Origin: Petasospora fabianii
Taxonomy: Eukaryota; Ascomycota; Saccharomycetes; Phaffomycetales; Wickerhamomycetaceae
Direction of reading: 5' to 3'
Assembly (NCBI GenBank): GCA_022641835.1
Contig: CP048715.1
Span: 806,001 to 870,000, forward strand
Length of the DNA: 64,000 bases
In this document: positions 1 to 64,000 of the stretch, piece after piece
Numbering within the stretch: position 1 is the stretch's first letter
Layout of the letters: the number at the start of each line of letters is the position of its first letter
Made by a program: the position numbers and the translations under genes
The notes under the pieces: generated by a model
What the model was told of the DNA's origin: nothing
Seen by the model: the letters and a program-made list of their open reading frames with translations, nothing else
The model's database searches: none

Positions 1-465
1 TTGACTCTTTTATACTTTTCAGGTGTTTGCGTTGACAAATAGTTCCCATGTGCAAATCCCGAAACTCTTAGTAATATTTTGTGGGGGGGAGACATTTTAA
101 TGCCGCCAGTGAAACCTACCAGTCCGCCTTTTCCCGGGTCATGTGAGCTTGCGAAAATTACTAAGCTCTGTGGGCTTTGCAACATTACAACTGTGAATAG
201 CGTATTACTACCGGATCGGGCTTTGCACGCTGACAATTGACAGGGGTTAAAATGGTGGCAGCAGTGGTGGCGCACGCTACCTCCTATTGTCGACAGTCTC
301 GGTTACATAACCAGGAAACTCGGATCCACGGTATCCGAGACCCGAGACCTGTGGAAACGGTACGAAACTTCTATTACTACAAATATAGACATAACAGCAA
401 TCCTCAATAAATTGTGAAACCTTCATTCAAAGGATGAAGGGATAGTATACAGAGCCGCGTGTACC
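1..465. other. Intergenic stretch at window edge
   Basis: No convincing coding sequence, tRNA or repeat is visible. It lies downstream of the ECM4-type gene, which reads leftward and stops at 466, so it should include that gene's 3' untranslated region. Confidence 0.5.
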
Positions 466-1568
466 TCAGGCATCCAAAGGCAAGATGTGTGGCAAGGGAC
501 CAAGAGGGGTAATGTGGTGAGGGTTGATGCCAATGTGAGACTTGGTGTAATGGAACTTCATGTGGTCAAAGTTACAAGTGTCCTTGATCAAAGGACAGTT
601 CCAGTAAATCTCTCTAACCCACTTGTGGATATGTGGGAAGTCGAAACGGATCATACCAATGTTACACTTGAAGTGCTGCACATAGACTGGATCAAATCTA
701 ATGATGGTTGTAAAGACTCTGACATCGGTCTCAGTGAGTGTGTTACTGAGCAAGTACTTGATACCCTTGGCGTTGTTGTTCTTGAGGATGTTCTCAATCT
801 TATCGAGGTGAACAAACAAGTTTGTAACCTCGGCCTCGTACACCTCTTGCTTGGTGGCGAAACCGGACTTGTAAACGGCATTATTGATGTTCTCATAAGT
901 CAATGTGTTAAGGTCATCGATTTGCTTCAAGATCGAAGATGGAGCATAGTCGATAGCCTTGAGCTCTTCATCCTCAATGAGATCGTTGAACTCGGTGTTC
1001 AAGAATCTGATGATTTCGGAAGACTCGTTGCTGACGATTGTCTGCTCCTTCTTATCCCAGAAGACAGGAACGGTGAATCTGCCAGCGTATTCTGGGTTGG
1101 CCTTGTAGTAAATCTCTGACAATCTCTTCAAACCATATAATGGCTCCTCTGTGGATGCTGGACAGGGATCGTCGGCAGATGGGAATCTCCAACCCTTGTC
1201 ATCCAAGTGCCAATGGACAACACTCAATCCGATGATGGAGTCCTTGGAGACAGTGGATGTCTTAGGATCGAATCCCTTAACGAGACCCTTGGTGACCAAG
1301 TAGATAAGGACACGGTGAGCCCATGGACAAGCAAGGGAAATGTAGACATGGTATCTACCTTTCTCAGGGGTAAATCTGGAACCGGCCTTGGAGGAGACAA
1401 CGTCTCTGAAACTGGAAGCCCGTCTATTGAATGCACCGTCTTTTCCGGCAAAGTCGAGAATCTTCAAGGCTGCTTTTGGCTGGGATGAGGTTAGCATCTT
1501 TATTGTGTGGTAGACTGAAGGGCAAGGCAGTAGTGCAACTGCAGATAACTCACAGATGTTTTAGACAT
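466..1568 (-). CDS. ECM4: ECM4-type glutathionyl-hydroquinone reductase (Xi/omega-class GST), spliced
   Basis: Glutathione-dependent reductase of the Xi class, which reduces glutathionyl-hydroquinones and similar conjugates. The protein has the family signature CPWAHR, with the catalytic cysteine near residue 56, followed by an all-helical GST C-terminal domain. The unspliced frame opens at an ATG at 1497, but a better model adds a short first exon. Exon 1 is 1568-1554 (M-S-K-T-S). The intron is 1553-1480: donor GTGAGT, branch TGCTAAC, acceptor CAG, 74 nt, phase 0. Exon 2 is 1479-466, giving 342 residues. The ATG at 1497 overlaps the branch site, so it would be intronic. The family call is firm; the splice model is inferred from consensus sites and the preserved frame. 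Confidence 0.88.
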
Positions 1569-2877
1569 GATGATGGTGGAACCAAAGTTGTTGAGCGGTC
1601 TTTGATATGATAACAAGAGTCTCTAGAAAGTCAATTGAGTATCAAAGTGGCTGACTTGAATCACTTTATAAACCAAGAGTCGTAATGGGCGATGTGTAAG
1701 CAAGCGACGTTGCTGCCGCTCGATTTGTCACCTCTTAGCAATTTGAATCGCGCATGAGAGTTCGCCGCGAATGGAGCTTTAATGCGGGGAGTCTTGCAAG
1801 AGCTTTCGCTGTTGACTATTTCCAGTTGGTATACAGCTCTCTGATCTCTCCAGTAGTAATATTGGTGTAAAAGACGATTATTTGGAGGACGAATATGTGG
1901 CTTCGACTTGCTGAGTCGAATTGGGTCGGGACCGATACCTTCAAGTAGTACTATAGATTCAGATCTAGGCTCACCACCTGGAGGTCAGCAATGCATACAG
2001 TGGGTCATGTTTTGCACTATAATGATAGTTTCCAAGAAACATGTGGACTTGTGATATCCTCTGACTGTAAACAGCATAGGGTAACCAAGCGAGCTCAATG
2101 AATTAACCCAGAACCGTTACACAAAGGGCTGCCCCGAGGCTTAGATGATGTGCGATACTTCGGAACTCCGCAATTATGCGCATACACAAGGGTCCTGCTC
2201 CAAATATCAATTGAGCGCAGTTCCACAATTATCCATGGGGATTGGATCAAGAAATTGAGTGAATTAAAGAGTTTGTTGTGTGTATTTAATAGAGTCGGCT
2301 AAAGAGTGCTATTAGGCATTATCCGCTGTCTGACAAGCTAGTGACGCAAGTGTAACCTATAAGCTGTACCTTACGGTAGCCTGCTCTTTGACAACTGATC
2401 CAAAACCCGGACTAGCCTTACTACCGAGTCACCACTTCTGAGTAGTAATATCCAAGAAAATCCGCTACATGTCCTATACTTAGTCCTAGAAGCATACTCA
2501 AGCTCTTTGGCTCCCCGACGCATTTAATTCAACCGTGCACTGAATATGGCACGCACAATTAGGCGTACCCGGTAGAAACAAAGACACTCTACGGCTGGGC
2601 CACAGATGCCTCAAATTTATAGAAACTGGGGTGCAAAGTTTCGCACCATAGTGATCTTTCAGCCAATAACACTACAGTTAAATGTCAGGACCCGTACGAC
2701 CCAGTTGTTCATGTACGTCTGTATCTCAGGCTTGCTCAATTTCTGAGCTGAGATAGGGTCTCAATTATCAGTCAATACTGTCGACGAGGCTGTTACATGT
2801 TTAGAAAAGTCAATATAGCACGTGCGTATTGAAGAGTTTTATGGATTAGAAGAAATCTCTAACTTTGAGAATCAAAC
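1569..2877. other. Long intergenic region, no gene seen
   Basis: About 1.3 kb upstream of the ECM4-type gene and downstream of the GPI protein gene, both leftward. Only short, composition-poor open frames occur in it. I see no tRNA, repeat or transposon remnant. Confidence 0.5.
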
Positions 2878-3366
2878 TTAGATCAAGAAAGCAGCAGCTA
2901 AGGCAAGGGAACCGACCGAACCCAAACCAGCTGCAAGACCGAAAGCACCGTTGGTAGAAGTGGCAGAGCCTGCAATACCGGAAAGATCCTCAGATGCACC
3001 AGTCAAAGTCTTGGTATAGGTCTGCAGTTTTTGAGAGTAAGTGACAGTGGTGGTTATATCGTCGGAGGTGTTAGTGTCAGATGATGGAGAGGCAATACTG
3101 GATGGAAATGTGGTCGTCTTGGAGTAGGTCTCGACTACGGTTTTGGTGTATGTAGCGAGGGAGTTTTCAACGGTGAAAACGGTGGTTGCAGTACCCGAAG
3201 TTGGGTCAGTTGTGGCTTGGCCAGTGAAGACCTCTACACGAGTCTTGGTATAGACATTGCCGTTCTGGTTAATTGTCTTAGTCAAGGAGATTGTTTCACC
3301 AAAGGTGAGCGATTCAGCAGCTGCAAGAGCAGCGATTGGAGCGAGGGCAATGATATTGAACTGCAT
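2878..3366 (-). CDS. Small GPI-anchored cell-wall mannoprotein
   Basis: A 162-residue protein with the layout of a GPI cell-wall protein. It has a hydrophobic N-terminal signal (about residues 1-17, ending in an Ala-rich cleavage region) and a Ser/Thr-rich body with repeated Y-T-K-T motifs (TYTKT, TYSKT). Near the C terminus are small residues (Gly/Ala/Ser/Asn) suited to GPI attachment, then a hydrophobic tail ending AAAFLI. Such proteins are O-mannosylated and linked to cell-wall glucan. A strong TATA box lies about 70 bp upstream, fitting a highly or conditionally expressed wall gene. I cannot assign a specific orthologue. Confidence 0.8.
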   Translation of the reverse strand: MQFNIIALAPIAALAAAESLTFGETISLTKTINQNGNVYTKTRVEVFTGQATTDPTSGTATTVFTVENSLATYTKTVVETYSKTTTFPSSIASPSSDTNTSDDITTTVTYSQKLQTYTKTLTGASEDLSGIAGSATSTNGAFGLAAGLGSVGSLALAAAFLI

Positions 3367-3432
3367 TTTGTGTCCTGTGAAGTAGCGAGTAGACTCTTAC
3401 GACTAAGGAAGTGACTGCGTGGAAACATAGGG

Positions 3433-3447
3433 TATTTATATATATAT
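3433..3447 (-). promoter_or_regulatory. TATA box of the GPI protein gene
   Basis: Read on the minus strand, an alternating TA run resolves into TATAAATA, ending about 67 bp before the ATG at 3366. Sequence and spacing are those of a yeast TATA element. Confidence 0.65.
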
Positions 3448-4914
3448 CGGGACGGAAGATTTAGTATGCGGGCCAAGGGCTGTAGACTTGCAAGAATGGT
3501 CACAATTGTATAGACAGACCAATCATAAGATGTAGTTAGGCAATTGGTAATTCATTTCCGATGGCAAGAATTAACTGATGACGGAATTAGGACAAGTAAA
3601 AACACATCGATAGACCCTTTTGCATCACGCTGATCATCTTCTGGCTATGCTGCAAGCTGCGAGCTTTCCAAGACTTGTTCCCGTATCTTTTCAATCTTGG
3701 GGGACGTTGGTGCTGTCCTCATTGTTCGATATGTACAGACAACTATTGAGCTCTAGGCAACAATTGCATCAGTATAACATGACCATGCTACTCTTTACCA
3801 CCACAAGCCCACCAGCTGGGACCTTTCAACTGTCTTGAAGTGGACCCTAGAGCTAGTGACTCGGCCGAGCCAGCAACTTCCACCCAGGAAGTCATCGAGC
3901 GTCTCGGGAAAATTCCTCAACACCGAGATCCGGATAAATGAACTACACAGAAAACAGATCCATAACACCGAAAACAATACTCCATCTCGTAAGGAAATGG
4001 AGCACCTACTGAATGACTTGTAACTAATTAGCTCTGTGGAGAGATCTATGTAAGCCCTGCGCGCGAGACGGTGCTACGGGCATAGACGCCGTCCCTGTCT
4101 TCGTGGTGCTTATGAGATTGTGGGGTTCATTTCTCGAGTTATATCTCCGATATTAAGACTAGCCGAGAACCGTGAAGACATAGTCTGCTTCATTAGGGAA
4201 TAAAGGAAGAGTTGAGAGGCTATAGGAGATGATAGGGAAGGAACGGATTGAAGAGGTCTCAAAAGATCTGCACACCCTGGGCCCGAAAACTATAGTCGGC
4301 CCCTTCGCCTCCCCTTTCTCTTGTATGCAAAGAGTTACGAGGCATGAGTGCAGTTGTGCCAGCAGATTCGGGTGAGTAAGCGACAAATCCCGTTCCTTAG
4401 TGGCCATTATTGACCCTTGTCTACTGTGTCCTGTGCATTTGCGCGTGTGATCCCAGGCCATTTCATAAGATGCACCTCAATGTTGTATGAACCCTTGCAG
4501 TTCCAACCTCTTCGACACCTACCATACCCAAGATTTGTAAAAAGAGGAGGGAGATAGAACCTCCTGATTCATGCACCGGCTTTTCAAGTAATCAAGATGT
4601 CTTTATGGTAATCTTAGTGGAAGAAGAGTGAGGGTATCACACATCAAGTTCATCTGGCAGTAGTGTGCCATTTCACCTCAGGCGCTGTGTTATGAGGAAG
4701 CTCTTTCGTTTACACTGCTATCACATCCACTTGGCTCTTTTTCTTTCCGCTCTTCTCAGATTGATTGAAGGAGTTTGTGTCATGCACCTTGTATATTCAT
4801 AGATGTTCTTTGTCATACTCGGGTGAGTCCAATCTACGTTGCTTTCCGTGAAACCAAAACCTTTAACATAAGCGTATAACCAATCTAAGTTCTCTAAATT
4901 ATTAATAAATATCA
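3448..4914. other. Intergenic region, no supported gene
   Basis: About 1.5 kb between the GPI protein gene and the lipid-droplet hydrolase. Several frames of 60-100 codons exist but have low-complexity or atypical composition and match nothing I recognise. One frame of 64 codons (4913-4721, minus) starts on the stop codon of the hydrolase and is treated under findings. Confidence 0.45.
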
Positions 4915-5832
4915 TTAAGAGGAAGTGATATCCCTGATTCTCTTACTCGTCAGTTCCGCAAATTCTTTACTCTTCGAAACACAGAAGCTGTGTGTAAAGT
5001 CCCCATTGATATCAACCACAGCATTCTTACCACTCTCCTCCATAATCTTCACGAGCTGTAGCCTTGTATCATCTCTTACCCAGTGATCATTCTCCGCAAA
5101 GAAGGCCCAGATTCCGGGTCTTGAAAACCAGTGATCCTGATATTGCCAGTCACCTCTGATGGTCTTCATCTCCTCGGTAGCAAGACCAAGCGACTGTCTT
5201 ATGAAGCCGGGCTCTGTTATGAGAGTACTGGTGGCATCTTTGGCTTCCGGAATAGCATCCTTCAGTGCTAGTCCAATGAACGTATCTCTTATGTTACTCG
5301 GGAGACTTTTGACTAAATTTCCAGCATATCCTACATAGTAGTAGAACGATTCAAACATGCCTGTGATGGCAGAGAGCATCACGCCCTTCTTAGAGCGGTG
5401 AATATCCACAACGGTAGGTGTGATCATACCATACATGGTATACTTTGCCTTTAATGCATCGATGACTCGTTGCAAGATGTAACAACCGACAGAATGTCCA
5501 AAGATGAGAACCTCTCTGTCCTCCTCTCCACCAATGAAATGCTTGATCACGTGGATCTTGTGCTCGATCTGGTCTTGAAGAGTATAAATCTCTTCGTCCG
5601 GGCCATGCAGTGACGAGAATCCGGCATGTGAGATCCCCAGGATCTCAAAATGAGGGTAGTCAGCGTGAAGAAGATCTAGATAGGTGATGTAGTAGTTGAT
5701 GAAGCCTGGATTTCCCGGGATGAAGACGAGTAGAGGGCCCTTCTCCGTCGTTGAGGGCACGTGGAAGACCGTTGTGTTGACCGCACTCAAGGAGCGTGAG
5801 GGAATAGTAACAGTGAGAGGTTTGAGGGTCAT
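4915..5832 (-). CDS. Lipid-droplet-associated hydrolase (LDAH/DUF2305 family)
   Basis: A 305-residue alpha/beta-hydrolase of the LDAH family (PF10230; S. cerevisiae YPR147C, human LDAH), which acts on lipid droplets. The order of elements is right: an early GNPG oxyanion-type turn (about residues 40-43), the nucleophile elbow GHSVG with Ser114, and a C-terminal His in a THSF motif near residue 283. A hydrophobic central segment (about 160-185) may help membrane binding. The start has no competing upstream ATG. The gene is divergent from the small complex I subunit gene, with 185 bp between start codons, so the two probably share a promoter. Substrate specificity cannot be read from sequence. 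Confidence 0.88.
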   Translation of the reverse strand: MTLKPLTVTIPSRSLSAVNTTVFHVPSTTEKGPLLVFIPGNPGFINYYITYLDLLHADYPHFEILGISHAGFSSLHGPDEEIYTLQDQIEHKIHVIKHFIGGEEDREVLIFGHSVGCYILQRVIDALKAKYTMYGMITPTVVDIHRSKKGVMLSAITGMFESFYYYVGYAGNLVKSLPSNIRDTFIGLALKDAIPEAKDATSTLITEPGFIRQSLGLATEEMKTIRGDWQYQDHWFSRPGIWAFFAENDHWVRDDTRLQLVKIMEESGKNAVVDINGDFTHSFCVSKSKEFAELTSKRIRDITSS

Positions 5833-6017
5833 TAAGATCTTGAAGCAAGGCAGATCATGAGATGTGGACTAGAGAGATTGCAGTGATGGAACGCGCTCCA
5901 TCAACATTTCGCGAGACGTGGAATTCGCGGAAGTGGGGAAAGTCAAAAGCATACGACACACAACTTTCGTCTTTGTGGGACCTGAAAGCTTTACAAACGG
6001 ATCTCATAGGCGCATCA

Positions 6018-6329
6018 ATGAGTGAATATCCAGTCTACTTCAAGCAGCCGATTCGTGTGAGTTGATTATCTGGGTGGAACGCCCATCATGGGCGTCACTT
6101 TCACTAGAGTTTTACTAACAGACCCCGCACACAGTGGGCTCGCTACCATGCTCATAATAGACCACACATCTTCTTTAGTGTGCTCTTGGGTATCTCTGGC
6201 CCTATTCTCGCCCTCACAATGACTCCACTCAGAAGAAAGTATCTCTATGAGGATGATGAGCCAATCCCATTGACTTACCCTATCCCGACCGGCGCTAGAG
6301 ACTTGTCCTTGAAAGGGTACGATAATTGA
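6018..6329 (+). CDS. Spliced small protein like complex I 9.5 kDa subunit (NDUFA3/NI9M type)
   Basis: A two-exon gene found from splice signals. Exon 1 is 6018-6056 (13 codons). The intron is 6057-6134, with donor GTGAGT, branch TACTAAC at 6113-6119 and acceptor ACACAG. Exon 2 is 6135-6329, giving 77 residues in one frame. The product has a short N terminus, one hydrophobic helix (about residues 25-45) and a Pro-rich tail with PIPLTYPIPTG and a final GYDN. This layout matches my recollection of fungal 9.5 kDa subunits of NADH:ubiquinone oxidoreductase (NDUFA3 in animals), in the inner-membrane arm. It lies divergent to the LDAH gene. The gene structure is well supported; the family name rests on recall. 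If right, this yeast keeps complex I. Confidence 0.72.
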
Positions 6330-6612
6330 TGGCCAATGTCGACCCATTCATGCAGTTGGGTCTGCAATTATTTATTGTTCAACATGATTTGTTGACACTT
6401 CTCATTTATTTATTCCCCTATTTATTCAACATAAGAGATGACCCATGGTTTTGACAAAAACCGAGTAGTACCTTTTGCTGTCTGATGATCACACCTCCAC
6501 TACGCAAAACCTAGCATATAACTACTTTTTCTTTATCCATTTCTTGTCGTAATTATTTACATTTGCATTGGTTCATCCCTGGTCTTTAAGTTCTATGTAC
6601 ACACCGGGAACA

Positions 6613-7485
6613 TCACCATTTGTAATGACCATCCAACTTAAATCTCAACTTTTCGTTAGGCAACTGCATCTTAGCCTTTTGTCTCAACTCCTTCTGTTCA
6701 GCTTCCCATGCAAGTCTTTTTTTCGTAATTGGAGTCTTCAAGATGGCTCTGACATGGATGTATGGATGATGAATGATACCGGTTCTACCTCTACCCTTTG
6801 GGTCAACTCTTCTTGACCACCAACCATCTGAACCAGACCAAATTTGTGAGATGTAAAGCTCTTCTGGCTTCAGGCCAAGTTCTGGTGCATCCTTGATACC
6901 CTCCTGGAGCATCTGAGAGACTTCACGACCAATCTTCTTGGTATGGAACTGACCTTGTGTGATAGCATCGTGAACGTTCATGCCTGAGATTAATCTGAGG
7001 AAAACAGTAGCCTTCTTGACACTGTGCTTGATTCTGTAGGACTTGAGGTAAAGAGATGGTTCGAGGACGTTGATCTCTTCTTCTGTAAGTTTTAGTTTGT
7101 ATCTTTCACCATTGTCTAAGGTGATTTCTTGGTTGTTCTTAAAGAAACCATTCTGCTTGACGTTCTGTTCGTAAATCTGTTTCTTGAGCGGTGTGAGAAG
7201 CTTGTCTGTGGCTGGTGTTGGTTTGTGACCGATGTATTCCTGTAGTTTCATATCATTCTCAACTGTGACTTTGCTGACTTTGAAATTCTCATCTGTGTTC
7301 ATGGACTGGAGAGAATCACTGAAATCACGCTTCTTGGAGTTTTGTTCTTGAAGCTCGGTAACATCACTGAAGAGTGATCCTGAGCTCTTTGAAGCCTCTT
7401 GAAAGAGAAACTTGGATGTGTGTAGTTTTCTAGAAAGAGACAGAGTCTGGGGGACTCGCAGAGAGCGGAGCATACTCAAACTCAT
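6613..7485 (-). CDS. MRPL22: Mitochondrial large-subunit ribosomal protein uL22m
   Basis: A 290-residue protein with an N-terminal Ser/Leu/Arg-rich presequence (first 30 or so residues) and a C-terminal uL22 domain from about residue 130. The uL22 region includes the EEINVLEP and SLYLKSYRIKHS segments and the basic loop before the final strand. uL22 lines the peptide exit tunnel of the ribosome. The length is close to S. cerevisiae MRPL22. The gene is convergent with the complex I subunit gene (283 bp between stops) and divergent from the Yippee gene, with three CACGTG boxes between. Confidence 0.88.
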   Translation of the reverse strand: MSLSMLRSLRVPQTLSLSRKLHTSKFLFQEASKSSGSLFSDVTELQEQNSKKRDFSDSLQSMNTDENFKVSKVTVENDMKLQEYIGHKPTPATDKLLTPLKKQIYEQNVKQNGFFKNNQEITLDNGERYKLKLTEEEINVLEPSLYLKSYRIKHSVKKATVFLRLISGMNVHDAITQGQFHTKKIGREVSQMLQEGIKDAPELGLKPEELYISQIWSGSDGWWSRRVDPKGRGRTGIIHHPYIHVRAILKTPITKKRLAWEAEQKELRQKAKMQLPNEKLRFKLDGHYKW

Positions 7486-7599
7486 GGCTACAAAATGCTC
7501 TGGTTTCTTTACTATTTAGTGTCTCCTCGATGCCTTGCACTTGATGTGTCGGTGAACAATTTTTGTCGCGGAACCGTTGTGCGCGAAAATCCCCCAATG

Positions 7600-7683
7600 C
7601 ACGTGACCTCCTCTGTTCCACCATTTCTAAAAATCGTTAGTCACGTGATAAAAAAGACATCTGCAAGTCATGCCAGTCACGTG
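7600..7683. promoter_or_regulatory. Three CACGTG boxes in a bidirectional promoter
   Basis: CACGTG occurs at 7600-7605, 7642-7647 and 7678-7683, the last two in TCACGTGA/GTCACGTGAC contexts. In yeasts this core is bound by basic helix-loop-helix factors such as Cbf1 (RTCACRTG) or Pho4. The cluster sits 115-200 bp upstream of the MRPL22 start and 320-400 bp upstream of the Yippee start. Which factor binds is inference. Confidence 0.6.
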
Positions 7684-8002
7684 ACCAGCTTCTCTCGGCC
7701 GGGCTCTGGAACCTGGGCCCCCTCTCTCTCCCCCTCGCTCTCTTGTGCTTTCTTACCCTCTCGCCCCAACGCAACCTTGTACCCATTTGGACAGAGAGGC
7801 AGACATAATTGCAGTACACTGCAAGAACTGCAAGAGAAATACACAATCAGAGCACCAGCGGAGAGAGACACACACTGTTACTCTTTTAAATCGTACGGAT
7901 CACCCCAGAGGTGACACAATTTGACACATTCCTGATAAGGCCAGAACAGCTCACACAATTCACAGCGCCCCTCCCTCACTACGGATCCACACAGCAAGTG
8001 AA
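7684..8002. other. Remainder of MRPL22/MOH1 divergent promoter
   Basis: A pyrimidine-rich stretch (runs of CTCTC and CCC at 7720-7760) leads to the Yippee start. No coding sequence is supported. Confidence 0.4.
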
Positions 8003-8395
8003 ATGGGGCTCTATTACCAGAAACAGTTGGACAATAAGAATAACACACGGACCATCTATCGCTGTGCTGACTGCCATTCGCACATCTTTACCTCTGCCCA
8101 TGTGCAATCTGACAACTTCAACGGCAAGCACGGGCCAGGATTCCTTGTTTCACGCGTTGTGAACGTAAAGCCTGGCAAATTTGAGGCCAGAGAGATGCTA
8201 ACTGGGATGTATGAAGTATGTGATATCCACTGTCAACAGTGTGATCTCTATTTGGGGTGGAAGTATCTCCATGCTGACCGCTATGAGGAGAAGTATAAGG
8301 AGCACAGTTATGTAATGGAGTTGAGGGACCTTGATCATGATGACAAGGACAAGAAGATGACTAGACACTCAAACGTTTTGAATGTTTGGTATTGA
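8003..8395 (+). CDS. MOH1: Yippee-family zinc protein (MOH1-like)
   Basis: A 130-residue single-domain Yippee protein. Two CxxC pairs, C21/C24 (RCADC) and C77/C80 (CQQC), form the zinc site that defines the fold, and the family LGWKY motif follows the second pair. Length matches S. cerevisiae MOH1. In yeast MOH1 is stress- and stationary-phase-related, and Yippee proteins also occur as GID/CTLH ligase partners in animals. Its role here cannot be read from sequence. Confidence 0.88.
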   Translation: MGLYYQKQLDNKNNTRTIYRCADCHSHIFTSAHVQSDNFNGKHGPGFLVSRVVNVKPGKFEAREMLTGMYEVCDIHCQQCDLYLGWKYLHADRYEEKYKEHSYVMELRDLDHDDKDKKMTRHSNVLNVWY

Positions 8396-9024
8396 GTGAG
8401 TGTGCATTTGGCACTCATTTTTATAATAGTTTATGGCGAACTTGCGCTTTGCAAGGCTCGTGCTGGTTGGTATGGTTTCGTTTATATTACATTCGGTTTT
8501 TTGGTTCATGTGCAACCCCCGGCTTGGGGTGCACGCATTATGGCACTTGATGCTTTATTCATGGTTTAGTTTTTTTTAGTTTATAGGTTTTATACATGTC
8601 ATTCGAAGCAGTTTTGTACTCGTTGTAGAGTGGATGTGACGGTGCTGCAAGTATACGGCTTTGCATTTGACCAAAGTCTTCTAAACTTAGTTGACGTCGA
8701 TACTGGTTGTTACAAGCTATGATTAAGCAGCTTGCTATGAGACATCAACAATCTAGCAGCAGTTACAGTTTTAGATTAAAAGAATGGCTATATCGTATAA
8801 CTGAACAGGTATAATTGAAAATCATCGCAATATAAGCGTCATGACCCCCGCATACACATCTTTCCAGCAACAGCAAAAAAGCAAAAACGTATCAAACAAG
8901 AACTAGAAGATGTACAATACAACATTTATAATCAATTGGGAAAAAAGAACGAAGTGAAAAAAGCAACCACATATCCCACAAACAAGAAAACAACAAAGAC
9001 AAAATAAAAAAGTAAAAAGGCATA
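8396..9024. other. Convergent 3' region, no gene seen
   Basis: About 630 bp between two convergent genes, AT-rich towards its right end with T- and A-runs typical of yeast 3' untranslated regions. No gene is seen. Confidence 0.5.
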
Positions 9025-10638
9025 TCAAACAATCTCTCTAAAGAATCCCGTATTATCACCACTTCTCTGACCTTCATTCAGAATCAAACTCTCATCAGAA
9101 CTGACATCACCAGTATCATCACTCAATATACTCGACTCAACGCTTGTCACACTGTGTCTATTGACACCATGACGATGGTAATCCACCGCCGCAGGGTATG
9201 CATTAGCACGACGAGACGGTGGTGGTGGAGGCGCACGCTTTGATGCAAGGTCATCGAATGGGTTATCCGATAACGATGTAGGACGCAACCCAGAATTTTG
9301 GTATCGGGTAGTCTTATAAGTCTGTGGTCTTATGTTTGTGTATGGTTCCGTTGATGATGGGGTCTCAGGCTCCTCCATCACCGTGTCGATTGTGCGTTGT
9401 TGCGTTTGCGTGTGTGGACGACGAGGTGGTGGGACCCGTGTATATTGTTGGGATGGTTCGATGCCAGTGGATCCACTAGGTGGTTGGTCTTGAAGGATTG
9501 ATGTTCTTAAAGAGCCAAGACCAAATCCAGAAGAGGATGAGTTTGTGCTGTCGTATGAGTGTGATGAAGATGATGACTTGGACTTGGAAAGGAAGGGTAG
9601 GAAGGAAGAGAGAGCAAATTTAGAACCAGAGTTACCATTACTCAAAGGCTTTTCCTGATTGTCATAATCAATACCATCATATCTTCTCGTCGACTGGATA
9701 GAATGTGAGAATCCCTTTTCCATGGAGTATGATGATCTCTTTCTGCGTCTGATAAACCACCAAACCAAAATCAAAATGATCGCAGCACCTGCAATAGCAC
9801 CAACAACGGATCCAGCCACTGTGCCTTTGCTTGTGTTGCTCCCATCAGAGTCCGAACTACCGGACGTAGTATTCTGCGTAGAGGAAGAATAACCTGGAAC
9901 AGCATTAGCGAGGAATGCAAGGTCCGTGGTGATGGTAGCAGGTTCATCTGTTGCGAAAGAGTAGTCAGCATCCACTGTGGTTGTTACTGGGATTTCCGTG
10001 GCTAAGGTGGTGGAATCATCGGTGATAAGGTATGCCTGTGTGTAAGTGTACGTTATAGAGTCCGGCTCTTGTGTAGCTTCAGCATATGGGAAAACTGATG
10101 ATTCCTGTGATGTTGTTTCATCGGTTGATGATGTGTATATGGATGAGGATGATAATGAGGACGACGAGGAGTGGTAGTGTTCATGGTAGCTACTCGAGTA
10201 CTCAGATGAAGAGTATAGCGATGATGATGAATGATCGTGGAAGGATGATGAGTCTGAGGAAGAGACGCTGAAATCCGAGCTCGAGGATATTGAGCTGTCG
10301 CTGCTAGTCAAGTACAACAACGATGAGTTGGACACTAGCGAGCTTGATAGCGTTGTAGAGTTATGTAAATATGACCCATGTGTGTGGAAACCAGTGGATG
10401 ATGATTTTGTAGTATAGTCTGATGTTGAGTTTGATTGTGATGATGATGATGAAGACGGCGTGGTCCCGGACAGGATAGAGGTGCTCGGGGAAACAAGCGC
10501 AGTGGAATCAGACGTCTGGCCCGTTGATGTTAAAGAAGTGTCAAGATTAGTGCTGGTGGATATACTGTCTCCTGACAGCTGTAATGTGCTTGTAGAGCCC
10601 ATCATAGTGAGCGGCACTGAGCTATTTGAACTCGTCAT
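9025..10638 (-). CDS. Ser/Thr-rich single-pass plasma-membrane protein
   Basis: A 537-residue protein. Residues 1-270 are almost entirely Ser/Thr with short His/Tyr patches, a mucin-like O-mannosylated ectodomain. One transmembrane helix at about 276-298 follows a Gly/Ala-rich run and is flanked by RRRKR. The cytoplasmic tail of about 240 residues has SS-rich stretches, a PPPPPSRR proline motif near 460 and a conserved-looking end (GFFREIV). There is no clear N-terminal signal peptide, so the helix may act as a reverse signal anchor. The layout resembles yeast wall-stress sensors and the TDA7/YDL211C pair, but I cannot fix an orthologue. The Ser run is encoded by trinucleotide-like tracts likely to vary in length. 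Confidence 0.72.
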   Translation of the reverse strand: MTSSNSSVPLTMMGSTSTLQLSGDSISTSTNLDTSLTSTGQTSDSTALVSPSTSILSGTTPSSSSSSQSNSTSDYTTKSSSTGFHTHGSYLHNSTTLSSSLVSNSSLLYLTSSDSSISSSSDFSVSSSDSSSFHDHSSSSLYSSSEYSSSYHEHYHSSSSSLSSSSIYTSSTDETTSQESSVFPYAEATQEPDSITYTYTQAYLITDDSTTLATEIPVTTTVDADYSFATDEPATITTDLAFLANAVPGYSSSTQNTTSGSSDSDGSNTSKGTVAGSVVGAIAGAAIILILVWWFIRRRKRSSYSMEKGFSHSIQSTRRYDGIDYDNQEKPLSNGNSGSKFALSSFLPFLSKSKSSSSSHSYDSTNSSSSGFGLGSLRTSILQDQPPSGSTGIEPSQQYTRVPPPRRPHTQTQQRTIDTVMEEPETPSSTEPYTNIRPQTYKTTRYQNSGLRPTSLSDNPFDDLASKRAPPPPPSRRANAYPAAVDYHRHGVNRHSVTSVESSILSDDTGDVSSDESLILNEGQRSGDNTGFFREIV

Positions 10639-11281
10639 AGTGTGAGTGAGTCTGAAGTAGCCCCTTCTTGGGCAGGTAGGGTAGAAGAATCCTTATAAAT
10701 GGAGGTTGTACTGCTTGGAGCAAAAGACGGCGTCTGTGTGAACTTGAACTTTGTTTGTGACTAGCAGAACTCAGTTGATTAGGACGCTTTCTCGTGGTTC
10801 TGCGTTGCTCGTTCTTGGGAAGAACACGAACTCTGTTATGAGTGAAGAACTAAAAGGGTCCTGGTGGTACGACAACTGAAGGGCGGTGCAAAGGGCGCGG
10901 GAGGGGCCTATCTGCGGAGCGAATGAGGGTTGTGATGGACCTTGGAAGAAGAATGAGAGAGAAACACGTCAAGCTATGGACTCGTGAGTGGTGATGTGCC
11001 TGTATAGTACGTCTACCTCAGACACAACCCCGATCCGCAACTTTTTTTTTTTGGCGTCGTTCTAGATTCCCATAGCTACTTGGGTGCTAAAAAAAGCGCG
11101 TCGCAACGTTTGAAAATAGTGCGACGAGACAAGAGAGATGAATTAAGTATGGCATAAAGCCCACATTATGACAACTCTTTGACAACTCCAAAGAGGTTGC
11201 TGACGTGTGCTGGTAAGGCATTTTCATCTATAATACTCTCTGACACACAAAACTCACCCTCATAAAATATTTGGAGTCTAT
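10639..11281. other. Promoter region of the Ser/Thr-rich protein gene
   Basis: About 640 bp upstream of the leftward gene at 9025-10638. It includes a T-run at 11043-11052. No coding sequence is seen. Confidence 0.45.
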
Positions 11282-11475
11282 TTAGGCATGCCCTTCGACC
11301 TTTTCGTGAGCTTCGGTCAGACGCGCATATCCCTCTTCAGTAGTATCAGCCTGTTGATAGACGGTCAGGGTAAAAGTAAGTCTTTCTGACGCCTTTGAAT
11401 TCTTTTGAAATCTTGACAAAGGATATCACTGTAAGCTCCATGGAAGATGACAACGTGTGATGCGTCTGGTAATCC
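11282..11475 (-). pseudogene. Possible decayed coding relic, unidentified
   Basis: On the minus strand two neighbouring frames hold stretches of about 30-40 codons with protein-like composition. One contains HVVIFHGAY and DFKRIQRRQKD; the other ends EGYARLTEAHEKVEGHA. Neither has a good start or a splice pair that joins them in frame. This could be a broken gene fragment downstream of SEN34, a small multi-exon gene I failed to model, or chance. I do not recognise the family. Confidence 0.25.
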
Positions 11476-11822
11476 GTTTAGTTGCCTAGATCACGCGTAT
11501 CCTAAAAGTGCTTCAACGCGCCATCATCGCTATTAAAAAACCACATACATCGACGCAACCACAAGTGCTAATAAGGGGCATTTTTTTAGCGCACAGTCCA
11601 AGTGTTTTCTGTCCCTTCTCTCTTTAGCAGCTGACTAAATTCACCTAACACTGCCCATTTGGCCACTCAAAGCTTGAGGGAGGCTAGTAGTTCTACTAAA
11701 GCACGATTAATGAGCTCTTCTCTACATGCAAAGTATTATATCAAAAGCTCCAATTTAGTTTGATCATGATTATGCGCGTAATTAATGCTGTCGTATCGTC
11801 ATTAAGTCTTTTTGTCAAGAGC
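11476..11822. other. 3' flank of SEN34
   Basis: A stretch of about 350 bp. A minus-strand ATG in an A-rich context near 11580 opens a short frame of 22 codons only. Nothing else is supported. Confidence 0.35.
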
Positions 11823-12698
11823 TCAGCCAAATCCAGCCCATTCGATGGAAAAGAACTTAATCTCTTCTTCATCATCGGTGCTTCCGATTGTCAAAAGTTT
11901 CTTCACACCAGTAGCAAGTCTTCCTCCACCAACCACATTCATTAGACCAATATCTTCATCATAATCGATTGGATTGACTATGAGGTGTGCGTGGAAACGA
12001 AGTGGATCCCCAGGGTACGCAATGAAATGAGTACCAAACCTTAGACCTGATGCCAAAAAGTATGCTCGGGATTTGAGGGTGTCAAACACCGCATATGAAA
12101 GACTTGAGATGCCAAGCTGTCTTATAATTCTTTCCTGTGTAGATGTCGAGTTGGAGTATACACGTTCCAAAAGTGCATGATTGGGCAAATGGGAGGCTGT
12201 GTCTGGGATCGTCACAGGAAGTGCCTGTTCAAGGAGTGCATCATTTTGCTTAGGATTGACGACGCCTCGTTTTACCATCTTTTGTTGGTATTCCTTGGCT
12301 TTAATTTTCCTTTCTTGATCAAGCTGTTGCTGTCGTAGTGCCTCCATCTCTGCAATCTCATCGTCTGTAAGACTGGCTAGTAGGTCCTTTATGAATTGTT
12401 TATCTGGGACAATGAAGGCATGACCATGATGGATCAGCCATGCACACTCCTCCAGCATCAGCTGGAGAGGCACTCCTTGGAACAGATTCTGTTGCGGAGC
12501 AGCGGGCAGAGTTCCAACGAGCGTCCCCACGATGCCCAGTTCTCTTGCCTTCTTGATGTCATCCAGAGAGAAGAGAAGTGGTTTACCTGCAACAAGGCTG
12601 ATGTGGATTAGTGCCTGATCGATATGCTTATTCTTGGCAAATAAAGCCCCTGAGGCTTGAGTGTGGGTCATGTACGCAGCAGGTTGAGGCCAGGTCAT
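11823..12698 (-). CDS. SEN34: tRNA-splicing endonuclease catalytic subunit SEN34
   Basis: A 291-residue subunit of the tRNA-intron endonuclease, cutting the 3' splice site in the Sen2/15/34/54 complex. The N-terminal domain has the family block GTLVGTLPAAPQQN. The catalytic domain carries YPGDPLRFHAHLIV with the active-site His, and GRLATGVKK with the active-site Lys, and ends EWAGFG. The first 28 or so residues before the conserved start are extra compared with S. cerevisiae. A GCTAAC and AG just upstream of the ATG raise the possibility of a 5' intron, but no first exon is evident. An intron-containing tRNA-Leu lies at 26168. Confidence 0.92.
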   Translation of the reverse strand: MTWPQPAAYMTHTQASGALFAKNKHIDQALIHISLVAGKPLLFSLDDIKKARELGIVGTLVGTLPAAPQQNLFQGVPLQLMLEECAWLIHHGHAFIVPDKQFIKDLLASLTDDEIAEMEALRQQQLDQERKIKAKEYQQKMVKRGVVNPKQNDALLEQALPVTIPDTASHLPNHALLERVYSNSTSTQERIIRQLGISSLSYAVFDTLKSRAYFLASGLRFGTHFIAYPGDPLRFHAHLIVNPIDYDEDIGLMNVVGGGRLATGVKKLLTIGSTDDEEEIKFFSIEWAGFG

Positions 12699-13285
12699 CT
12701 CATCAAGGTAGGGTTAGCCCGCAATTAAAAAGTTGAGGAAAGCTCCGTCGATGATACGCGCTATCGATCGCGAAATGTGTCAGGGCACTAGGTCCTAAGC
12801 ACACACTGATCTCGTATCACACGAGGGATAGCATCTGATGTTCTGTAGCAAAGCCACCCTTCAAAGATTTAGATTGCCATATTCCCCAGCAAGGAGTAAG
12901 ATTTGCTTCTGACTATATCCTGCTCGGTCTCCAAGTTAGCCTCACACTTCACCTCTGGGGCACATTAAGCTGCCAGGCGCTGCACGCCAGCACAGCCCCG
13001 TTCACCAAAAATTCCATATCGGACCGTATCCCAGTCGGCAAGGGTCCCGAAAGTGAAAGCGAACCGCTACCATCATCCACGGTGCCCGAAGGTATGCTTG
13101 CTCCGCCGTAGTTCCGTCACCTTTGCCTTTTAACCAACTAGTTCCCTCACTTTACACTTGCCGCCCAGCTCACCTTCATATTTGCTAACCGCCAGAACAC
13201 GCATCGTTTAAAATCACCATATCCACTTTGTCGCTAGCCGCCCACCCCATTTGCTCTCACCACCACTAGAAGCAAACCGTCCGCC
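12699..13285. promoter_or_regulatory. Divergent promoter of SEN34 and PMC1
   Basis: A 587 bp bidirectional promoter region. The PMC1 side is C-rich and lacks a clear TATA box. PMC1 is calcineurin/Crz1-controlled in S. cerevisiae, but I did not find a convincing cluster of Crz1 sites. Confidence 0.4.
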
Positions 13286-16200
13286 ATGGTGACGAGACGT
13301 TCCACAGTGAAGAGCTTTATCACAGGCCAGAAGCCGGTGCAAAACTACTTCCCAATCACCACAGATGAGCTCACGGGTATCCACGACCCAAAGTCCATGC
13401 TCTTCTTCCAGAAGCGCTTCCAGAATGATGCTCAGAACTTCTACGACGCTCTAGGTACCAACAAAAGCTCGGGCCTTGATCCATCATTACCAGATCTCGA
13501 TAAAAGAGTTAATCAATTTGGTGCCAACAAGCTTCCAGAGCGCAAGCCAAAATCATTCTTCCAACTCGCATGGGAGGCCATGCACGATCAAGTGCTCATC
13601 ATCTTGACAGTTGCTGCTATTGTTTCCCTTGCTCTCGGTCTCTACGAGACATTCGGTCAACCACCAGAACATGACGAAGAAGGAAACGAGATCCCACAAG
13701 TTCAATGGGTTGACGGTGTTGCTATTATCGCCGCCGTGCTTATTGTCGTTCTTGTCGGTGCAGCTAATGACTATCAAAAGGAACTCCAATTTGCAAAATT
13801 GAACGCAAAGAAGAATGATCGTGAAATCATTGTCGTTCGTGGTGGACAAGAACTCGTTGTTTCAATCTATGACTTGCTCGTTGGTGATATCCTCAATATC
13901 CAGACAGGTGACATTATGCCCGCTGATGCGGTATTAATCTCTGGCTCATGTGAGTGTGACGAATCAGCGCTCACTGGTGAGTCCAATACCATCAAAAAGT
14001 TACCAATCGAAACTGCACTCGCACAGTACAATGAAAAATTCCCCGACCGTGATGCTGATATCGGAACGAAGGGTGTTCCAGATGCCTTCCTGATATCCGG
14101 CTCCACTGTTCTCTCTGGTTTGGGTGCATGTATCGTCACTGCTGTTGGTGAAAACTCCATTAACGGTCGCACAATGATGGCATTGAAGGTTGAGCCTGAA
14201 GAGACACCAATGCAGGTAAGATTGAACAACCTTGCCAATGGTATCACAAAGTACGGTTTCCTTGCTGCCATCATCCTTTTCATCATCCTCTTTTTCAGAT
14301 TCATCGCCAAGATTGTCAAAGGAGGTGACTACTACGATCTACCTGGCGCCGAGAAGGGTTCCAGATTTTTGGATATTCTCATCACTGCCATCACGATTGT
14401 TGTTGTTGCCATCCCCGAAGGTCTGCCATTAGCTGTCACACTTGCTCTTGCTTTTGCAACTACCAGAATGGCAAAGGATGCCAACTTGGTTAGAGTCCTC
14501 AGAGCTTGTGAGATTATGGGCGGTGCTACTGCCGTTTGCTCCGACAAGACTGGTACTTTGACTGAGAATCGAATGAGAGTCGTGAATGGTAACATTTCCG
14601 ATAGGGAGTTTGACGACAACACAACATCCACCATATCGACTTCTAATCAGCTACAGTTAAGTGAAGACACAACTCGCAATGTCTTGACTAACATTGCCTT
14701 GAATTCTACAGCTTTCGAGAACAACGAGAGGGACAATCCAGAAAATCCGTTGCTCCCTCCAAAGAAGAAGCAATGGTGGTCTAAAATGAAGAAGGATGAC
14801 GAATTCGGCAAGCCAGAACCAGATGCATTTCTTGGTTCTAAAACTGAGGTTGCTTTGTTACTCCTTGCTGAGAAGTCGTTTGGTATGACGGGTTCCAAAA
14901 ATCTTGCCACTCTCAGGTCCAATCCATCTATTCTTGGTGTTGAGTCCATTGCCCAGGTAATCCCATTTGAATCTTCAAGAAAGTGGGGTGGTATCGTTGT
15001 CAAGTACCCTGGCGAGGACAAGTACAGATTCTTCGTCAAGGGTGCTTCCGAGCTTGTGTTTGCCAGATGCTCTACCAAGACCACATCCGATGGGTCTATG
15101 ATTTCTGTTGACTCATCAGTGGACTCTCAAGTCTCCGACAAGATCACAGCCTACGCCAAGATGGCACTCAGAACCATCTCGCTCGCCCATAGAGACTTTG
15201 ATGTCCCATCATGGCCACCAAAGCAGTTCACTGGACAGAATCCAGCCGAGGCTGACCCAAATCTCTTGCTCGGTGAACCGCTTGACCGCTCCTCCAATTC
15301 TGAAGGCTTGGTTCTCGATGGTATCGTTGGTATCAAGGATCCACTTCGTGAAGGTGTCAGAGAGGCTGTTGGACAGTGTAAAAGAGCTGGTGTCCGTGTT
15401 AGAATGGTTACAGGTGACAACGTCATTACTGCTAAGGCCATTTCAGTCAATGCTGGTATAATGAGCGAAATGGACTTGGATGACCCACATGCTTGTATGG
15501 AGGGACCTGCTTTCAGAAAACTCACCAAAAGTGAGAGGAATAAAATTGTTCCAAAGCTCAAGGTATTGGCTAGATCTTCTCCAGAGGATAAGAGAATTCT
15601 TGTGGAAACTTTGAAAAAGCAAGGAGAAGTTGTTGCCGTTACTGGTGATGGTACCAACGACGCTCCAGCTTTGAAGCTTGCTGATGTTGGCTTCTCCATG
15701 GGTATTGCCGGTACTGAAGTTGCCAGAGAGGCTTCTGATATCATCTTGATGACTGATGACTTTGCCGCTATTGTTTCGGCTATCAAATGGGGTAGATGTG
15801 TTTCCACTTCGATCAAAAAGTTCATTCAGTTCCAGTTGACTGTTAACATCACTGCTGTGGTTTTGACCTTTGTTTCAGCTCTTGTCGACACTGATGGTCA
15901 CTCTGTCTTGACTGCTGTTCAGTTGCTTTGGATTAACTTGATTATGGATACACTTGCCGCTTTGGCTCTTGCTACTGACAAGCCGGATGACAGCGTTCTT
16001 GACAGAAAGCCAGAGGGTCGTTCCAAGACTTTGATTTCCGTTTCCATGTGGAAAATGATCATTGGACAGGCTTCTCTTCAGCTCATCATCACCTTTGTCC
16101 TCTATTTTGCCGGTGGCAAGATTTTCCATGGTTCCGACGACATCACTGACCATCAGCAGCAACAGTTGAATGCTTTAACCTTTAATACATTTGTCTGGTT

Positions 16201-16870
16201 ACAGTTTTTCAAGCTTTGGGTCACCAGAAAGCTCGACGAGGGTGATGGTATTGAGACTGTCAGAGGTCGTATGACTGCGAACAATTTGAATTTCTTCGAA
16301 CACTTCTTCAGAAACTGGTGGTTCTTGGGCATTGCTTTCATCATTGCTGGTGCTCAGGTCATGATTATGTTTGTTGGTGGTACTGCTTTCTCCATTGTCA
16401 GACAAACACCAGCTGAATGGGGTGTTGCTATCATCTGTGGTATGCTTGCCCTGCCATGGGGTATTGTCATCAGACTCATTCCGGACAGTTGGGTCATAAG
16501 AATTTTCCCAACAAGACTCTACAAGGTCATTGCTTACGTTGCTTCCTTCCAATTCCTGAGATTCGGTAAGAAGCGTCGTGTCTACCTCGAAGAGGAGGAG
16601 GAGGGATTGATGTACTCCAAGGTTCCAGCTTTCAAGAAGACTCGTGACGATATCATCTACGTTAGAGGGGGTGATGCTGAGGGCTCCACTCTGAACCCAG
16701 TGAACCTGTACCACAGATGGAGAGAAAGTTTCAGTCATTCTGAGAGTGATATTGAGACAGGATCCACGGATTTCCACGCCTTGTCGGCTTTGACAATGGT
16801 TCCTACTGTTGTTGGTGGTGCAGTTGCTGGCTGGTCCCCGTTGGCCTCATCTGCTGAAAAAGAAAATTAG
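13286..16870 (+). CDS. PMC1: Vacuolar Ca2+-transporting P-type ATPase (PMCA type)
   Basis: A 1194-residue P2B ATPase that pumps Ca2+ into the vacuole. Visible motifs, in order, are TM1-2 (about 95-170), the actuator loop with LTGES, TM4 with PEGLPLAV (about 377-384), the phosphorylation site DKTGTLT with Asp420, the nucleotide-binding domain, the hinge TGDGTNDAPAL and the C-terminal helices. Length is close to S. cerevisiae PMC1 (1173). The start context is good and no intron is needed. The conserved Leu380 of PEGLPLAV is encoded by CTG (14423-14425), useful evidence for the genetic code. Codon bias suggests good expression. Confidence 0.96.
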   Translation: MVTRRSTVKSFITGQKPVQNYFPITTDELTGIHDPKSMLFFQKRFQNDAQNFYDALGTNKSSGLDPSLPDLDKRVNQFGANKLPERKPKSFFQLAWEAMHDQVLIILTVAAIVSLALGLYETFGQPPEHDEEGNEIPQVQWVDGVAIIAAVLIVVLVGAANDYQKELQFAKLNAKKNDREIIVVRGGQELVVSIYDLLVGDILNIQTGDIMPADAVLISGSCECDESALTGESNTIKKLPIETALAQYNEKFPDRDADIGTKGVPDAFLISGSTVLSGLGACIVTAVGENSINGRTMMALKVEPEETPMQVRLNNLANGITKYGFLAAIILFIILFFRFIAKIVKGGDYYDLPGAEKGSRFLDILITAITIVVVAIPEGLPLAVTLALAFATTRMAKDANLVRVLRACEIMGGATAVCSDKTGTLTENRMRVVNGNISDREFDDNTTSTISTSNQLQLSEDTTRNVLTNIALNSTAFENNERDNPENPLLPPKKKQWWSKMKKDDEFGKPEPDAFLGSKTEVALLLLAEKSFGMTGSKNLATLRSNPSILGVESIAQVIPFESSRKWGGIVVKYPGEDKYRFFVKGASELVFARCSTKTTSDGSMISVDSSVDSQVSDKITAYAKMALRTISLAHRDFDVPSWPPKQFTGQNPAEADPNLLLGEPLDRSSNSEGLVLDGIVGIKDPLREGVREAVGQCKRAGVRVRMVTGDNVITAKAISVNAGIMSEMDLDDPHACMEGPAFRKLTKSERNKIVPKLKVLARSSPEDKRILVETLKKQGEVVAVTGDGTNDAPALKLADVGFSMGIAGTEVAREASDIILMTDDFAAIVSAIKWGRCVSTSIKKFIQFQLTVNITAVVLTFVSALVDTDGHSVLTAVQLLWINLIMDTLAALALATDKPDDSVLDRKPEGRSKTLISVSMWKMIIGQASLQLIITFVLYFAGGKIFHGSDDITDHQQQQLNALTFNTFVWLQFFKLWVTRKLDEGDGIETVRGRMTANNLNFFEHFFRNWWFLGIAFIIAGAQVMIMFVGGTAFSIVRQTPAEWGVAIICGMLALPWGIVIRLIPDSWVIRIFPTRLYKVIAYVASFQFLRFGKKRRVYLEEEEEGLMYSKVPAFKKTRDDIIYVRGGDAEGSTLNPVNLYHRWRESFSHSESDIETGSTDFHALSALTMVPTVVGGAVAGWSPLASSAEKEN

Positions 16871-17601
16871 AGATTTTGCGTGATTTCCCTCTTTTTATGA
16901 CCATAATCTGATTTTTGTTTTGTAATTCTGCTTTTGTTTCTGCATCTGCTTTATGTTTGGTGTTTAGGTATATTCTTGATTTTGTTGTCTGAGAGGTTTA
17001 TGTTGAGGTAGTGGGCCTCAAAATCCTCATCTTTGGTGGACGTAATATACCCCCGGTTGCATTGATAAGATTGTAGAGGTGTAGCTCGTAGGAATCCTTC
17101 TCCATCCAAAAGTTCAAATGTCGCCAGTCAGTGACTATAGGGGTTGGCGGTACGTACACTTGGACGCATGGCCTTGGTTGTCTCATCACAGGCTCATCGC
17201 CATCACCAACAGGGCTTCAACTGGCGCACCTATGGCTAGGTCTCAGCTATCTGCATCTGTGACTGCCAAGGCAACAACTGAGTTAAAAAAGTTTATAATA
17301 TGTTTCCAACCCAAGGCAGTAAACAGATTTCAAGGATATATACACTCCAAAGCTTAATGAACAACTGGGAGACCCAGGTCTCGAATCTGAAACGAGGGAT
17401 AACAAAACCTCCAGCTGCTGGCGCAAGTTTCACGCGTCTGACGTGGGCGTGCGCGTAATCAAATTTTCCGTTCAACGGTGATCAGTGATTTAGCAGGTAA
17501 TGTACACAGGAGACCCAAGAAAGACGCCTATTAGACCCTTATTTCGTTCCACCAGCCATCCAGCCAGTCATCCAGCCTCACACCACCTATTCTCCACAGC
17601 G
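16871..17601. other. PMC1 3' region and mannosyltransferase promoter
   Basis: About 730 bp. A minus-strand frame of 62 codons (17186-16998) has protein-like composition (for example WRHLNFWMEKD and YELHLYNLINATGG) but no recognisable family, no clear promoter and no splice partner. I leave it as a weak candidate small gene. The last 100 bases (17500-17601) are open in frame with the downstream gene. Confidence 0.35.
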
Positions 17602-19845
17602 ATGTCTAGACAGAGAAACGTCGGGAAGGACGTGACTGTGATCGAGGAAGGTGGAGCCTCCGACTTTGAAAAGACCGAAAGCTACCACGAGTCTCTTGAT
17701 AAGGGGTCTTCGGACCTCCTTGCCTCCATTTTTGGTGGCTCTGGTGACCTCTCCGATATTACCAGCAAGAGCACTTCCCTGATTCTTCTGACACTCCGCA
17801 CAATCTACTCTGTTCTCCCTTTCATCATCATCGCCTACTTCTGGGATATTTACACAACACCGACAGAATCTCTCTACTACCCAGATTTCCCTAATGCCCT
17901 CACGTCCACAACCAGTGAGCTCAATGATATGAACGTAGAGTTCTATGACTTGGCTGACTACAAATCTACCAGCAACGGATGGCAACGCAATGAGCGTATC
18001 CTGTTTCTTGTCCCTCTCAGAGACGCTGCAGCACATTTGCCAATGTTCTTCGGTCACATGAGAAATATGACGTATCCACACAACCTTATTGATATGTCCT
18101 TCCTCGTGTCCGACACTTCAGACTCCACTGTCGATGATCTCAAATTCTACATTTCCGAGTTCCAAAATGACCCGGATAAGACTCAAAGATTCGGTCGTAT
18201 TGAGATCTATGAAAAGGACTTTGGTCAAATCGTTGGCCAGTCCTTCTCGGATAGACACGGATTTGCTGCCCAGGGGCCAAGAAGAAAGCTTATGGCTATT
18301 GCTAGAAACTGGCTTCTGACCACTGCACTAAGACCTGATCATTCATGGGTCTACTGGAGAGATATCGATGTTGAGACATCACCAGCTACTATCCTCGAGG
18401 ATTTGATTCATCACGATAGAGACGTTATCGTCCCAAACATTTGGAGGCCACTTCCCGATTGGCTTGGCTATGAACAAGCATATGATTTGAACTCATGGCA
18501 AGAGAGTGAAGGTGGTATTGAACTGGCTGAGAGACTCGATGAAGATGCTGTCATTGTTGAAGGTTACCCAGAATATGCCACTTGGAGACCACATTTGGCA
18601 TATCTTAGAGATCCATATGGTGATCCAGAAGTTGAGATGGAGCTTGACGGTATTGGTGGTGTTTCGATCATGGCTAAAGCGCATGTTTTCAGAAGAGGTG
18701 CCATGTTTCCTGCCTTTTCATTCAAGAAACATGCTGAGACAGAAGCCTTTGGTAAACTCTGTAAGACCATGGGCTTTGAAGTCATTGGTCTTCCACACTA
18801 CGTGATTTGGCATATTTATGAGCCATCCACTGACGATTTGAAGCACATGGAGTGGTTGGCCAATGAGGAGCTCAGACAAAAGGAGTTGTTGAAGAATAAG
18901 GAGTTCTATGATAGGGCTTGGGAAATTGCATTCGAAGATGTTAATGAGAAATGGCAAGCTGAGAAGTTCAATGTGTTCAAGAACAACGACTTGTCCTCAC
19001 TAAAGATTGGTCAAGCTCACTGGGATGAGGTTGATGAGTATTTGACTGAGGTTGACGATATCGAAATGGAAGAGGATCAAGTCGATGAGAATGACGATTC
19101 ATTTATGTGGCATTTCAACGACAAGCAGAACAAGAGATTTGAACAAGCCGTCATTGAAAAGCTCAAACATGGTCCAAAGAAGTTCGGTCAAAACAAGCAT
19201 GAGTTCATCTTTGGTGATTATAACAGCATCGCCGGTGGCTACGGTCAAAAGAAGAAAAAATTCAAAAAATTCGAAAAGCCAGTCGTCAACAAGGGTGAAG
19301 AAGGTGAAGAGTCTAGCCTCGAAGGTACATATGATTTGAACTCGGATCGAGTTGTTGATCAGAATAAGTTTGCTAACAGTGAAGTGAGTGAGAACGATCT
19401 CGCCAAGGACAAGGAACTCTTCAACGACATGGAGATGGGTAAAGCCGAAGCTGATGTTGAAGAAGAAGGAGAGGTTGAACTGAAAGCTCAGAAGCCAATC
19501 GAGGAAGTTAAGAAGGAAACCAAGGAGAAGAAAGCTGCTGCTGCTGCTGCTGCTAAGTCTACGAAGGCTACTGCGAAGGCTAAGAAAGCCACTGTGCGGA
19601 CCTTGTACGAGATCGATGAAGAGGGTTACACCGTCGCTACTGTTCGTCATACCGTCAAGCCAAAACCTACTAAGGCTGCTGTTGTTGAGCAAGTGGATGA
19701 AGAGGAAGAGGAGGTGGAAGAAGTCGCTGTCAAGAAACCTGCAAAGAAGAAGGTACGGGTTGAGGCAGTCCAAGAAGATGAGAAGATTAAGGGGAATAAT
19801 GATGATGTTGAACTCCTCGAAGAAGAGTTCGATCTCGAAGAATGA
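17602..19845 (+). CDS. VAN1: GT62 alpha-mannosyltransferase, VAN1-like, with long acidic tail
   Basis: A type II Golgi membrane protein of the Anp1/Mnn9/Van1 family (GT62), which builds the N-glycan mannan backbone in the M-Pol I complex. A short cytoplasmic part is followed by a transmembrane helix (about residues 55-80) and the catalytic domain (about 115-435). The domain has the DxD motif in WRDIDVET (Asp254 and Asp256) and the family block around GPRRKLMAIARNWLL. The frame is open from an ATG at 17500; I chose 17602 (747 residues) because the extra 34 residues are low-complexity His/Pro/Ser. After about residue 440 comes a 300-residue acidic and Lys/Ala-rich tail absent from S. cerevisiae Van1 (535 aa), with a run of seven GCT codons at 19534-19554. 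VAN1 is the likeliest member; ANP1 is possible. Confidence 0.85.
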   Translation: MSRQRNVGKDVTVIEEGGASDFEKTESYHESLDKGSSDLLASIFGGSGDLSDITSKSTSLILLTLRTIYSVLPFIIIAYFWDIYTTPTESLYYPDFPNALTSTTSELNDMNVEFYDLADYKSTSNGWQRNERILFLVPLRDAAAHLPMFFGHMRNMTYPHNLIDMSFLVSDTSDSTVDDLKFYISEFQNDPDKTQRFGRIEIYEKDFGQIVGQSFSDRHGFAAQGPRRKLMAIARNWLLTTALRPDHSWVYWRDIDVETSPATILEDLIHHDRDVIVPNIWRPLPDWLGYEQAYDLNSWQESEGGIELAERLDEDAVIVEGYPEYATWRPHLAYLRDPYGDPEVEMELDGIGGVSIMAKAHVFRRGAMFPAFSFKKHAETEAFGKLCKTMGFEVIGLPHYVIWHIYEPSTDDLKHMEWLANEELRQKELLKNKEFYDRAWEIAFEDVNEKWQAEKFNVFKNNDLSSLKIGQAHWDEVDEYLTEVDDIEMEEDQVDENDDSFMWHFNDKQNKRFEQAVIEKLKHGPKKFGQNKHEFIFGDYNSIAGGYGQKKKKFKKFEKPVVNKGEEGEESSLEGTYDLNSDRVVDQNKFANSEVSENDLAKDKELFNDMEMGKAEADVEEEGEVELKAQKPIEEVKKETKEKKAAAAAAAKSTKATAKAKKATVRTLYEIDEEGYTVATVRHTVKPKPTKAAVVEQVDEEEEEVEEVAVKKPAKKKVRVEAVQEDEKIKGNNDDVELLEEEFDLEE

Positions 19846-19942
19846 ATTCTATACACAACTGTACTTTTTGCATATAAATGTTTGTAGGTATCGAGCACAT
19901 CTATATGATAAGTACTTACGTAAGTATACTTTTTCGCGCTCC

Positions 19943-20003
19943 GAGTCAGCAAACCCCCTGACTCGGCCTTTGGTCTGACTCCTTTCTCCATAGAATCGAG
20001 TCA
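19943..20003. promoter_or_regulatory. Cluster of four TGACTC (Gcn4-type) sites
   Basis: TGACTC or its complement GAGTCA occurs at 19943-19948, 19959-19964, 19976-19981 and 19998-20003, four in 61 bp. This is the core of the Gcn4 site that drives amino-acid biosynthesis genes in yeasts. The cluster lies 365-425 bp upstream of SER3, the first step of serine synthesis, and just after the stop of the mannosyltransferase. That Gcn4 acts here is inference. Confidence 0.7.
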
Positions 20004-20366
20004 GATGGAAACAGACGGCCTACATCACCACCAGCACGAGCATTGACAGAACGAAAAACACTACCAAACCGTCTCCAAGAGCGACAGACACCTAGTGTCC
20101 ACCACGACATCACAAAACACCAACTAACACACAACCATGGGGCATCTAGCACACCCAGCACACCCACATGCACACAGAAGACACAATCACACGTGACAGC
20201 TCGAGGTCATGAATCATCGCGCAAAATTTTTTCCGGGCTATGACCATCCAAATTGGGTTTAGCTCGGGCTGTATAAGTTGACGTGTATTTGCTGCACACG
20301 CTCGACACCCCTATTCACCCACACTATAGGTTGCAATTGGATATCCACACATTAATCGATCCAAAA
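20004..20366 (+). promoter_or_regulatory. SER3 proximal promoter with TATA element
   Basis: TATAAG at 20272-20277 stands about 90 bp before the chosen ATG at 20367. The A-rich leader ends CCAAAAATGG, a favourable yeast start context. No separate gene is seen here. Confidence 0.55.
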
Positions 20367-21779
20367 ATGGCTACTCCTGAGCAAATCCAAAATCTTCAAA
20401 ACTCTTTTGAGAGAGCTGGTATCTCTCCAAACGCCGTCTCCACCTCCCCATCGCAGACCTCTTACTTCCAATCCAAGATGCGTCCAAGAGCTATGTCGAT
20501 GTCTGGTCAGGCTAAGCCATTGAAGCCTTTCAACACTGAAGACATTAAGATTCTTCTGCTTGAGAATGTGAACCAGACTGCCATTGACATCTTCGAAGGT
20601 CAGGGTTACCAGGTTGAGTTCCACAAGGGTTCCCTCCCAGAGGAGGAGCTCATTGAGAAGATCCAGAACGTTCACGCCATTGGTATCAGATCCAAGACAA
20701 AGTTGACTCAAAAGGTTCTCTCAGCTGCCAAGAACCTTGTTGTCATTGGTTGTTTCTGTATCGGTACGAATCAGGTTGATTTGGACTTTGCCGCTACTAA
20801 GGGTGTTGCTGTCTTCAACTCTCCATTCTCCAACTCTAGATCCGTTGCTGAGTTGGTCATTGCCGAGATCATCTCCCTCGCTAGACAGCTTGGTGACAGA
20901 TCGATCGAGTTGCACACTGGTACCTGGAACAAGGTCAGTGCGAAGTGTTGGGAAGTTAGAGGTAAGACATTGGGTATCATCGGTTACGGTCACATTGGTT
21001 CCCAGTTGTCCGTGCTCGCTGAGGCTTTGGGTATGAATGTTTTGTACTACGATGTCGTCATGATCATGGCCCTTGGTAACTCCAAGCAGGTGAGTACTCT
21101 CAATGAACTCTTGGAGAAATCTGACTTTATCACATGTCACGTCCCAGCTACCCCAGAGACCAAGAACTTGTTGTCTGGTCCACAATTTGCCGCCATGAAG
21201 GATGGTGCTTATGTCATCAACGCTTCTAGAGGTACTGTTATTGACATTCCAGCTCTTATTAAGGCTATGCAGTCTGGTAAGATTGCCGGTGCTGCCCTTG
21301 ATGTCTACCCTAATGAGCCAGCTAAGAACGGTGCTGGTCTCTTTAGCGATGAGCTCAACCCATGGATCTCCGAACTTGTTCAGCTCAGAAACTTGATCTT
21401 GACTCCACACATTGGTGGTTCCACTGAGGAGGCTCAGTCTGCCATTGGTATTGAGGTTGGTACCGCTTTGACTAAGTACATCAACGAGGGTGCCTCTGTT
21501 GGTGCTGTAAACTTCCCTGAGGTTTCCCTTAGGGCCCTTGATTTGGATAAGGCTGATGTTGCCCGTGTTCTTTACATCCACCAGAACGTTCCAGGTGTCT
21601 TGAAGACTGTCAACAACATTTTGGCTGACCACAACATTGAGAAGCAGTACTCTGATTCCCAGGGTGAGATTGCCTACATGATTGCCGATATCTCTGGTGT
21701 CACTCAAGGTGAGATCAAGTCCTTGTACGAGGCTCTCAGCGCAACTCCATTGAAGATCGCCATCAGAGTGTTGTACTAA
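20367..21779 (+). CDS. SER3: D-3-phosphoglycerate dehydrogenase
   Basis: Cytosolic enzyme oxidising 3-phosphoglycerate to 3-phosphohydroxypyruvate with NAD+, the entry to serine and glycine synthesis. The 470-residue protein matches yeast Ser3/Ser33 (469). It has the dinucleotide fold GYGHIG, the catalytic Arg in NASRGT, Glu in YPNEP and His in TPHIGGSTEEAQ, and a C-terminal ACT domain that mediates serine feedback. The ATG at 20367 is preferred because the frame upstream has no ATG start and the TATA box sits at 20272. Four Gcn4-type sites upstream suggest general amino-acid control. Codon use is strongly biased. Confidence 0.95.
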   Translation: MATPEQIQNLQNSFERAGISPNAVSTSPSQTSYFQSKMRPRAMSMSGQAKPLKPFNTEDIKILLLENVNQTAIDIFEGQGYQVEFHKGSLPEEELIEKIQNVHAIGIRSKTKLTQKVLSAAKNLVVIGCFCIGTNQVDLDFAATKGVAVFNSPFSNSRSVAELVIAEIISLARQLGDRSIELHTGTWNKVSAKCWEVRGKTLGIIGYGHIGSQLSVLAEALGMNVLYYDVVMIMALGNSKQVSTLNELLEKSDFITCHVPATPETKNLLSGPQFAAMKDGAYVINASRGTVIDIPALIKAMQSGKIAGAALDVYPNEPAKNGAGLFSDELNPWISELVQLRNLILTPHIGGSTEEAQSAIGIEVGTALTKYINEGASVGAVNFPEVSLRALDLDKADVARVLYIHQNVPGVLKTVNNILADHNIEKQYSDSQGEIAYMIADISGVTQGEIKSLYEALSATPLKIAIRVLY

Positions 21780-22248
21780 GGATAAACATTCTGTCTCGAT
21801 CTCCACCACTTCACAACACATAATAAAACTACTACAATGATATAGAAAGCACTGTCTTTAACAGACGTGTCATGCAACTTTACGAACTACAAAAAAACAA
21901 TGATGGCTGGTTTTGCCTTTGGATGTCATAGAGTCTTGGATATTCAACATATATCTTCAATTCGATGTTAATGCTTATTTTGGAACTTTTAAATGTAGAT
22001 GTATCCATGTTTTGTCAATAGCGATATAGAGATGGAGTGGGGTTACCCGACTGGCTCCTGGTGCCTCACGACTCGGAATCAGCTTTTCAGACATGTACCG
22101 GGATGGCATCCGAAAAGCCGAGATTCTCATAACAAACCACCTTTTTTCCCCTCTTAACTGGAGTTTTTGATAAGTTGATAGAGTGAAGCCAATCTTTCAG
22201 AAAGTCAGTTGGTTTAACTGTTAAAATCCAAAAGCTCTACCCATCACA
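21780..22248. other. SER3 3' region and ENT4-like promoter
   Basis: About 470 bp with no coding signal. There is no clear TATA box before the ENTH gene. Confidence 0.45.
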
Positions 22249-22896
22249 ATGTCTCGAAGACTTGTACGAAAGATCCGAAACATAAGCTCTGCCCCAGCTG
22301 AAATCAAGATTAAGAGCGCCACGAGTAACGACTCTTTCGGGCCAACTTCACAGGATCTCAATGAGATTGCATTATTTACGTCATCATCCAAGGACCTCAA
22401 ACAAATCACCAATGTGCTCACGAAGCGACTAAATGACCACACACGAAATTGGCGTCACATCATCAAGTGCCTCACAGTGGTACAGTTTTGCCTCCTTGCA
22501 GGGTCTTCAGAATTTGTACGGTGGATGAGGGACAATATGTACCTGATTGCTACTTTACAAGAATTCCAGATGGGAGATAACGAGGACACTGCGCATCACA
22601 TTAGATCCAAGTCAAGGAAGATCACAAAGCTGCTTAAAGACAAGACACTTCTTGATGACAAGAGATCAAACTTTCACGCATTACGGTCTAGTATGTCAAG
22701 GCCGTCAATTGATAAGAGAAGTTCTTTGGATATTCATAGGATGGATTTGGAGATTGAGGAGGTACCTCTGTCTCCTACTGCACTCGATAGACGTGGTCAA
22801 AGCTTAGAGATTAAAAGAACTTTTGAAAACGACAGAGAGGTAAGCCCTGCCAGGCATGAAGTGATCAAGATGCTGGACGACATTGTGGAGGAATAA
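22249..22896 (+). CDS. ENT4: ENTH-domain epsin-like protein (ENT4-like)
   Basis: A 215-residue protein that is mostly an ENTH domain (about residues 8-140), the membrane- and phosphoinositide-binding module of epsins. The domain shows KSATSND, the NEIALFT segment and the NWRHIIKCLTV segment. The short tail lacks ubiquitin-interacting motifs and obvious NPF or clathrin boxes, which fits Ent4 rather than Ent1/2. ENT4 works in endosomal/vacuolar sorting in S. cerevisiae. The start context is good and no intron is needed. The family is firm; the exact paralogue is likely. Confidence 0.8.
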   Translation: MSRRLVRKIRNISSAPAEIKIKSATSNDSFGPTSQDLNEIALFTSSSKDLKQITNVLTKRLNDHTRNWRHIIKCLTVVQFCLLAGSSEFVRWMRDNMYLIATLQEFQMGDNEDTAHHIRSKSRKITKLLKDKTLLDDKRSNFHALRSSMSRPSIDKRSSLDIHRMDLEIEEVPLSPTALDRRGQSLEIKRTFENDREVSPARHEVIKMLDDIVEE

Positions 22897-23311
22897 CCTC
22901 TCTTTTAATTGCTACAAATCAGTTTAATGGCCTGGGTGTATGGTGTTCACTGTCTATGATGGTTTAATGAGACAACATCTCGGGTCAAATGCTGTTGTTG
23001 ACAGTTGACAGGCGGCGCGTGGCTTGCTGTGACCTACAAACGTCACTATTGAGGACAAGGGGGGGAAAGAGAGCAGGAAGATTCTTGCCTCCCAGAAGGT
23101 CTCTATATCAAATTGCACCATCTACATTAATTCTCTCTTTTCTTGTAGAAGCTCAAATCATCATGACCTACAACGTTATGAAAGATAGTGTTTTCCTGGA
23201 GAAGACAACAGTTCTCAAAGAGTAAAGATAACATCGTATCGTACAGGTTGGCACATATCCCGCATTCGCGATAGCGTCCCAATGTGGAAATTCTTCCGCA
23301 TACGGTAATTA
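22897..23311. other. Distal polyubiquitin promoter
   Basis: About 400 bp between ENT4 and the polyubiquitin core promoter. Only short open frames are present and none is supported. Confidence 0.45.
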
Positions 23312-23380
23312 TTCTAGAACGTGGGGAGACTTTCGCCACCGCAAAGACCCCCGCTGCAATTCTCCCGGGCAGTATAAATA
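23312..23380 (+). promoter_or_regulatory. Heat-shock element and TATA box of polyubiquitin
   Basis: TTCTAGAA at 23312-23319 is a TTCnnGAA heat-shock unit, with further GAA/TTC repeats at 23287-23296. TATAAATA at 23373-23380 lies about 80 bp before the ATG at 23462. Hsf1 control of the stress polyubiquitin gene is known in S. cerevisiae and is inferred here. Confidence 0.65.
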
Positions 23381-23461
23381 CCACAGGGTGCCCCTTTTCA
23401 CCACCCTGGCACACACATGGTATAGAAAGTACCGCCAATATCATAAAACAGCACACTCGCA

Positions 23462-24679
<1,218 letters not shown>

Positions 24680-25111
24680 GTAAGATTTAGACTTCACTTA
24701 ACCCCTCTGTTTTTGTTTCCATGATGACGACGTACTGAATATTTATCTCGAGGTGACCATTGCTAGACAATCCTCTTTTTTTTACTCTTTCCTCTCGCTA
24801 ATTGCTGCGGTTGGGCTTTTCGAACAGGAGTGTTGCATGAGTGAACTAGCTAAAGAGTTGGTGATCTCAAGTTCACTTCTCTTTTTTTTAGCATATATAC
24901 TGGTTGAGATCTATACAAGAGCTGATCGGTGTGTTAGATTATGGTGTAGTGCAATTCCCATTGCTGAGTATAAGCTTAGATCGATTCAAGGGTATGATTA
25001 ACATGTGCATGTGTCAATGGGCTTGACTAAATATACTGTGGCATACACGCCAATGTTGAGTCCATGGCAATAGGTAGTACAATACATGACGATTCCCAAA
25101 GTACCTAACAT
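24680..25111. other. Convergent 3' region of UBI4 and COG7
   Basis: About 430 bp. One frame of 82 codons at 24753-25001 (plus) has a hydrophobic segment but no ATG-centred context or family match, and I do not call it. Confidence 0.4.
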
Positions 25112-25963
25112 TCATTTCAAAACAGTATCAAACAACTCATCATCCAAATTCTTAATTTTCAAATACCCTTCCTTTTCACCTTGTATGTTTTTAGCAAAGT
25201 CAGCATAGACATTTTGAAACTCACCAAGATTTTTAAAGATTGGCATGAGTGCTGATAAATCATCGATTTTAGTCATTAGTTCTTGGTCCACTTCAGTGTC
25301 ATTCTCAGTTCTCTTTCTTTGAGATACTTGTTCCTTAATTGTGTCCTGTAATACCTTAAGTGCGGCGGAGAGTTGAGAAGGTTGAATTATGAGACTAGAT
25401 GTAGCGTTTTTCGCATTTGTTGGTGCTGTACGTGAACTCTTTGACGTAGTCTTTGGTGTATCTTGGGCAATTTCCACTATTGACTTGATTGTTTCTAGTG
25501 CTTGTTGAACATGAATGAGATTTTGCTTGGCCTTTGTGAGTTCAAGAAGGTTTTGAGTAGTTTGGCTGTCTGTTTCAAGTGATGAGACTTTAGATGTCAC
25601 GTTTGCAACTGTATCATTGAGAGCTTGTACAGAGATTGATAAGGAGTCAATGTAGTACTCTAAACGTGTTGTTGGTTTAAGTTTTTTCTCATTAGAGGAT
25701 TCATAGGAGTAAGAAACGACCGAATTGGATGCCCGAAGCTTGGTAAGTTGTGTCTCGAGATTGTTTGTAAGTTCAGATGTGTAAAAATCTAAATGAGAAA
25801 GCAAAGTTGCTGACCTTTGTTGCATCAATTCGATATTCTTGGGGTTTGTAAGTGATTGAGATCCATCTGACGTGGCTCCTGGAATGGCAGAGAATAGGGC
25901 ATCAAGATACGCATGTGGGACGAATTCATCGTCAAAGAACATGTTTAGAAGTTCCTCTGACAT
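25112..25963 (-). CDS. COG7: Conserved oligomeric Golgi complex subunit 7
   Basis: A subunit of the COG tethering complex (lobe B), needed for retrograde vesicle docking at the Golgi. The N-terminal block MFFDDEFVPHAYLDALF and the following LDFYT segment match what I recall of yeast Cog7. The rest is helical with heptad patterns. I chose the ATG at 25963 (283 residues, close to yeast Cog7's 279); the upstream open frame adds 56 unconserved residues and overlaps the promoter. The tRNA-Leu gene starts 204 bp upstream in the divergent direction. Confidence 0.85.
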   Translation of the reverse strand: MSEELLNMFFDDEFVPHAYLDALFSAIPGATSDGSQSLTNPKNIELMQQRSATLLSHLDFYTSELTNNLETQLTKLRASNSVVSYSYESSNEKKLKPTTRLEYYIDSLSISVQALNDTVANVTSKVSSLETDSQTTQNLLELTKAKQNLIHVQQALETIKSIVEIAQDTPKTTSKSSRTAPTNAKNATSSLIIQPSQLSAALKVLQDTIKEQVSQRKRTENDTEVDQELMTKIDDLSALMPIFKNLGEFQNVYADFAKNIQGEKEGYLKIKNLDDELFDTVLK

Positions 25964-26167
25964 TATGATTGAGTGTAATTTTCTGTTTGACGGATTGAAG
26001 ACAACTAAAGACGGAGACACATACAAACTAGTCCTCTTGTTATATATGACGTTTAAATTCATAATATGTGCCCTGGTCAAGAAACGTGTTGCCCCAACCG
26101 TCCTATTTTGGCAGAATCCATTTACCAACACATAGTCAATGAAGCGCTTAATTGAGGTGCGATAAAC

Positions 26168-26281
26168 GAGGGCTTGGCCGAGTGGTTAAGGCGTCAGATT
26201 TAGGTTAATAAAATTTTCTTTGAAATTTTATAAAACACTCTGATATCTACGGATGCGCGAGTTCGAATCTCGTGGTCCTCA
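26168..26281 (+). tRNA. tRNA-Leu(UAG) with intron
   Basis: A full cloverleaf with a long variable arm, as expected for Leu. Acceptor arm: GAGGGCT pairs with GGTCCTC, discriminator A at 26281. The anticodon stem is TCAGA/TCTGA and the anticodon TAG lies at 26201-26203. An intron of 33 nt (26205-26237) follows position 37, the canonical site cut by the Sen complex. The D arm (TTGGCCGAGTGG) and the T arm (GTTCGAATC) carry the A and B boxes. It reads CUA and probably other CUN codons, including CUG. Confidence 0.93.
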
Positions 26282-26450
26282 TTATCGTATTCCTTTTTTT
26301 TTTCGTTCTGGTCTAAAAAAGTTGATTTATAAAAAAAAGTGTCCCAGTTGAAGCTTGGGCAGACACTCTGTTCTTCTTTTTTCTTATTATAGCTCTTTTT
26401 TTTCTACTGCTTCAGTGAACAGTGTGACCATTTAATCAAGTCTACAAAAA

Positions 26451-27075
26451 ATGGTATGTTTAGATATGATATTGTGATTGTGTTGTTGTGTTATTGCAGT
26501 CTTACTAACATGTTTTGCCCCCACAGTTAAAACTAAGACAGTTACAAAAGAAGAAGCAAGAAGAAGCTGCTGGACAAAGTTCCAACACTGAGCAATCGAA
26601 GCTTTCACCTGCACAGTTACGTATTCAAAAGGACTTTAATGAGATTGATCTACCACCGACAATGACGCTTAAGTGTCTTGATGCAACTAATATGAACATG
26701 GAAGTTACACTGACACCGGATGAAGGTTATTATAAAGGTGGTCGTTTCACTTTTAGTATACAAGTTAATCATAATTATCCTATTGAGCCACCAAAAGTGA
26801 AATGTTTACAAAAGATTTATCATCCAAATATTGATTTAGAGGGGAACATTTGTTTAAACATCTTGAGAGAAGAATGGACTCCAGTCTTACCACTTAATGC
26901 CGTTCTTGTTGGTTTAAATTTCTTATTTTTGGATCCAAATCCTGTTGATCCATTAAATAAAGAGAGTGCTAATGTCTTATTGAAAGATAAGAACTTATTT
27001 GCTAAATATGTTAGGGCTTCTATGACTGGTGGACAATTTGAAGGTGTGAGATATGACTATGTCATGAAGCACTAA
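26451..27075 (+). CDS. UBC12: NEDD8/Rub1-conjugating enzyme E2 (UBC12), spliced
   Basis: E2 enzyme that transfers Rub1/NEDD8 to cullins. Exon 1 is only the ATG (26451-26453). The intron is 26454-26526, 73 nt, with donor GTATGT, branch TACTAAC at 26503-26509 and acceptor ACAG. Exon 2 is 26527-27075, giving 183 residues. The N terminus becomes MLKLRQLQKKK, the basic Uba3-docking peptide I recall from yeast Ubc12. The catalytic core has HPNI and the active-site Cys110 in GNICLNILREEW. S. cerevisiae UBC12 also has a 5' intron. Without the intron the protein would lose its docking peptide, which supports the splice model. Confidence 0.93.
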
Positions 27076-27464
27076 AGCCAAACAAATCCGCCATTTGTAA
27101 TCTTCAGTTTAATGAAACGTATGAATATAGCAAGATTGTAGCATAACAGTTTAGCCAATTATCGGGTCTTCATAACTAGCCGCTCAACGAAGACACTACA
27201 AGGTTAGACATAGTAATCGTAAAGCGTGAATGAATATTTATAAGAAAGTAAGTAGGTCAAATATGTCAAAAGACAGAGTACACCACCAGGGTGTATAAAA
27301 CCTATTCCAATTACTTCAGTTTGTAATGAGAGTTTTTGTGCTGATCAAAGAAACATAGTCAGTCAATCGTCATCAAAGATTTCAAGCAAAGCTTGCGTTG
27401 CTAGCCAAGCGCCATAAGGCTAAGACTCAGGGGAAGTGAATAGTCATAATCATAAGAGCATGTT
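27076..27464. other. Convergent 3' region, no gene seen
   Basis: About 390 bp between UBC12 and the leftward small gene. AT-rich, with no gene seen. Confidence 0.5.
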
Positions 27465-27722
27465 TTAAACTCTAATGGCTGGACCAGCAGTCTCAACCTC
27501 ACCGTCAGAATAGATGGTTGGTCTCTCGTGAGTAGACTTGCTTGATGTAGAAGCAGTTTCTTGTTGAGTGTGAGGTTCCTTGTTCACCAAACGGAATTGT
27601 GAGTTTGTGTTATAAAGAGCAAGTGATCTCTTAGCTTGAATAGTTCCTGTTGTAGTTGGGAGTCTGATTCTAGCAGACGTTTGGAAGTTCTTAAGTTTGA
27701 GGATTTGTCTTGACATGCTCAT
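27465..27722 (-). CDS. Small hypothetical protein, possible mitochondrial presequence
   Basis: An 85-residue frame. The first 35 or so residues are rich in Arg, Lys, Ser and Thr and lack acidic residues, as in a mitochondrial targeting peptide; the rest is hydrophilic and probably disordered. A TATA-like run (TTTATATATTTTTATT) lies about 90 bp upstream in a promoter with several CCCCT motifs further out. That suggests a real, regulated gene. I do not recognise the family, and the reading is tentative. Confidence 0.5.
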   Translation of the reverse strand: MSMSRQILKLKNFQTSARIRLPTTTGTIQAKRSLALYNTNSQFRLVNKEPHTQQETASTSSKSTHERPTIYSDGEVETAGPAIRV

Positions 27723-28948
27723 TGTTTGTTTGTGTGTAGGTGTCTAGGTGTATGTGTGTAAGGAGATAAGTGATGAGATGTGAGAACATGAATCTGGGGT
27801 ATGCGTCTTTATATATTTTTATTTGTGAATGTGTGCCTGTCAAATGATATGACCCATGTTAGATGGGCTGTTTTGTCATCTAAAGGTGTATGTATCTACG
27901 GGTGTGCGGCTTGCCATTAGTCTCCGGACTGTGGGAACCGGAGCGCCGGAACTTGAAAGTGACCCATTTTGACTCATGTCTTCCCCGGATTATGACGTTT
28001 TGGTGTGTGAGTCGGTAATTTAAAACTTTTTCACCTCGGCCAAGCACTGGACTGTGTGGTCTTTACTAAGCTCTTGTAGTTGATGATATCTTAATGAAAT
28101 AGTTAGTCTAATAGTTTATTAGTAGTTGTATTGGTATATTGTATAAAGTGGAAGGTCCCGGTATCGGCGGGTCCTTGGGGTTGCCCGTAAGGCCCTGCTG
28201 GGGGCAATCGCCGGAACCGCGGAGATTCGATGGGCAGCCGGAACCATGTGCCCATATGTCCCCTATACTAAAATCTTTTTGACACATTTTACCAGAGGCT
28301 GTGGCTGAAGCAATAACAAAAAATGCCGAGGCTCAACAAACCGGCCCCTTAGCCCATTTCTTTCCATGGGCCCCTACCTCCGGGGCCCCCATTTCCCTTC
28401 CGGATATCTGTTCCGTTAAGCACTGGTAACACTTAAGGCCAGGAGCTGTGGGACTCCGGGGTTGCGGGAGTGTGTCTAAGTATGTCTCTCTTTGTCTCTT
28501 TCTCTCCCCTCCATCATTTGTTTGCTATTCTGTGTGATATCCTCGGCTGTGGTTAGTACTACTTAGTTCCACGGCCCATCGCAAAAAGTCCCTGCCAACA
28601 AGTCAACATCCGAAGATCTGTCGTATCTTCTCTTTAAAGTAATTTACCAGGGGAACAAGGACCTGTACAGGGACCCATCTCAAGCACATTGGATATGAAA
28701 ATATACAACTTTCATAGTTCTCTACAGCTCTATCACATCTTTCACATCTTCCATCGCCAACAATTATAAATCGTCAAAATCCTGTTTACCATACTGTTGT
28801 ATACACACTACACCTATCACCAACATCTCCGATCTACGGCCCGCGCGCCTGCCCCACCTGGAAAAAAAAAAACTATGCTGCAGCGACGTAAACAGTGTCA
28901 GTGGTCAAATACACCACACATACCTCATCTTTCCTCACTGTCTTCACC
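27723..28948. promoter_or_regulatory. Long GC-rich divergent intergenic region with CCCCT motifs and hairpins
   Basis: A 1.2 kb region between two divergent genes, with a block at about 27900-28470 much richer in G+C than its flanks. CCCCT (stress-element core bound by Msn2/4-type factors) occurs at 28260-28264, 28345-28349, 28371-28375 and 28506-28510. Two potential hairpins are visible: CGGT/CGGCG arms at 28159-28169 pair with 28209-28219, and TGGGCA at 28231-28236 pairs with 28249-28254. A T5 run follows at about 28276-28280. It may be a complex stress promoter or hold a structured RNA. I found no match to RNase P, SRP or snRNA signatures. Confidence 0.4.
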
Positions 28949-29879
28949 ATGGCTACACTTATGGACATCAAGACACAACTTAAACGAGACTCTACAGCTT
29001 CTCTTTTAGCAGGAGGCGTCGCGAGGCATCGCTTCACGAACAGTCATCGCACCTATTGAAAGAGCCAAGATCCTTTTCCAAGTTCAAGGACCAGGTAAGG
29101 CAAGTTATAATGGAATGTTCCCAACTATTTGGAGAATGTATAAAGAAGAAGGTATAAAGGGATTATTCCGTGGTAATGGACTCAATTGTGTACGGATTTT
29201 CCCATATTCTGCGGTGCAGTTTTACGTTTATCAAAAGATCAAATTCCTATTATTGAAACCAGGAGACACTGAATTAAATAACTACCAGAGATTATTTGCC
29301 GGTGCAATGTGTGGAACGGCTTCAGTGGCGGCTACTTATCCTCTTGACCTTGTTAGAACGAGATTAAGTATTCAAACTGCTAATTTGGCCAAATTGGATA
29401 AATCAAAAGTTAAAGCTGGTGAAAAACCACCAGGTGTTTTACATCTCTTGATAAAGATCTATAAGGAGGAAGGTGGGGTTTTAGCACTATATAGAGGTGT
29501 TTGGCCAACAACTCTTGGTGTGGCTCCATATGTTGCTATCAATTTTGCAGTATATGAACAATTAAAAGAATTTGCCCCAGATTCTTCACCAATAATGAAG
29601 TTATTACTTGGTGCCACAAGTGGTGGTATCGCTCAAACCCTAACATACCCATTTGATCTTTTAAGAAGACGATTCCAAGTGTTAAGTATGGGTGGAAATG
29701 CTGGTGAATTGGGATTTCAATACAATTCTGTATGGCATGCATTGACTACTATAGTCAAGACTGAAGGTTGGAGAGGAATGTATAAAGGTCTTACTGCTAA
29801 TTTGTTCAAAGTTGTTCCATCCATGGCGGTAAGTTGGCTCTGCTATGAAGAGGTTAAGCAATGGATGGTGTCATTGTAA
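28949..29879 (+). CDS. Mitochondrial carrier (YPR011C-like), needs +1 frameshift
   Basis: Inner-membrane solute carrier family protein, closest in my recollection to S. cerevisiae YPR011C (an APS/PAPS carrier). The long frame 29115-29879 has carrier repeats 2 and 3 (PLDLVRTRL, PFDLLRRRF) but begins inside repeat 1. The missing N terminus lies in another frame starting at ATG 28949, in a good context. It runs through IKTQLKRD and LLAGGVA and stops at 29057-29059. The two frames meet at GCG-AGG-C (29021-29027): skipping the A at 29024 gives AGGVA then GIASRTVIAP, matching the family without loss or gain of residues. The shifted product would be 309 residues, near the expected length. Alternatives are a sequence error or an inactive allele. 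Confidence 0.8.
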
Positions 29880-30155
29880 CCTCTCCTCATCAAATAATTA
29901 GAACTAAAGGCATAGCATCATAGAATGAATAGTTGTACATATATAACCAAATAGATAGTAAGACAAAACACCCAGACACCTCATATTTAAGTATTCGCGA
30001 AAAGCTCCAGCCAACCAAATGTTTTTAAAAAATCAACGGAGAAAAAGTCGTACCAAACAAAGAGCGCGCAGAGGTTTAAATCGTTTGAGTTTTCTTTGAG
30101 TATACTCATCATCAAGTGGTTATCTTCACATCTCTAAATCAACAAAATATAAATA

Positions 30156-30586
30156 ATGAGAGCTTCCCAGACTTTGTTCAACGCTGCTGTACGTTCCTGT
30201 TGTTATGACAATGTTTTGAATGTGTGTGGTGGGATGTGTCTATGTGTGTGTGGTTTCAGGGTGTGGGACTGACTGAACTTGCTTTCGTCTACCACCATCG
30301 GTCATCATCGCATCAACAATACCAATTCAAACGTGTCATCTTATTACTGAAACAGAATATACTAACATCTTTCAAACAGAAGAAGGGTGGTTTCGCTATC
30401 CCAATCGAGTTGACCCCATTGTTCGTTGCCATGGGTGTCGCTGTCTCCTCTGCTGTCTTCTTCTCTTACAAGAAGTTCGCTTACGATGGTACTCTCAGAC
30501 TCTCCAGAAACCCAAAGCAGTCCGCTCTCACTGAGGACTTCAACAAGATGCAGCAGGAGGAGAAGGAGCAGAAGCAGCAGGAGTAA
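30156..30586 (+). CDS. Spliced NDUFA4/B12D-type small mitochondrial membrane protein
   Basis: Exon 1 is 30156-30188 (11 codons). The intron is 30189-30379, 191 nt, with donor GTACGT, branch TACTAAC at 30360-30366 and acceptor ACAG. Exon 2 is 30380-30586, giving 79 residues. The protein has a short N terminus, a segment PIELTPLFVAMG with one membrane helix (about residues 19-40), and a charged Gln/Glu/Lys tail. The pattern resembles the NDUFA4/MLRQ-B12D family, small subunits linked to complex I or IV. Similarity is short, so the family call is moderate; the splice model is well supported by consensus sites and frame. Confidence 0.7.
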
Positions 30587-31019
30587 ATTCTTTAAAAACA
30601 CAAATCCGACTCTTTGCACTTACTTAACAATCAACACACAAAAAAAAACATACAAACATTCCACACACCCTTCACATCTGAATGATTAACATTCAATTAC
30701 ACTTTTTATGAATCCTACCTTTTATTCTTCCCCACCTCTACTTTATGTATGGGGTGGGGACGAAGAACGCATCGAGGGTCCTCCTTGAGATGATTAATGA
30801 CGGGGAAGAAGTACTTCAGATTGTTCAATGTTCACACACCATTCTTCTCTTCTTCTCTGTTCTTTCTTTTCTTTCTTATTAAGGTACCGAAATGCAATGG
30901 TCTTCTACCGGAGTTCATATGTTGCTTAATTTCAACGGCATATTTATTTTGCAAATCAGCACTGTAGTTTATTAGTATGTACAAGTGGGTGTAATTGTTT
31001 TGCAACTGGATTGGAAAGA
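30587..31019. other. Convergent 3' region, no gene seen
   Basis: About 430 bp, AT-rich, between two convergent genes. No coding or RNA signal is seen. Confidence 0.5.
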
Positions 31020-31881
31020 TCATTCTTTGAGGGTAGTGTAGTAATCAGTCACATCTTCAACATCTTCTAGGAAGTTGATGAATTTGTTATACTTTTCCCT
31101 AGTCTCCTCATCTTCAATAGTGATCAAAGAATCCGTTTTGGCAATGTATGTAATGCCAACCTCCTTAATTGTGTACTCTTTTTTCAATTCAGCGGCAATC
31201 TTACCGGTATCTGAAGGATCTGTCATCACTTCCAACATGGTTTCATTTCCTTCAACTTCTTCAATATCTTCAGCACCAAGGTCCACAATCTTTTCAAACA
31301 CAGTTTCAAAATCATTTTCACCTTTATCAATGGATACAAACCCCTTTCTATCAAATTGGAATAATGTAGGACTTAAAGAACCACCAAATTTAGCAAAAGC
31401 TGCTCTAACGTTACTAAAAGTACGAGTCTTATTATCCGTTAAAGCTTCAACAACAAATGATACATTACCGGGACCAATACCTTCATAAACAGCCTGATCC
31501 ACATTCTCCTTCTCTCCACTGGATCCAATACCAGCACCACGATTAATTGCCTTTTCAATAACCTTCTTGGAGACATTGGCCTTTGATGCAGCATCAACAG
31601 CAGCTGCAAGACGAATGTTCTTTGAAACGTCCGGTCCACCAACTAAGTTCTGGTTAGTATCATAGTGTTAGACTAAGGCAGCAAAATGGACACATACGCT
31701 TAGCGGCAACGGCAACCATCATGGCAAACTTGTTAGCCACTTTATTCTTCTGTGCATCGTTACGAGCCTTGTCATGCTTGATATTGGCCCATTTCGAGTG
31801 TCCTGCGAGCACACTTGGCGATGTTGAAAGGAACCGCGTGAATGCTTGAGAGCGTGTGATTGGTCTAATTGAGACAAACAT
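31020..31881 (-). CDS. DPC29: Mitochondrial YebC/TACO1-family translation factor, spliced
   Basis: Member of the YebC/TACO1 family (S. cerevisiae YGR021W), mitochondrial proteins that aid translation. Exon 1 is 31881-31698: a presequence, then the family start [17 protein letters not shown]. The intron is 31697-31643, 55 nt, with donor GTATGT, branch TACTAAC and acceptor CTTAG. Exon 2 is 31642-31020. The join restores AKLGG, typical of the family, and gives 268 residues. Without splicing exon 1 stops within 10 codons. The start is 268 bp from the divergent VMA7 start. The family assignment is firm; the intron is inferred. Confidence 0.92.
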
Positions 31882-32149
31882 ATTTGTGTACGTTCAACTA
31901 GTCCTTGACAACTAAGAGAGATCGGAGAGTCAGACTTATATAGAGACAAGTTGAAGCTGGAGAGACTCCGTCTGGAAAGGGTCGCGACTTTTTATCGGTA
32001 CGCGCCACATCCCTCGCGCTTCCTCCACGAGTTTTGAATTTGGTGGCAGCACAACAGCAGGACTGATAAACCCTTTTGTCTCTTTGTTTCTTTTGTTTCT
32101 TTGTTTCTCCGTTGTCTCTCGTAACAGAAGAAACATCACCACTTGAACA

Positions 32150-32512
32150 ATGACTGACGCTAATAAGAACCGTCAGCTACTTGCCGTCATTGGAGACGAG
32201 GACACCATCACAGGAATGCTTCTTGCTGGTATCGGACAGGTTGACGACGCCTCTCACTCTAAAAACTTCTTTGTCGTTGATGGTAAAACTACCGATGAGC
32301 AATTGGAAAAGGCATTCGAGACCTATACAAACGATAGAGATGATATTGCTATCCTTTTGATTAACCAGCATCTCGCTGAGAGAATCAGATTCTCCGTTGA
32401 TAACTTTACAAATGCATTCCCAGCAGTGTTGGAGATACCCTCTAAAGAACACCCATACGACCCAGAAAAGGACTCTGTGTTGAGAAGAGTTAGAAGATTG
32501 TTTGGAGAATAA
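32150..32512 (+). CDS. VMA7: V-type proton ATPase subunit F
   Basis: A 120-residue stalk subunit of the vacuolar H+-ATPase V1 sector, linking the catalytic head to the rotor. The conserved N-terminal [18 protein letters not shown] and the middle [15 protein letters not shown] are hallmarks. Length matches yeast Vma7 (118). The context GAACAATGAC supports the start. It is divergent from the YebC-family gene. Confidence 0.95.
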
Positions 32513-32683
32513 GGAGTTTCGATGTGGTATCGTGTCATCACTGTTTGTTATGTAAAATGCAGGTCATAGATAAGAATCAGGTGTTTGTAGAACTCAAAAA
32601 CGATATGTAACGTCATCAATTAGCTACATTCTATTAAGTATTCCTAAGATTAAGATGTTGGATTATTGAAACAACTATTTCAA

Positions 32684-34285
32684 TCATTTCTTCTTACCTT
32701 TCTTCTTGTTGTTTTTCTTCTTCTTTTTCTGTCCAGCTGGCTTGTCGCTAGCCGGTGGGGAAGTAGCACCAGCATCAGCCTCATCACCATCCTCTGCACC
32801 ATCTTCCTCAGCATCCTCCTCCTCGTTATCCTCGGCCGTTTCCGATTTAGCAGCACCCAAATCAGTCTCATTGTTATTCTCCTCTCCCTTTTCCTCTTCA
32901 GTGGCGATTGGCTCTGGTACTGGCTCTGTCACAGCCTCTTTCTCTGTCTCCTCAACTTTCGTCTCCTCAGCAGGAGCATCAGCCAAAGTATTATCAGCAG
33001 TCTTTTCCTCAGCGCTAACTGGTTCCTCAACGGCGGCTTCAATAGTCACTGGCTCAGTTCCATCTGCTTGTGTTTGGACATCTTCAACAGGAGTATCGAG
33101 GGCTGGAATATCAACATCAACCGGTCTAACGTCTTCTTCAGCGGCTCTTGGCTCTTCTGGCGTTAAGACTGGTGTAGTGTCTTCAATTGGAACATCTTCA
33201 AGTGGTGCCTCGTCCGCTTGTGGGGCCTCTTCATTCGTTTTGATGACTGCTGGAGCTGGCTCTTCAACAACTGGTACTTCGGAGGTCTGCTCTTCAACAG
33301 GGGTCTCAGTAATTGGTTCTTCTGTTGTTGTTTCATCATGTGTCTCTTGAGCAGCTGGGGTCTCTTTCTGTTCAGTTTCAGCTGGTTCTGAGTCCGTGGT
33401 TGGGGCCTCTGGGGCCGCTGGGGCGGCCTCCTCGGTGGTAGAAGCGGCAGGGACAGGTTCAGGTGCAGGTGCCTCCTTTGTAAATTTATGGCCCTGTAAA
33501 AACTTTGGATCAGCATCCAAGTAGAAGTTTCTGACACCAACAATTCTTCTCTCTTTCTCACATGCCTTCAACCACTCTGGTCTCACAACTGGAATGTTAT
33601 TGTCAACTGCCTTCTTCCATTGAGCACCCAAACCTATTGTTGAGACAAAGTGCGTTGTATCCACGGCAACCTCGGTTTGCAATGGTCTAGCTCCAATGTT
33701 CTTCAATGAGGTCTCGATGTCCTCACGTTTGATTCCCTCAGTAGGATCAATATCACCCAAACAAACTGTGATACCACTCAAATCTGTCATCTTGTGTGTT
33801 TTCAACTTCACCTTTTCAGACTCATAGACACCAGCCGTGGTTGCAAGTCTTAGATGGAATTCGTAGGCGGTATCAACGGGCAAACCGGAAAGTTTAGTAG
33901 TGGTGCTAACTAATGGATTTGGCACCTGTCCCAATCTTTCTCCGTTCTTGTATAAAGTCAATGCCTTGATCGAGGCAGATCCCAATTCGAGTGGATCCCA
34001 TTCGAGCACAGCGCTAGTCTGAGTTACATTCTTGACGCGCAAATTTGGATGCTTTGGCTCATGTGTTCCAAAAAGATTGAGAATCTCATCCTGGACAGCT
34101 TCGAACTCCTCAGCTTCTTGTTGCTCAAGGGAATGGTCCTGTTCACACTTGATTGTAACGACGGAGCCTGCTGTAACTCCATCCGGAAGGAGCACCGTTG
34201 GGAACTCAATGAGATGGTGCTCCTTCGTTAGAAGCAGTGCGAGAGAAGCATCAAGCTTTCCCACCGTGAGTGAAACTTCAACCAT
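32684..34285 (-). CDS. CHS5: Exomer scaffold protein CHS5
   Basis: Core of exomer, the trans-Golgi coat that exports cargo such as chitin synthase III. Order: N-terminal dimerisation/ChAP-binding region (1-77), fibronectin type III domain (about 78-165, with LEWDP), BRCT domain (about 166-265, with [16 protein letters not shown]), then a 260-residue acidic Pro/Glu/Ala/Thr-rich tail ending in a Lys-rich stretch. That matches yeast Chs5, although the tail is shorter (533 against 671 residues). The FN3-BRCT pair binds Arf1. The tail repeats (EEP, VEE) look prone to length change. Confidence 0.95.
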
Positions 34286-34633
34286 TGTGGCCTTGATTGA
34301 TGTTGTTGAAAAGAGAGAAACGTTTAATCTGGAGCTATACGTGTTTACGTGGTTGTAACAAACTCTCCTTCAAAAAGCCCCCGAGGCCAAGTTCGCGGAA
34401 TCTTGTGCTGGTGAAGCGGACGGGTCTCGAGATCTCTTCTCCTTTCACTGCTTTTTCGAGGGGCACTTACACAACAGCTAGTTTCAAATACCTAATAACC
34501 CTCAGATTCATTAAACGTGTATATGTAACATTAGAAATTGGAAATCAGACATGCAAATAAGAAGAAAACCCTTGTCGTACTCCACAACTCAATTGTGAGA
34601 CGCAAGGTAAGAAGACGTTTTTATACTACCAAC
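34286..34633. promoter_or_regulatory. CHS5 promoter and UGA1 3' region
   Basis: About 350 bp upstream of CHS5 and downstream of UGA1, both leftward. No TATA box or gene is evident. Confidence 0.4.
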
Positions 34634-36049
34634 TTACAAGTCGGCAAGAACCTTCTCCAAGACATCGAGGAAGATGTCAGCGTGCTTCTTCTCAAAAGTC
34701 AAAGTTGGTCTGAGTCTGACAGACACCTCGGCACAACCACCACAGTTGACACCGTTCTGCTTGAGCTTGAAGAGCAATGTATTTCTCAACTCTGAAGAAG
34801 CCAAGTCCCAAGCGATGAAAGTGGCTCTACCTTTACCACGGAGGTTCTGAATGTGCTGTGGGAACTTCTTAGAGAGCTCAAAGAGCTTACCGTACAAGTA
34901 GTCACCAACTTCGGCAGCCTTAGCGACAAGACCGTTGTCAGCAACTTCCTTGGCGATGGCACCGGCAATGATCATGTGGGCTGGGTCACCACACCAGGTG
35001 TTGAACTGTCTGTATGCGATGTTTGGAATGAATTCTGGGTCGTGGAAGAAGTAACCGGCAGACTGGAACTTCTTGGAGAAAGTAACGAGATCTGGAGCTG
35101 GTGTGATGTTGAAGTGCTCGTGAGCCCAAAGGGAACCAGTAGCACCAACACCAGTCTGAACCTCATCGACAATGAAGACAACACCGTGCTTCAAAGTGAT
35201 GTCTCTGAGACCCTGGAAGAAAGCAGCAGAAGCGTGATTGTCACCACCTTCGGATTGAATTGGCTCAATGATCAAAGCAGCAACTGGGATATGCCACGTC
35301 TTGATCAAGTCCTCAACAATCTTGAGACAACGAGCATCCTCAGAAGCGTTGTACTCGGTGTTGTCCTCAAGTGGGTACTTGTAGGATGGGAATTCAGCCT
35401 TTGGCCACTTGAATGATGGCAAGTCAATCTTGTGAACTGGCTTGGAAGCAGTGACGGAGGCAGATGCAAAGAGACGACCATGGAAGGCTCTCTTGAAAGA
35501 GATAACAGCGAGGTCTGGAGAACCTGGGGAAGCGTTCTTCATGGTTGATTCGTTCTCTTCAGTGGTGAATTCAGTGTTGTAACCACGCTTCTTAGCCTGG
35601 TACCACATGAAAGCAGCCTTAAAAGCAAGCTCATTGGCATCGGCACCAGAAAGACCAGACCAGAGCTTGTCCTGACCCTTTGGAGCAGCCTTGAGAACGT
35701 TCTTGACGATACCTTCAAAGTCCTTTCCTGGGAAGTTACCAAGGGCTGGTCTCTCAATGAGGGCTCTAATCATCTCTGGGGACTTTGCAGCCTCGATAAG
35801 AGCTGGGTTGTTGTAACCGAGAGCGATGGAGGCAATCTGGGCGTAAAGGTCCAAGTAGACGTTACCGTCGACATCGGCAATGTAGTTACCAAGTGATTTT
35901 TCGTAATCAGCAACGAAATAAACTGGTCTGGTATCGAAAACCTCACCAAGGGAGGCAATTGCCTTCTTGGACTCTGGACCTGGGATCTCAGTGACCTTGA
36001 CGACAGGAGCAGTTGGCTCGTCTGGGTAGTACTTAGCGGCAACGGACAT
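34634..36049 (-). CDS. UGA1: 4-aminobutyrate aminotransferase
   Basis: PLP enzyme converting GABA and 2-oxoglutarate to succinate semialdehyde and glutamate, in GABA use as a nitrogen source. The 471-residue length equals my recollection of yeast Uga1. Motifs: the IVDEVQTGVG aspartate that binds the pyridine nitrogen, the TFSKKFQ Schiff-base lysine (Lys326 or Lys327), and RLRPTLTF near the end. No presequence is seen, so it is probably cytosolic. Codon bias is strong, suggesting high expression. Confidence 0.96.
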   Translation of the reverse strand: MSVAAKYYPDEPTAPVVKVTEIPGPESKKAIASLGEVFDTRPVYFVADYEKSLGNYIADVDGNVYLDLYAQIASIALGYNNPALIEAAKSPEMIRALIERPALGNFPGKDFEGIVKNVLKAAPKGQDKLWSGLSGADANELAFKAAFMWYQAKKRGYNTEFTTEENESTMKNASPGSPDLAVISFKRAFHGRLFASASVTASKPVHKIDLPSFKWPKAEFPSYKYPLEDNTEYNASEDARCLKIVEDLIKTWHIPVAALIIEPIQSEGGDNHASAAFFQGLRDITLKHGVVFIVDEVQTGVGATGSLWAHEHFNITPAPDLVTFSKKFQSAGYFFHDPEFIPNIAYRQFNTWCGDPAHMIIAGAIAKEVADNGLVAKAAEVGDYLYGKLFELSKKFPQHIQNLRGKGRATFIAWDLASSELRNTLLFKLKQNGVNCGGCAEVSVRLRPTLTFEKKHADIFLDVLEKVLADL

Positions 36050-36920
36050 TGTCGGAAAGTGGTAAAGTGATTAGTAGAGATACAGAAGAAGAAGAAAAGT
36101 ACACAACTGATGGATCACTCGGGTAAAAATCACTGGCAAACTGCTCAAATTTATACCCAATCGACGAAATCTGGGGCGATGAGCCGGCGCAATCGCGCGG
36201 GTTCCCAAATCCGTTGCGCGCGGGGTAGCCTCAAAAGCGGAAAGGTTATGTAGCGATGGCTCTCGCTATTCCGTCTTTTGTAAGTTAATCGTAACAATAA
36301 GAACCCGCTATAAGTTTCCTGGAATGGTGATTCATTCTACTGGACTTCTTAACCTGTTTTAATTCACCTTTCCTTTGGAATGATCTCTGTCAGTTTACCC
36401 TATTGTATTGGAGATTTGATGATAAGTGAGCACCGCCATCAATCTTCTCTTTCATTCACCTTCATTCCCCCATGGCTCAATAGATTATGAACCATCTCGC
36501 CGTACACTTTGCCAGAACGGCACTGACAAAACCCGCGCGCGCGCAAATCCGCCAGAGTTCCACTCCCAAAAAGTGTTCAAAGTGTACAATGCTGCACCAG
36601 AGTCAACAATAGGGAATAGAGTTCGCTCGCAGAGAACTGTTACTCAACTGTAATCTGCCGATATCGCTGATGCTAGAATTTTAGACGCTATATTAAACCC
36701 GGAGTGGTTATCTTTGCTCGCCAGGACTACTTATCGTCACGTTTTAATGGTACTACATCTGTCACACTGCGTGAAAAAAAAGACATAAACAAAAGACACT
36801 CTTTCATGGCTATCATAGGACACATAACAACGTAACTTTCTCTCTCTGCAAAGCTCCTTCTTCAACTTTCTCAAACATTATATGTACATGTTCTGATCCC
36901 TTTTCGGATCAATCAAAACT
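36050..36920. promoter_or_regulatory. UGA1 promoter region
   Basis: About 870 bp. A GATAAG motif at 36421-36426 is a possible GATA-factor (nitrogen catabolite) site. An alternating GC run at 36536-36544 (CGCGCGCGC) is noted. I found no clear Uga3-type CCG-N4-CGG element. No gene is seen. Confidence 0.4.
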
Positions 36921-37670
36921 TCATGGACAAACCTCATCTTCGGTCCATTGATCCTCATCGAATCTCTCATAAAGGTATCTGATATCGTTGTGTCCATTCA
37001 GATTGATATAATCAACCTTGTCCACAGTCAATACAACAAGTGAGTAGTTCTTCTTACCATCCTCCTCATTGCTTCCATCGACACCTCTTGTGATGGAGTC
37101 CAACAACTTTCGTTTCTCAGGGGTAATCTTAGAACCAGGTTCCGGTTTTCTGAAAGAGGCCTTGAGCTTTCCAGAGAGAGCATCCCATTTACTATCCATT
37201 TCATCTTTCCATTCCTGTGCTGTTGGTTTGATGTCATTCCTCTCACTTGTGTTATTCGTCATCTGTCCCATACTGGCCAAGTCCATATTTGACGAATAGT
37301 TCTTGATGGCACCTGGCGATACCAATGGGTAATCAACTTCATCACTGAATTTCTCTGCATTATCACTTGTAAGGGTATGAGCATGACCACTGACTCTAAA
37401 CTGTTCATTAGTCTTTGGGAACCAGAAACATGCTTCAACTTGAGAATTTGACTTTAAATGCTCAATCTTGTCCATCCGTGTATCAGAGGTGATTGTAAGG
37501 ACATTTGTCCTACGATCGTTGAAGAGGAACCCTCTATAGATGCATGTGCGTACCTTTGGACGACCTTCACAGTCAACTGTGGCAAATGAAAGTGTGACAA
37601 ATGGGAATGATTCAAGATGACGATTCACAGAATTGGTGAACGCAGGAACCCATGGAGCCATTAACTGCAT
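36921..37670 (-). CDS. FMN-binding pyridoxamine-phosphate-oxidase-like protein
   Basis: Split-barrel flavin protein of the Alr4036-type PNPOx-like family (PF12766), related to S. cerevisiae YLR456W and YPR172W. The N-terminal half has the FMN-binding pattern (RPKVRTCIYRGF, then LTITSDTRMDKIEHL) and VEACFWFPKTNEQFRVSG. The tail has the WSELR-like C-terminal region replaced by a longer charged insert. Upstream open sequence lacks an ATG start; the choice is between ATG at 37670 (249 residues) and ATG at 37661 (MAPW). Substrate unknown: the yeast relatives are not proven to oxidise pyridoxamine phosphate. Confidence 0.82.
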   Translation of the reverse strand: MQLMAPWVPAFTNSVNRHLESFPFVTLSFATVDCEGRPKVRTCIYRGFLFNDRRTNVLTITSDTRMDKIEHLKSNSQVEACFWFPKTNEQFRVSGHAHTLTSDNAEKFSDEVDYPLVSPGAIKNYSSNMDLASMGQMTNNTSERNDIKPTAQEWKDEMDSKWDALSGKLKASFRKPEPGSKITPEKRKLLDSITRGVDGSNEEDGKKNYSLVVLTVDKVDYINLNGHNDIRYLYERFDEDQWTEDEVCP

Positions 37671-38566
37671 TGTGGATATCGCTTTGTATTTCGTATGTGT
37701 ATGGATGAACAAGTGTCGTGTGGCTAAAGAAACACAACGAGATGGACACTTATGTGGGAAAATCGGCAGTGACGATGCAACAAGTGTAAGTGGGGAGACA
37801 ATTAGTGTATATGGTCTCAAAACGCACGTTGATATGAATATGAATCCAGCTGGTGGGTTAAAAGCTGGATGGGCACAATGTGCTATGCTGAGGCAAACCT
37901 ACCGTGTGAGTAGTACAGTAAAGTTGAGACGAGACAAAAAAATGAAAAACTCTAAAGCAGCCAAGAGAACAAAGGTGTCCTATTGTGCGTGGGTGGTGTG
38001 TGGTTGATTGATGTCTTTGAGGACAAACTCTCCGAAATGACCTCGTCAAGCTGTGATGATTGAGTTGGCGCTGAATACAAAATAACAGAAGCCAACAATG
38101 ATGAAGAGACTGCTCTAGGGAGACAGAAACGGTAACTAAATGGTTGCAAACGTTGGAACCTGAGACGTCAGTTGATCTGCCTCTTGCGCTGAAATTTTTT
38201 GATTTCGACGGCGGACGAAAAACGTGGTGTACAACAACTATATTTGGCTTATGTCAGCAGAGAGAAGACAGAGTTGATTACGGCGAGCATCATACCGCTT
38301 GGGGCAGATTTTAGTTTGTGATAATTATAATACTAGATCAAATGGTATACTATCAATGGTACTAACACATTATTATACTCTTTGGCCCAGCGATGTCCAG
38401 GAAAGCGCGTCTTGTAGAGAGCTCACACCACCCCTCAGCATCCCTCGTCTTCTCAAACTGAGAAAAGCAGATCACCGAACGACAACCCGTAAAATCCGCA
38501 AAGTAAGGTCATCACTAGTCAATCACCCGGTTAACCTTCTCCGATAAGCCAGATTCGTTCACTGAC
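37671..38566. other. Divergent intergenic region
   Basis: About 900 bp between two divergent genes. Open frames exist on both strands but lack ATG starts or a family. A TACTAAC-like run at 38359-38365 has no matching donor, so a 5' untranslated intron is possible but unsupported. Confidence 0.4.
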
Positions 38567-39263
38567 ATGCTCACACGACAGTTCCTTCAGCTTCCCTCGC
38601 GTGCCTTTTCAACCTCGGCTACCGTCCTTAAGGCCGCCAAACGTACGTAACCATTCTACACATCAAATATACACTCTCCATAGCACTAACTTTCCCATTG
38701 GTACAGCACCATCACCCTCGCTGATCTCACTTAAGCTCGGAAAGATCCTTGAATGTCGCACACATCCAGATGCTGATAAGCTTTACGTCTCCACTATTGC
38801 ACATCACGAGACTAAGGACCCATTGACGGTATGCAGTGGACTCAAGGACTTCATCCCCATCGATCAGATGCAACAACGTCACGTTGTATTGGTGACAAAC
38901 CTCAAGCCATCTCCAATGCGTGGAATTATATCAGAAGCAATGCTCCTCGCTGCTGAAAAGACAAGTGGTGATGATGACAACAGTGTTGTTGATACCGTTG
39001 AACTAGTTGAACCACCCTCTGGTGCCTCAGTGGGTGATGAGCTTATCTGGGAGGGGATAGAAGATGTTAGTGAACTTGATGAGAGTGGTGAAAAGAAAAG
39101 ACTTAGTCCAAAGGCATGGAAGAAAATCCAAAAGAAGTTATTCACTGATGAGATCGGTAATGTAACATACGAAGATGAAGAAGGTATCAAACATAAACTT
39201 GTGGTGAAAGCATCGGGTCAACCTGTCGGAGTCAAGTCCGCTTTCAATGCCGTAGTGCGTTGA
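38567..39263 (+). CDS. Mitochondrial EMAPII/tRNA-binding OB-fold protein, spliced
   Basis: Exon 1 is 38567-38642. The intron is 38643-38706, 64 nt, with donor GTACGT, branch CACTAAC and acceptor ACAG. Exon 2 is 38707-39263, giving 210 residues. The N terminus encoded by exon 1 (Arg, Ser, Leu, no acids, with AFSTSATV) looks like a mitochondrial presequence. The rest is an EMAPII-type tRNA-binding OB fold with LKLGKIL, HPDADKLYV and the GVCSGL-like VCSGL, as in yeast Arc1 and human AIMP1 C termini. The N-terminal GST-like part of Arc1 is missing, so this is a stand-alone domain protein. Function is inferred to be organellar tRNA or synthetase binding. Confidence 0.82.
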
Positions 39264-39605
39264 CCTGAGCTCTTGATGCTGCTCAGGAACTATAAATCAA
39301 CATGTACATATGATATAATTTGCGATCTATCTGAGACAGTAGCTACAAAGTGTCACTATAACAAAAATCATTCCGATTTGAGATAGTTCTGTTCAAAGCA
39401 AGATATAAGCGGTGGTCTGTGGACCTATAGAGTTCCTGATAATGTTAAAGCGTTCTGTATGAATAGTCCTGGTCGAGTTCTTCGAGAAGTGGGAGAGAGG
39501 AAATCAATAACGTAATAGCTAATAGTTCAATATGGCATCATAAAGAGAAAACTGGATCAAGCATAATGTTTCTGGAAAAAAGGCCTAAAGGTCATTGAGG
39601 TCGAA
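39264..39605. other. Convergent 3' region, no gene seen
   Basis: About 340 bp between two convergent genes. No gene or RNA signal is seen. Confidence 0.5.
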
Positions 39606-42278
39606 TCAAAACTTTCCATATTGGCCGACTTGCAAGGAGGGCTGAGACTTGTTCAAGGCACTGAAGCTCTGTCCAGCCCCGTTCAGAGTACTGGAACCCT
39701 GATCGATCTGAGATGAATACTTATTGACAGTGTTCAGCTGATTCAATGGCTGACACTGTGCATCAGCCTGTGACTGTGCCTTGGTAGTCTGTTTGGGGAT
39801 AAAGGACTGAACACCACGTATGCTCGAAGTCTTATAGTGGTCCATGTGGTTGTTCTGGTACTGGTACTGGCCCACACCAGTATTGCTACTTTCAAAGCCA
39901 TTACGTTTGTTGATCTCTCTGTAATGATAGTTGGAAGGTGCAGCTCTGACTGGTGTGGAAAGATCATGCCGATTGAACGAAGACCCCGTGGTAGTGTTTC
40001 GATTGTGTCCAGGATTGGAACTCCTGGAGGCATCGCTCATCGTGGTGTTGGCTGTATGTGGAACGTTGATGGACGTTCCTGCAATGTTACAGTCTCCGGT
40101 GTAAGAGTTTGAAGTGTGGATTGAAGATGGCTGACCTGGACTCTTAATTGGAGACAGTCCTAGAATGTCAAGACACCTTTGCTTCTCAAAGACAACCACA
40201 GTGAACTCCTTTCTTTCACCGATTTTTAACAAGTTCAGCAAAGGTGTGTAGAGAGTAGACCCATCGTCCCAGTATTTCACAAAAGTGCAGATCTTCTTGT
40301 TGATAATGTCATTCTCAACAACATACTTCTTAAAATCTTCAGAGCCATGAAAAATCAGGTGGTTGAGCAGCACAACGCCAATGCGCTGCATCTCAAGATC
40401 CTCATGACTCACCATCTCAATGAACTGCACCAGCTCATAGGCTCCAAATGAGCCATAAAGTTGGAAAAGGTCCGTGAAAAGTTGAAACACCTGAAGCTTC
40501 AAGACATTACCGATGGACATGTAGTCGTACACCACAGAAGATTTCATATTGTTAGTTCTGCCTTCACCCCTTGTCATCATCTCATGAGCTAAGATCAATA
40601 CAGTGAAGAGAGTGGTGAAGTATTGTTCCAGTAAGACATGATTAGCACAATACTGAAGGTTAGCGTCATTACAGAACAAAGAGCCTTTGGTCCTGAAGCG
40701 ATCATTGGATTGTGTGTATCCTTCAAGGATGTTGCCCATGATCTCAAGACATGTGTGAGCGGAACTTACCAAGCGATCAAAATTCTTCAAATTGATCTGC
40801 CTTTCAAAGGTATTGTTAATAAATTTGAACCCGAGAAAGTTCGATCTTGGAAGTGGCGCAAACCGCTCGAGTGACATGGTCTTTGTAAACTTGGTTGGGA
40901 TTTCACGGAATGGTGAAACAAATTTGAGTAAACCAGTGGATATGATGGAAGTAATATAGTTGAACAGAGAGTCTATGGAGAATGTCGATCCAAATTCGAA
41001 AAGTATTTTGTGGTCCTCAGCCAGTGAGAAGTCACTGTTTATGGTACTCAAGGCACCCTCGATGGCCATTACCATCTGATAGTCCTTGGTGAAATCGATC
41101 TTGTAGTTGTGGTCAACAAGCTCGAAAACGGCTTTGTATCTAGCATACTTGGAGCTATTAAATGCATCATAGATATCAGCAGTCAGTAGCATCGACTTGG
41201 TAAACAGAACCTGAGAATTTGATGCAAGTGCACAGTTTCCGAGATGGAAGAAGATGAAGTCCATGGTATCCTTCAAATCAGGAATCTGATGTAGGGAGAT
41301 AAGAAGATGCTGTAGGCCAAGCGTGCCAGCAAGACACAGAACCAGCTCCTGGTCAAGAGTACTACTCAGGATATTGACAATTGGAAGGAGATCCTTGATA
41401 CCACTTTGGGGGTTCAGAGAAGATAGACAGTTGTAAACGGTGACAGTGTCCTTGGTAAGCTTCAAGAGACCTTGGTTAGGAGAGTAGGGCAAGATCTGAT
41501 CAACCACTGTCAAGTCAACATATGTGCTAGTAATAGCTTCGAGCCTTCTCGTCAGTGTCAGTGGACCTGGTGCAAATTTTGGATCTAATCCCTGCGTACC
41601 AGGAGCTTCCAGAGTCTTTTCCCACAGCTTGTTAAACGCTTCAAAGACCTCCAAGTTGGTGGTTCCGTTGAATGAGAACAGTTTCATGGTCTCAACAAGT
41701 AGTGATCTGTGCTTCAAATGATATGCAAAGATCAAAGATAGCACCTTCAGTAGTGATGGGCTATTTGAATATTGAATCTTGAAAGAGAAGGAGATAGTGA
41801 TGAGCAGAGGACTGATGAAGGACACTCTACTGAGAAGATTGCCAGTCTGTTTGGGGAGATGTTTGAGCACGTAGAGAGCATCAAGGTAGATACCAAGGAT
41901 TTTATCAATCAAATCGTTGGACATCTCTTTCATAATGAGTTCGTTCAATTCATAGCTTGCATGAACAAGGGCGATCACTTGCAGCAGAGACTGAATGTGT
42001 AAATGCTTGATTTGACATGCAGGGAGAGCGTCCATGTTTGCTGAAACTTCCTTGCAAAGCTCTTTCACGATGGTATCATTGATATCGAGGCTGGTCGATG
42101 CATTGTCACCATCGATGCTCTTGAGCTTGTTCAAAGCCGCCACGAGATCTGTTAACAGGGAGGCGCTTTGACCTCCAGCGAGGATCACTCCGTTATCTGA
42201 GAGTGCCAAACAGAAGTCTTCGTTCTTGTCCACACCATTGTCCTGAATGCTCAGATGGGAGATGATGTTTTCAATCAT
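39606..42278 (-). CDS. Large helical protein of unknown function
   Basis: An 890-residue protein in one clean frame with a good ATG. Residues 1 to about 730 are rich in Leu/Ile with regular hydrophobic spacing, as in an armadillo/HEAT-like helical solenoid, with no transmembrane segment obvious. The last 150 residues are Ser/Asn/Gln-rich and probably disordered, and include an SPIKSPG motif that could be a CDK site. I do not recognise the family, although size and layout suggest a cytoplasmic or nuclear scaffold. Confidence 0.8.
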   Translation of the reverse strand: MIENIISHLSIQDNGVDKNEDFCLALSDNGVILAGGQSASLLTDLVAALNKLKSIDGDNASTSLDINDTIVKELCKEVSANMDALPACQIKHLHIQSLLQVIALVHASYELNELIMKEMSNDLIDKILGIYLDALYVLKHLPKQTGNLLSRVSFISPLLITISFSFKIQYSNSPSLLKVLSLIFAYHLKHRSLLVETMKLFSFNGTTNLEVFEAFNKLWEKTLEAPGTQGLDPKFAPGPLTLTRRLEAITSTYVDLTVVDQILPYSPNQGLLKLTKDTVTVYNCLSSLNPQSGIKDLLPIVNILSSTLDQELVLCLAGTLGLQHLLISLHQIPDLKDTMDFIFFHLGNCALASNSQVLFTKSMLLTADIYDAFNSSKYARYKAVFELVDHNYKIDFTKDYQMVMAIEGALSTINSDFSLAEDHKILFEFGSTFSIDSLFNYITSIISTGLLKFVSPFREIPTKFTKTMSLERFAPLPRSNFLGFKFINNTFERQINLKNFDRLVSSAHTCLEIMGNILEGYTQSNDRFRTKGSLFCNDANLQYCANHVLLEQYFTTLFTVLILAHEMMTRGEGRTNNMKSSVVYDYMSIGNVLKLQVFQLFTDLFQLYGSFGAYELVQFIEMVSHEDLEMQRIGVVLLNHLIFHGSEDFKKYVVENDIINKKICTFVKYWDDGSTLYTPLLNLLKIGERKEFTVVVFEKQRCLDILGLSPIKSPGQPSSIHTSNSYTGDCNIAGTSINVPHTANTTMSDASRSSNPGHNRNTTTGSSFNRHDLSTPVRAAPSNYHYREINKRNGFESSNTGVGQYQYQNNHMDHYKTSSIRGVQSFIPKQTTKAQSQADAQCQPLNQLNTVNKYSSQIDQGSSTLNGAGQSFSALNKSQPSLQVGQYGKF

Positions 42279-43086
42279 GATAGTACGCAGCCTCTAGACG
42301 GTGTACCTGAAAGGGTGGCGAGCCTTCAAAGATGGTGATGACCAAGGGTGTGAAAGTGGTGGTGTATAGTAGTTTTGAGCGTCTGCCTGCTCTCAGATGG
42401 CAGTTAGGGGTATTAGCTGTTCCAGAGTCCAGTATAATGAGTGTCTAAAGTTGGAGAAGAAAACAACAGTCAGCTTGGTCAAGCAAACTGGGCAACAAAG
42501 CTTCTCTGTTTCCGTTACGAGTCTGAAACTGAGGGACTCTGTCCGCGCATATCTCGTTTCGGAACATCTCTCATGGCTTCGATCTCAAGCATTCATTGTG
42601 ATTGGGGCATTTTAATGTTATAAGTGGGTGTAATACAGACGGTTACCACGATTACACTTCAACTGGGATCATGAATGTGATCCCATTACATCATGTATCG
42701 TTTAGCGAGCTGTGATTTGTGCCTGAAAAATCTCGTGATGTATCTCTGTAATTTCCTCTACCAGTTACTTTCCCCTTTAGGACATTTTGAAAACTCCATT
42801 TCGCGAATTGAACACACACCCCACCACCCTTGCTCCAGGCACCCTTACAGCTACCTGCACAACGGTCATCACTTCTCCCCTGGACGGGGACACAGTTGCT
42901 CAAAATCATCGTGCCATCTTTCAACTGCTCTGAAACCTTCTATGATTCTCTCTTGCCACTGGATCAGCTGAGACGTAACGCCCCCCAGCTACTACTCACG
43001 CTACTACAGTGCCTCCCCAGCCCTGCCCCGAATCTACTTGAAGATACCCGAGTATCGATACAAGCATCGCAACTAAAAAATCAATC
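42279..43086. other. Divergent promoter with an inverted repeat
   Basis: About 800 bp between the unknown 890-residue protein gene and PNC1. It contains a perfect inverted repeat, GGGATCA at 42665-42671 and TGATCCC at 42678-42684, six bases apart. PNC1 is stress-induced in S. cerevisiae, but no clear CCCCT cluster is seen here. No gene is seen. Confidence 0.45.
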
Positions 43087-43773
43087 ATGACATCCAAGCC
43101 AGCTCTTCTTGTTATTGATATCCAGCATGATTTCCTTCCAGGTGGATGTCTCGCTGTTGCAGATGGTGATAAGATTATCCCAGGAGTTCTCGATCTCCTA
43201 GATTGCAACAAGTATCACTGGAGCACCATCGTGTACTCCCAAGACTGGCACCCAAAGGACCACACTTCATTTGCCTCCAATCATGCCGACACTAAACCAT
43301 TTGAACAGATTGAGATGACATCAACAAAAGATCCATCTGTCAAATCCCTAGAAACTGTGTGGCCAGATCACTGCGTTCAGCACACAAGTGGTGCCAATTT
43401 CCCTCAATCGTTGATTGACAAATTCAAGGAGATTCCCGTTCCAAAGACGATTGTACAGAAGGGGCAATTACAAGACAGGGATTACTATAGTGCATTTAAC
43501 GATATCTGGGAAGATGACTTCACTGAGCTGGGTCCATTCTTGAAGGAAAAGGGTGTCACTGATGTGTTTGTTGTTGGATTGGCTTATGACTATTGTGTCA
43601 AGTTCAGTTCTGAATCTGCTGCAAAGCTGGGTTTCAAGACCTACGTTGTTAAACCACTTTCCAAGGCTATTGCTGCAGATAAGATTGGTGAGATTGATGA
43701 GTACTTCAAAAAGAGTGGTGTTACAATCATTGAGGACTTGAACGACCCAGCCCTGGAGGCTGTCAAAGCTTGA
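43087..43773 (+). CDS. PNC1: Nicotinamidase
   Basis: Hydrolyses nicotinamide to nicotinic acid in the NAD+ salvage pathway, relieving sirtuin inhibition. The 228-residue protein has the catalytic Asp11 in VIDIQHDF, the metal-site region DWHPKDHTSF, WPDHCVQHT and the catalytic Cys170 in GLAYDYCV. Length is close to yeast Pnc1 (216). The conserved Leu of KLGF is encoded by CTG (43627-43629). It is convergent with the membrane protein gene, 161 bp away. Confidence 0.96.
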   Translation: MTSKPALLVIDIQHDFLPGGCLAVADGDKIIPGVLDLLDCNKYHWSTIVYSQDWHPKDHTSFASNHADTKPFEQIEMTSTKDPSVKSLETVWPDHCVQHTSGANFPQSLIDKFKEIPVPKTIVQKGQLQDRDYYSAFNDIWEDDFTELGPFLKEKGVTDVFVVGLAYDYCVKFSSESAAKLGFKTYVVKPLSKAIAADKIGEIDEYFKKSGVTIIEDLNDPALEAVKA

Positions 43774-43934
43774 AAGTATGTTCAGAGATACCGTTTCAGG
43801 TTTTGTGAAAACAGTTGAGTTTTGATATGACTATAGTGGTTGTAGCAAAAACGTTTAATACAATTTTCCTTGTAGCATTACGAATGCTTCAACATCATTA
43901 GCAAATAGGAGATAGAGTTCATGCCAAGAGCATC

Positions 43935-44723
43935 TCAGAACATGACAAAGTACTGTGGGGCAGAAATATACCCAACCTGGTCATCATGGTCTGAATATGT
44001 AAAGTTCCAGAGGGATATGCTCGAGTTTACTAATAAGATTGAAGCACTGACGAGCATGCGCACCGCCCAGGAGGCGACAATAAACATGAATATCAAGGGG
44101 ATCACCTGTAATACGAAAGGGCTAACAATTGGAAGCCAGAAGAAGTTGAACGTTGCAGATAGAACTGCGCCAAGGAGCCATTCAATAAAGACTATTGGGG
44201 CACTTCCAATATAGAACGCACAAACAAGACACCACCATGGGATCCAACCATAGTTCGGGTAGTTGGTGACCAAGTAGTACTTCACCCAAGGCCAATGGAA
44301 CACGTATTGTGAAACAGGGGTATTGACATTCTTAATCATGTAATGAAGAGACGCTAAACCGCACAATTGAGCACCAGTCATGATGTATGTGCAGATCATC
44401 AAGACGTAGTTGGCTGGATAAGTGCAGTAAAACTGCACGATCTCCGTTTCAGCGGCAAGCATTGGGGCAAGGAGTGGACCATACCAAGGGAGGGCCATGT
44501 AAGTGTGGTAGATGTACGAGAGGATTGGAGGTGTCGCAAAGAGACGAGCTCTCTTAGGAAAGGGCAAAGTCTCCTCAGCAGTAACGACATTCTCTTCAAC
44601 CGTAGAAGACGGTGTATGGGAAGGCGGCTGTTGGTGAGAGAGTTTCACGGACTCCTCCTCAATGCTGGAGCCCATCGGGCCTGAAACTGGTTTTGGAGTT
44701 TGCATTCTAAGTTCAGTCCCCAT
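43935..44723 (-). CDS. Multi-pass membrane protein of unknown function
   Basis: A 262-residue protein. A hydrophilic N terminus (about 1-65) leads to roughly four to six membrane segments from residue 70 to 240, many Trp/Tyr/Pro-rich, and a short polar tail. It has no signal peptide and no motif I recognise. ER or lipid-droplet hairpin proteins can look like this, but I cannot assign a family. Confidence 0.7.
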   Translation of the reverse strand: MGTELRMQTPKPVSGPMGSSIEEESVKLSHQQPPSHTPSSTVEENVVTAEETLPFPKRARLFATPPILSYIYHTYMALPWYGPLLAPMLAAETEIVQFYCTYPANYVLMICTYIMTGAQLCGLASLHYMIKNVNTPVSQYVFHWPWVKYYLVTNYPNYGWIPWWCLVCAFYIGSAPIVFIEWLLGAVLSATFNFFWLPIVSPFVLQVIPLIFMFIVASWAVRMLVSASILLVNSSISLWNFTYSDHDDQVGYISAPQYFVMF

Positions 44724-45340
44724 TGCAATAGTGTTCTACCTGCTTTCACTACGGATTAAACTAAGAGTGGCAAATTTCTAAGGTTTATCAGTGTTTTTAT
44801 TATAAGTATGTTACAAGGGCTCGTGCGCGCGTCGCTCGGTTGATCTTTTACGACACATAACCAAGCTTATGATGACAACCTAGAATCTAAGGACACACCT
44901 CAGCTTCTCATAGAAACCCCCAAGTAGTGAGTAAGACTCCATCCAATGAACAATTGGGAGATTCTTTGACGCGTCATCAACCCACACCCCACAAAACACC
45001 CTGCAGCTACAGATGCGCTGCTGACAGTATAACACCCATCTTGTGCATGTATCTCCCTAGTGGTACCATAAAACTAAGAGCCAGCTTCACCAAGCAGCAT
45101 CTTAAGAGTGGATGGTAGCATCAGGTTTGTCAATTTATTGTACAGCTAAATTTTCTAGCATGCGCAGACAAATTTGTCAATGAATAAGGCACATGCAGTA
45201 CAGACACGCATCCCGAGGTGGGCCGATCCGCATCAGATTAGATCTATTGTGCCACTCTACAGCTAATCACGTCGAATCTCAAATAAATAAATAACCCTTT
45301 TTAATAAACCTAGAACTGAAAACATATACATATAGTTGAA
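44724..45340. other. Intergenic region, no gene seen
   Basis: About 620 bp between the membrane protein gene start and OLE1 stop. Small frames only; none is supported. Confidence 0.5.
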
Positions 45341-46771
45341 TCATTGCTCCTTCTTCAACTCATTCTCCTGTCTTCTGGCAGCGAATGAGTCTCTGATGAC
45401 AGCAACTCTCATTGTAGCGAGCAAGTTGTGAGCAGCGTTGGAGTGCAAATAAACACCACCGTTGAAAGCCTTGGAGGCATCCTTTCCAATCGAGGCCATG
45501 AGGAGTGGCTCACCACCTGGGTGCTCGGAGATGTATCCACTAACATCGTGGACAATACCGTTGATGATGACAAGACCCTTGGCATTATCACCCTTACACT
45601 TTTCGACAAACTCCTCCTTATCCCACACTGGGAGCTCGGAGAGTGGAGTACCCCAGTTCAAATTGCGTCTCATCTTATCAATCTTCTTCTGCTGTTGCTG
45701 AACAAGACCCTGCTCAATAGCATTTTGGGAGAAAGTCTTCAAGTTGTAAGCAAGGCCAACTTTAGAGGAGGCCCAGATAAGAACCTTGGTTGGGTCATAC
45801 TGGTACCACTTGATGGCGTTTCTGTAATCAGATGGGAACTCGTGGTGGAAGTTGTGGTAACCCTCACCAAAAGTGACAAGGGCAGTGATCCAGTGATCTC
45901 TTGGAGTTCTTCTGTCATCAAATGGTTGAACACCAATCCAGTGGGCAAGAGAGTTAACACAGAAAGTGGCCTGCTGGATGAAGAAAACTCTGCAGATACC
46001 AGCGTAGACGAAACCACCCTTGTAGTCGTTAAAGAAGTAACCACAGAACACAGTTGGAAGAACGAAACCGACAAGGGTCATGATGAGCATGTAGTGCTTG
46101 TGCTGGACACGAACGACCCAGTCATCAATCAAGTCAGAGATATCGGCACGGGCCTTGTGCTTTGGGTTTGGCTGCACAAGCATCCAACCCATGTGAGAGT
46201 ACCAGAAACCTTGTCTAGCATCGTACGGGTCTCTTGGGGTATCTGTGTATCTGTGGTGGATTCTGTGAGAGTGTCCCCACCACTTGATGGAACCTTCAAC
46301 GGAGGCGGCACCAAAGAGAGCAAAGAAGAGTCTGAGTGGCAATCTGGCGTCGTAAGCCTTGTGCGCCCATAATCTGTGGTAACCCGCAGTGATTGAGAGA
46401 CCAGATAAGAAATACTGAACGATTGCGGTAGCAGCTGTTTGCCACTTGAGTGGGGTGAATCTGGTCATGTAAAGACCGATCGCTGGTATGACCATAACGA
46501 GAATAACGTTAAGCCAGTTAATGTGCTGATGCCAGTTCTGCAAGGTCCATGGCTGTTCAGAAATGTGCTTCTTGTTAGCCCACTTGGCCATCTCAGCCTG
46601 GTCCCTAGCAAGGATGTCCTGGACTCCTGCTGAATCTTCATCATGAGCTTCTTTGTAATCCCTGGATCCCATGAGGGTACCAAATCTATTGACGACACGC
46701 TTGGCCTTCTTGTTGGTACCAGCGGCAATGATGTTTGCCTGGAGCACGTCCACGTTCTCGAGGGTTGTCAT
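45341..46771 (-). CDS. OLE1: Delta-9 fatty acid desaturase with cytochrome b5 domain
   Basis: ER membrane di-iron desaturase making palmitoleic and oleic acid. The three histidine boxes are present (HRLWAH, HSHRIHHRYTD, GYHNFHHEFP). A C-terminal cytochrome b5 domain has the haem ligands in HPGGE and in HSNAAHN. Four membrane helices come in two pairs. The ATG at 46771 (476 residues) is used because the open sequence upstream lacks an ATG. The C-terminal b5 fusion is typical of fungal Ole1. Over 1.4 kb upstream is free of well-supported genes, fitting a heavily regulated promoter (Mga2/Spt23 in S. cerevisiae). Confidence 0.96.
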   Translation of the reverse strand: MTTLENVDVLQANIIAAGTNKKAKRVVNRFGTLMGSRDYKEAHDEDSAGVQDILARDQAEMAKWANKKHISEQPWTLQNWHQHINWLNVILVMVIPAIGLYMTRFTPLKWQTAATAIVQYFLSGLSITAGYHRLWAHKAYDARLPLRLFFALFGAASVEGSIKWWGHSHRIHHRYTDTPRDPYDARQGFWYSHMGWMLVQPNPKHKARADISDLIDDWVVRVQHKHYMLIMTLVGFVLPTVFCGYFFNDYKGGFVYAGICRVFFIQQATFCVNSLAHWIGVQPFDDRRTPRDHWITALVTFGEGYHNFHHEFPSDYRNAIKWYQYDPTKVLIWASSKVGLAYNLKTFSQNAIEQGLVQQQQKKIDKMRRNLNWGTPLSELPVWDKEEFVEKCKGDNAKGLVIINGIVHDVSGYISEHPGGEPLLMASIGKDASKAFNGGVYLHSNAAHNLLATMRVAVIRDSFAARRQENELKKEQ

Positions 46772-47849
46772 GGCGGCTGATTCTTGATCTTTGGGAGGGA
46801 AAGGTCTCAAGCAACAGTAGAGAGGATTCAGGACCTCTTATAACCGTATGACAGAAAGAAAAAAGTCCGACTAATGATATATATTGCAAAAGGGGCAGCG
46901 GCGTATGTGGCGCCTACCACTGAAATTTGCGACCCAACAATCCAACTTCTGTTGAGAAAGGACCAATCTGCGGACTCAGCCGTGGGAGGATCCAGCCGCA
47001 AAGCGAGTGACAGCCCCAGATCTCTCAACTGTAGTGAGTGTGATGGTTAGTTTGCTTCATTAGGACAGACTATGGCAAGGTTGTATGCGCGGAAGGGTCT
47101 TCGATTCGATGAGCTCACATAGCCTCTAGGCCCATCCTACTTCCAGACGTACCATAATCCAATGGGTCTGGCCCAACAGCCTTTACGTCTAAGATCTCAG
47201 CCGAGGTATGTACCTTGTTTGTGGTTCTCTCCTGACACGAACTGTTGGACTGTTGAATCAGATTTGCCCCTTGATACGGCCACCAATATGTGAACTTTGG
47301 GCTGTGGGGTCACCTCATCGCATCCGATTATATATCACCCCACGGACTTCCTTATTAGTAGCCAGGAGAAATTGTTCTCCGAAATACCCCATCCAGCGTG
47401 AACTTGCATTCTCTCACCTGTCCTCTCTAGGAACAAAGAACGTCTATCTATTTGATATTTTTATCTGTCTAGGTGTTTCATTTGAAATGTCCTTGTATTC
47501 GTCACCTTAACTCAATATCCTGAGAGATATCGTTATAATGTTGTTTGAGCAATACGCGAATCCATGCCCGTATTAGTGTTGATTGGGGCCAGAGCTTGAC
47601 ACAGGCTCCTTCGGTTCCCCTATAGCCGCCTAGTTGATCTGGCAATAACACACCATCAAGTCTTGAAAAACACCTATTTCTTCAAAGGTGGGAGAGTATT
47701 GATGACTACTCTTAGTATACCTAGCTAGTTTGCTGTAATGTTGAGCATTCGCTAACTCCGGGGCTTCTCTACTCTCTACTCATTTCCCTCTGCGTGGTTC
47801 CGAATACATAAAGATCCTAAAATGTACAGTCCTTTGAAACCAAAAACGT
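46772..47849. promoter_or_regulatory. OLE1 upstream region
   Basis: About 1.1 kb with no supported gene. A TA-rich run at 46876-46884 (ATATATATT on one strand) may serve as a TATA element about 105 bp from the start. A frame of 100 codons at 47208-47510 (plus) has no family match and is not called. Confidence 0.4.
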
Positions 47850-48236
47850 TGCTAATTGAAAGAGTTTTTTAGCGCCAGGGAGGAGTAAAAAGACTCTTGG
47901 TAAGCCTTGATCAGATCTCCATCAGTAATCTGGTATCCCGTGCATGACTTTCAGTAGATCACTGGTTGATGGAACAGTTGAGCTTTTGAGCATTCCACCC
48001 TTCCAGACTACGTCTTCTTCAAAGAATTTATCAAATATGGTCATCAAATAGTCGTAGCCGTAAAAATTGCAATTGAGAGCATCGTCCTCATCTCTTCAAT
48101 GCGCCCACGCTTGATCGGGGTAATGATGGGACATCAGTTCATTCATTCGTTCATTCTTCTTCACCACAGGCATTCCATTTATCCAGGTCATCCACAATTT
48201 GTGTCTTGTAATAACACTGGCTCATCCTTTGGAACA
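47850..48236 (-). pseudogene. Decayed coding relic of an unidentified protein
   Basis: On the minus strand, adjoining stretches in different frames have strong protein-like composition, with aromatic and acidic clusters such as NFYGYDYLMTIFDKFFEED, HHYPDQAWAH and DLIKAYQESFYSS. The longest single open stretch is 57 codons (48095-47922). Several interruptions break the reading, so it looks like an old broken gene of at least 120 codons between OLE1 and the DUF2462 gene. No start, promoter or splice pair rescues it. I do not recognise the family, and cannot say whether it came from a host gene or an element. Confidence 0.4.
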
Positions 48237-48244
48237 CAACTTTT

Positions 48245-48526
48245 TTACTTACCCTTAGCAGCTGCCTTCTGCTTCTTGAGCTTCTCGGCCTTCTCAATCT
48301 CTCTTCTAGAACCCTTCAAAAGCTCCAAGTGACCAACACGAGAAGCAATAAGCTTCTCAGTAGATGCTGTAACGGAGTGAGTTTTGCTGAGCTTGGCCAT
48401 CTGTGCGAGTTGCTGATTCTTTGGCTTGATCTGCTTTGGGGCGGCCTTCTTAGGGTTCATCTGCTTCTTGGTGACCCTCTCTCTTGGTTTGACTTTGCTC
48501 TTGACTTTGAGTGCTTGCTGTGCCAT
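48245..48526 (-). CDS. Small basic DUF2462/UPF0390-family protein
   Basis: A 93-residue, very Lys-rich protein (about one quarter Lys). The layout MAQQALK, a basic Lys/Gln/Pro-rich core, then a helical SVTASTEKLIASRVGHLELLKG segment and a basic end resembles the DUF2462/UPF0390 family (human leydig-tumour 10 kDa homologue), thought to be nucleolar. The gene is divergent from ADE6. The family call is moderate; the gene itself is likely real. Confidence 0.72.
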   Translation of the reverse strand: MAQQALKVKSKVKPRERVTKKQMNPKKAAPKQIKPKNQQLAQMAKLSKTHSVTASTEKLIASRVGHLELLKGSRREIEKAEKLKKQKAAAKGK

Positions 48527-48983
48527 CTTGTATGTCTGTATATATGTGTGTTTGGTGTGGACTCTTGTCTAACAAGGACCTATTGGGGTCGGTGCTTAGA
48601 TAAAGAAATATTCTATAATCCCGTATGTGCGCGTTAGATTTTTTTTCTGTCACCTCCGGATTAGGTTACTTTCCTTATTTAGCCATTTCCGAAATCCAGA
48701 GTCATCTCGAGAATTGGCAAATTGCAAAAAACCCTTCTACCTACACAAGTTTTCTAGCCGCCAGCTAACGTCTCGTTCGTACTCCAGCAAAGCGCTTTGG
48801 AGCTGACACAGTCACCCCTTTTGCCCACAGCTGGTATGTGGTCCCCCCGTTGCGGTGTACACCGTGTTCACCGATGCCCACGCCTGTCCCAGAGTCACAT
48901 TTAAGATCTTGCACCTCTGCGTCTGGTTTGGGCTCATCACGCTAACCGATCTCTTTACTAACCGCTTCTTAACAGCTACTACA
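48527..48983. promoter_or_regulatory. Divergent promoter of DUF2462 gene and ADE6 with GAGTCA site
   Basis: A 457 bp region. GAGTCA at 48700-48705 (TGACTC on the other strand, in context ATGACTCT) lies about 280 bp before ADE6. The same core binds Bas1 and Gcn4 in S. cerevisiae purine genes. The last 130 bases are open in frame with ADE6 but have no ATG. Confidence 0.5.
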
Positions 48984-51900
48984 ATGTCTATGTTGATTCT
49001 GGCTGGTCCACAGGCACTCTCTTCCTTCAGAGTCGCCACGTTGACCAACGACATCAACACCGCGGTTAACTCTTCTGTCGTCACCGCAGTTCGTTCCGCA
49101 TACATCCATTATGTTCATCTCAAGGAGGGTTCTAAGTTCGCTGAGGACCCAGAGAAGGTCAAGCTTCTCGAGCTCTTGCTTCAGTATGACAGCAAGCTTG
49201 ATTTGGAGGATTCATTAACCCAAGAGCTCATCAAGGTCTCCACCACTGAGGAGACTGTTTCCCCATCCGATGAGGGTTCCTCCGTTATCAGAATCCTTCC
49301 AAGACCAGGTACCATCTCTCCATGGTCCTCCAAGGCCACCAACATCACCGCTGTCTGTGGTCTCGATACCGACATCGAGCGTGTCGAGAGAGGTTTGGCT
49401 CTCTTGGTCAAGGTCCGTCCAGGTTTTCCATTGGACAACTTCATTGGCGATGGCTCTCCATTGGCCTCTGTCTTTGACAGAATGACACAGTCTTTGTACA
49501 TTGACAAGGCCCCAGTCAGAGATGACTTGTTCGCTATCCACTCTCCAAAGCCATTGGTTGAGGTCGACTTGTCCCAGAATGCCCAGGCTAAGCTTGAGAC
49601 TGCCAACAGGGCCCTCGGTCTTGCCTTGGACCAGGGTGAGATTGACTATCTCGTCAACGCCTTCGTCAACCAGATTGGTAGAAACCCAACTGATGTCGAG
49701 CTCTTCATGTTTGCTCAGGTCAACTCTGAGCACTGTCGTCACAAGATTTTCAACGCTGACTGGGAAATCGATGGTGAAAAGAAGGACTTGTCTTTGTTCA
49801 AGATGATCAGAAACACAGAAAAGGTCTCTCCACAGTACACCATTTCTGCCTACAGTGATAACGCTGCTGTCTTCGATGGTCCAGATGCTTACTTCTACAC
49901 TCCAAACTCCAAGACCAAGGTCTGGTCCGCTAAGAAGGAGAAGGTCCAGACTCTTGTCAAGGTTGAGACCCACAACCACCCAACTGCCGTTTCTCCATTC
50001 GCTGGTGCTGCTACTGGTTCTGGTGGTGAGATCAGAGATGAGGGTGCTGTCGGAAGAGGTTCCAAGTCTAAGTGTGGTCTTTCCGGTTTCTCTGTCTCCG
50101 ACTTGCTCATTCCAGACTTTGAGCAGCCATGGGAGATGAACGTTGGTAAGCCAAACCACATTGCTTCCTCTTTGGATATCATGATTGAGGCTCCACTTGG
50201 TTCAGCCGCTTTCAACAACGAGTTCGGTCGCCCATGTATCAACGGTTACTTCAGAACATTGACCACCACTGTCACTAACGCTGAGGACAAGGAAGAGATT
50301 AGAGGTTTCCACAAGCCAATCATGATTGCTGGTGGTATGGGTGCCATCAGACCACAGTTTGCCCTCAAGAACCACAAGATTACCCCAGGTTCCGCTTTGA
50401 TTGTCCTTGGTGGTCAATCCATGTTGATTGGTCTTGGTGGTGGTGCTGCTTCCTCCATCGCATCTGGTGAGGGTTCCGCTGACTTGGACTTTGCCTCTGT
50501 TCAGAGAGGTAACCCAGAGATGCAGCGTCGTGCTCAGCAAGTCATCGATGCATGTGTCGCTCTTGGTGCTAACAACCCAATCCAGTCCATCCACGATGTC
50601 GGTGCTGGTGGTTTGTCCAACGCCTTGCCAGAGTTGGTCCACGACAATGGTCTTGGTGCCAAGTTCGAATTGAGAGACATCTTGTCCTTGGAGCCAGGTA
50701 TGTCCCCAATGGAAATCTGGTGTAACGAGTCCCAGGAACGTTACGTTCTCGGTGTGGCACCACAGGATCTTGCTATCTTCAAGGAGATTTGTGAGAGAGA
50801 GAGAGCCCCATACGCTGTTGTTGGTAACGCCACTTCTGAGGAACGTTTGATCTTGACCGATTCCCTCTTGAACTCCACTCCAATTGACCTCGAGATGTCT
50901 ATCTTGTTCGGTAAGCCACCAAAGATGTCCAGAACGGCCAAGTCTGCTCCATTGAAGTTGACCCCAACCAAGTTCACTGATGTCAAGGTTGCCGACGCAT
51001 TGGACAGAGTCTTACATTTGCCAGCTGTCGGTTCCAAGAGTTTCTTGATTACCATTGGTGACCGTACCGTTACTGGTTTGATTGATCGTGACCAGATGGT
51101 TGGTCCATGGCAGGTTCCTGTCGCCGATGTAGGTGTCACTGGTACTTCCCACGGTGACAACATCGTCTCCACTGGTGAGGCTTTGGCCATGGGTGAGAAG
51201 CCAACTCTTGCTTTGATCTCCGCTGCTGCTTCAGCTAAGATGTGTGTTGCTGAGTCCTTGATGAACGTCTTTGCTGCTGATGTCAAGTCTCTCGACTCTG
51301 TCAAGCTTTCCGCTAACTGGATGTCCCCAGCCTCTCACTTGGGTGAAGGTGCCAAGCTCTACGAGGCTGTTCAGGCCATCGGTCTTGAACTCTGCCCAGA
51401 GTTGGGTGTCGGTATTCCTGTCGGTAAGGACTCCATGTCCATGAAGATGAGCTGGGACGGTAAGGAGGTCACTGCTCCTCTTTCTTTGGTGATCACCGCC
51501 TTTGCCCCAGTCAACAATACTTCCAAGACCTGGACTCCACAGCTTGTCAAGACTCAGGAGCCAACCATTTTGGTTCTCGTTGACTTTGCCGCTAAGATTC
51601 TCAAGTCGTTGGGTGGTTCTGCTCTTGCTCAAGTCTATCAGCAGGTTGGTGACTCTGCTCCAAACGTCCATGACTCATCTGTGTTCAAGGGATTCTTGAA
51701 CGCCGTCACTGAGTTGCATCAGATTAAGGACTTGGTTCTTGCCTACCACGACAGATCTGATGGTGGTTTGATTGTCACTTTGTTGGAGATGGCCTTCGCC
51801 GGTAGATCCGGTTTGAACGTTAACTTCACCAACGAGTCTGAGGATGCCTTGACCACTTTGTTCAACGAGGAGCTTGGTGCTGTCTTCCAAATCCCTCAGG

Positions 51901-53012
51901 CCAAGTTCGATGAGTTTAGCTCCATCTTATCCAAGAATGGTGTCTCCTCCGAGTACGTCTCCATTGTCGGTGAGCCAGTATTCAGCAAGGAGCAGCCAAT
52001 CAAGGTTGTCTTCAACGGTGAAGAGGTTATCAACACCACCAGAGCCCCATTGCAGCAGGCTTGGTCCGAGACTTCGTACAAGATGCAGAGACTCAGAGAC
52101 AATCCAAAGTCTGCCGACCAGGAGTTCCAGGCCATTCTCGACAACCAGGACCCTGGTCTTTCCTACAAGTTGACCTTCAACCCAACTGAGCAGGTCTACA
52201 CTTCTGAGAACAAGCCAAAGGTTGCCATTCTCAGAGAACAGGGTGTTAATGGTCAGATGGAGATGGCTTGGTCTTTCGAACAGGCAGGCTTCACTGCTGT
52301 TGATGTTCACATGACTGATATCTTGTCTGGTCGTGTCACATTGGATGACTTTGTCGGTTTCGCTGCATGTGGTGGTTTCTCCTACGGTGATGTTTTGGGT
52401 GCTGCCAACGGTTGGGCGAAGTCTGTCCTTTACAACGAGAGGGCCAGAAAGGAGTTCTACAAGTTCTTCAATGAGCGTGACGACACATTCGCCTTCGGTG
52501 CTTGTAACGGTTGTCAGTTCTTGTCCAGAATTGCTGAGTTGATTCCAGGTACTGAGAACTGGCCAACTTTCGAGAAGAACAACTCTGAGCAATATGAGGC
52601 CAGATTCGTCATGGTTGAGGTTACTGAGGAGGCTGAGGGTGCACCAAGTGTCTTCTTGGATGGTATGAAGGGTTCTAAGTTCCCAATCGCTGTTGCTCAT
52701 GGTGAAGGTCAGGCTACCTTCAAGTCTGAGAAGGACCTTGAGGAGATGCAGTCCAAGGGTCTCGTCTCTGTTAGATTTGTTGACAACTACGGTAACGCTA
52801 CTGAGAAGTATCCATTCAACCCTAACGGTTCTCCAAATGGTATCACTGGTATCAGAACTCCAAACGGTAGAGTTTTGGCCATGATGCCTCACCCAGAGAG
52901 ATGTGTCAGATTGGAGTCCAACTCTTGGTACCCAACTGAAGGTGAATTGTGGGAGAAGTGTGGTCCATGGGTCAGACTTTTCAAGAACGCCAGAAAGTGG
53001 GTTGGCAACTAA
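48984..53012 (+). CDS. ADE6: Phosphoribosylformylglycinamidine synthase
   Basis: Step four of purine synthesis: FGAR plus glutamine and ATP to FGAM. The protein of 1342 residues is the full-length eukaryotic large PurL form: N-terminal domain, two AIRS-like halves with the signature HNHPTAVSPF (from 49972) and a C-terminal glutaminase. The glutaminase has the nucleophile Cys1174 in GACNGCQ and the later HGEG and MPHPER histidines. Length is near yeast Ade6 (1358). I chose the ATG at 48984 (context CTACAATGTC) since the frame upstream has no ATG. Codon use is highly biased, as for an abundant enzyme. Confidence 0.97.
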   Translation: MSMLILAGPQALSSFRVATLTNDINTAVNSSVVTAVRSAYIHYVHLKEGSKFAEDPEKVKLLELLLQYDSKLDLEDSLTQELIKVSTTEETVSPSDEGSSVIRILPRPGTISPWSSKATNITAVCGLDTDIERVERGLALLVKVRPGFPLDNFIGDGSPLASVFDRMTQSLYIDKAPVRDDLFAIHSPKPLVEVDLSQNAQAKLETANRALGLALDQGEIDYLVNAFVNQIGRNPTDVELFMFAQVNSEHCRHKIFNADWEIDGEKKDLSLFKMIRNTEKVSPQYTISAYSDNAAVFDGPDAYFYTPNSKTKVWSAKKEKVQTLVKVETHNHPTAVSPFAGAATGSGGEIRDEGAVGRGSKSKCGLSGFSVSDLLIPDFEQPWEMNVGKPNHIASSLDIMIEAPLGSAAFNNEFGRPCINGYFRTLTTTVTNAEDKEEIRGFHKPIMIAGGMGAIRPQFALKNHKITPGSALIVLGGQSMLIGLGGGAASSIASGEGSADLDFASVQRGNPEMQRRAQQVIDACVALGANNPIQSIHDVGAGGLSNALPELVHDNGLGAKFELRDILSLEPGMSPMEIWCNESQERYVLGVAPQDLAIFKEICERERAPYAVVGNATSEERLILTDSLLNSTPIDLEMSILFGKPPKMSRTAKSAPLKLTPTKFTDVKVADALDRVLHLPAVGSKSFLITIGDRTVTGLIDRDQMVGPWQVPVADVGVTGTSHGDNIVSTGEALAMGEKPTLALISAAASAKMCVAESLMNVFAADVKSLDSVKLSANWMSPASHLGEGAKLYEAVQAIGLELCPELGVGIPVGKDSMSMKMSWDGKEVTAPLSLVITAFAPVNNTSKTWTPQLVKTQEPTILVLVDFAAKILKSLGGSALAQVYQQVGDSAPNVHDSSVFKGFLNAVTELHQIKDLVLAYHDRSDGGLIVTLLEMAFAGRSGLNVNFTNESEDALTTLFNEELGAVFQIPQAKFDEFSSILSKNGVSSEYVSIVGEPVFSKEQPIKVVFNGEEVINTTRAPLQQAWSETSYKMQRLRDNPKSADQEFQAILDNQDPGLSYKLTFNPTEQVYTSENKPKVAILREQGVNGQMEMAWSFEQAGFTAVDVHMTDILSGRVTLDDFVGFAACGGFSYGDVLGAANGWAKSVLYNERARKEFYKFFNERDDTFAFGACNGCQFLSRIAELIPGTENWPTFEKNNSEQYEARFVMVEVTEEAEGAPSVFLDGMKGSKFPIAVAHGEGQATFKSEKDLEEMQSKGLVSVRFVDNYGNATEKYPFNPNGSPNGITGIRTPNGRVLAMMPHPERCVRLESNSWYPTEGELWEKCGPWVRLFKNARKWVGN

Positions 53013-53322
53013 CCCTATTGTATGGTAATTATGCATTGTATACTAATATAGAACTGTCTCCCGGAGAGGGTAATGGTCCATTAACGTCATGATATTTGGT
53101 TTGAAAATGCTGCTGTAGCCTGCAAGAGTGACTCATACAAGCAGGTTGGAATGTCTACAAGACCGAACTTTTAGAAAAAGGTATTAAAATTATTAAATCA
53201 GTTGTAACCTAATCGAAGGCATAAATTCGTAGAGTTCATACATCGATTCCAGTTCGAAATGAAACAGGAAAGACAATTAATTAAAGCGACTGAAGATTCA
53301 TAAGAAGGGAATCGTAACGCAT
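53013..53322. other. Convergent 3' region of ADE6 and MEP2
   Basis: A 310 bp AT-rich region between convergent stops. No gene is seen. Confidence 0.5.
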
Positions 53323-54789
53323 TCAGGCACCCTCGGTCTTCTTCTCTTCCTTCTCAACAGAGGTACCATCAGTGTTGATCTGGTCATCAATGAGGGCTGG
53401 CTGAGCTGGTGGCATCTTAGAGGCATTAGATCTGACGGGCTCTGGGATGTAAGACATGTCTTCCTCGTAGGTAAACTCACCAATCTGAACGTGGTCAGTA
53501 CCCATCTCCTCCTCCTCTGGTCTCAATCTGAGTCTGAGGAATGGAATTCTGTCCTGAATGAGCAAGATAATGGCAGTGACAACACAAGTCCAACCAATGA
53601 TGGCCATCATACCAGCAAGCTGGTAACCAACCTGGACGTAGTTGTGGTTGATCCAACCACCATCGATTTCAGTACCGTCAAGAGCCGCAACGTAGTCGGC
53701 GGCAAAGATACCAGTCAAAACAGAACCGATGGAGCCACCAACACCGTGGAGGGCCCAGACATCCAAACCGTCATCAATTCCAATGAGGTTCTTGACATCA
53801 ACAGCGAAGTTACAACCAATAGCAGTAACGACACCAATGATAAAGGAGGCCCAAATTGGAACGAAACCGGCAGCTGGTGTGACACCAACAAGACCGGCAA
53901 TGGCACCAGAACAGAGACCAACGGTAGTCCACTTACCACCAGATCTGAAGTAATCGACAAACATCCAAGTCAAAGCACCAGTGGCGGCGGCAACGTTGGT
54001 GTTAATGTTAGAGAACCAAGCTCTGATGGTGGAAGTACCAGCGGAACCACCGTTGAAACCGAACCAACCGAACCAAAGGAAGACAGTACCAAGGACAACG
54101 GATGTAACAGAGTGTGGCTTGTACTTTGGAAGACCCTTACCAGCGACTGGGTCGTTTCTCTTACCGAGAATCAAAGCGTAGATAAGAGCACCGTGACCGG
54201 AGGTGATATGAACTGGACCACCACCGGCATAGTCAAGACCACCGAGCTTAGCGAGCCATCCCTCTGGGTTCCATGTCCAGCAGGCAATTGGGCAGTAGAC
54301 AATGGTGACCCAGATAAAGAGGAACACCATCATTGGTCCGAGTCTAGCTCTCTCGCAAGCACCACCAACCATCAAACAACCAGTAACACAGGCAAACATA
54401 CCCTGGAAGAAGCAGAAAACGGTGTCTGGCAAAACAGAGACGACAGATGGGTTACCAAGAACGTTTCTCAAACCAATGAACTGGAGAGAACCGATAAACT
54501 CGGAGTAAACGTTGTGAGAAAAGACGAGTGAGTAACCCCAGAAGAACCACTGGAATGAGATGAGCGAAACAGCCATCATGGAAGCCCAAAGAAGGGACAA
54601 TGCGTGCTTCTTTCTAGAGAGACCGGAGTAGAGAAGACCAATACCTGGCACCATGATCCAGACAAGGATAGCAGCGACACCAACCCAAGCCATGTTGGCA
54701 AGCTCGAACTGAGAGTTCAAGTCGACTGTGAGGGAGTCACCACCGGTACCAACACCGGTGAGTCCTGTTTCTTCGGCAGCGTCAGACAT
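53323..54789 (-). CDS. MEP2: Ammonium transporter MEP2 (transceptor type)
   Basis: A 488-residue plasma-membrane ammonium channel/transporter with 11 expected membrane helices. It shares with yeast Mep2 the segments VPGIGLLYSGLSRKKHALS, CERARL and PKYKPHSVTSVVLGT, and the two pore histidines (in GGPVHITSGHG and ALHGVGGSIG). The C-terminal regulatory tail has IGEFTYEEDMSYIPEP, as in Mep2, so this is the Mep2 clade, which also signals filamentous growth in other yeasts. Several GATA motifs and a TATA box lie upstream, fitting nitrogen catabolite control. Confidence 0.96.
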   Translation of the reverse strand: MSDAAEETGLTGVGTGGDSLTVDLNSQFELANMAWVGVAAILVWIMVPGIGLLYSGLSRKKHALSLLWASMMAVSLISFQWFFWGYSLVFSHNVYSEFIGSLQFIGLRNVLGNPSVVSVLPDTVFCFFQGMFACVTGCLMVGGACERARLGPMMVFLFIWVTIVYCPIACWTWNPEGWLAKLGGLDYAGGGPVHITSGHGALIYALILGKRNDPVAGKGLPKYKPHSVTSVVLGTVFLWFGWFGFNGGSAGTSTIRAWFSNINTNVAAATGALTWMFVDYFRSGGKWTTVGLCSGAIAGLVGVTPAAGFVPIWASFIIGVVTAIGCNFAVDVKNLIGIDDGLDVWALHGVGGSIGSVLTGIFAADYVAALDGTEIDGGWINHNYVQVGYQLAGMMAIIGWTCVVTAIILLIQDRIPFLRLRLRPEEEEMGTDHVQIGEFTYEEDMSYIPEPVRSNASKMPPAQPALIDDQINTDGTSVEKEEKKTEGA

Positions 54790-56002
54790 TTGTGCTGAGA
54801 TGTACTGTTCTGTGTGTATGTAGAAGAAACAACAGAAGAAGTTTGCGAGTATCTACGAAGTGGCGTGTCGGAGCGGACAGGCGTCCTTTATATAAACACA
54901 GGTCACCGGGTCGGGGGGATTGACGGCCCAGATGTGATACGGTCAGCACACAAATATGCGTCATGTGCATAAAAGTCGAAAAACTTCTGCAGCATGCCAG
55001 ACACGAAAATTCTCAATCGGACGAATAAACCAGCGCTCCGAATAGTGGGGGTCCTTTGTGCTTTGGGGCGCTTATCTAGTGCTGGTGCGTCCTGTATACA
55101 TGCGCGAGTGAGCATAGCATGTTCAACCACCGGAGTTTGCCCACCAGCGCGGCCCCGGTGGGGGACATCAGCAACACCTGGTGTTAATGAAATCAATTCC
55201 TATAGGTTTTGAATCCTTGCTCAGACCCAGAACTAACATATCACTCCGAGAAAGCGTGCAACTTTTACTGATCTTGAGCAGGGTTCCTATTTCCATGTCG
55301 TAACCTTAGAAACACTAAGAAAATAATAAAAAAAACTCTTATCAGTGAAAAATGCATTGGTTCGGCCACACAAAGATATTCATTGGCTGTTGGCTGGCCG
55401 GCTATCAGTACACCTTCTATAACTCGACATCTATCTCCGGCCAAGAAATCTCAGTAGAGCCCAATCCGGTAGGCATCACGAAAAAGCTGGCACTAACAGT
55501 GGACCGATCCTGGAACCAATCAGCACACGTTGAGTAAGTCCGATAAGGAGATAACCGCATGCGGTAAGTGCGATGTAGCTTTACGGTGCACCGGCTTTAT
55601 CGAACAAACGTGATCGGTGATCGGCCACCCCTAGTGCAGTAATCACTCGCGTGGAACTCATCCATTACGAAGGTAATCGAAGGGGCACCCACAGGCATCT
55701 GTAGATCAGCAGGTTATGACGGAGAGGCACTAATACCATAACATAATTATATAATTTGTTATAGATAGCAACGTTTGCCTGGCCACAGCATTGGTCCTTG
55801 GTGACTTATAAACTATTGCAGCTTGGCATTACAACACCTGACTCAAACCTGTTGGTCGAGACACAGGTCTGGCCATCCCAAGATGTGGGGAAGCTGTAGT
55901 AAGTGTCACGCATAACAAGCTGCTTTTCTAGAGATAAACATGTTCAGGGTAAAAAAAAAAAAGTGTATTAGATGTAAACGTATCAGTATTGAGAGGGCAC
56001 AA
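54790..56002. promoter_or_regulatory. MEP2 promoter with TATA box and GATA motifs
   Basis: About 1.2 kb. On the minus strand TATATAAA (54888-54895) lies about 100 bp before the start. GATAAG or its complement occurs at 55071-55076, 55338-55343 and 55542-55547, the last followed by GATAA at 55550-55554. These are candidate Gln3/Gat1 sites, although some are 550-750 bp away. No gene is seen. Confidence 0.55.
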
Positions 56003-57553
56003 TCATGGCACAACGATAGGCTCGGTATTAATTCCCTGTGCAATGTGGCCGGCAACAGCGGCACCAGCGAGAGCAGCAGTCTCCATTGTGCTGATGAAGC
56101 GCTCCATAGAGTTCAAGTACCAAAGACCCTCATGAACTTCAAACTTATCAAAGATAGTAGTCGGCTTGAGAATAGGATAGGCCTTCCACTCGTGGGCAAA
56201 TAGAATTTCAACATCAGTCATATTTGAGAAAAACTGCTCAGCGACAAAGTCTTTATCAATGGCTTCATCGGTGAACACCTTGTAGGTGACTTTGTTGGTG
56301 GAGTTATCATAGTGTACAATGTTGGTACTCTTGAACGGGATAGAATCATTGGCTGTAGTGAACATTGTCTGTGGAACACCTTTTGAACCAAACTGAGGCT
56401 TGTCCATCAGGTGATCAATTGGTGTCTGAATGTATGTGGCATGAACAATTCTATACTCAACATTTTGCAACTTACTCATATCAGCACCTTCAAATACAAT
56501 TCCAGTCAGTTGCAAGGGAGCAGCAATAACAACCTGATCAAACTTGGCAGAATCACCATCCCCATAAGACACTGTCCATTTACCATCACCGTTTTGGGAA
56601 ATCTTGGTAACTTTGGTATTTAGCAATATTTGAGCTTCAGACTCTTCAAGGAACCTTTCAAAGATCTGAAAGTTTCCACCTTTGATAGCGTTGGCATTTG
56701 AGGCTGCCATACTGATGTAGGCACCAAAGGCATGGATGTCATCCAAGTCTGAAAGATAGTTGACCCTTGTAGCAGGACCAACAATATCATACAAGAAGTT
56801 GTCAGCATACCAGTGCTTAATCGTTTTCAAGAATTTGGAGGCATAAGATCCAGTTGTATCAGATAATCCAGCATCTGCAACAACAGTTTGCATGTCATAA
56901 GGGAATGCCTCATGGTAGAAGTAGCCAACAAAGTTGTTGACGTAGCTTTGAAGGTCAAGAAACAACCTAAAGATGGAAAAATTGTACTTGATGATAAGTT
57001 TCAAGTCACCTAACAAGCTCGTAATAGTTGAACTTGCATCAAGCCAAACATTGAACTTGGACCCAGTCCACATGCCAACGGTCTGCGTAAGCTTATCGGT
57101 ATCAGAGAGCCCATTGTCAGCAGTACTAAGGTCGAACATCTCAGCACCATTGACCATGATAGCATTAGCTTCAACAAAGACAGATCCTCCAAGCTCAATG
57201 TCACAGTTCAACAAATACTCATCAGTGACATTACCGAGAGAGCTTACATAGTTCCCTATAGTAGTTGATCTTCCTCCAATGTAACCATTGGACTCAAACA
57301 CAGTGATGTTGAAAGCATGAGATGTGTATCTCTGAAGATAATATGAGAATGCTGAGCCACCGGCACCAGCACCAATCACTGCAATTTTTTTGCCATCATC
57401 ATCGCCAGAAGTAGTTGAGTTGTCATATGAGGCAATCACTTGTTGCGAACAAGCCACAATTGTGACGAACAAATGAGTGAGCAAGAACATCTTCCAAATA
57501 CTCGTAGATGTTCCTCTTGGGAAGGAGGACATCATATCTGAAGCAAGAAACAT
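56003..57553 (-). CDS. Prenylcysteine oxidase-family FAD protein
   Basis: A 516-residue flavoprotein of the prenylcysteine oxidase family (PCYOX), which cleaves farnesyl- or geranylgeranyl-cysteine to an aldehyde and free cysteine. An N-terminal hydrophobic segment (about 22-41) acts as a signal or anchor for the ER/vacuole lumen. The FAD fold follows: GxGxxG at 61-66, then FESNGYIGGRS, and a C-terminal prenylcysteine lyase domain. The many N-glycosylation sequons fit a secretory location. I know of no S. cerevisiae orthologue; plants and animals have it. Substrate is inferred from the family. Confidence 0.85.
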   Translation of the reverse strand: MFLASDMMSSFPRGTSTSIWKMFLLTHLFVTIVACSQQVIASYDNSTTSGDDDGKKIAVIGAGAGGSAFSYYLQRYTSHAFNITVFESNGYIGGRSTTIGNYVSSLGNVTDEYLLNCDIELGGSVFVEANAIMVNGAEMFDLSTADNGLSDTDKLTQTVGMWTGSKFNVWLDASSTITSLLGDLKLIIKYNFSIFRLFLDLQSYVNNFVGYFYHEAFPYDMQTVVADAGLSDTTGSYASKFLKTIKHWYADNFLYDIVGPATRVNYLSDLDDIHAFGAYISMAASNANAIKGGNFQIFERFLEESEAQILLNTKVTKISQNGDGKWTVSYGDGDSAKFDQVVIAAPLQLTGIVFEGADMSKLQNVEYRIVHATYIQTPIDHLMDKPQFGSKGVPQTMFTTANDSIPFKSTNIVHYDNSTNKVTYKVFTDEAIDKDFVAEQFFSNMTDVEILFAHEWKAYPILKPTTIFDKFEVHEGLWYLNSMERFISTMETAALAGAAVAGHIAQGINTEPIVVP

Positions 57554-57910
57554 CTGGGACCCCTGAATTACTTATACCAAACCGTGTGATGTAAGATCGT
57601 AATAGGGAGAAAGTACCCCTGGCAGAACTATGCGCAACCTTAGTGTAAGGTCTGTTTCAAAATGGCTCAGCACACCCAATGATTAGCGATTATCCATGCA
57701 CAATACCCAGCAGTACCTAGCTTCCACCAATCGCAATATCTTCTCAAGTGGTTAGCTGGTTCAAGCTGTCCTTGAAGGTGCATCTTTCCTAACATGTTCC
57801 CACCGAAAAGGGTAATTTTTGGAAACATGGAGTGCCCCAAATCAAAAGCTTCTACGTAAGGTATCTTCCATACGGTCCGGATCTTGTTCCTTTTATATTT
57901 TCTCAACAAA
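57554..57910. other. Intergenic region before tRNA-Ser
   Basis: About 360 bp between the oxidase gene start and the tRNA. No other gene is seen. Confidence 0.5.
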
Positions 57911-57991
57911 GGCATCTTGGCCGAGTGGTTAAGGCGAAAGATTAGAAATCTTTTGGGTTTACCCGCGCAGGTTCGAATCCTGCAGATGTCG
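57911..57991 (+). tRNA. tRNA-Ser(AGA)
   Basis: An 81-nt cloverleaf without intron. Acceptor arm GGCATCT pairs with AGATGTC (one G-T), and the discriminator G suits Ser. Anticodon stem AAAGA/TCTTT holds loop TTAGAAA with anticodon AGA. The long variable arm (TTGGGTTTACCC) and T arm GTTCGAATCC are typical. A T-run follows directly as Pol III terminator. Confidence 0.94.
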
Positions 57992-58251
57992 TTATTTTTT
58001 TGCTCTTTTAATGTTCTCATATTTCTTTTTGTACTTGTTAATGTGTATTCAACGTTTTATTAATGCTCTATGTTGCATTTCTGCAATGATATCGTCAAGT
58101 GGTAGGGGATATGTCATACTAATAACTCAGTCAGTCGCTTTGACATAAGCGTCTAACTCTCCTTTAGTATTATCGGATTTTACAGAGCGTTATCCCAAAT
58201 CCTGATAAATCTTGGAAGAATATTGAGCAACATATATTATTTTAAGCTTTT

Positions 58252-59355
58252 TTAGAACCAGCACCATTTCTCGTTGTTCTCCCAGGAAAACTTATCTGGA
58301 GTAGTACCATCCAGGGCTCTAATAGATGAGATAGAACCATTTTTCTGGAAGGTTTTAGTTCCTTCAAACGATTCAATGTACTTCAAGGCATCAGTATAGG
58401 CTTGTTCATTGCCCAAACTTGTGTCCCACATAACAATAGAGTGCATGTTATAAGTCTGGGCCTCTTTGATAGCATAGTTAAACAACTCTTTGAAGCGCTC
58501 GTGTGATGAAGCGGAGACACTAAGAATGGTCAAATGATGATCATTCCAATCATGAAGCCAGGAAATGTGGTCATACGTGTCATCGCCAGCAGCAACACCA
58601 AAGTGATCCACCTTAAGCTCTGGGTGAAGTTTCTGAGAGATGAACAAATCTCTGTCGTGGAACCAAGAGTAAATGTCCATGGATGGGATGAGAGAGTAAA
58701 GCACTTTATTCTCTTTCTTAGCCTTAGCAATCAATGATTCCTTTACAGAAGCATATCTGTGATCCACAAGCTTTTGGTATTCCTCGTATTTCAAATAGTG
58801 GAATGCACTGTTCTCCACTGATGGCGTGTAATCATGCGGGATCGTGATCTCATGAACAGGAACCTCCAGATCTTTGTAACCAAACTTTTCATAATAAGAG
58901 CCAACCTCACTGTAAAGGAACATGAAGCCATCTTTGTCAAGTCTTTCGTTCCAGTATTCGTTTAACAAAGTAATCATCTGACCAGCATACCCCTTACCTC
59001 TATGTTCTGGGATCGTGTAGACACCACCAATGCAAGGAGCGACAATCTCCTTGAGCTCAGAGTCTGGTGCAATCCTCCATCCCAATCTGTTAAGAGTCTC
59101 ACAAGACGCAACAATGTTAGATGTTTTGGTATCTGAAGGCAACGAGAGGTCTCTAAGAGTGAAATGGAAGAGTCCCAAGTTATTAGCCGTGTCCCTCTTT
59201 CCAATCTTGGACTCACATCCAATGTGCCATTCTCTTTCAGCATACTGTTCAACGGTCAATTTCGACTTCCAAGCAGCGGAATTCTGGAAATGGGTGAATC
59301 TGATGATCTCCGGGTCTGTGTTGAGTTCCAACACCAAGCTGTTGTGTTTTGTCAT
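58252..59355 (-). CDS. LYC1: LYC1-like lysine acetyltransferase (GNAT fold)
   Basis: A 367-residue protein with an N-terminal GNAT domain and the acetyl-CoA loop motif EHRGKGYAGQMI (about residues 125-136). The layout resembles Yarrowia Lyc1, a lysine N6-acetyltransferase that starts lysine breakdown. The open frame extends upstream to 59439 but through a GTG, not an ATG, so ATG 59355 is used. Yarrowia Lyc1 is 391 residues by recall. The substrate is inferred from the family. Convergent or tandem partners give no clue. Confidence 0.8.
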   Translation of the reverse strand: MTKHNSLVLELNTDPEIIRFTHFQNSAAWKSKLTVEQYAEREWHIGCESKIGKRDTANNLGLFHFTLRDLSLPSDTKTSNIVASCETLNRLGWRIAPDSELKEIVAPCIGGVYTIPEHRGKGYAGQMITLLNEYWNERLDKDGFMFLYSEVGSYYEKFGYKDLEVPVHEITIPHDYTPSVENSAFHYLKYEEYQKLVDHRYASVKESLIAKAKKENKVLYSLIPSMDIYSWFHDRDLFISQKLHPELKVDHFGVAAGDDTYDHISWLHDWNDHHLTILSVSASSHERFKELFNYAIKEAQTYNMHSIVMWDTSLGNEQAYTDALKYIESFEGTKTFQKNGSISSIRALDGTTPDKFSWENNEKWCWF

Positions 59356-59869
59356 GGCGGCTAATGTGGAGAGTGATGTACGTCTGCGGACTAGATTGAT
59401 GCAGAGATGATTCGACAAGCGGACGTCTTGCAAATTCACAATTCAACCGGTGCTGATGATCAAATGTGAATGTGAACGCGGCAGTAAATTGAATTATAAT
59501 TCCAGTCAACGAAGAGTCAGGGGCGGCGTGGCAAGCCTGACTTTTTATATGCCCAATGCGAGAGAACCGAGAACAGTGTCATCTCCGCGTTTTGAACAAA
59601 ACGTGAAGTTGACGGAAGGTGGTGGCGCGAAGATTTAACAAACAAGTCCACTAACGTCAACCGCAGGCGCCTTTACTCCAACGCTACGAACGGCACGGCA
59701 AAAACGCTCGGTTTCCTATATAGGATAGATATCCTTCTCTTGAAAAGTTATGATACTTTGTAGTTGTCGAGATATTCATGTTTTTAGCGTGAAAAGTTGG
59801 TCCTTTTTGCACGGAAATTTGCGGAAAATGCCTTCTTTATTGTTCTTTTGAGTCGAGAGCAAAAAAAAT
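59356..59869. promoter_or_regulatory. Upstream region of the LYC1-like gene
   Basis: About 510 bp between the LYC1-like start and the tRNA-Thr. The first 84 bases are open in frame without an ATG. TTTTTATATG at 59541-59550 (CATATAAAAAG on the minus strand) could act as a TATA element. No gene is seen. Confidence 0.4.
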
Positions 59870-59941
59870 TGCCCCCTGCCAGGATTGAACTAGCGACCTT
59901 TGCATTACAAGTGCAACGCTCTACCACTAAGCTAAACGGGC
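59870..59941 (-). tRNA. tRNA-Thr(UGU)
   Basis: A 72-nt cloverleaf read on the minus strand from 59941 to 59870. The anticodon stem is TTGCA/TGCAA with loop CTTGTAA and anticodon TGT. D arm TAGCTTAGTGG and T arm TTCAATC match yeast tRNAs. Acceptor arm GCCCGTT/AGGGGGC has one mismatch (G5-G68). No intron. Confidence 0.92.
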
Positions 59942-60702
59942 AAGAATCTGATGGGAGTTGGCCCGACTGAGACACACCTACTCAGTATTAGCTGATACAA
60001 ATATATTTTCGAAATCAGGGCCAAAAGGCTGGGTTTTGGTAACTAGACGGTTTCCAAGCTAATATTATGGGATATGAATATATTAGTGCTAGATTTCCAG
60101 ACATTCAGCCGACAGCCTGTGGCGCGGTCTTAAGTTCCTCTTTATCAGTGCCTCCATCAAGTGTAGGATGTTCGCCTGAAACGACATCTGAGAAAGCTTT
60201 TGACCTCTTTTTCAATGAGTTCATGGCACTCTGGAGTCGTCTGTTAAATCACTAGAGCCTAATACACCTCAATAATTTGCAACTTTGTCCCCTAGAGATT
60301 GTCTTGCGTCATATTATAATATCTTATCGTCGATATCCGTTGTCGCACAAGTAGCCCGCCCCGGTTTTTATCGCTCTTAACTCCTTTAGTACTTCTCCGC
60401 ATCTCTTGCACCTCAATTCGATTAATGGCCGAGAGTTCGAGTAGATAAGGGGTCAATTTTGTCTACAAACAACATTCGGTCCCTTGATCAATGACCGGCT
60501 TTTGGCAACCTGTCGTCCTTCTTTCCTGCAGAATGGAATATATAGTACTGTGGCGCGCTCGCGTCGAAATGCGTCCGTTGGCGGAGTGAAAATAACGCCA
60601 TTTGGCGGATATACAAAAAGTAGACTCGGATCATTACTTGGAAAAAACCAGGCGTTAAGCCCTTCAATGATCTCTTCCAACTCTGCTGGCAGACGGAAGC
60701 AA
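59942..60702. promoter_or_regulatory. FMO1 upstream region
   Basis: About 760 bp. The last 220 bases are open in frame with FMO1 but the frame starts at a TTG; in-frame ATGs are at 60667 and 60703. TATATAGTA at 60538-60546 is a possible TATA box. No other gene is seen. Confidence 0.4.
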
Positions 60703-62100
60703 ATGAGTATCAAATCTGTCGCTGTAATTGGTGCCGGCCCGTGCGGTGCCGGTCTCACACGTGCTCTCGTGGGAGAAGGTGCATTCTCCAACATCACCGT
60801 TTTCGAGCGTCGTCACAAGTTTGGAGGCCTTTGGAATTACACAGGTGCCAAATCACTCGTCCCTGCCACTACACCGGTTCCATCTGTTAATCCGAGAAGA
60901 AAGATCACAAAGATCGAGGCCGAAGGCGAGAGTTTCTATGAGTCACCTGTCTACAAGTACCTTGATGCTAACGTCCCAAAGGACCTCATGGCCTATAAGG
61001 ACTTCCCCTTCCCTGATGATGTGCCACTTTTCCCGCTCCAGTCACAAATTTTGAGTTACATTGAGAACTACTCTAAGAGTGTTCAAGACTACGTAAGATT
61101 CAACACAGAGGTTGTCTCTGTCACTTGGGTAAATGATAAGAAACAGTGGGAGGTTGTGTCTCGGAGTTTGGAGACAGATGACAGTGTGAGTAATGGCACT
61201 ACCGAATACTATGATGCTGTCGCAGTTGCTGTTGGATCATATGACCAGCCTTTCATTCCTGATGTCCCGGGTATCAAGCAGTGGGGTGAAGACCATCGTG
61301 GATCTGTTATTCATGCCAAATCATACGACCAACCATCACAGTTTAAGGACTCGAGAAACATCCTCGTTGTTGGTAACTCTGCATCTGGTGCCGACATTGC
61401 ATACCAGCTTGCTACAATGCTAGACAGAAAGATCTACAAGTCCATCAGATCCGAAAACTCTCTGCCTTCAGGAAAAGACGATCGTATTGAAGACGTTGCA
61501 GACCTCGATCACTTTGAATCATCCACTAAGACTGTTTATTTCAAAGACGGATCATCCATCACCGATGTCGACTCCATCATCTTCTGTACAGGATACCTCA
61601 AGTCGATCCCTTTCATGAACACTGACCCACCACTCATCACTGACGGCCAAAAGGTCCATAATCTCTATAGACACATGGTCTGGTATCCAAATCCATCCCT
61701 TGCGATCGTTGGTCTTCCTCGTTTCGTTCTCCCAACAAGACTCTCCGAGACTCAGGGCTGCTGGCTGGCTCGTGTATGGAGTGGGAGACTTACACTTCCA
61801 TCCACTGAAGAAATGAAAGCAGATGCTGAGAGTGCTGAAGGTTCTGAGAGAACGCATCATGATCTCATGTATCCAAAGGATGTCGAGTATAAGAACATGC
61901 TCTACAAGGAGTCAGAAGCTGTTGAAGGTGATTATGGATACAATTCAGTCTTTTGGGATAAAGATCAGTGTCGTATCAGAGCGAACATTAAGCCTTTGAA
62001 AGAAGGGTACATCAAATACAAGAAGGATACCGGTAAGCTTGCAAGCTCGATCAAGGAGTTGGAGGATGCCGGTTACTTCAAGTGGGAAGTTGAGGTGTAA
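60703..62100 (+). CDS. FMO1: Flavin-containing monooxygenase
   Basis: A 465-residue FAD/NADPH enzyme oxidising thiols; yeast Fmo1 makes oxidising equivalents for the ER. The FAD fold motif GAGPCGAGL is at the N terminus, then FGGLWNYTG, the NADPH fold motif VVGNSASGADIA, and FCTGYLKSIPF of the FMO family. I chose the ATG at 60703; ATG 60667 would add 12 residues with no obvious targeting signal. Length is near yeast Fmo1 (432). It is convergent with the second ammonium transporter gene (120 bp). Confidence 0.9.
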   Translation: MSIKSVAVIGAGPCGAGLTRALVGEGAFSNITVFERRHKFGGLWNYTGAKSLVPATTPVPSVNPRRKITKIEAEGESFYESPVYKYLDANVPKDLMAYKDFPFPDDVPLFPLQSQILSYIENYSKSVQDYVRFNTEVVSVTWVNDKKQWEVVSRSLETDDSVSNGTTEYYDAVAVAVGSYDQPFIPDVPGIKQWGEDHRGSVIHAKSYDQPSQFKDSRNILVVGNSASGADIAYQLATMLDRKIYKSIRSENSLPSGKDDRIEDVADLDHFESSTKTVYFKDGSSITDVDSIIFCTGYLKSIPFMNTDPPLITDGQKVHNLYRHMVWYPNPSLAIVGLPRFVLPTRLSETQGCWLARVWSGRLTLPSTEEMKADAESAEGSERTHHDLMYPKDVEYKNMLYKESEAVEGDYGYNSVFWDKDQCRIRANIKPLKEGYIKYKKDTGKLASSIKELEDAGYFKWEVEV

Positions 62101-62220
62101 TACAATATAGACGCTAAGATATGAAGTGATAGACTTAAAGCTTTACTACGTATATTAGCATAAAGCGAAAGACTAGAACCTAAGAACTAAAAAACGGGTA
62201 AATGGGCCAGCATTAACCAC

Positions 62221-63699
62221 TTAACTCTGTGCTGTGTTGGCCTCAGCAGCTTTTTTGGACGTGCCTCTCATCTCGAGATCCGTAACGCTTTGACCAGAGG
62301 AGCCGTCATGGCCGGATAAGAACTGAACATCAGAGCTATCAGAATATCCAGAAGCGAGCAATGGGTCAGCAGCTTCGGCCATATCATACAGATCCAATCC
62401 CATCTCCTCCGCTTCCTCAGAGACTCTCATCTTTAAACCTGGAATGAAGTTGATGATGTAACAGAGTGAAATGGTACCCACAACGGTCCAGCCGACAATG
62501 GCACAGATAGCAGCAAGCTGGTATCCCATCTGGACCCAGTGGTGGAAGATCCAGCCACCTTCAATCTCGGTAGCACCATCCATACCAGCAATTCTTGGAG
62601 ATCCAAAGACACCAACAAGGATACCACCAATCATACCACCAACACCGTGAACATTGAATGAGTGGGTAGTATCGTCGATGCCCATCCACTTGGCGCAGTC
62701 ATAGGTCAATCGACAGCAAATGGCAGTGAAGATAGCTCCGACGGCAATGGCCCAAGGCTCGAGGTAACCACAAGCTGGAGTGACAAAGACAAGACCAACA
62801 ATAATACCTTCAGCAGCGATCTGGATTGACCACTTCTTGGTGATACAGTAGTCCACCACAGTGAAAGTAAGCATGGCGAATGAGGCAGCAATCTGTGTGT
62901 TAGCCAAAATGTATGCTGTTTTTGGAGTGGTGATGGTGGTCATGGTAGCAGAGTTAAAGAACAACCATGGGCAGTAAATCAACAAGGATCCAAGGAATGT
63001 AAGAACAGGGTTGTATGGCTTATACTTGAGAGTGCCCTCTTTCCAACCTTTTCTTGGCCCAAGGAACCATGAGTAACAAAGAGATGCAACACCAGAAGCG
63101 ATATGAACTGGACCACCACCTGCGAAATCCAAGTCACCAAGATTGTAGAGCCATCCATTTGGATCCCAGACCCAGTAAGCGAATGGACAGTAACAGAGAG
63201 TACACCACAAGAAGGCAAGAACGAGGGATGGAAGCAGTCTACCTCTTTCAGCGATACCACCGAGGAAAATCTGAACGGTACAGATGGCAAAGAAGGCAGT
63301 GAAGGCAAAGTGTAGAATAGCTGGGATGGAATAACCTTCATACAATGGACCGGCTGTGATGTTTCTCAAACCACCGTACTTGAAGTTTCCGTACATGACT
63401 GAGCTCGAGGTCTCTGATGACGCTAGTGAGAAGCCAAAGAGGAACCACTGGATCGTGATAACAGATGTGACGAGGTAGGCTTGGATACAGAGTGTGAGTA
63501 AGTTCTTACCACGCATTGAACCACCGTAGAAGAGAGCGATACCTGGTGTGATCAGCAAGATACCAATAGTGGCACAAGCCACGTAGGCCATATCGGCCGG
63601 CTCGAGGGTGCTGGTTGCTCGTTAGACTCTGTTTGGGGCCCATATGATCTATTGAGAGACATTGACTTACCTGATTTGTTCTTCGTATTCTGTTGACAT
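62221..63699 (-). CDS. Second ammonium transporter (Amt/Mep family), divergent, spliced
   Basis: Exon 1 is 63699-63671 (MSTEYEEQI and two bases). The intron is 63670-63611, 60 nt, with donor GTAAGT, branch GTCTAAC and acceptor CCAG. Exon 2 is 63610-62221, giving 472 residues. The extra exon restores the extracellular N terminus before the first helix (LEPADMAYV). The pore histidines are kept (PVHIASG and NVHGVGG). It differs from MEP2: VPGIGLLYSG is replaced by TPGIALFYGG, and ACERARL by GIAERGRLL, so it is a distinct paralogue, possibly another clade. Function as an ammonium channel is inferred from the family. Confidence 0.88.
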
Positions 63700-64000
63700 T
63701 TGTCTAAAGTAACGCAGAGTTAGTTCAAATCCATCTAGTGCTTGACGGGCCAAAGCAATTGGAACCCCGGAAGGTAGCACGCTTTTGTACTCAGGATTCC
63801 ATGAATCTCGAGTTATCAGTGAGTTTCTTGGCCAAGCTTAACACTGATGCAGGACGACATGAGTGATAAGAAGAGTCTCGGCATTGCTAGAGGTCTAGGA
63901 GGGGCGGACAGATGGGACTAGATTGTCTTGTGTCCTCTCTGAATGAAGCTTTAAGAACACTACAGTGGGTCCATATGTCAAAACTGGGACATACTTGTCC
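63700..64000. promoter_or_regulatory. Promoter of the second ammonium transporter
   Basis: A 301 bp edge region upstream of the ATG at 63699. GATAAG at 63865-63870 is a possible GATA-factor site. No gene is seen. Confidence 0.4.

Follow-up and report, generated by a model that had tools for sequence, protein, structure and literature searches.

The window, by which we mean the whole 64-kb stretch of DNA analysed here, has a G+C content of 45% and looks like budding-yeast nuclear DNA. Its forward strand carries a carrier gene whose coding sequence is split between two overlapping reading frames, with the heptamer GCG_A.GG_C at the point where the frames join. The features of this locus are as follows.

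28949..29059, + strand: ORF1, in frame 0, from the start codon through 36 codons to the TGA at 29057-29059; residues through AGGVA match solved carriers.
29007..29009, + strand: TAG closing the +1 frame on its 5' side.
29010..29879, + strand: ORF2, in the +1 frame, the carrier remainder with three Mito_carr stretches; its first ATG is at 29115.
29019..29039, + strand: small predicted hairpin around the heptamer, 8 bp with one mismatch, about -8.6 kcal/mol, of doubtful role.
29021..29027, + strand: GCG_A.GG_C, the candidate heptamer for a +1 shift, in register with frame 0 where homology prefers the join; the chance estimate below refers to it.

Frame 0, read from the ATG at 28949, encodes MATLMDIKTQLKRDSTASLLAGGVARHRFTNSHRTY and ends after 36 residues, which confirms the short frame-0 product proposed in an earlier, sequence-only reading of this DNA. 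The heptamer lies in register with this frame, so that the two frames of the carrier do meet at GCG AGG C, as had also been claimed. The remainder of the carrier occupies the +1 frame, which stays open for 289 codons, from 29010 up to a stop codon whose last base is 29879. On its 5' side this frame is blocked by the TAG at 29007-29009, and ORF2 is therefore unreachable, without readthrough, from any in-frame start upstream of the join. Moreover, the first ATG of ORF2 lies past the end of the PIERAK signature at 29069, so a normal carrier should not arise from ORF2 alone. Skipping one base at the heptamer yields a 309-residue carrier, in which the peptide across the join is LLAGGVAGIASR. The locus thus displays two features of yeast +1 frameshift genes, namely (i) overlapping ORFs, the second in the +1 frame without a suitable start, that jointly encode one conserved protein, and (ii) a heptamer prone to shifting, in register with frame 0, where the frames meet. 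An upstream ATG also opens a 44-codon reading frame (28875-29009, + strand, +1 frame), which overlaps the carrier start codon and ends 11 bases before the heptamer; if transcribed, it could reduce or regulate initiation at 28949.

In profile searches, the fused protein scored 257.4 bits against Mito_carr and ORF2 by itself 242.7 bits; the 36-residue ORF1 product alone matched no family in the same search. The fused protein contains three Mito_carr stretches, with PIERAK at residue 35, PLDLVR at 131, and PFDLLR at 234, all of the PX[DE]XX[RK] type that we take to be a hallmark of SLC25 carriers. Judged by these three repeats and their signatures, the gene product is a mitochondrial carrier (Mito_carr/SLC25). 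It is perhaps of the YPR011C (APS/PAPS) carrier type, a label that we use as a lead only; YPR011C is cited as a mitochondrial APS/PAPS transporter (PMC8395155; published work is cited here and below from excerpts of the papers). Searches of the genome-contig and viral-contig collections with the protein, and of the plasmid collection with 1,501 bases in distant mode, found no relatives of the carrier, and no yeast orthologue was found among these collections. An AlphaFold2 model of the fused protein, built without an alignment, was uninformative (mean pLDDT 34.1).

The position of the join was examined by fusing the two frames after each frame-0 codon and summing BLOSUM scores against segments of four solved carriers. 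These four (1okc, 4c9j, 4c9g, and 6gci, the best four of 13 matches) are all named ADP/ATP carriers, and the fused protein aligns to each of them without a gap across the join. Among the 17 open fusions the heptamer join scored highest (292), followed by joins scoring 288, 284, and 281. Since the margin of 292 over 288 is small, homology fixes the join only to within a few codons, with the heptamer preferred. The residue-for-residue alignment with the carrier family over the join, which the sequence-only reading had asserted, is hence borne out. Observed at this locus, then, are two frames, a heptamer in frame 0 where they join, and a gapless carrier once the shift is made.

The same arrangement would arise if the record held one extra base from a sequencing or assembly error, the true gene being an ordinary single-frame carrier. 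Isolated one-base errors are common in draft genomes, ORF2 is otherwise open, and no other sequence split in this way was found in the genome-contig, viral-contig, and plasmid collections. Speaking against an error, no homopolymer at the join itself exceeds two bases; within 28990-29075 only TTTT (29004) and AAA (29059) reach three or more, and joins placed at TTTT, the nearest homopolymer, match the family badly, scoring 199 and 201 vs 292. Furthermore, none of the other window genes looked at was split between frames in this way; they continue in a second frame only through recognisable introns, as judged by inspection rather than by a systematic frameshift search. As a check on quality, 27 of the 31 other window proteins or exons matched a Pfam family (E up to 0.001, or up to 0.01 in one scan, and counting Vir1p, which falls under Pfam's own cut-off); one further window gene was compared with solved structures only. 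We consider an error unlikely, while keeping it as a serious contender.

A genuine, recent loss-of-function insertion, present in this strain or allele and making the gene a pseudogene in which shifting is at most incidental, would likewise look like this: a single lesion in a gene that is otherwise open. Pseudogenes that carry a single frameshift but no stop are indeed on record in Saccharomyces cerevisiae (PMC2876123), whereas here the 289 codons of ORF2 have acquired no second lesion. We judge such a recent null allele to be distinctly unlikely.

Both of these explanations require the extra base to have produced a yeast-type heptamer at the join by chance. The bare 7-mer GCGAGGC is unremarkable, occurring once in the window on both strands against a shuffle mean of 2.72; the unusual point is its position at the frame join. 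We simulated 200,000 random one-base insertions into the 28 window coding sequences (12,483 codons) and scored five yeast-type heptamers (CTTAGGC, GCGAGGC, CTTAGTT, GCGAGTT, and GCGTGAC). A member of this set lay within two bases of the insertion in 0.049% of cases and within eight bases in 0.069%; the corresponding values were 0.002% and 0.004% for GCG-AGG-C and 0.23% and 0.59% for any NNN-AGG-C. Under the loosest definition, which leaves the P-site codon free and accepts AGG-C, AGT-T, or a stop codon of any kind in the A site, the value within two bases rose to 10.3%. In the carrier itself, 3 of the 3,648 possible single insertions give one of the five heptamers. The scored set includes GCG-AGG-C, which is built from known parts and for which we found no described natural site; dropping it would make the present case a non-hit, and the fair range is therefore 0.05% to 0.23%. 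In frame, the 28 coding sequences hold NNN-AGG-C six times and GCG-AGG-C not at all, a zero that shows no avoidance since the expected count is well below one. The value of 0.049% weighs against an error and against a recent null allele, as do the homopolymer-poor join and the otherwise open gene. Together with the lack of a long homopolymer, this low coincidence rate speaks for ribosomal frameshifting; the priors for error and mutation, however, are much higher, isolated one-base lesions being far commoner than newly recoded genes.

An unrecognised intron or an alternative start might also unite the frames without any frameshift. By inspection, six other window genes have introns near their 5' ends; the donors include GTACGT, GTATGT, and GTAAGT, and the branch sites are CTAAC. 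At the carrier, TTTTAG at 29004-29009 looks like a 3' splice site, and donor-like GTATGT (28480) and GTAAAC (28888) lie 5' of the start codon. However, the first 69 bases of ORF1 (28949 to 29017) contain no GT, and the sole CTAAC/CTAAT-like site in 28000-29250 is a CTAAT at 28108. An intron ending at 29009 would either lose the bases encoding the conserved LLAGG or fail to undo the change of frame, and the two donor-like sequences could supply at most an intron before or over the ORF1 start, with the frame change still unexplained. When GT..AG removals of at least 22 nt with acceptors up to 29500 were considered, the 25 that restore the frame were seen to start at GTCGCG or GTCATC and to delete conserved residues of the join block, and splicing was rejected. 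We accordingly regard an intron or alternative start as very improbable.

Other genes in the window were noted in passing. The polyubiquitin gene (23462-24679, + strand) has an intron after 16 codons (GTACGT...TACTAAC), and a gene for a B12D/MLRQ-type protein (30156-30586, + strand) has a 5' intron; the latter gene we take as a weak hint that the species may retain complex I and may be outside Saccharomycetaceae. Two ammonium transporter genes lie about 7 kb apart (53323-54789 and 62221-63699, both on the - strand); a short 5' intron apparently interrupts the second, whose first exon starts at 63699.

Folding of the sequence up- and downstream of the heptamer revealed no structured stimulator, with five folds giving z-scores of +0.13 to +1.39 relative to shuffles. 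The 40-base 3' flanks are poorly structured, 269 to 285 of 297 carrier windows being at least as stable, and the stimulatory RNA structure of yeast +1 genes was thus not seen here. The 21-base hairpin at 29019-29039 is matched or exceeded by 15 of 2,467 sampled 23-base coding windows and by 11 of 908 from the carrier; having been picked after the fact, it was excluded as evidence. Such structure is not required, native context having left shifting at YFS1 and LLP1 unchanged (PMC12661321). The earlier proposal of a programmed +1 frameshift holds in part, for the anatomy and for the improbability of the coincidence under random insertion, but a stimulatory structure was not found.

Codon usage was compiled for the 28 window coding sequences, with CTG read as leucine; a serine reading was dropped, as CTG sits at the Leu of a PEGLP motif in the P-type Ca-ATPase. 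GCG accounts for 42 of 928 Ala codons, AGG for 38 of 446 Arg codons, and GGC for 93 of 814 Gly codons. GCG and AGG fall further, to 4/263 and 3/89, respectively, in the four genes whose GGT share is highest. The carrier gene itself uses GCG for 4 of its 28 Ala codons (join included), so that GCG is not especially rare there, and GGC for 2 of its 29 Gly codons. The rarity of GCG and AGG fits scarce decoding in the P and A sites without proving it, codon usage being a proxy for tRNA supply. The tRNA genes in the window, namely Leu(UAG), with an intron of 33 bases (26168-26281, + strand), Ser(AGA), and Thr(TGT), do not bear on the site, none of them being tRNA-Ala(CGC), tRNA-Arg(CCU), or tRNA-Gly(GCC); the tRNA-Leu(UAG) isoacceptor has been linked to CUU-type +1 sites (PMC12719033).

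Weighing these observations, we put at about even the chances that the full-length carrier is made through +1 ribosomal frameshifting at GCG_A.GG_C; the weights given to the different readings are our judgement and not a computed posterior. In the mechanism that we envisage, a tRNA-Ala, probably a near-cognate one, would hold GCG in the P site, while the rare AGG in the A site would fill slowly. A GGC-reading tRNA-Gly could then enter one base further 3', without any re-pairing in the P site, and the shifted ribosome would continue in ORF2, whereas non-shifting ribosomes would terminate after 36 residues. That the shift occurs, how efficient it would be, and whether it would be regulated or merely tolerated are matters that we infer from the sequence.

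Several considerations count against frameshifting, among them the unstructured 3' flank and the share of GCG among the Ala codons of this carrier. A partial-yield shift early in a carrier would be costly and bring no obvious benefit. Shifting at GCG may fail in a species that bears tRNA-Ala(CGC), an argument made for the K. waltii antizyme (PMC5009743), and by analogy such a tRNA, if present in this species, may prevent the shift. Required shifting in ABP140, EST3, and YFS1 is absent in Kluyveromyces and outside Saccharomycetaceae (PMC12719033), and this species may itself be outside that family. That this yeast lineage has come to depend permanently on +1 frameshifting at GCG_A.GG_C for this carrier is a tentative proposal, to which we assign less than an even chance. 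If it were true, a natural site would unite the GCG P site, which does not re-pair, with AGG_C, the A site of the yeast heptamer with the highest measured efficiency, and carrier dosage would track AGG decoding and the levels of near-cognate tRNA-Ala.

Very few chromosomal genes of yeast depend on +1 frameshifting: OAZ1, EST3, and ABP140, with YFS1 and LLP1 added in 2025 (PMC12719033, PMC12661321). In the excerpts of the literature searched, and among the matches listed, we found neither a description of a natural GCG_A.GG_C site nor a +1-frameshifted carrier gene; the excerpts of PMC5009743 and PMC2876123 likewise yielded no such carrier. Literature linking frameshifting with YPR011C, or combining programmed frameshifting, a mitochondrial carrier, yeast, and the heptamer, was not found either among the papers searched. 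A conserved metabolic transporter would, if the reading is true, be a different type of host gene for +1 frameshifting; if confirmed, what is new would be the heptamer combination and the unexpected host, +1 recoding itself being already known.

Compared with other SLC25 mitochondrial carriers, the present protein shares the three Mito_carr stretches and the three signature motifs and differs in the frame split in its record. The shift site had been proposed to combine a known P-site codon with a known A-site sequence, and both parts are in print: GCG in the P site is known from Ty3 and OAZ1, and AGG-C in the A site from Ty1, ABP140, YFS1, and LLP1 (PMC12661321, PMC12719033). With Ty3 gag-pol (GCG_A.GU_U) and OAZ1 (GCG_U.GA_C) it shares a GCG P site without +1 re-pairing and a slow A-site event; it differs from them in having AGG then C in the A site, no recognised stimulator, and a metabolite carrier as host. 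With the CUU_A.GG_C sites of Ty1, ABP140, YFS1, and LLP1 it shares the A-site AGG and the +1 codon GGC and, as in YFS1 and LLP1, the shift site lies near the 5' end (PMC12661321). Its P site, in contrast, is GCG.

At CUU_A.GG_C the P-site tRNA re-pairs with UUA (PMC12661321), a slippage that is unavailable when the P-site codon is GCG instead of CUU. Re-pairing seems to be impossible at GCG sites, which are also not stimulated by an upstream stem-loop of the ABP140 type; for these reasons Fenton et al. prefer a model in which the A site directly accepts the +1 tRNA (PMC12661321). According to the same paper, several P-site codons had proved active with A.GU_U or A.GG_C in an earlier screen (PMC12661321), and Ivanov et al. 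cite 11 such codons together with a role for near-cognate P-site tRNA (PMC12719033). Heptamer-only efficiencies in S. cerevisiae are given as ∼40% for CUU_AGG_C, ∼15% for CUU_AGU_U, ∼10% for GCG_AGU_U, and ∼3% for GCG_UGA_C (PMC12661321), whereas a 2016 review lists 43% for CUU_AGG_C, 2% for GCG_AGU_U, and 37% for GCG_UGA_C (PMC5009743); because these sources disagree, absolute efficiencies are uncertain. We infer that shifting at GCG_A.GG_C would at least equal that at the Ty3 site. Since GCG_A.GG_C and CUU_A.GG_C differ in the P-site codon only, the two-mechanism model, which sets slippage in the P site against direct +1 acceptance in the A site, could be tested directly on a natural GCG_A.GG_C site.
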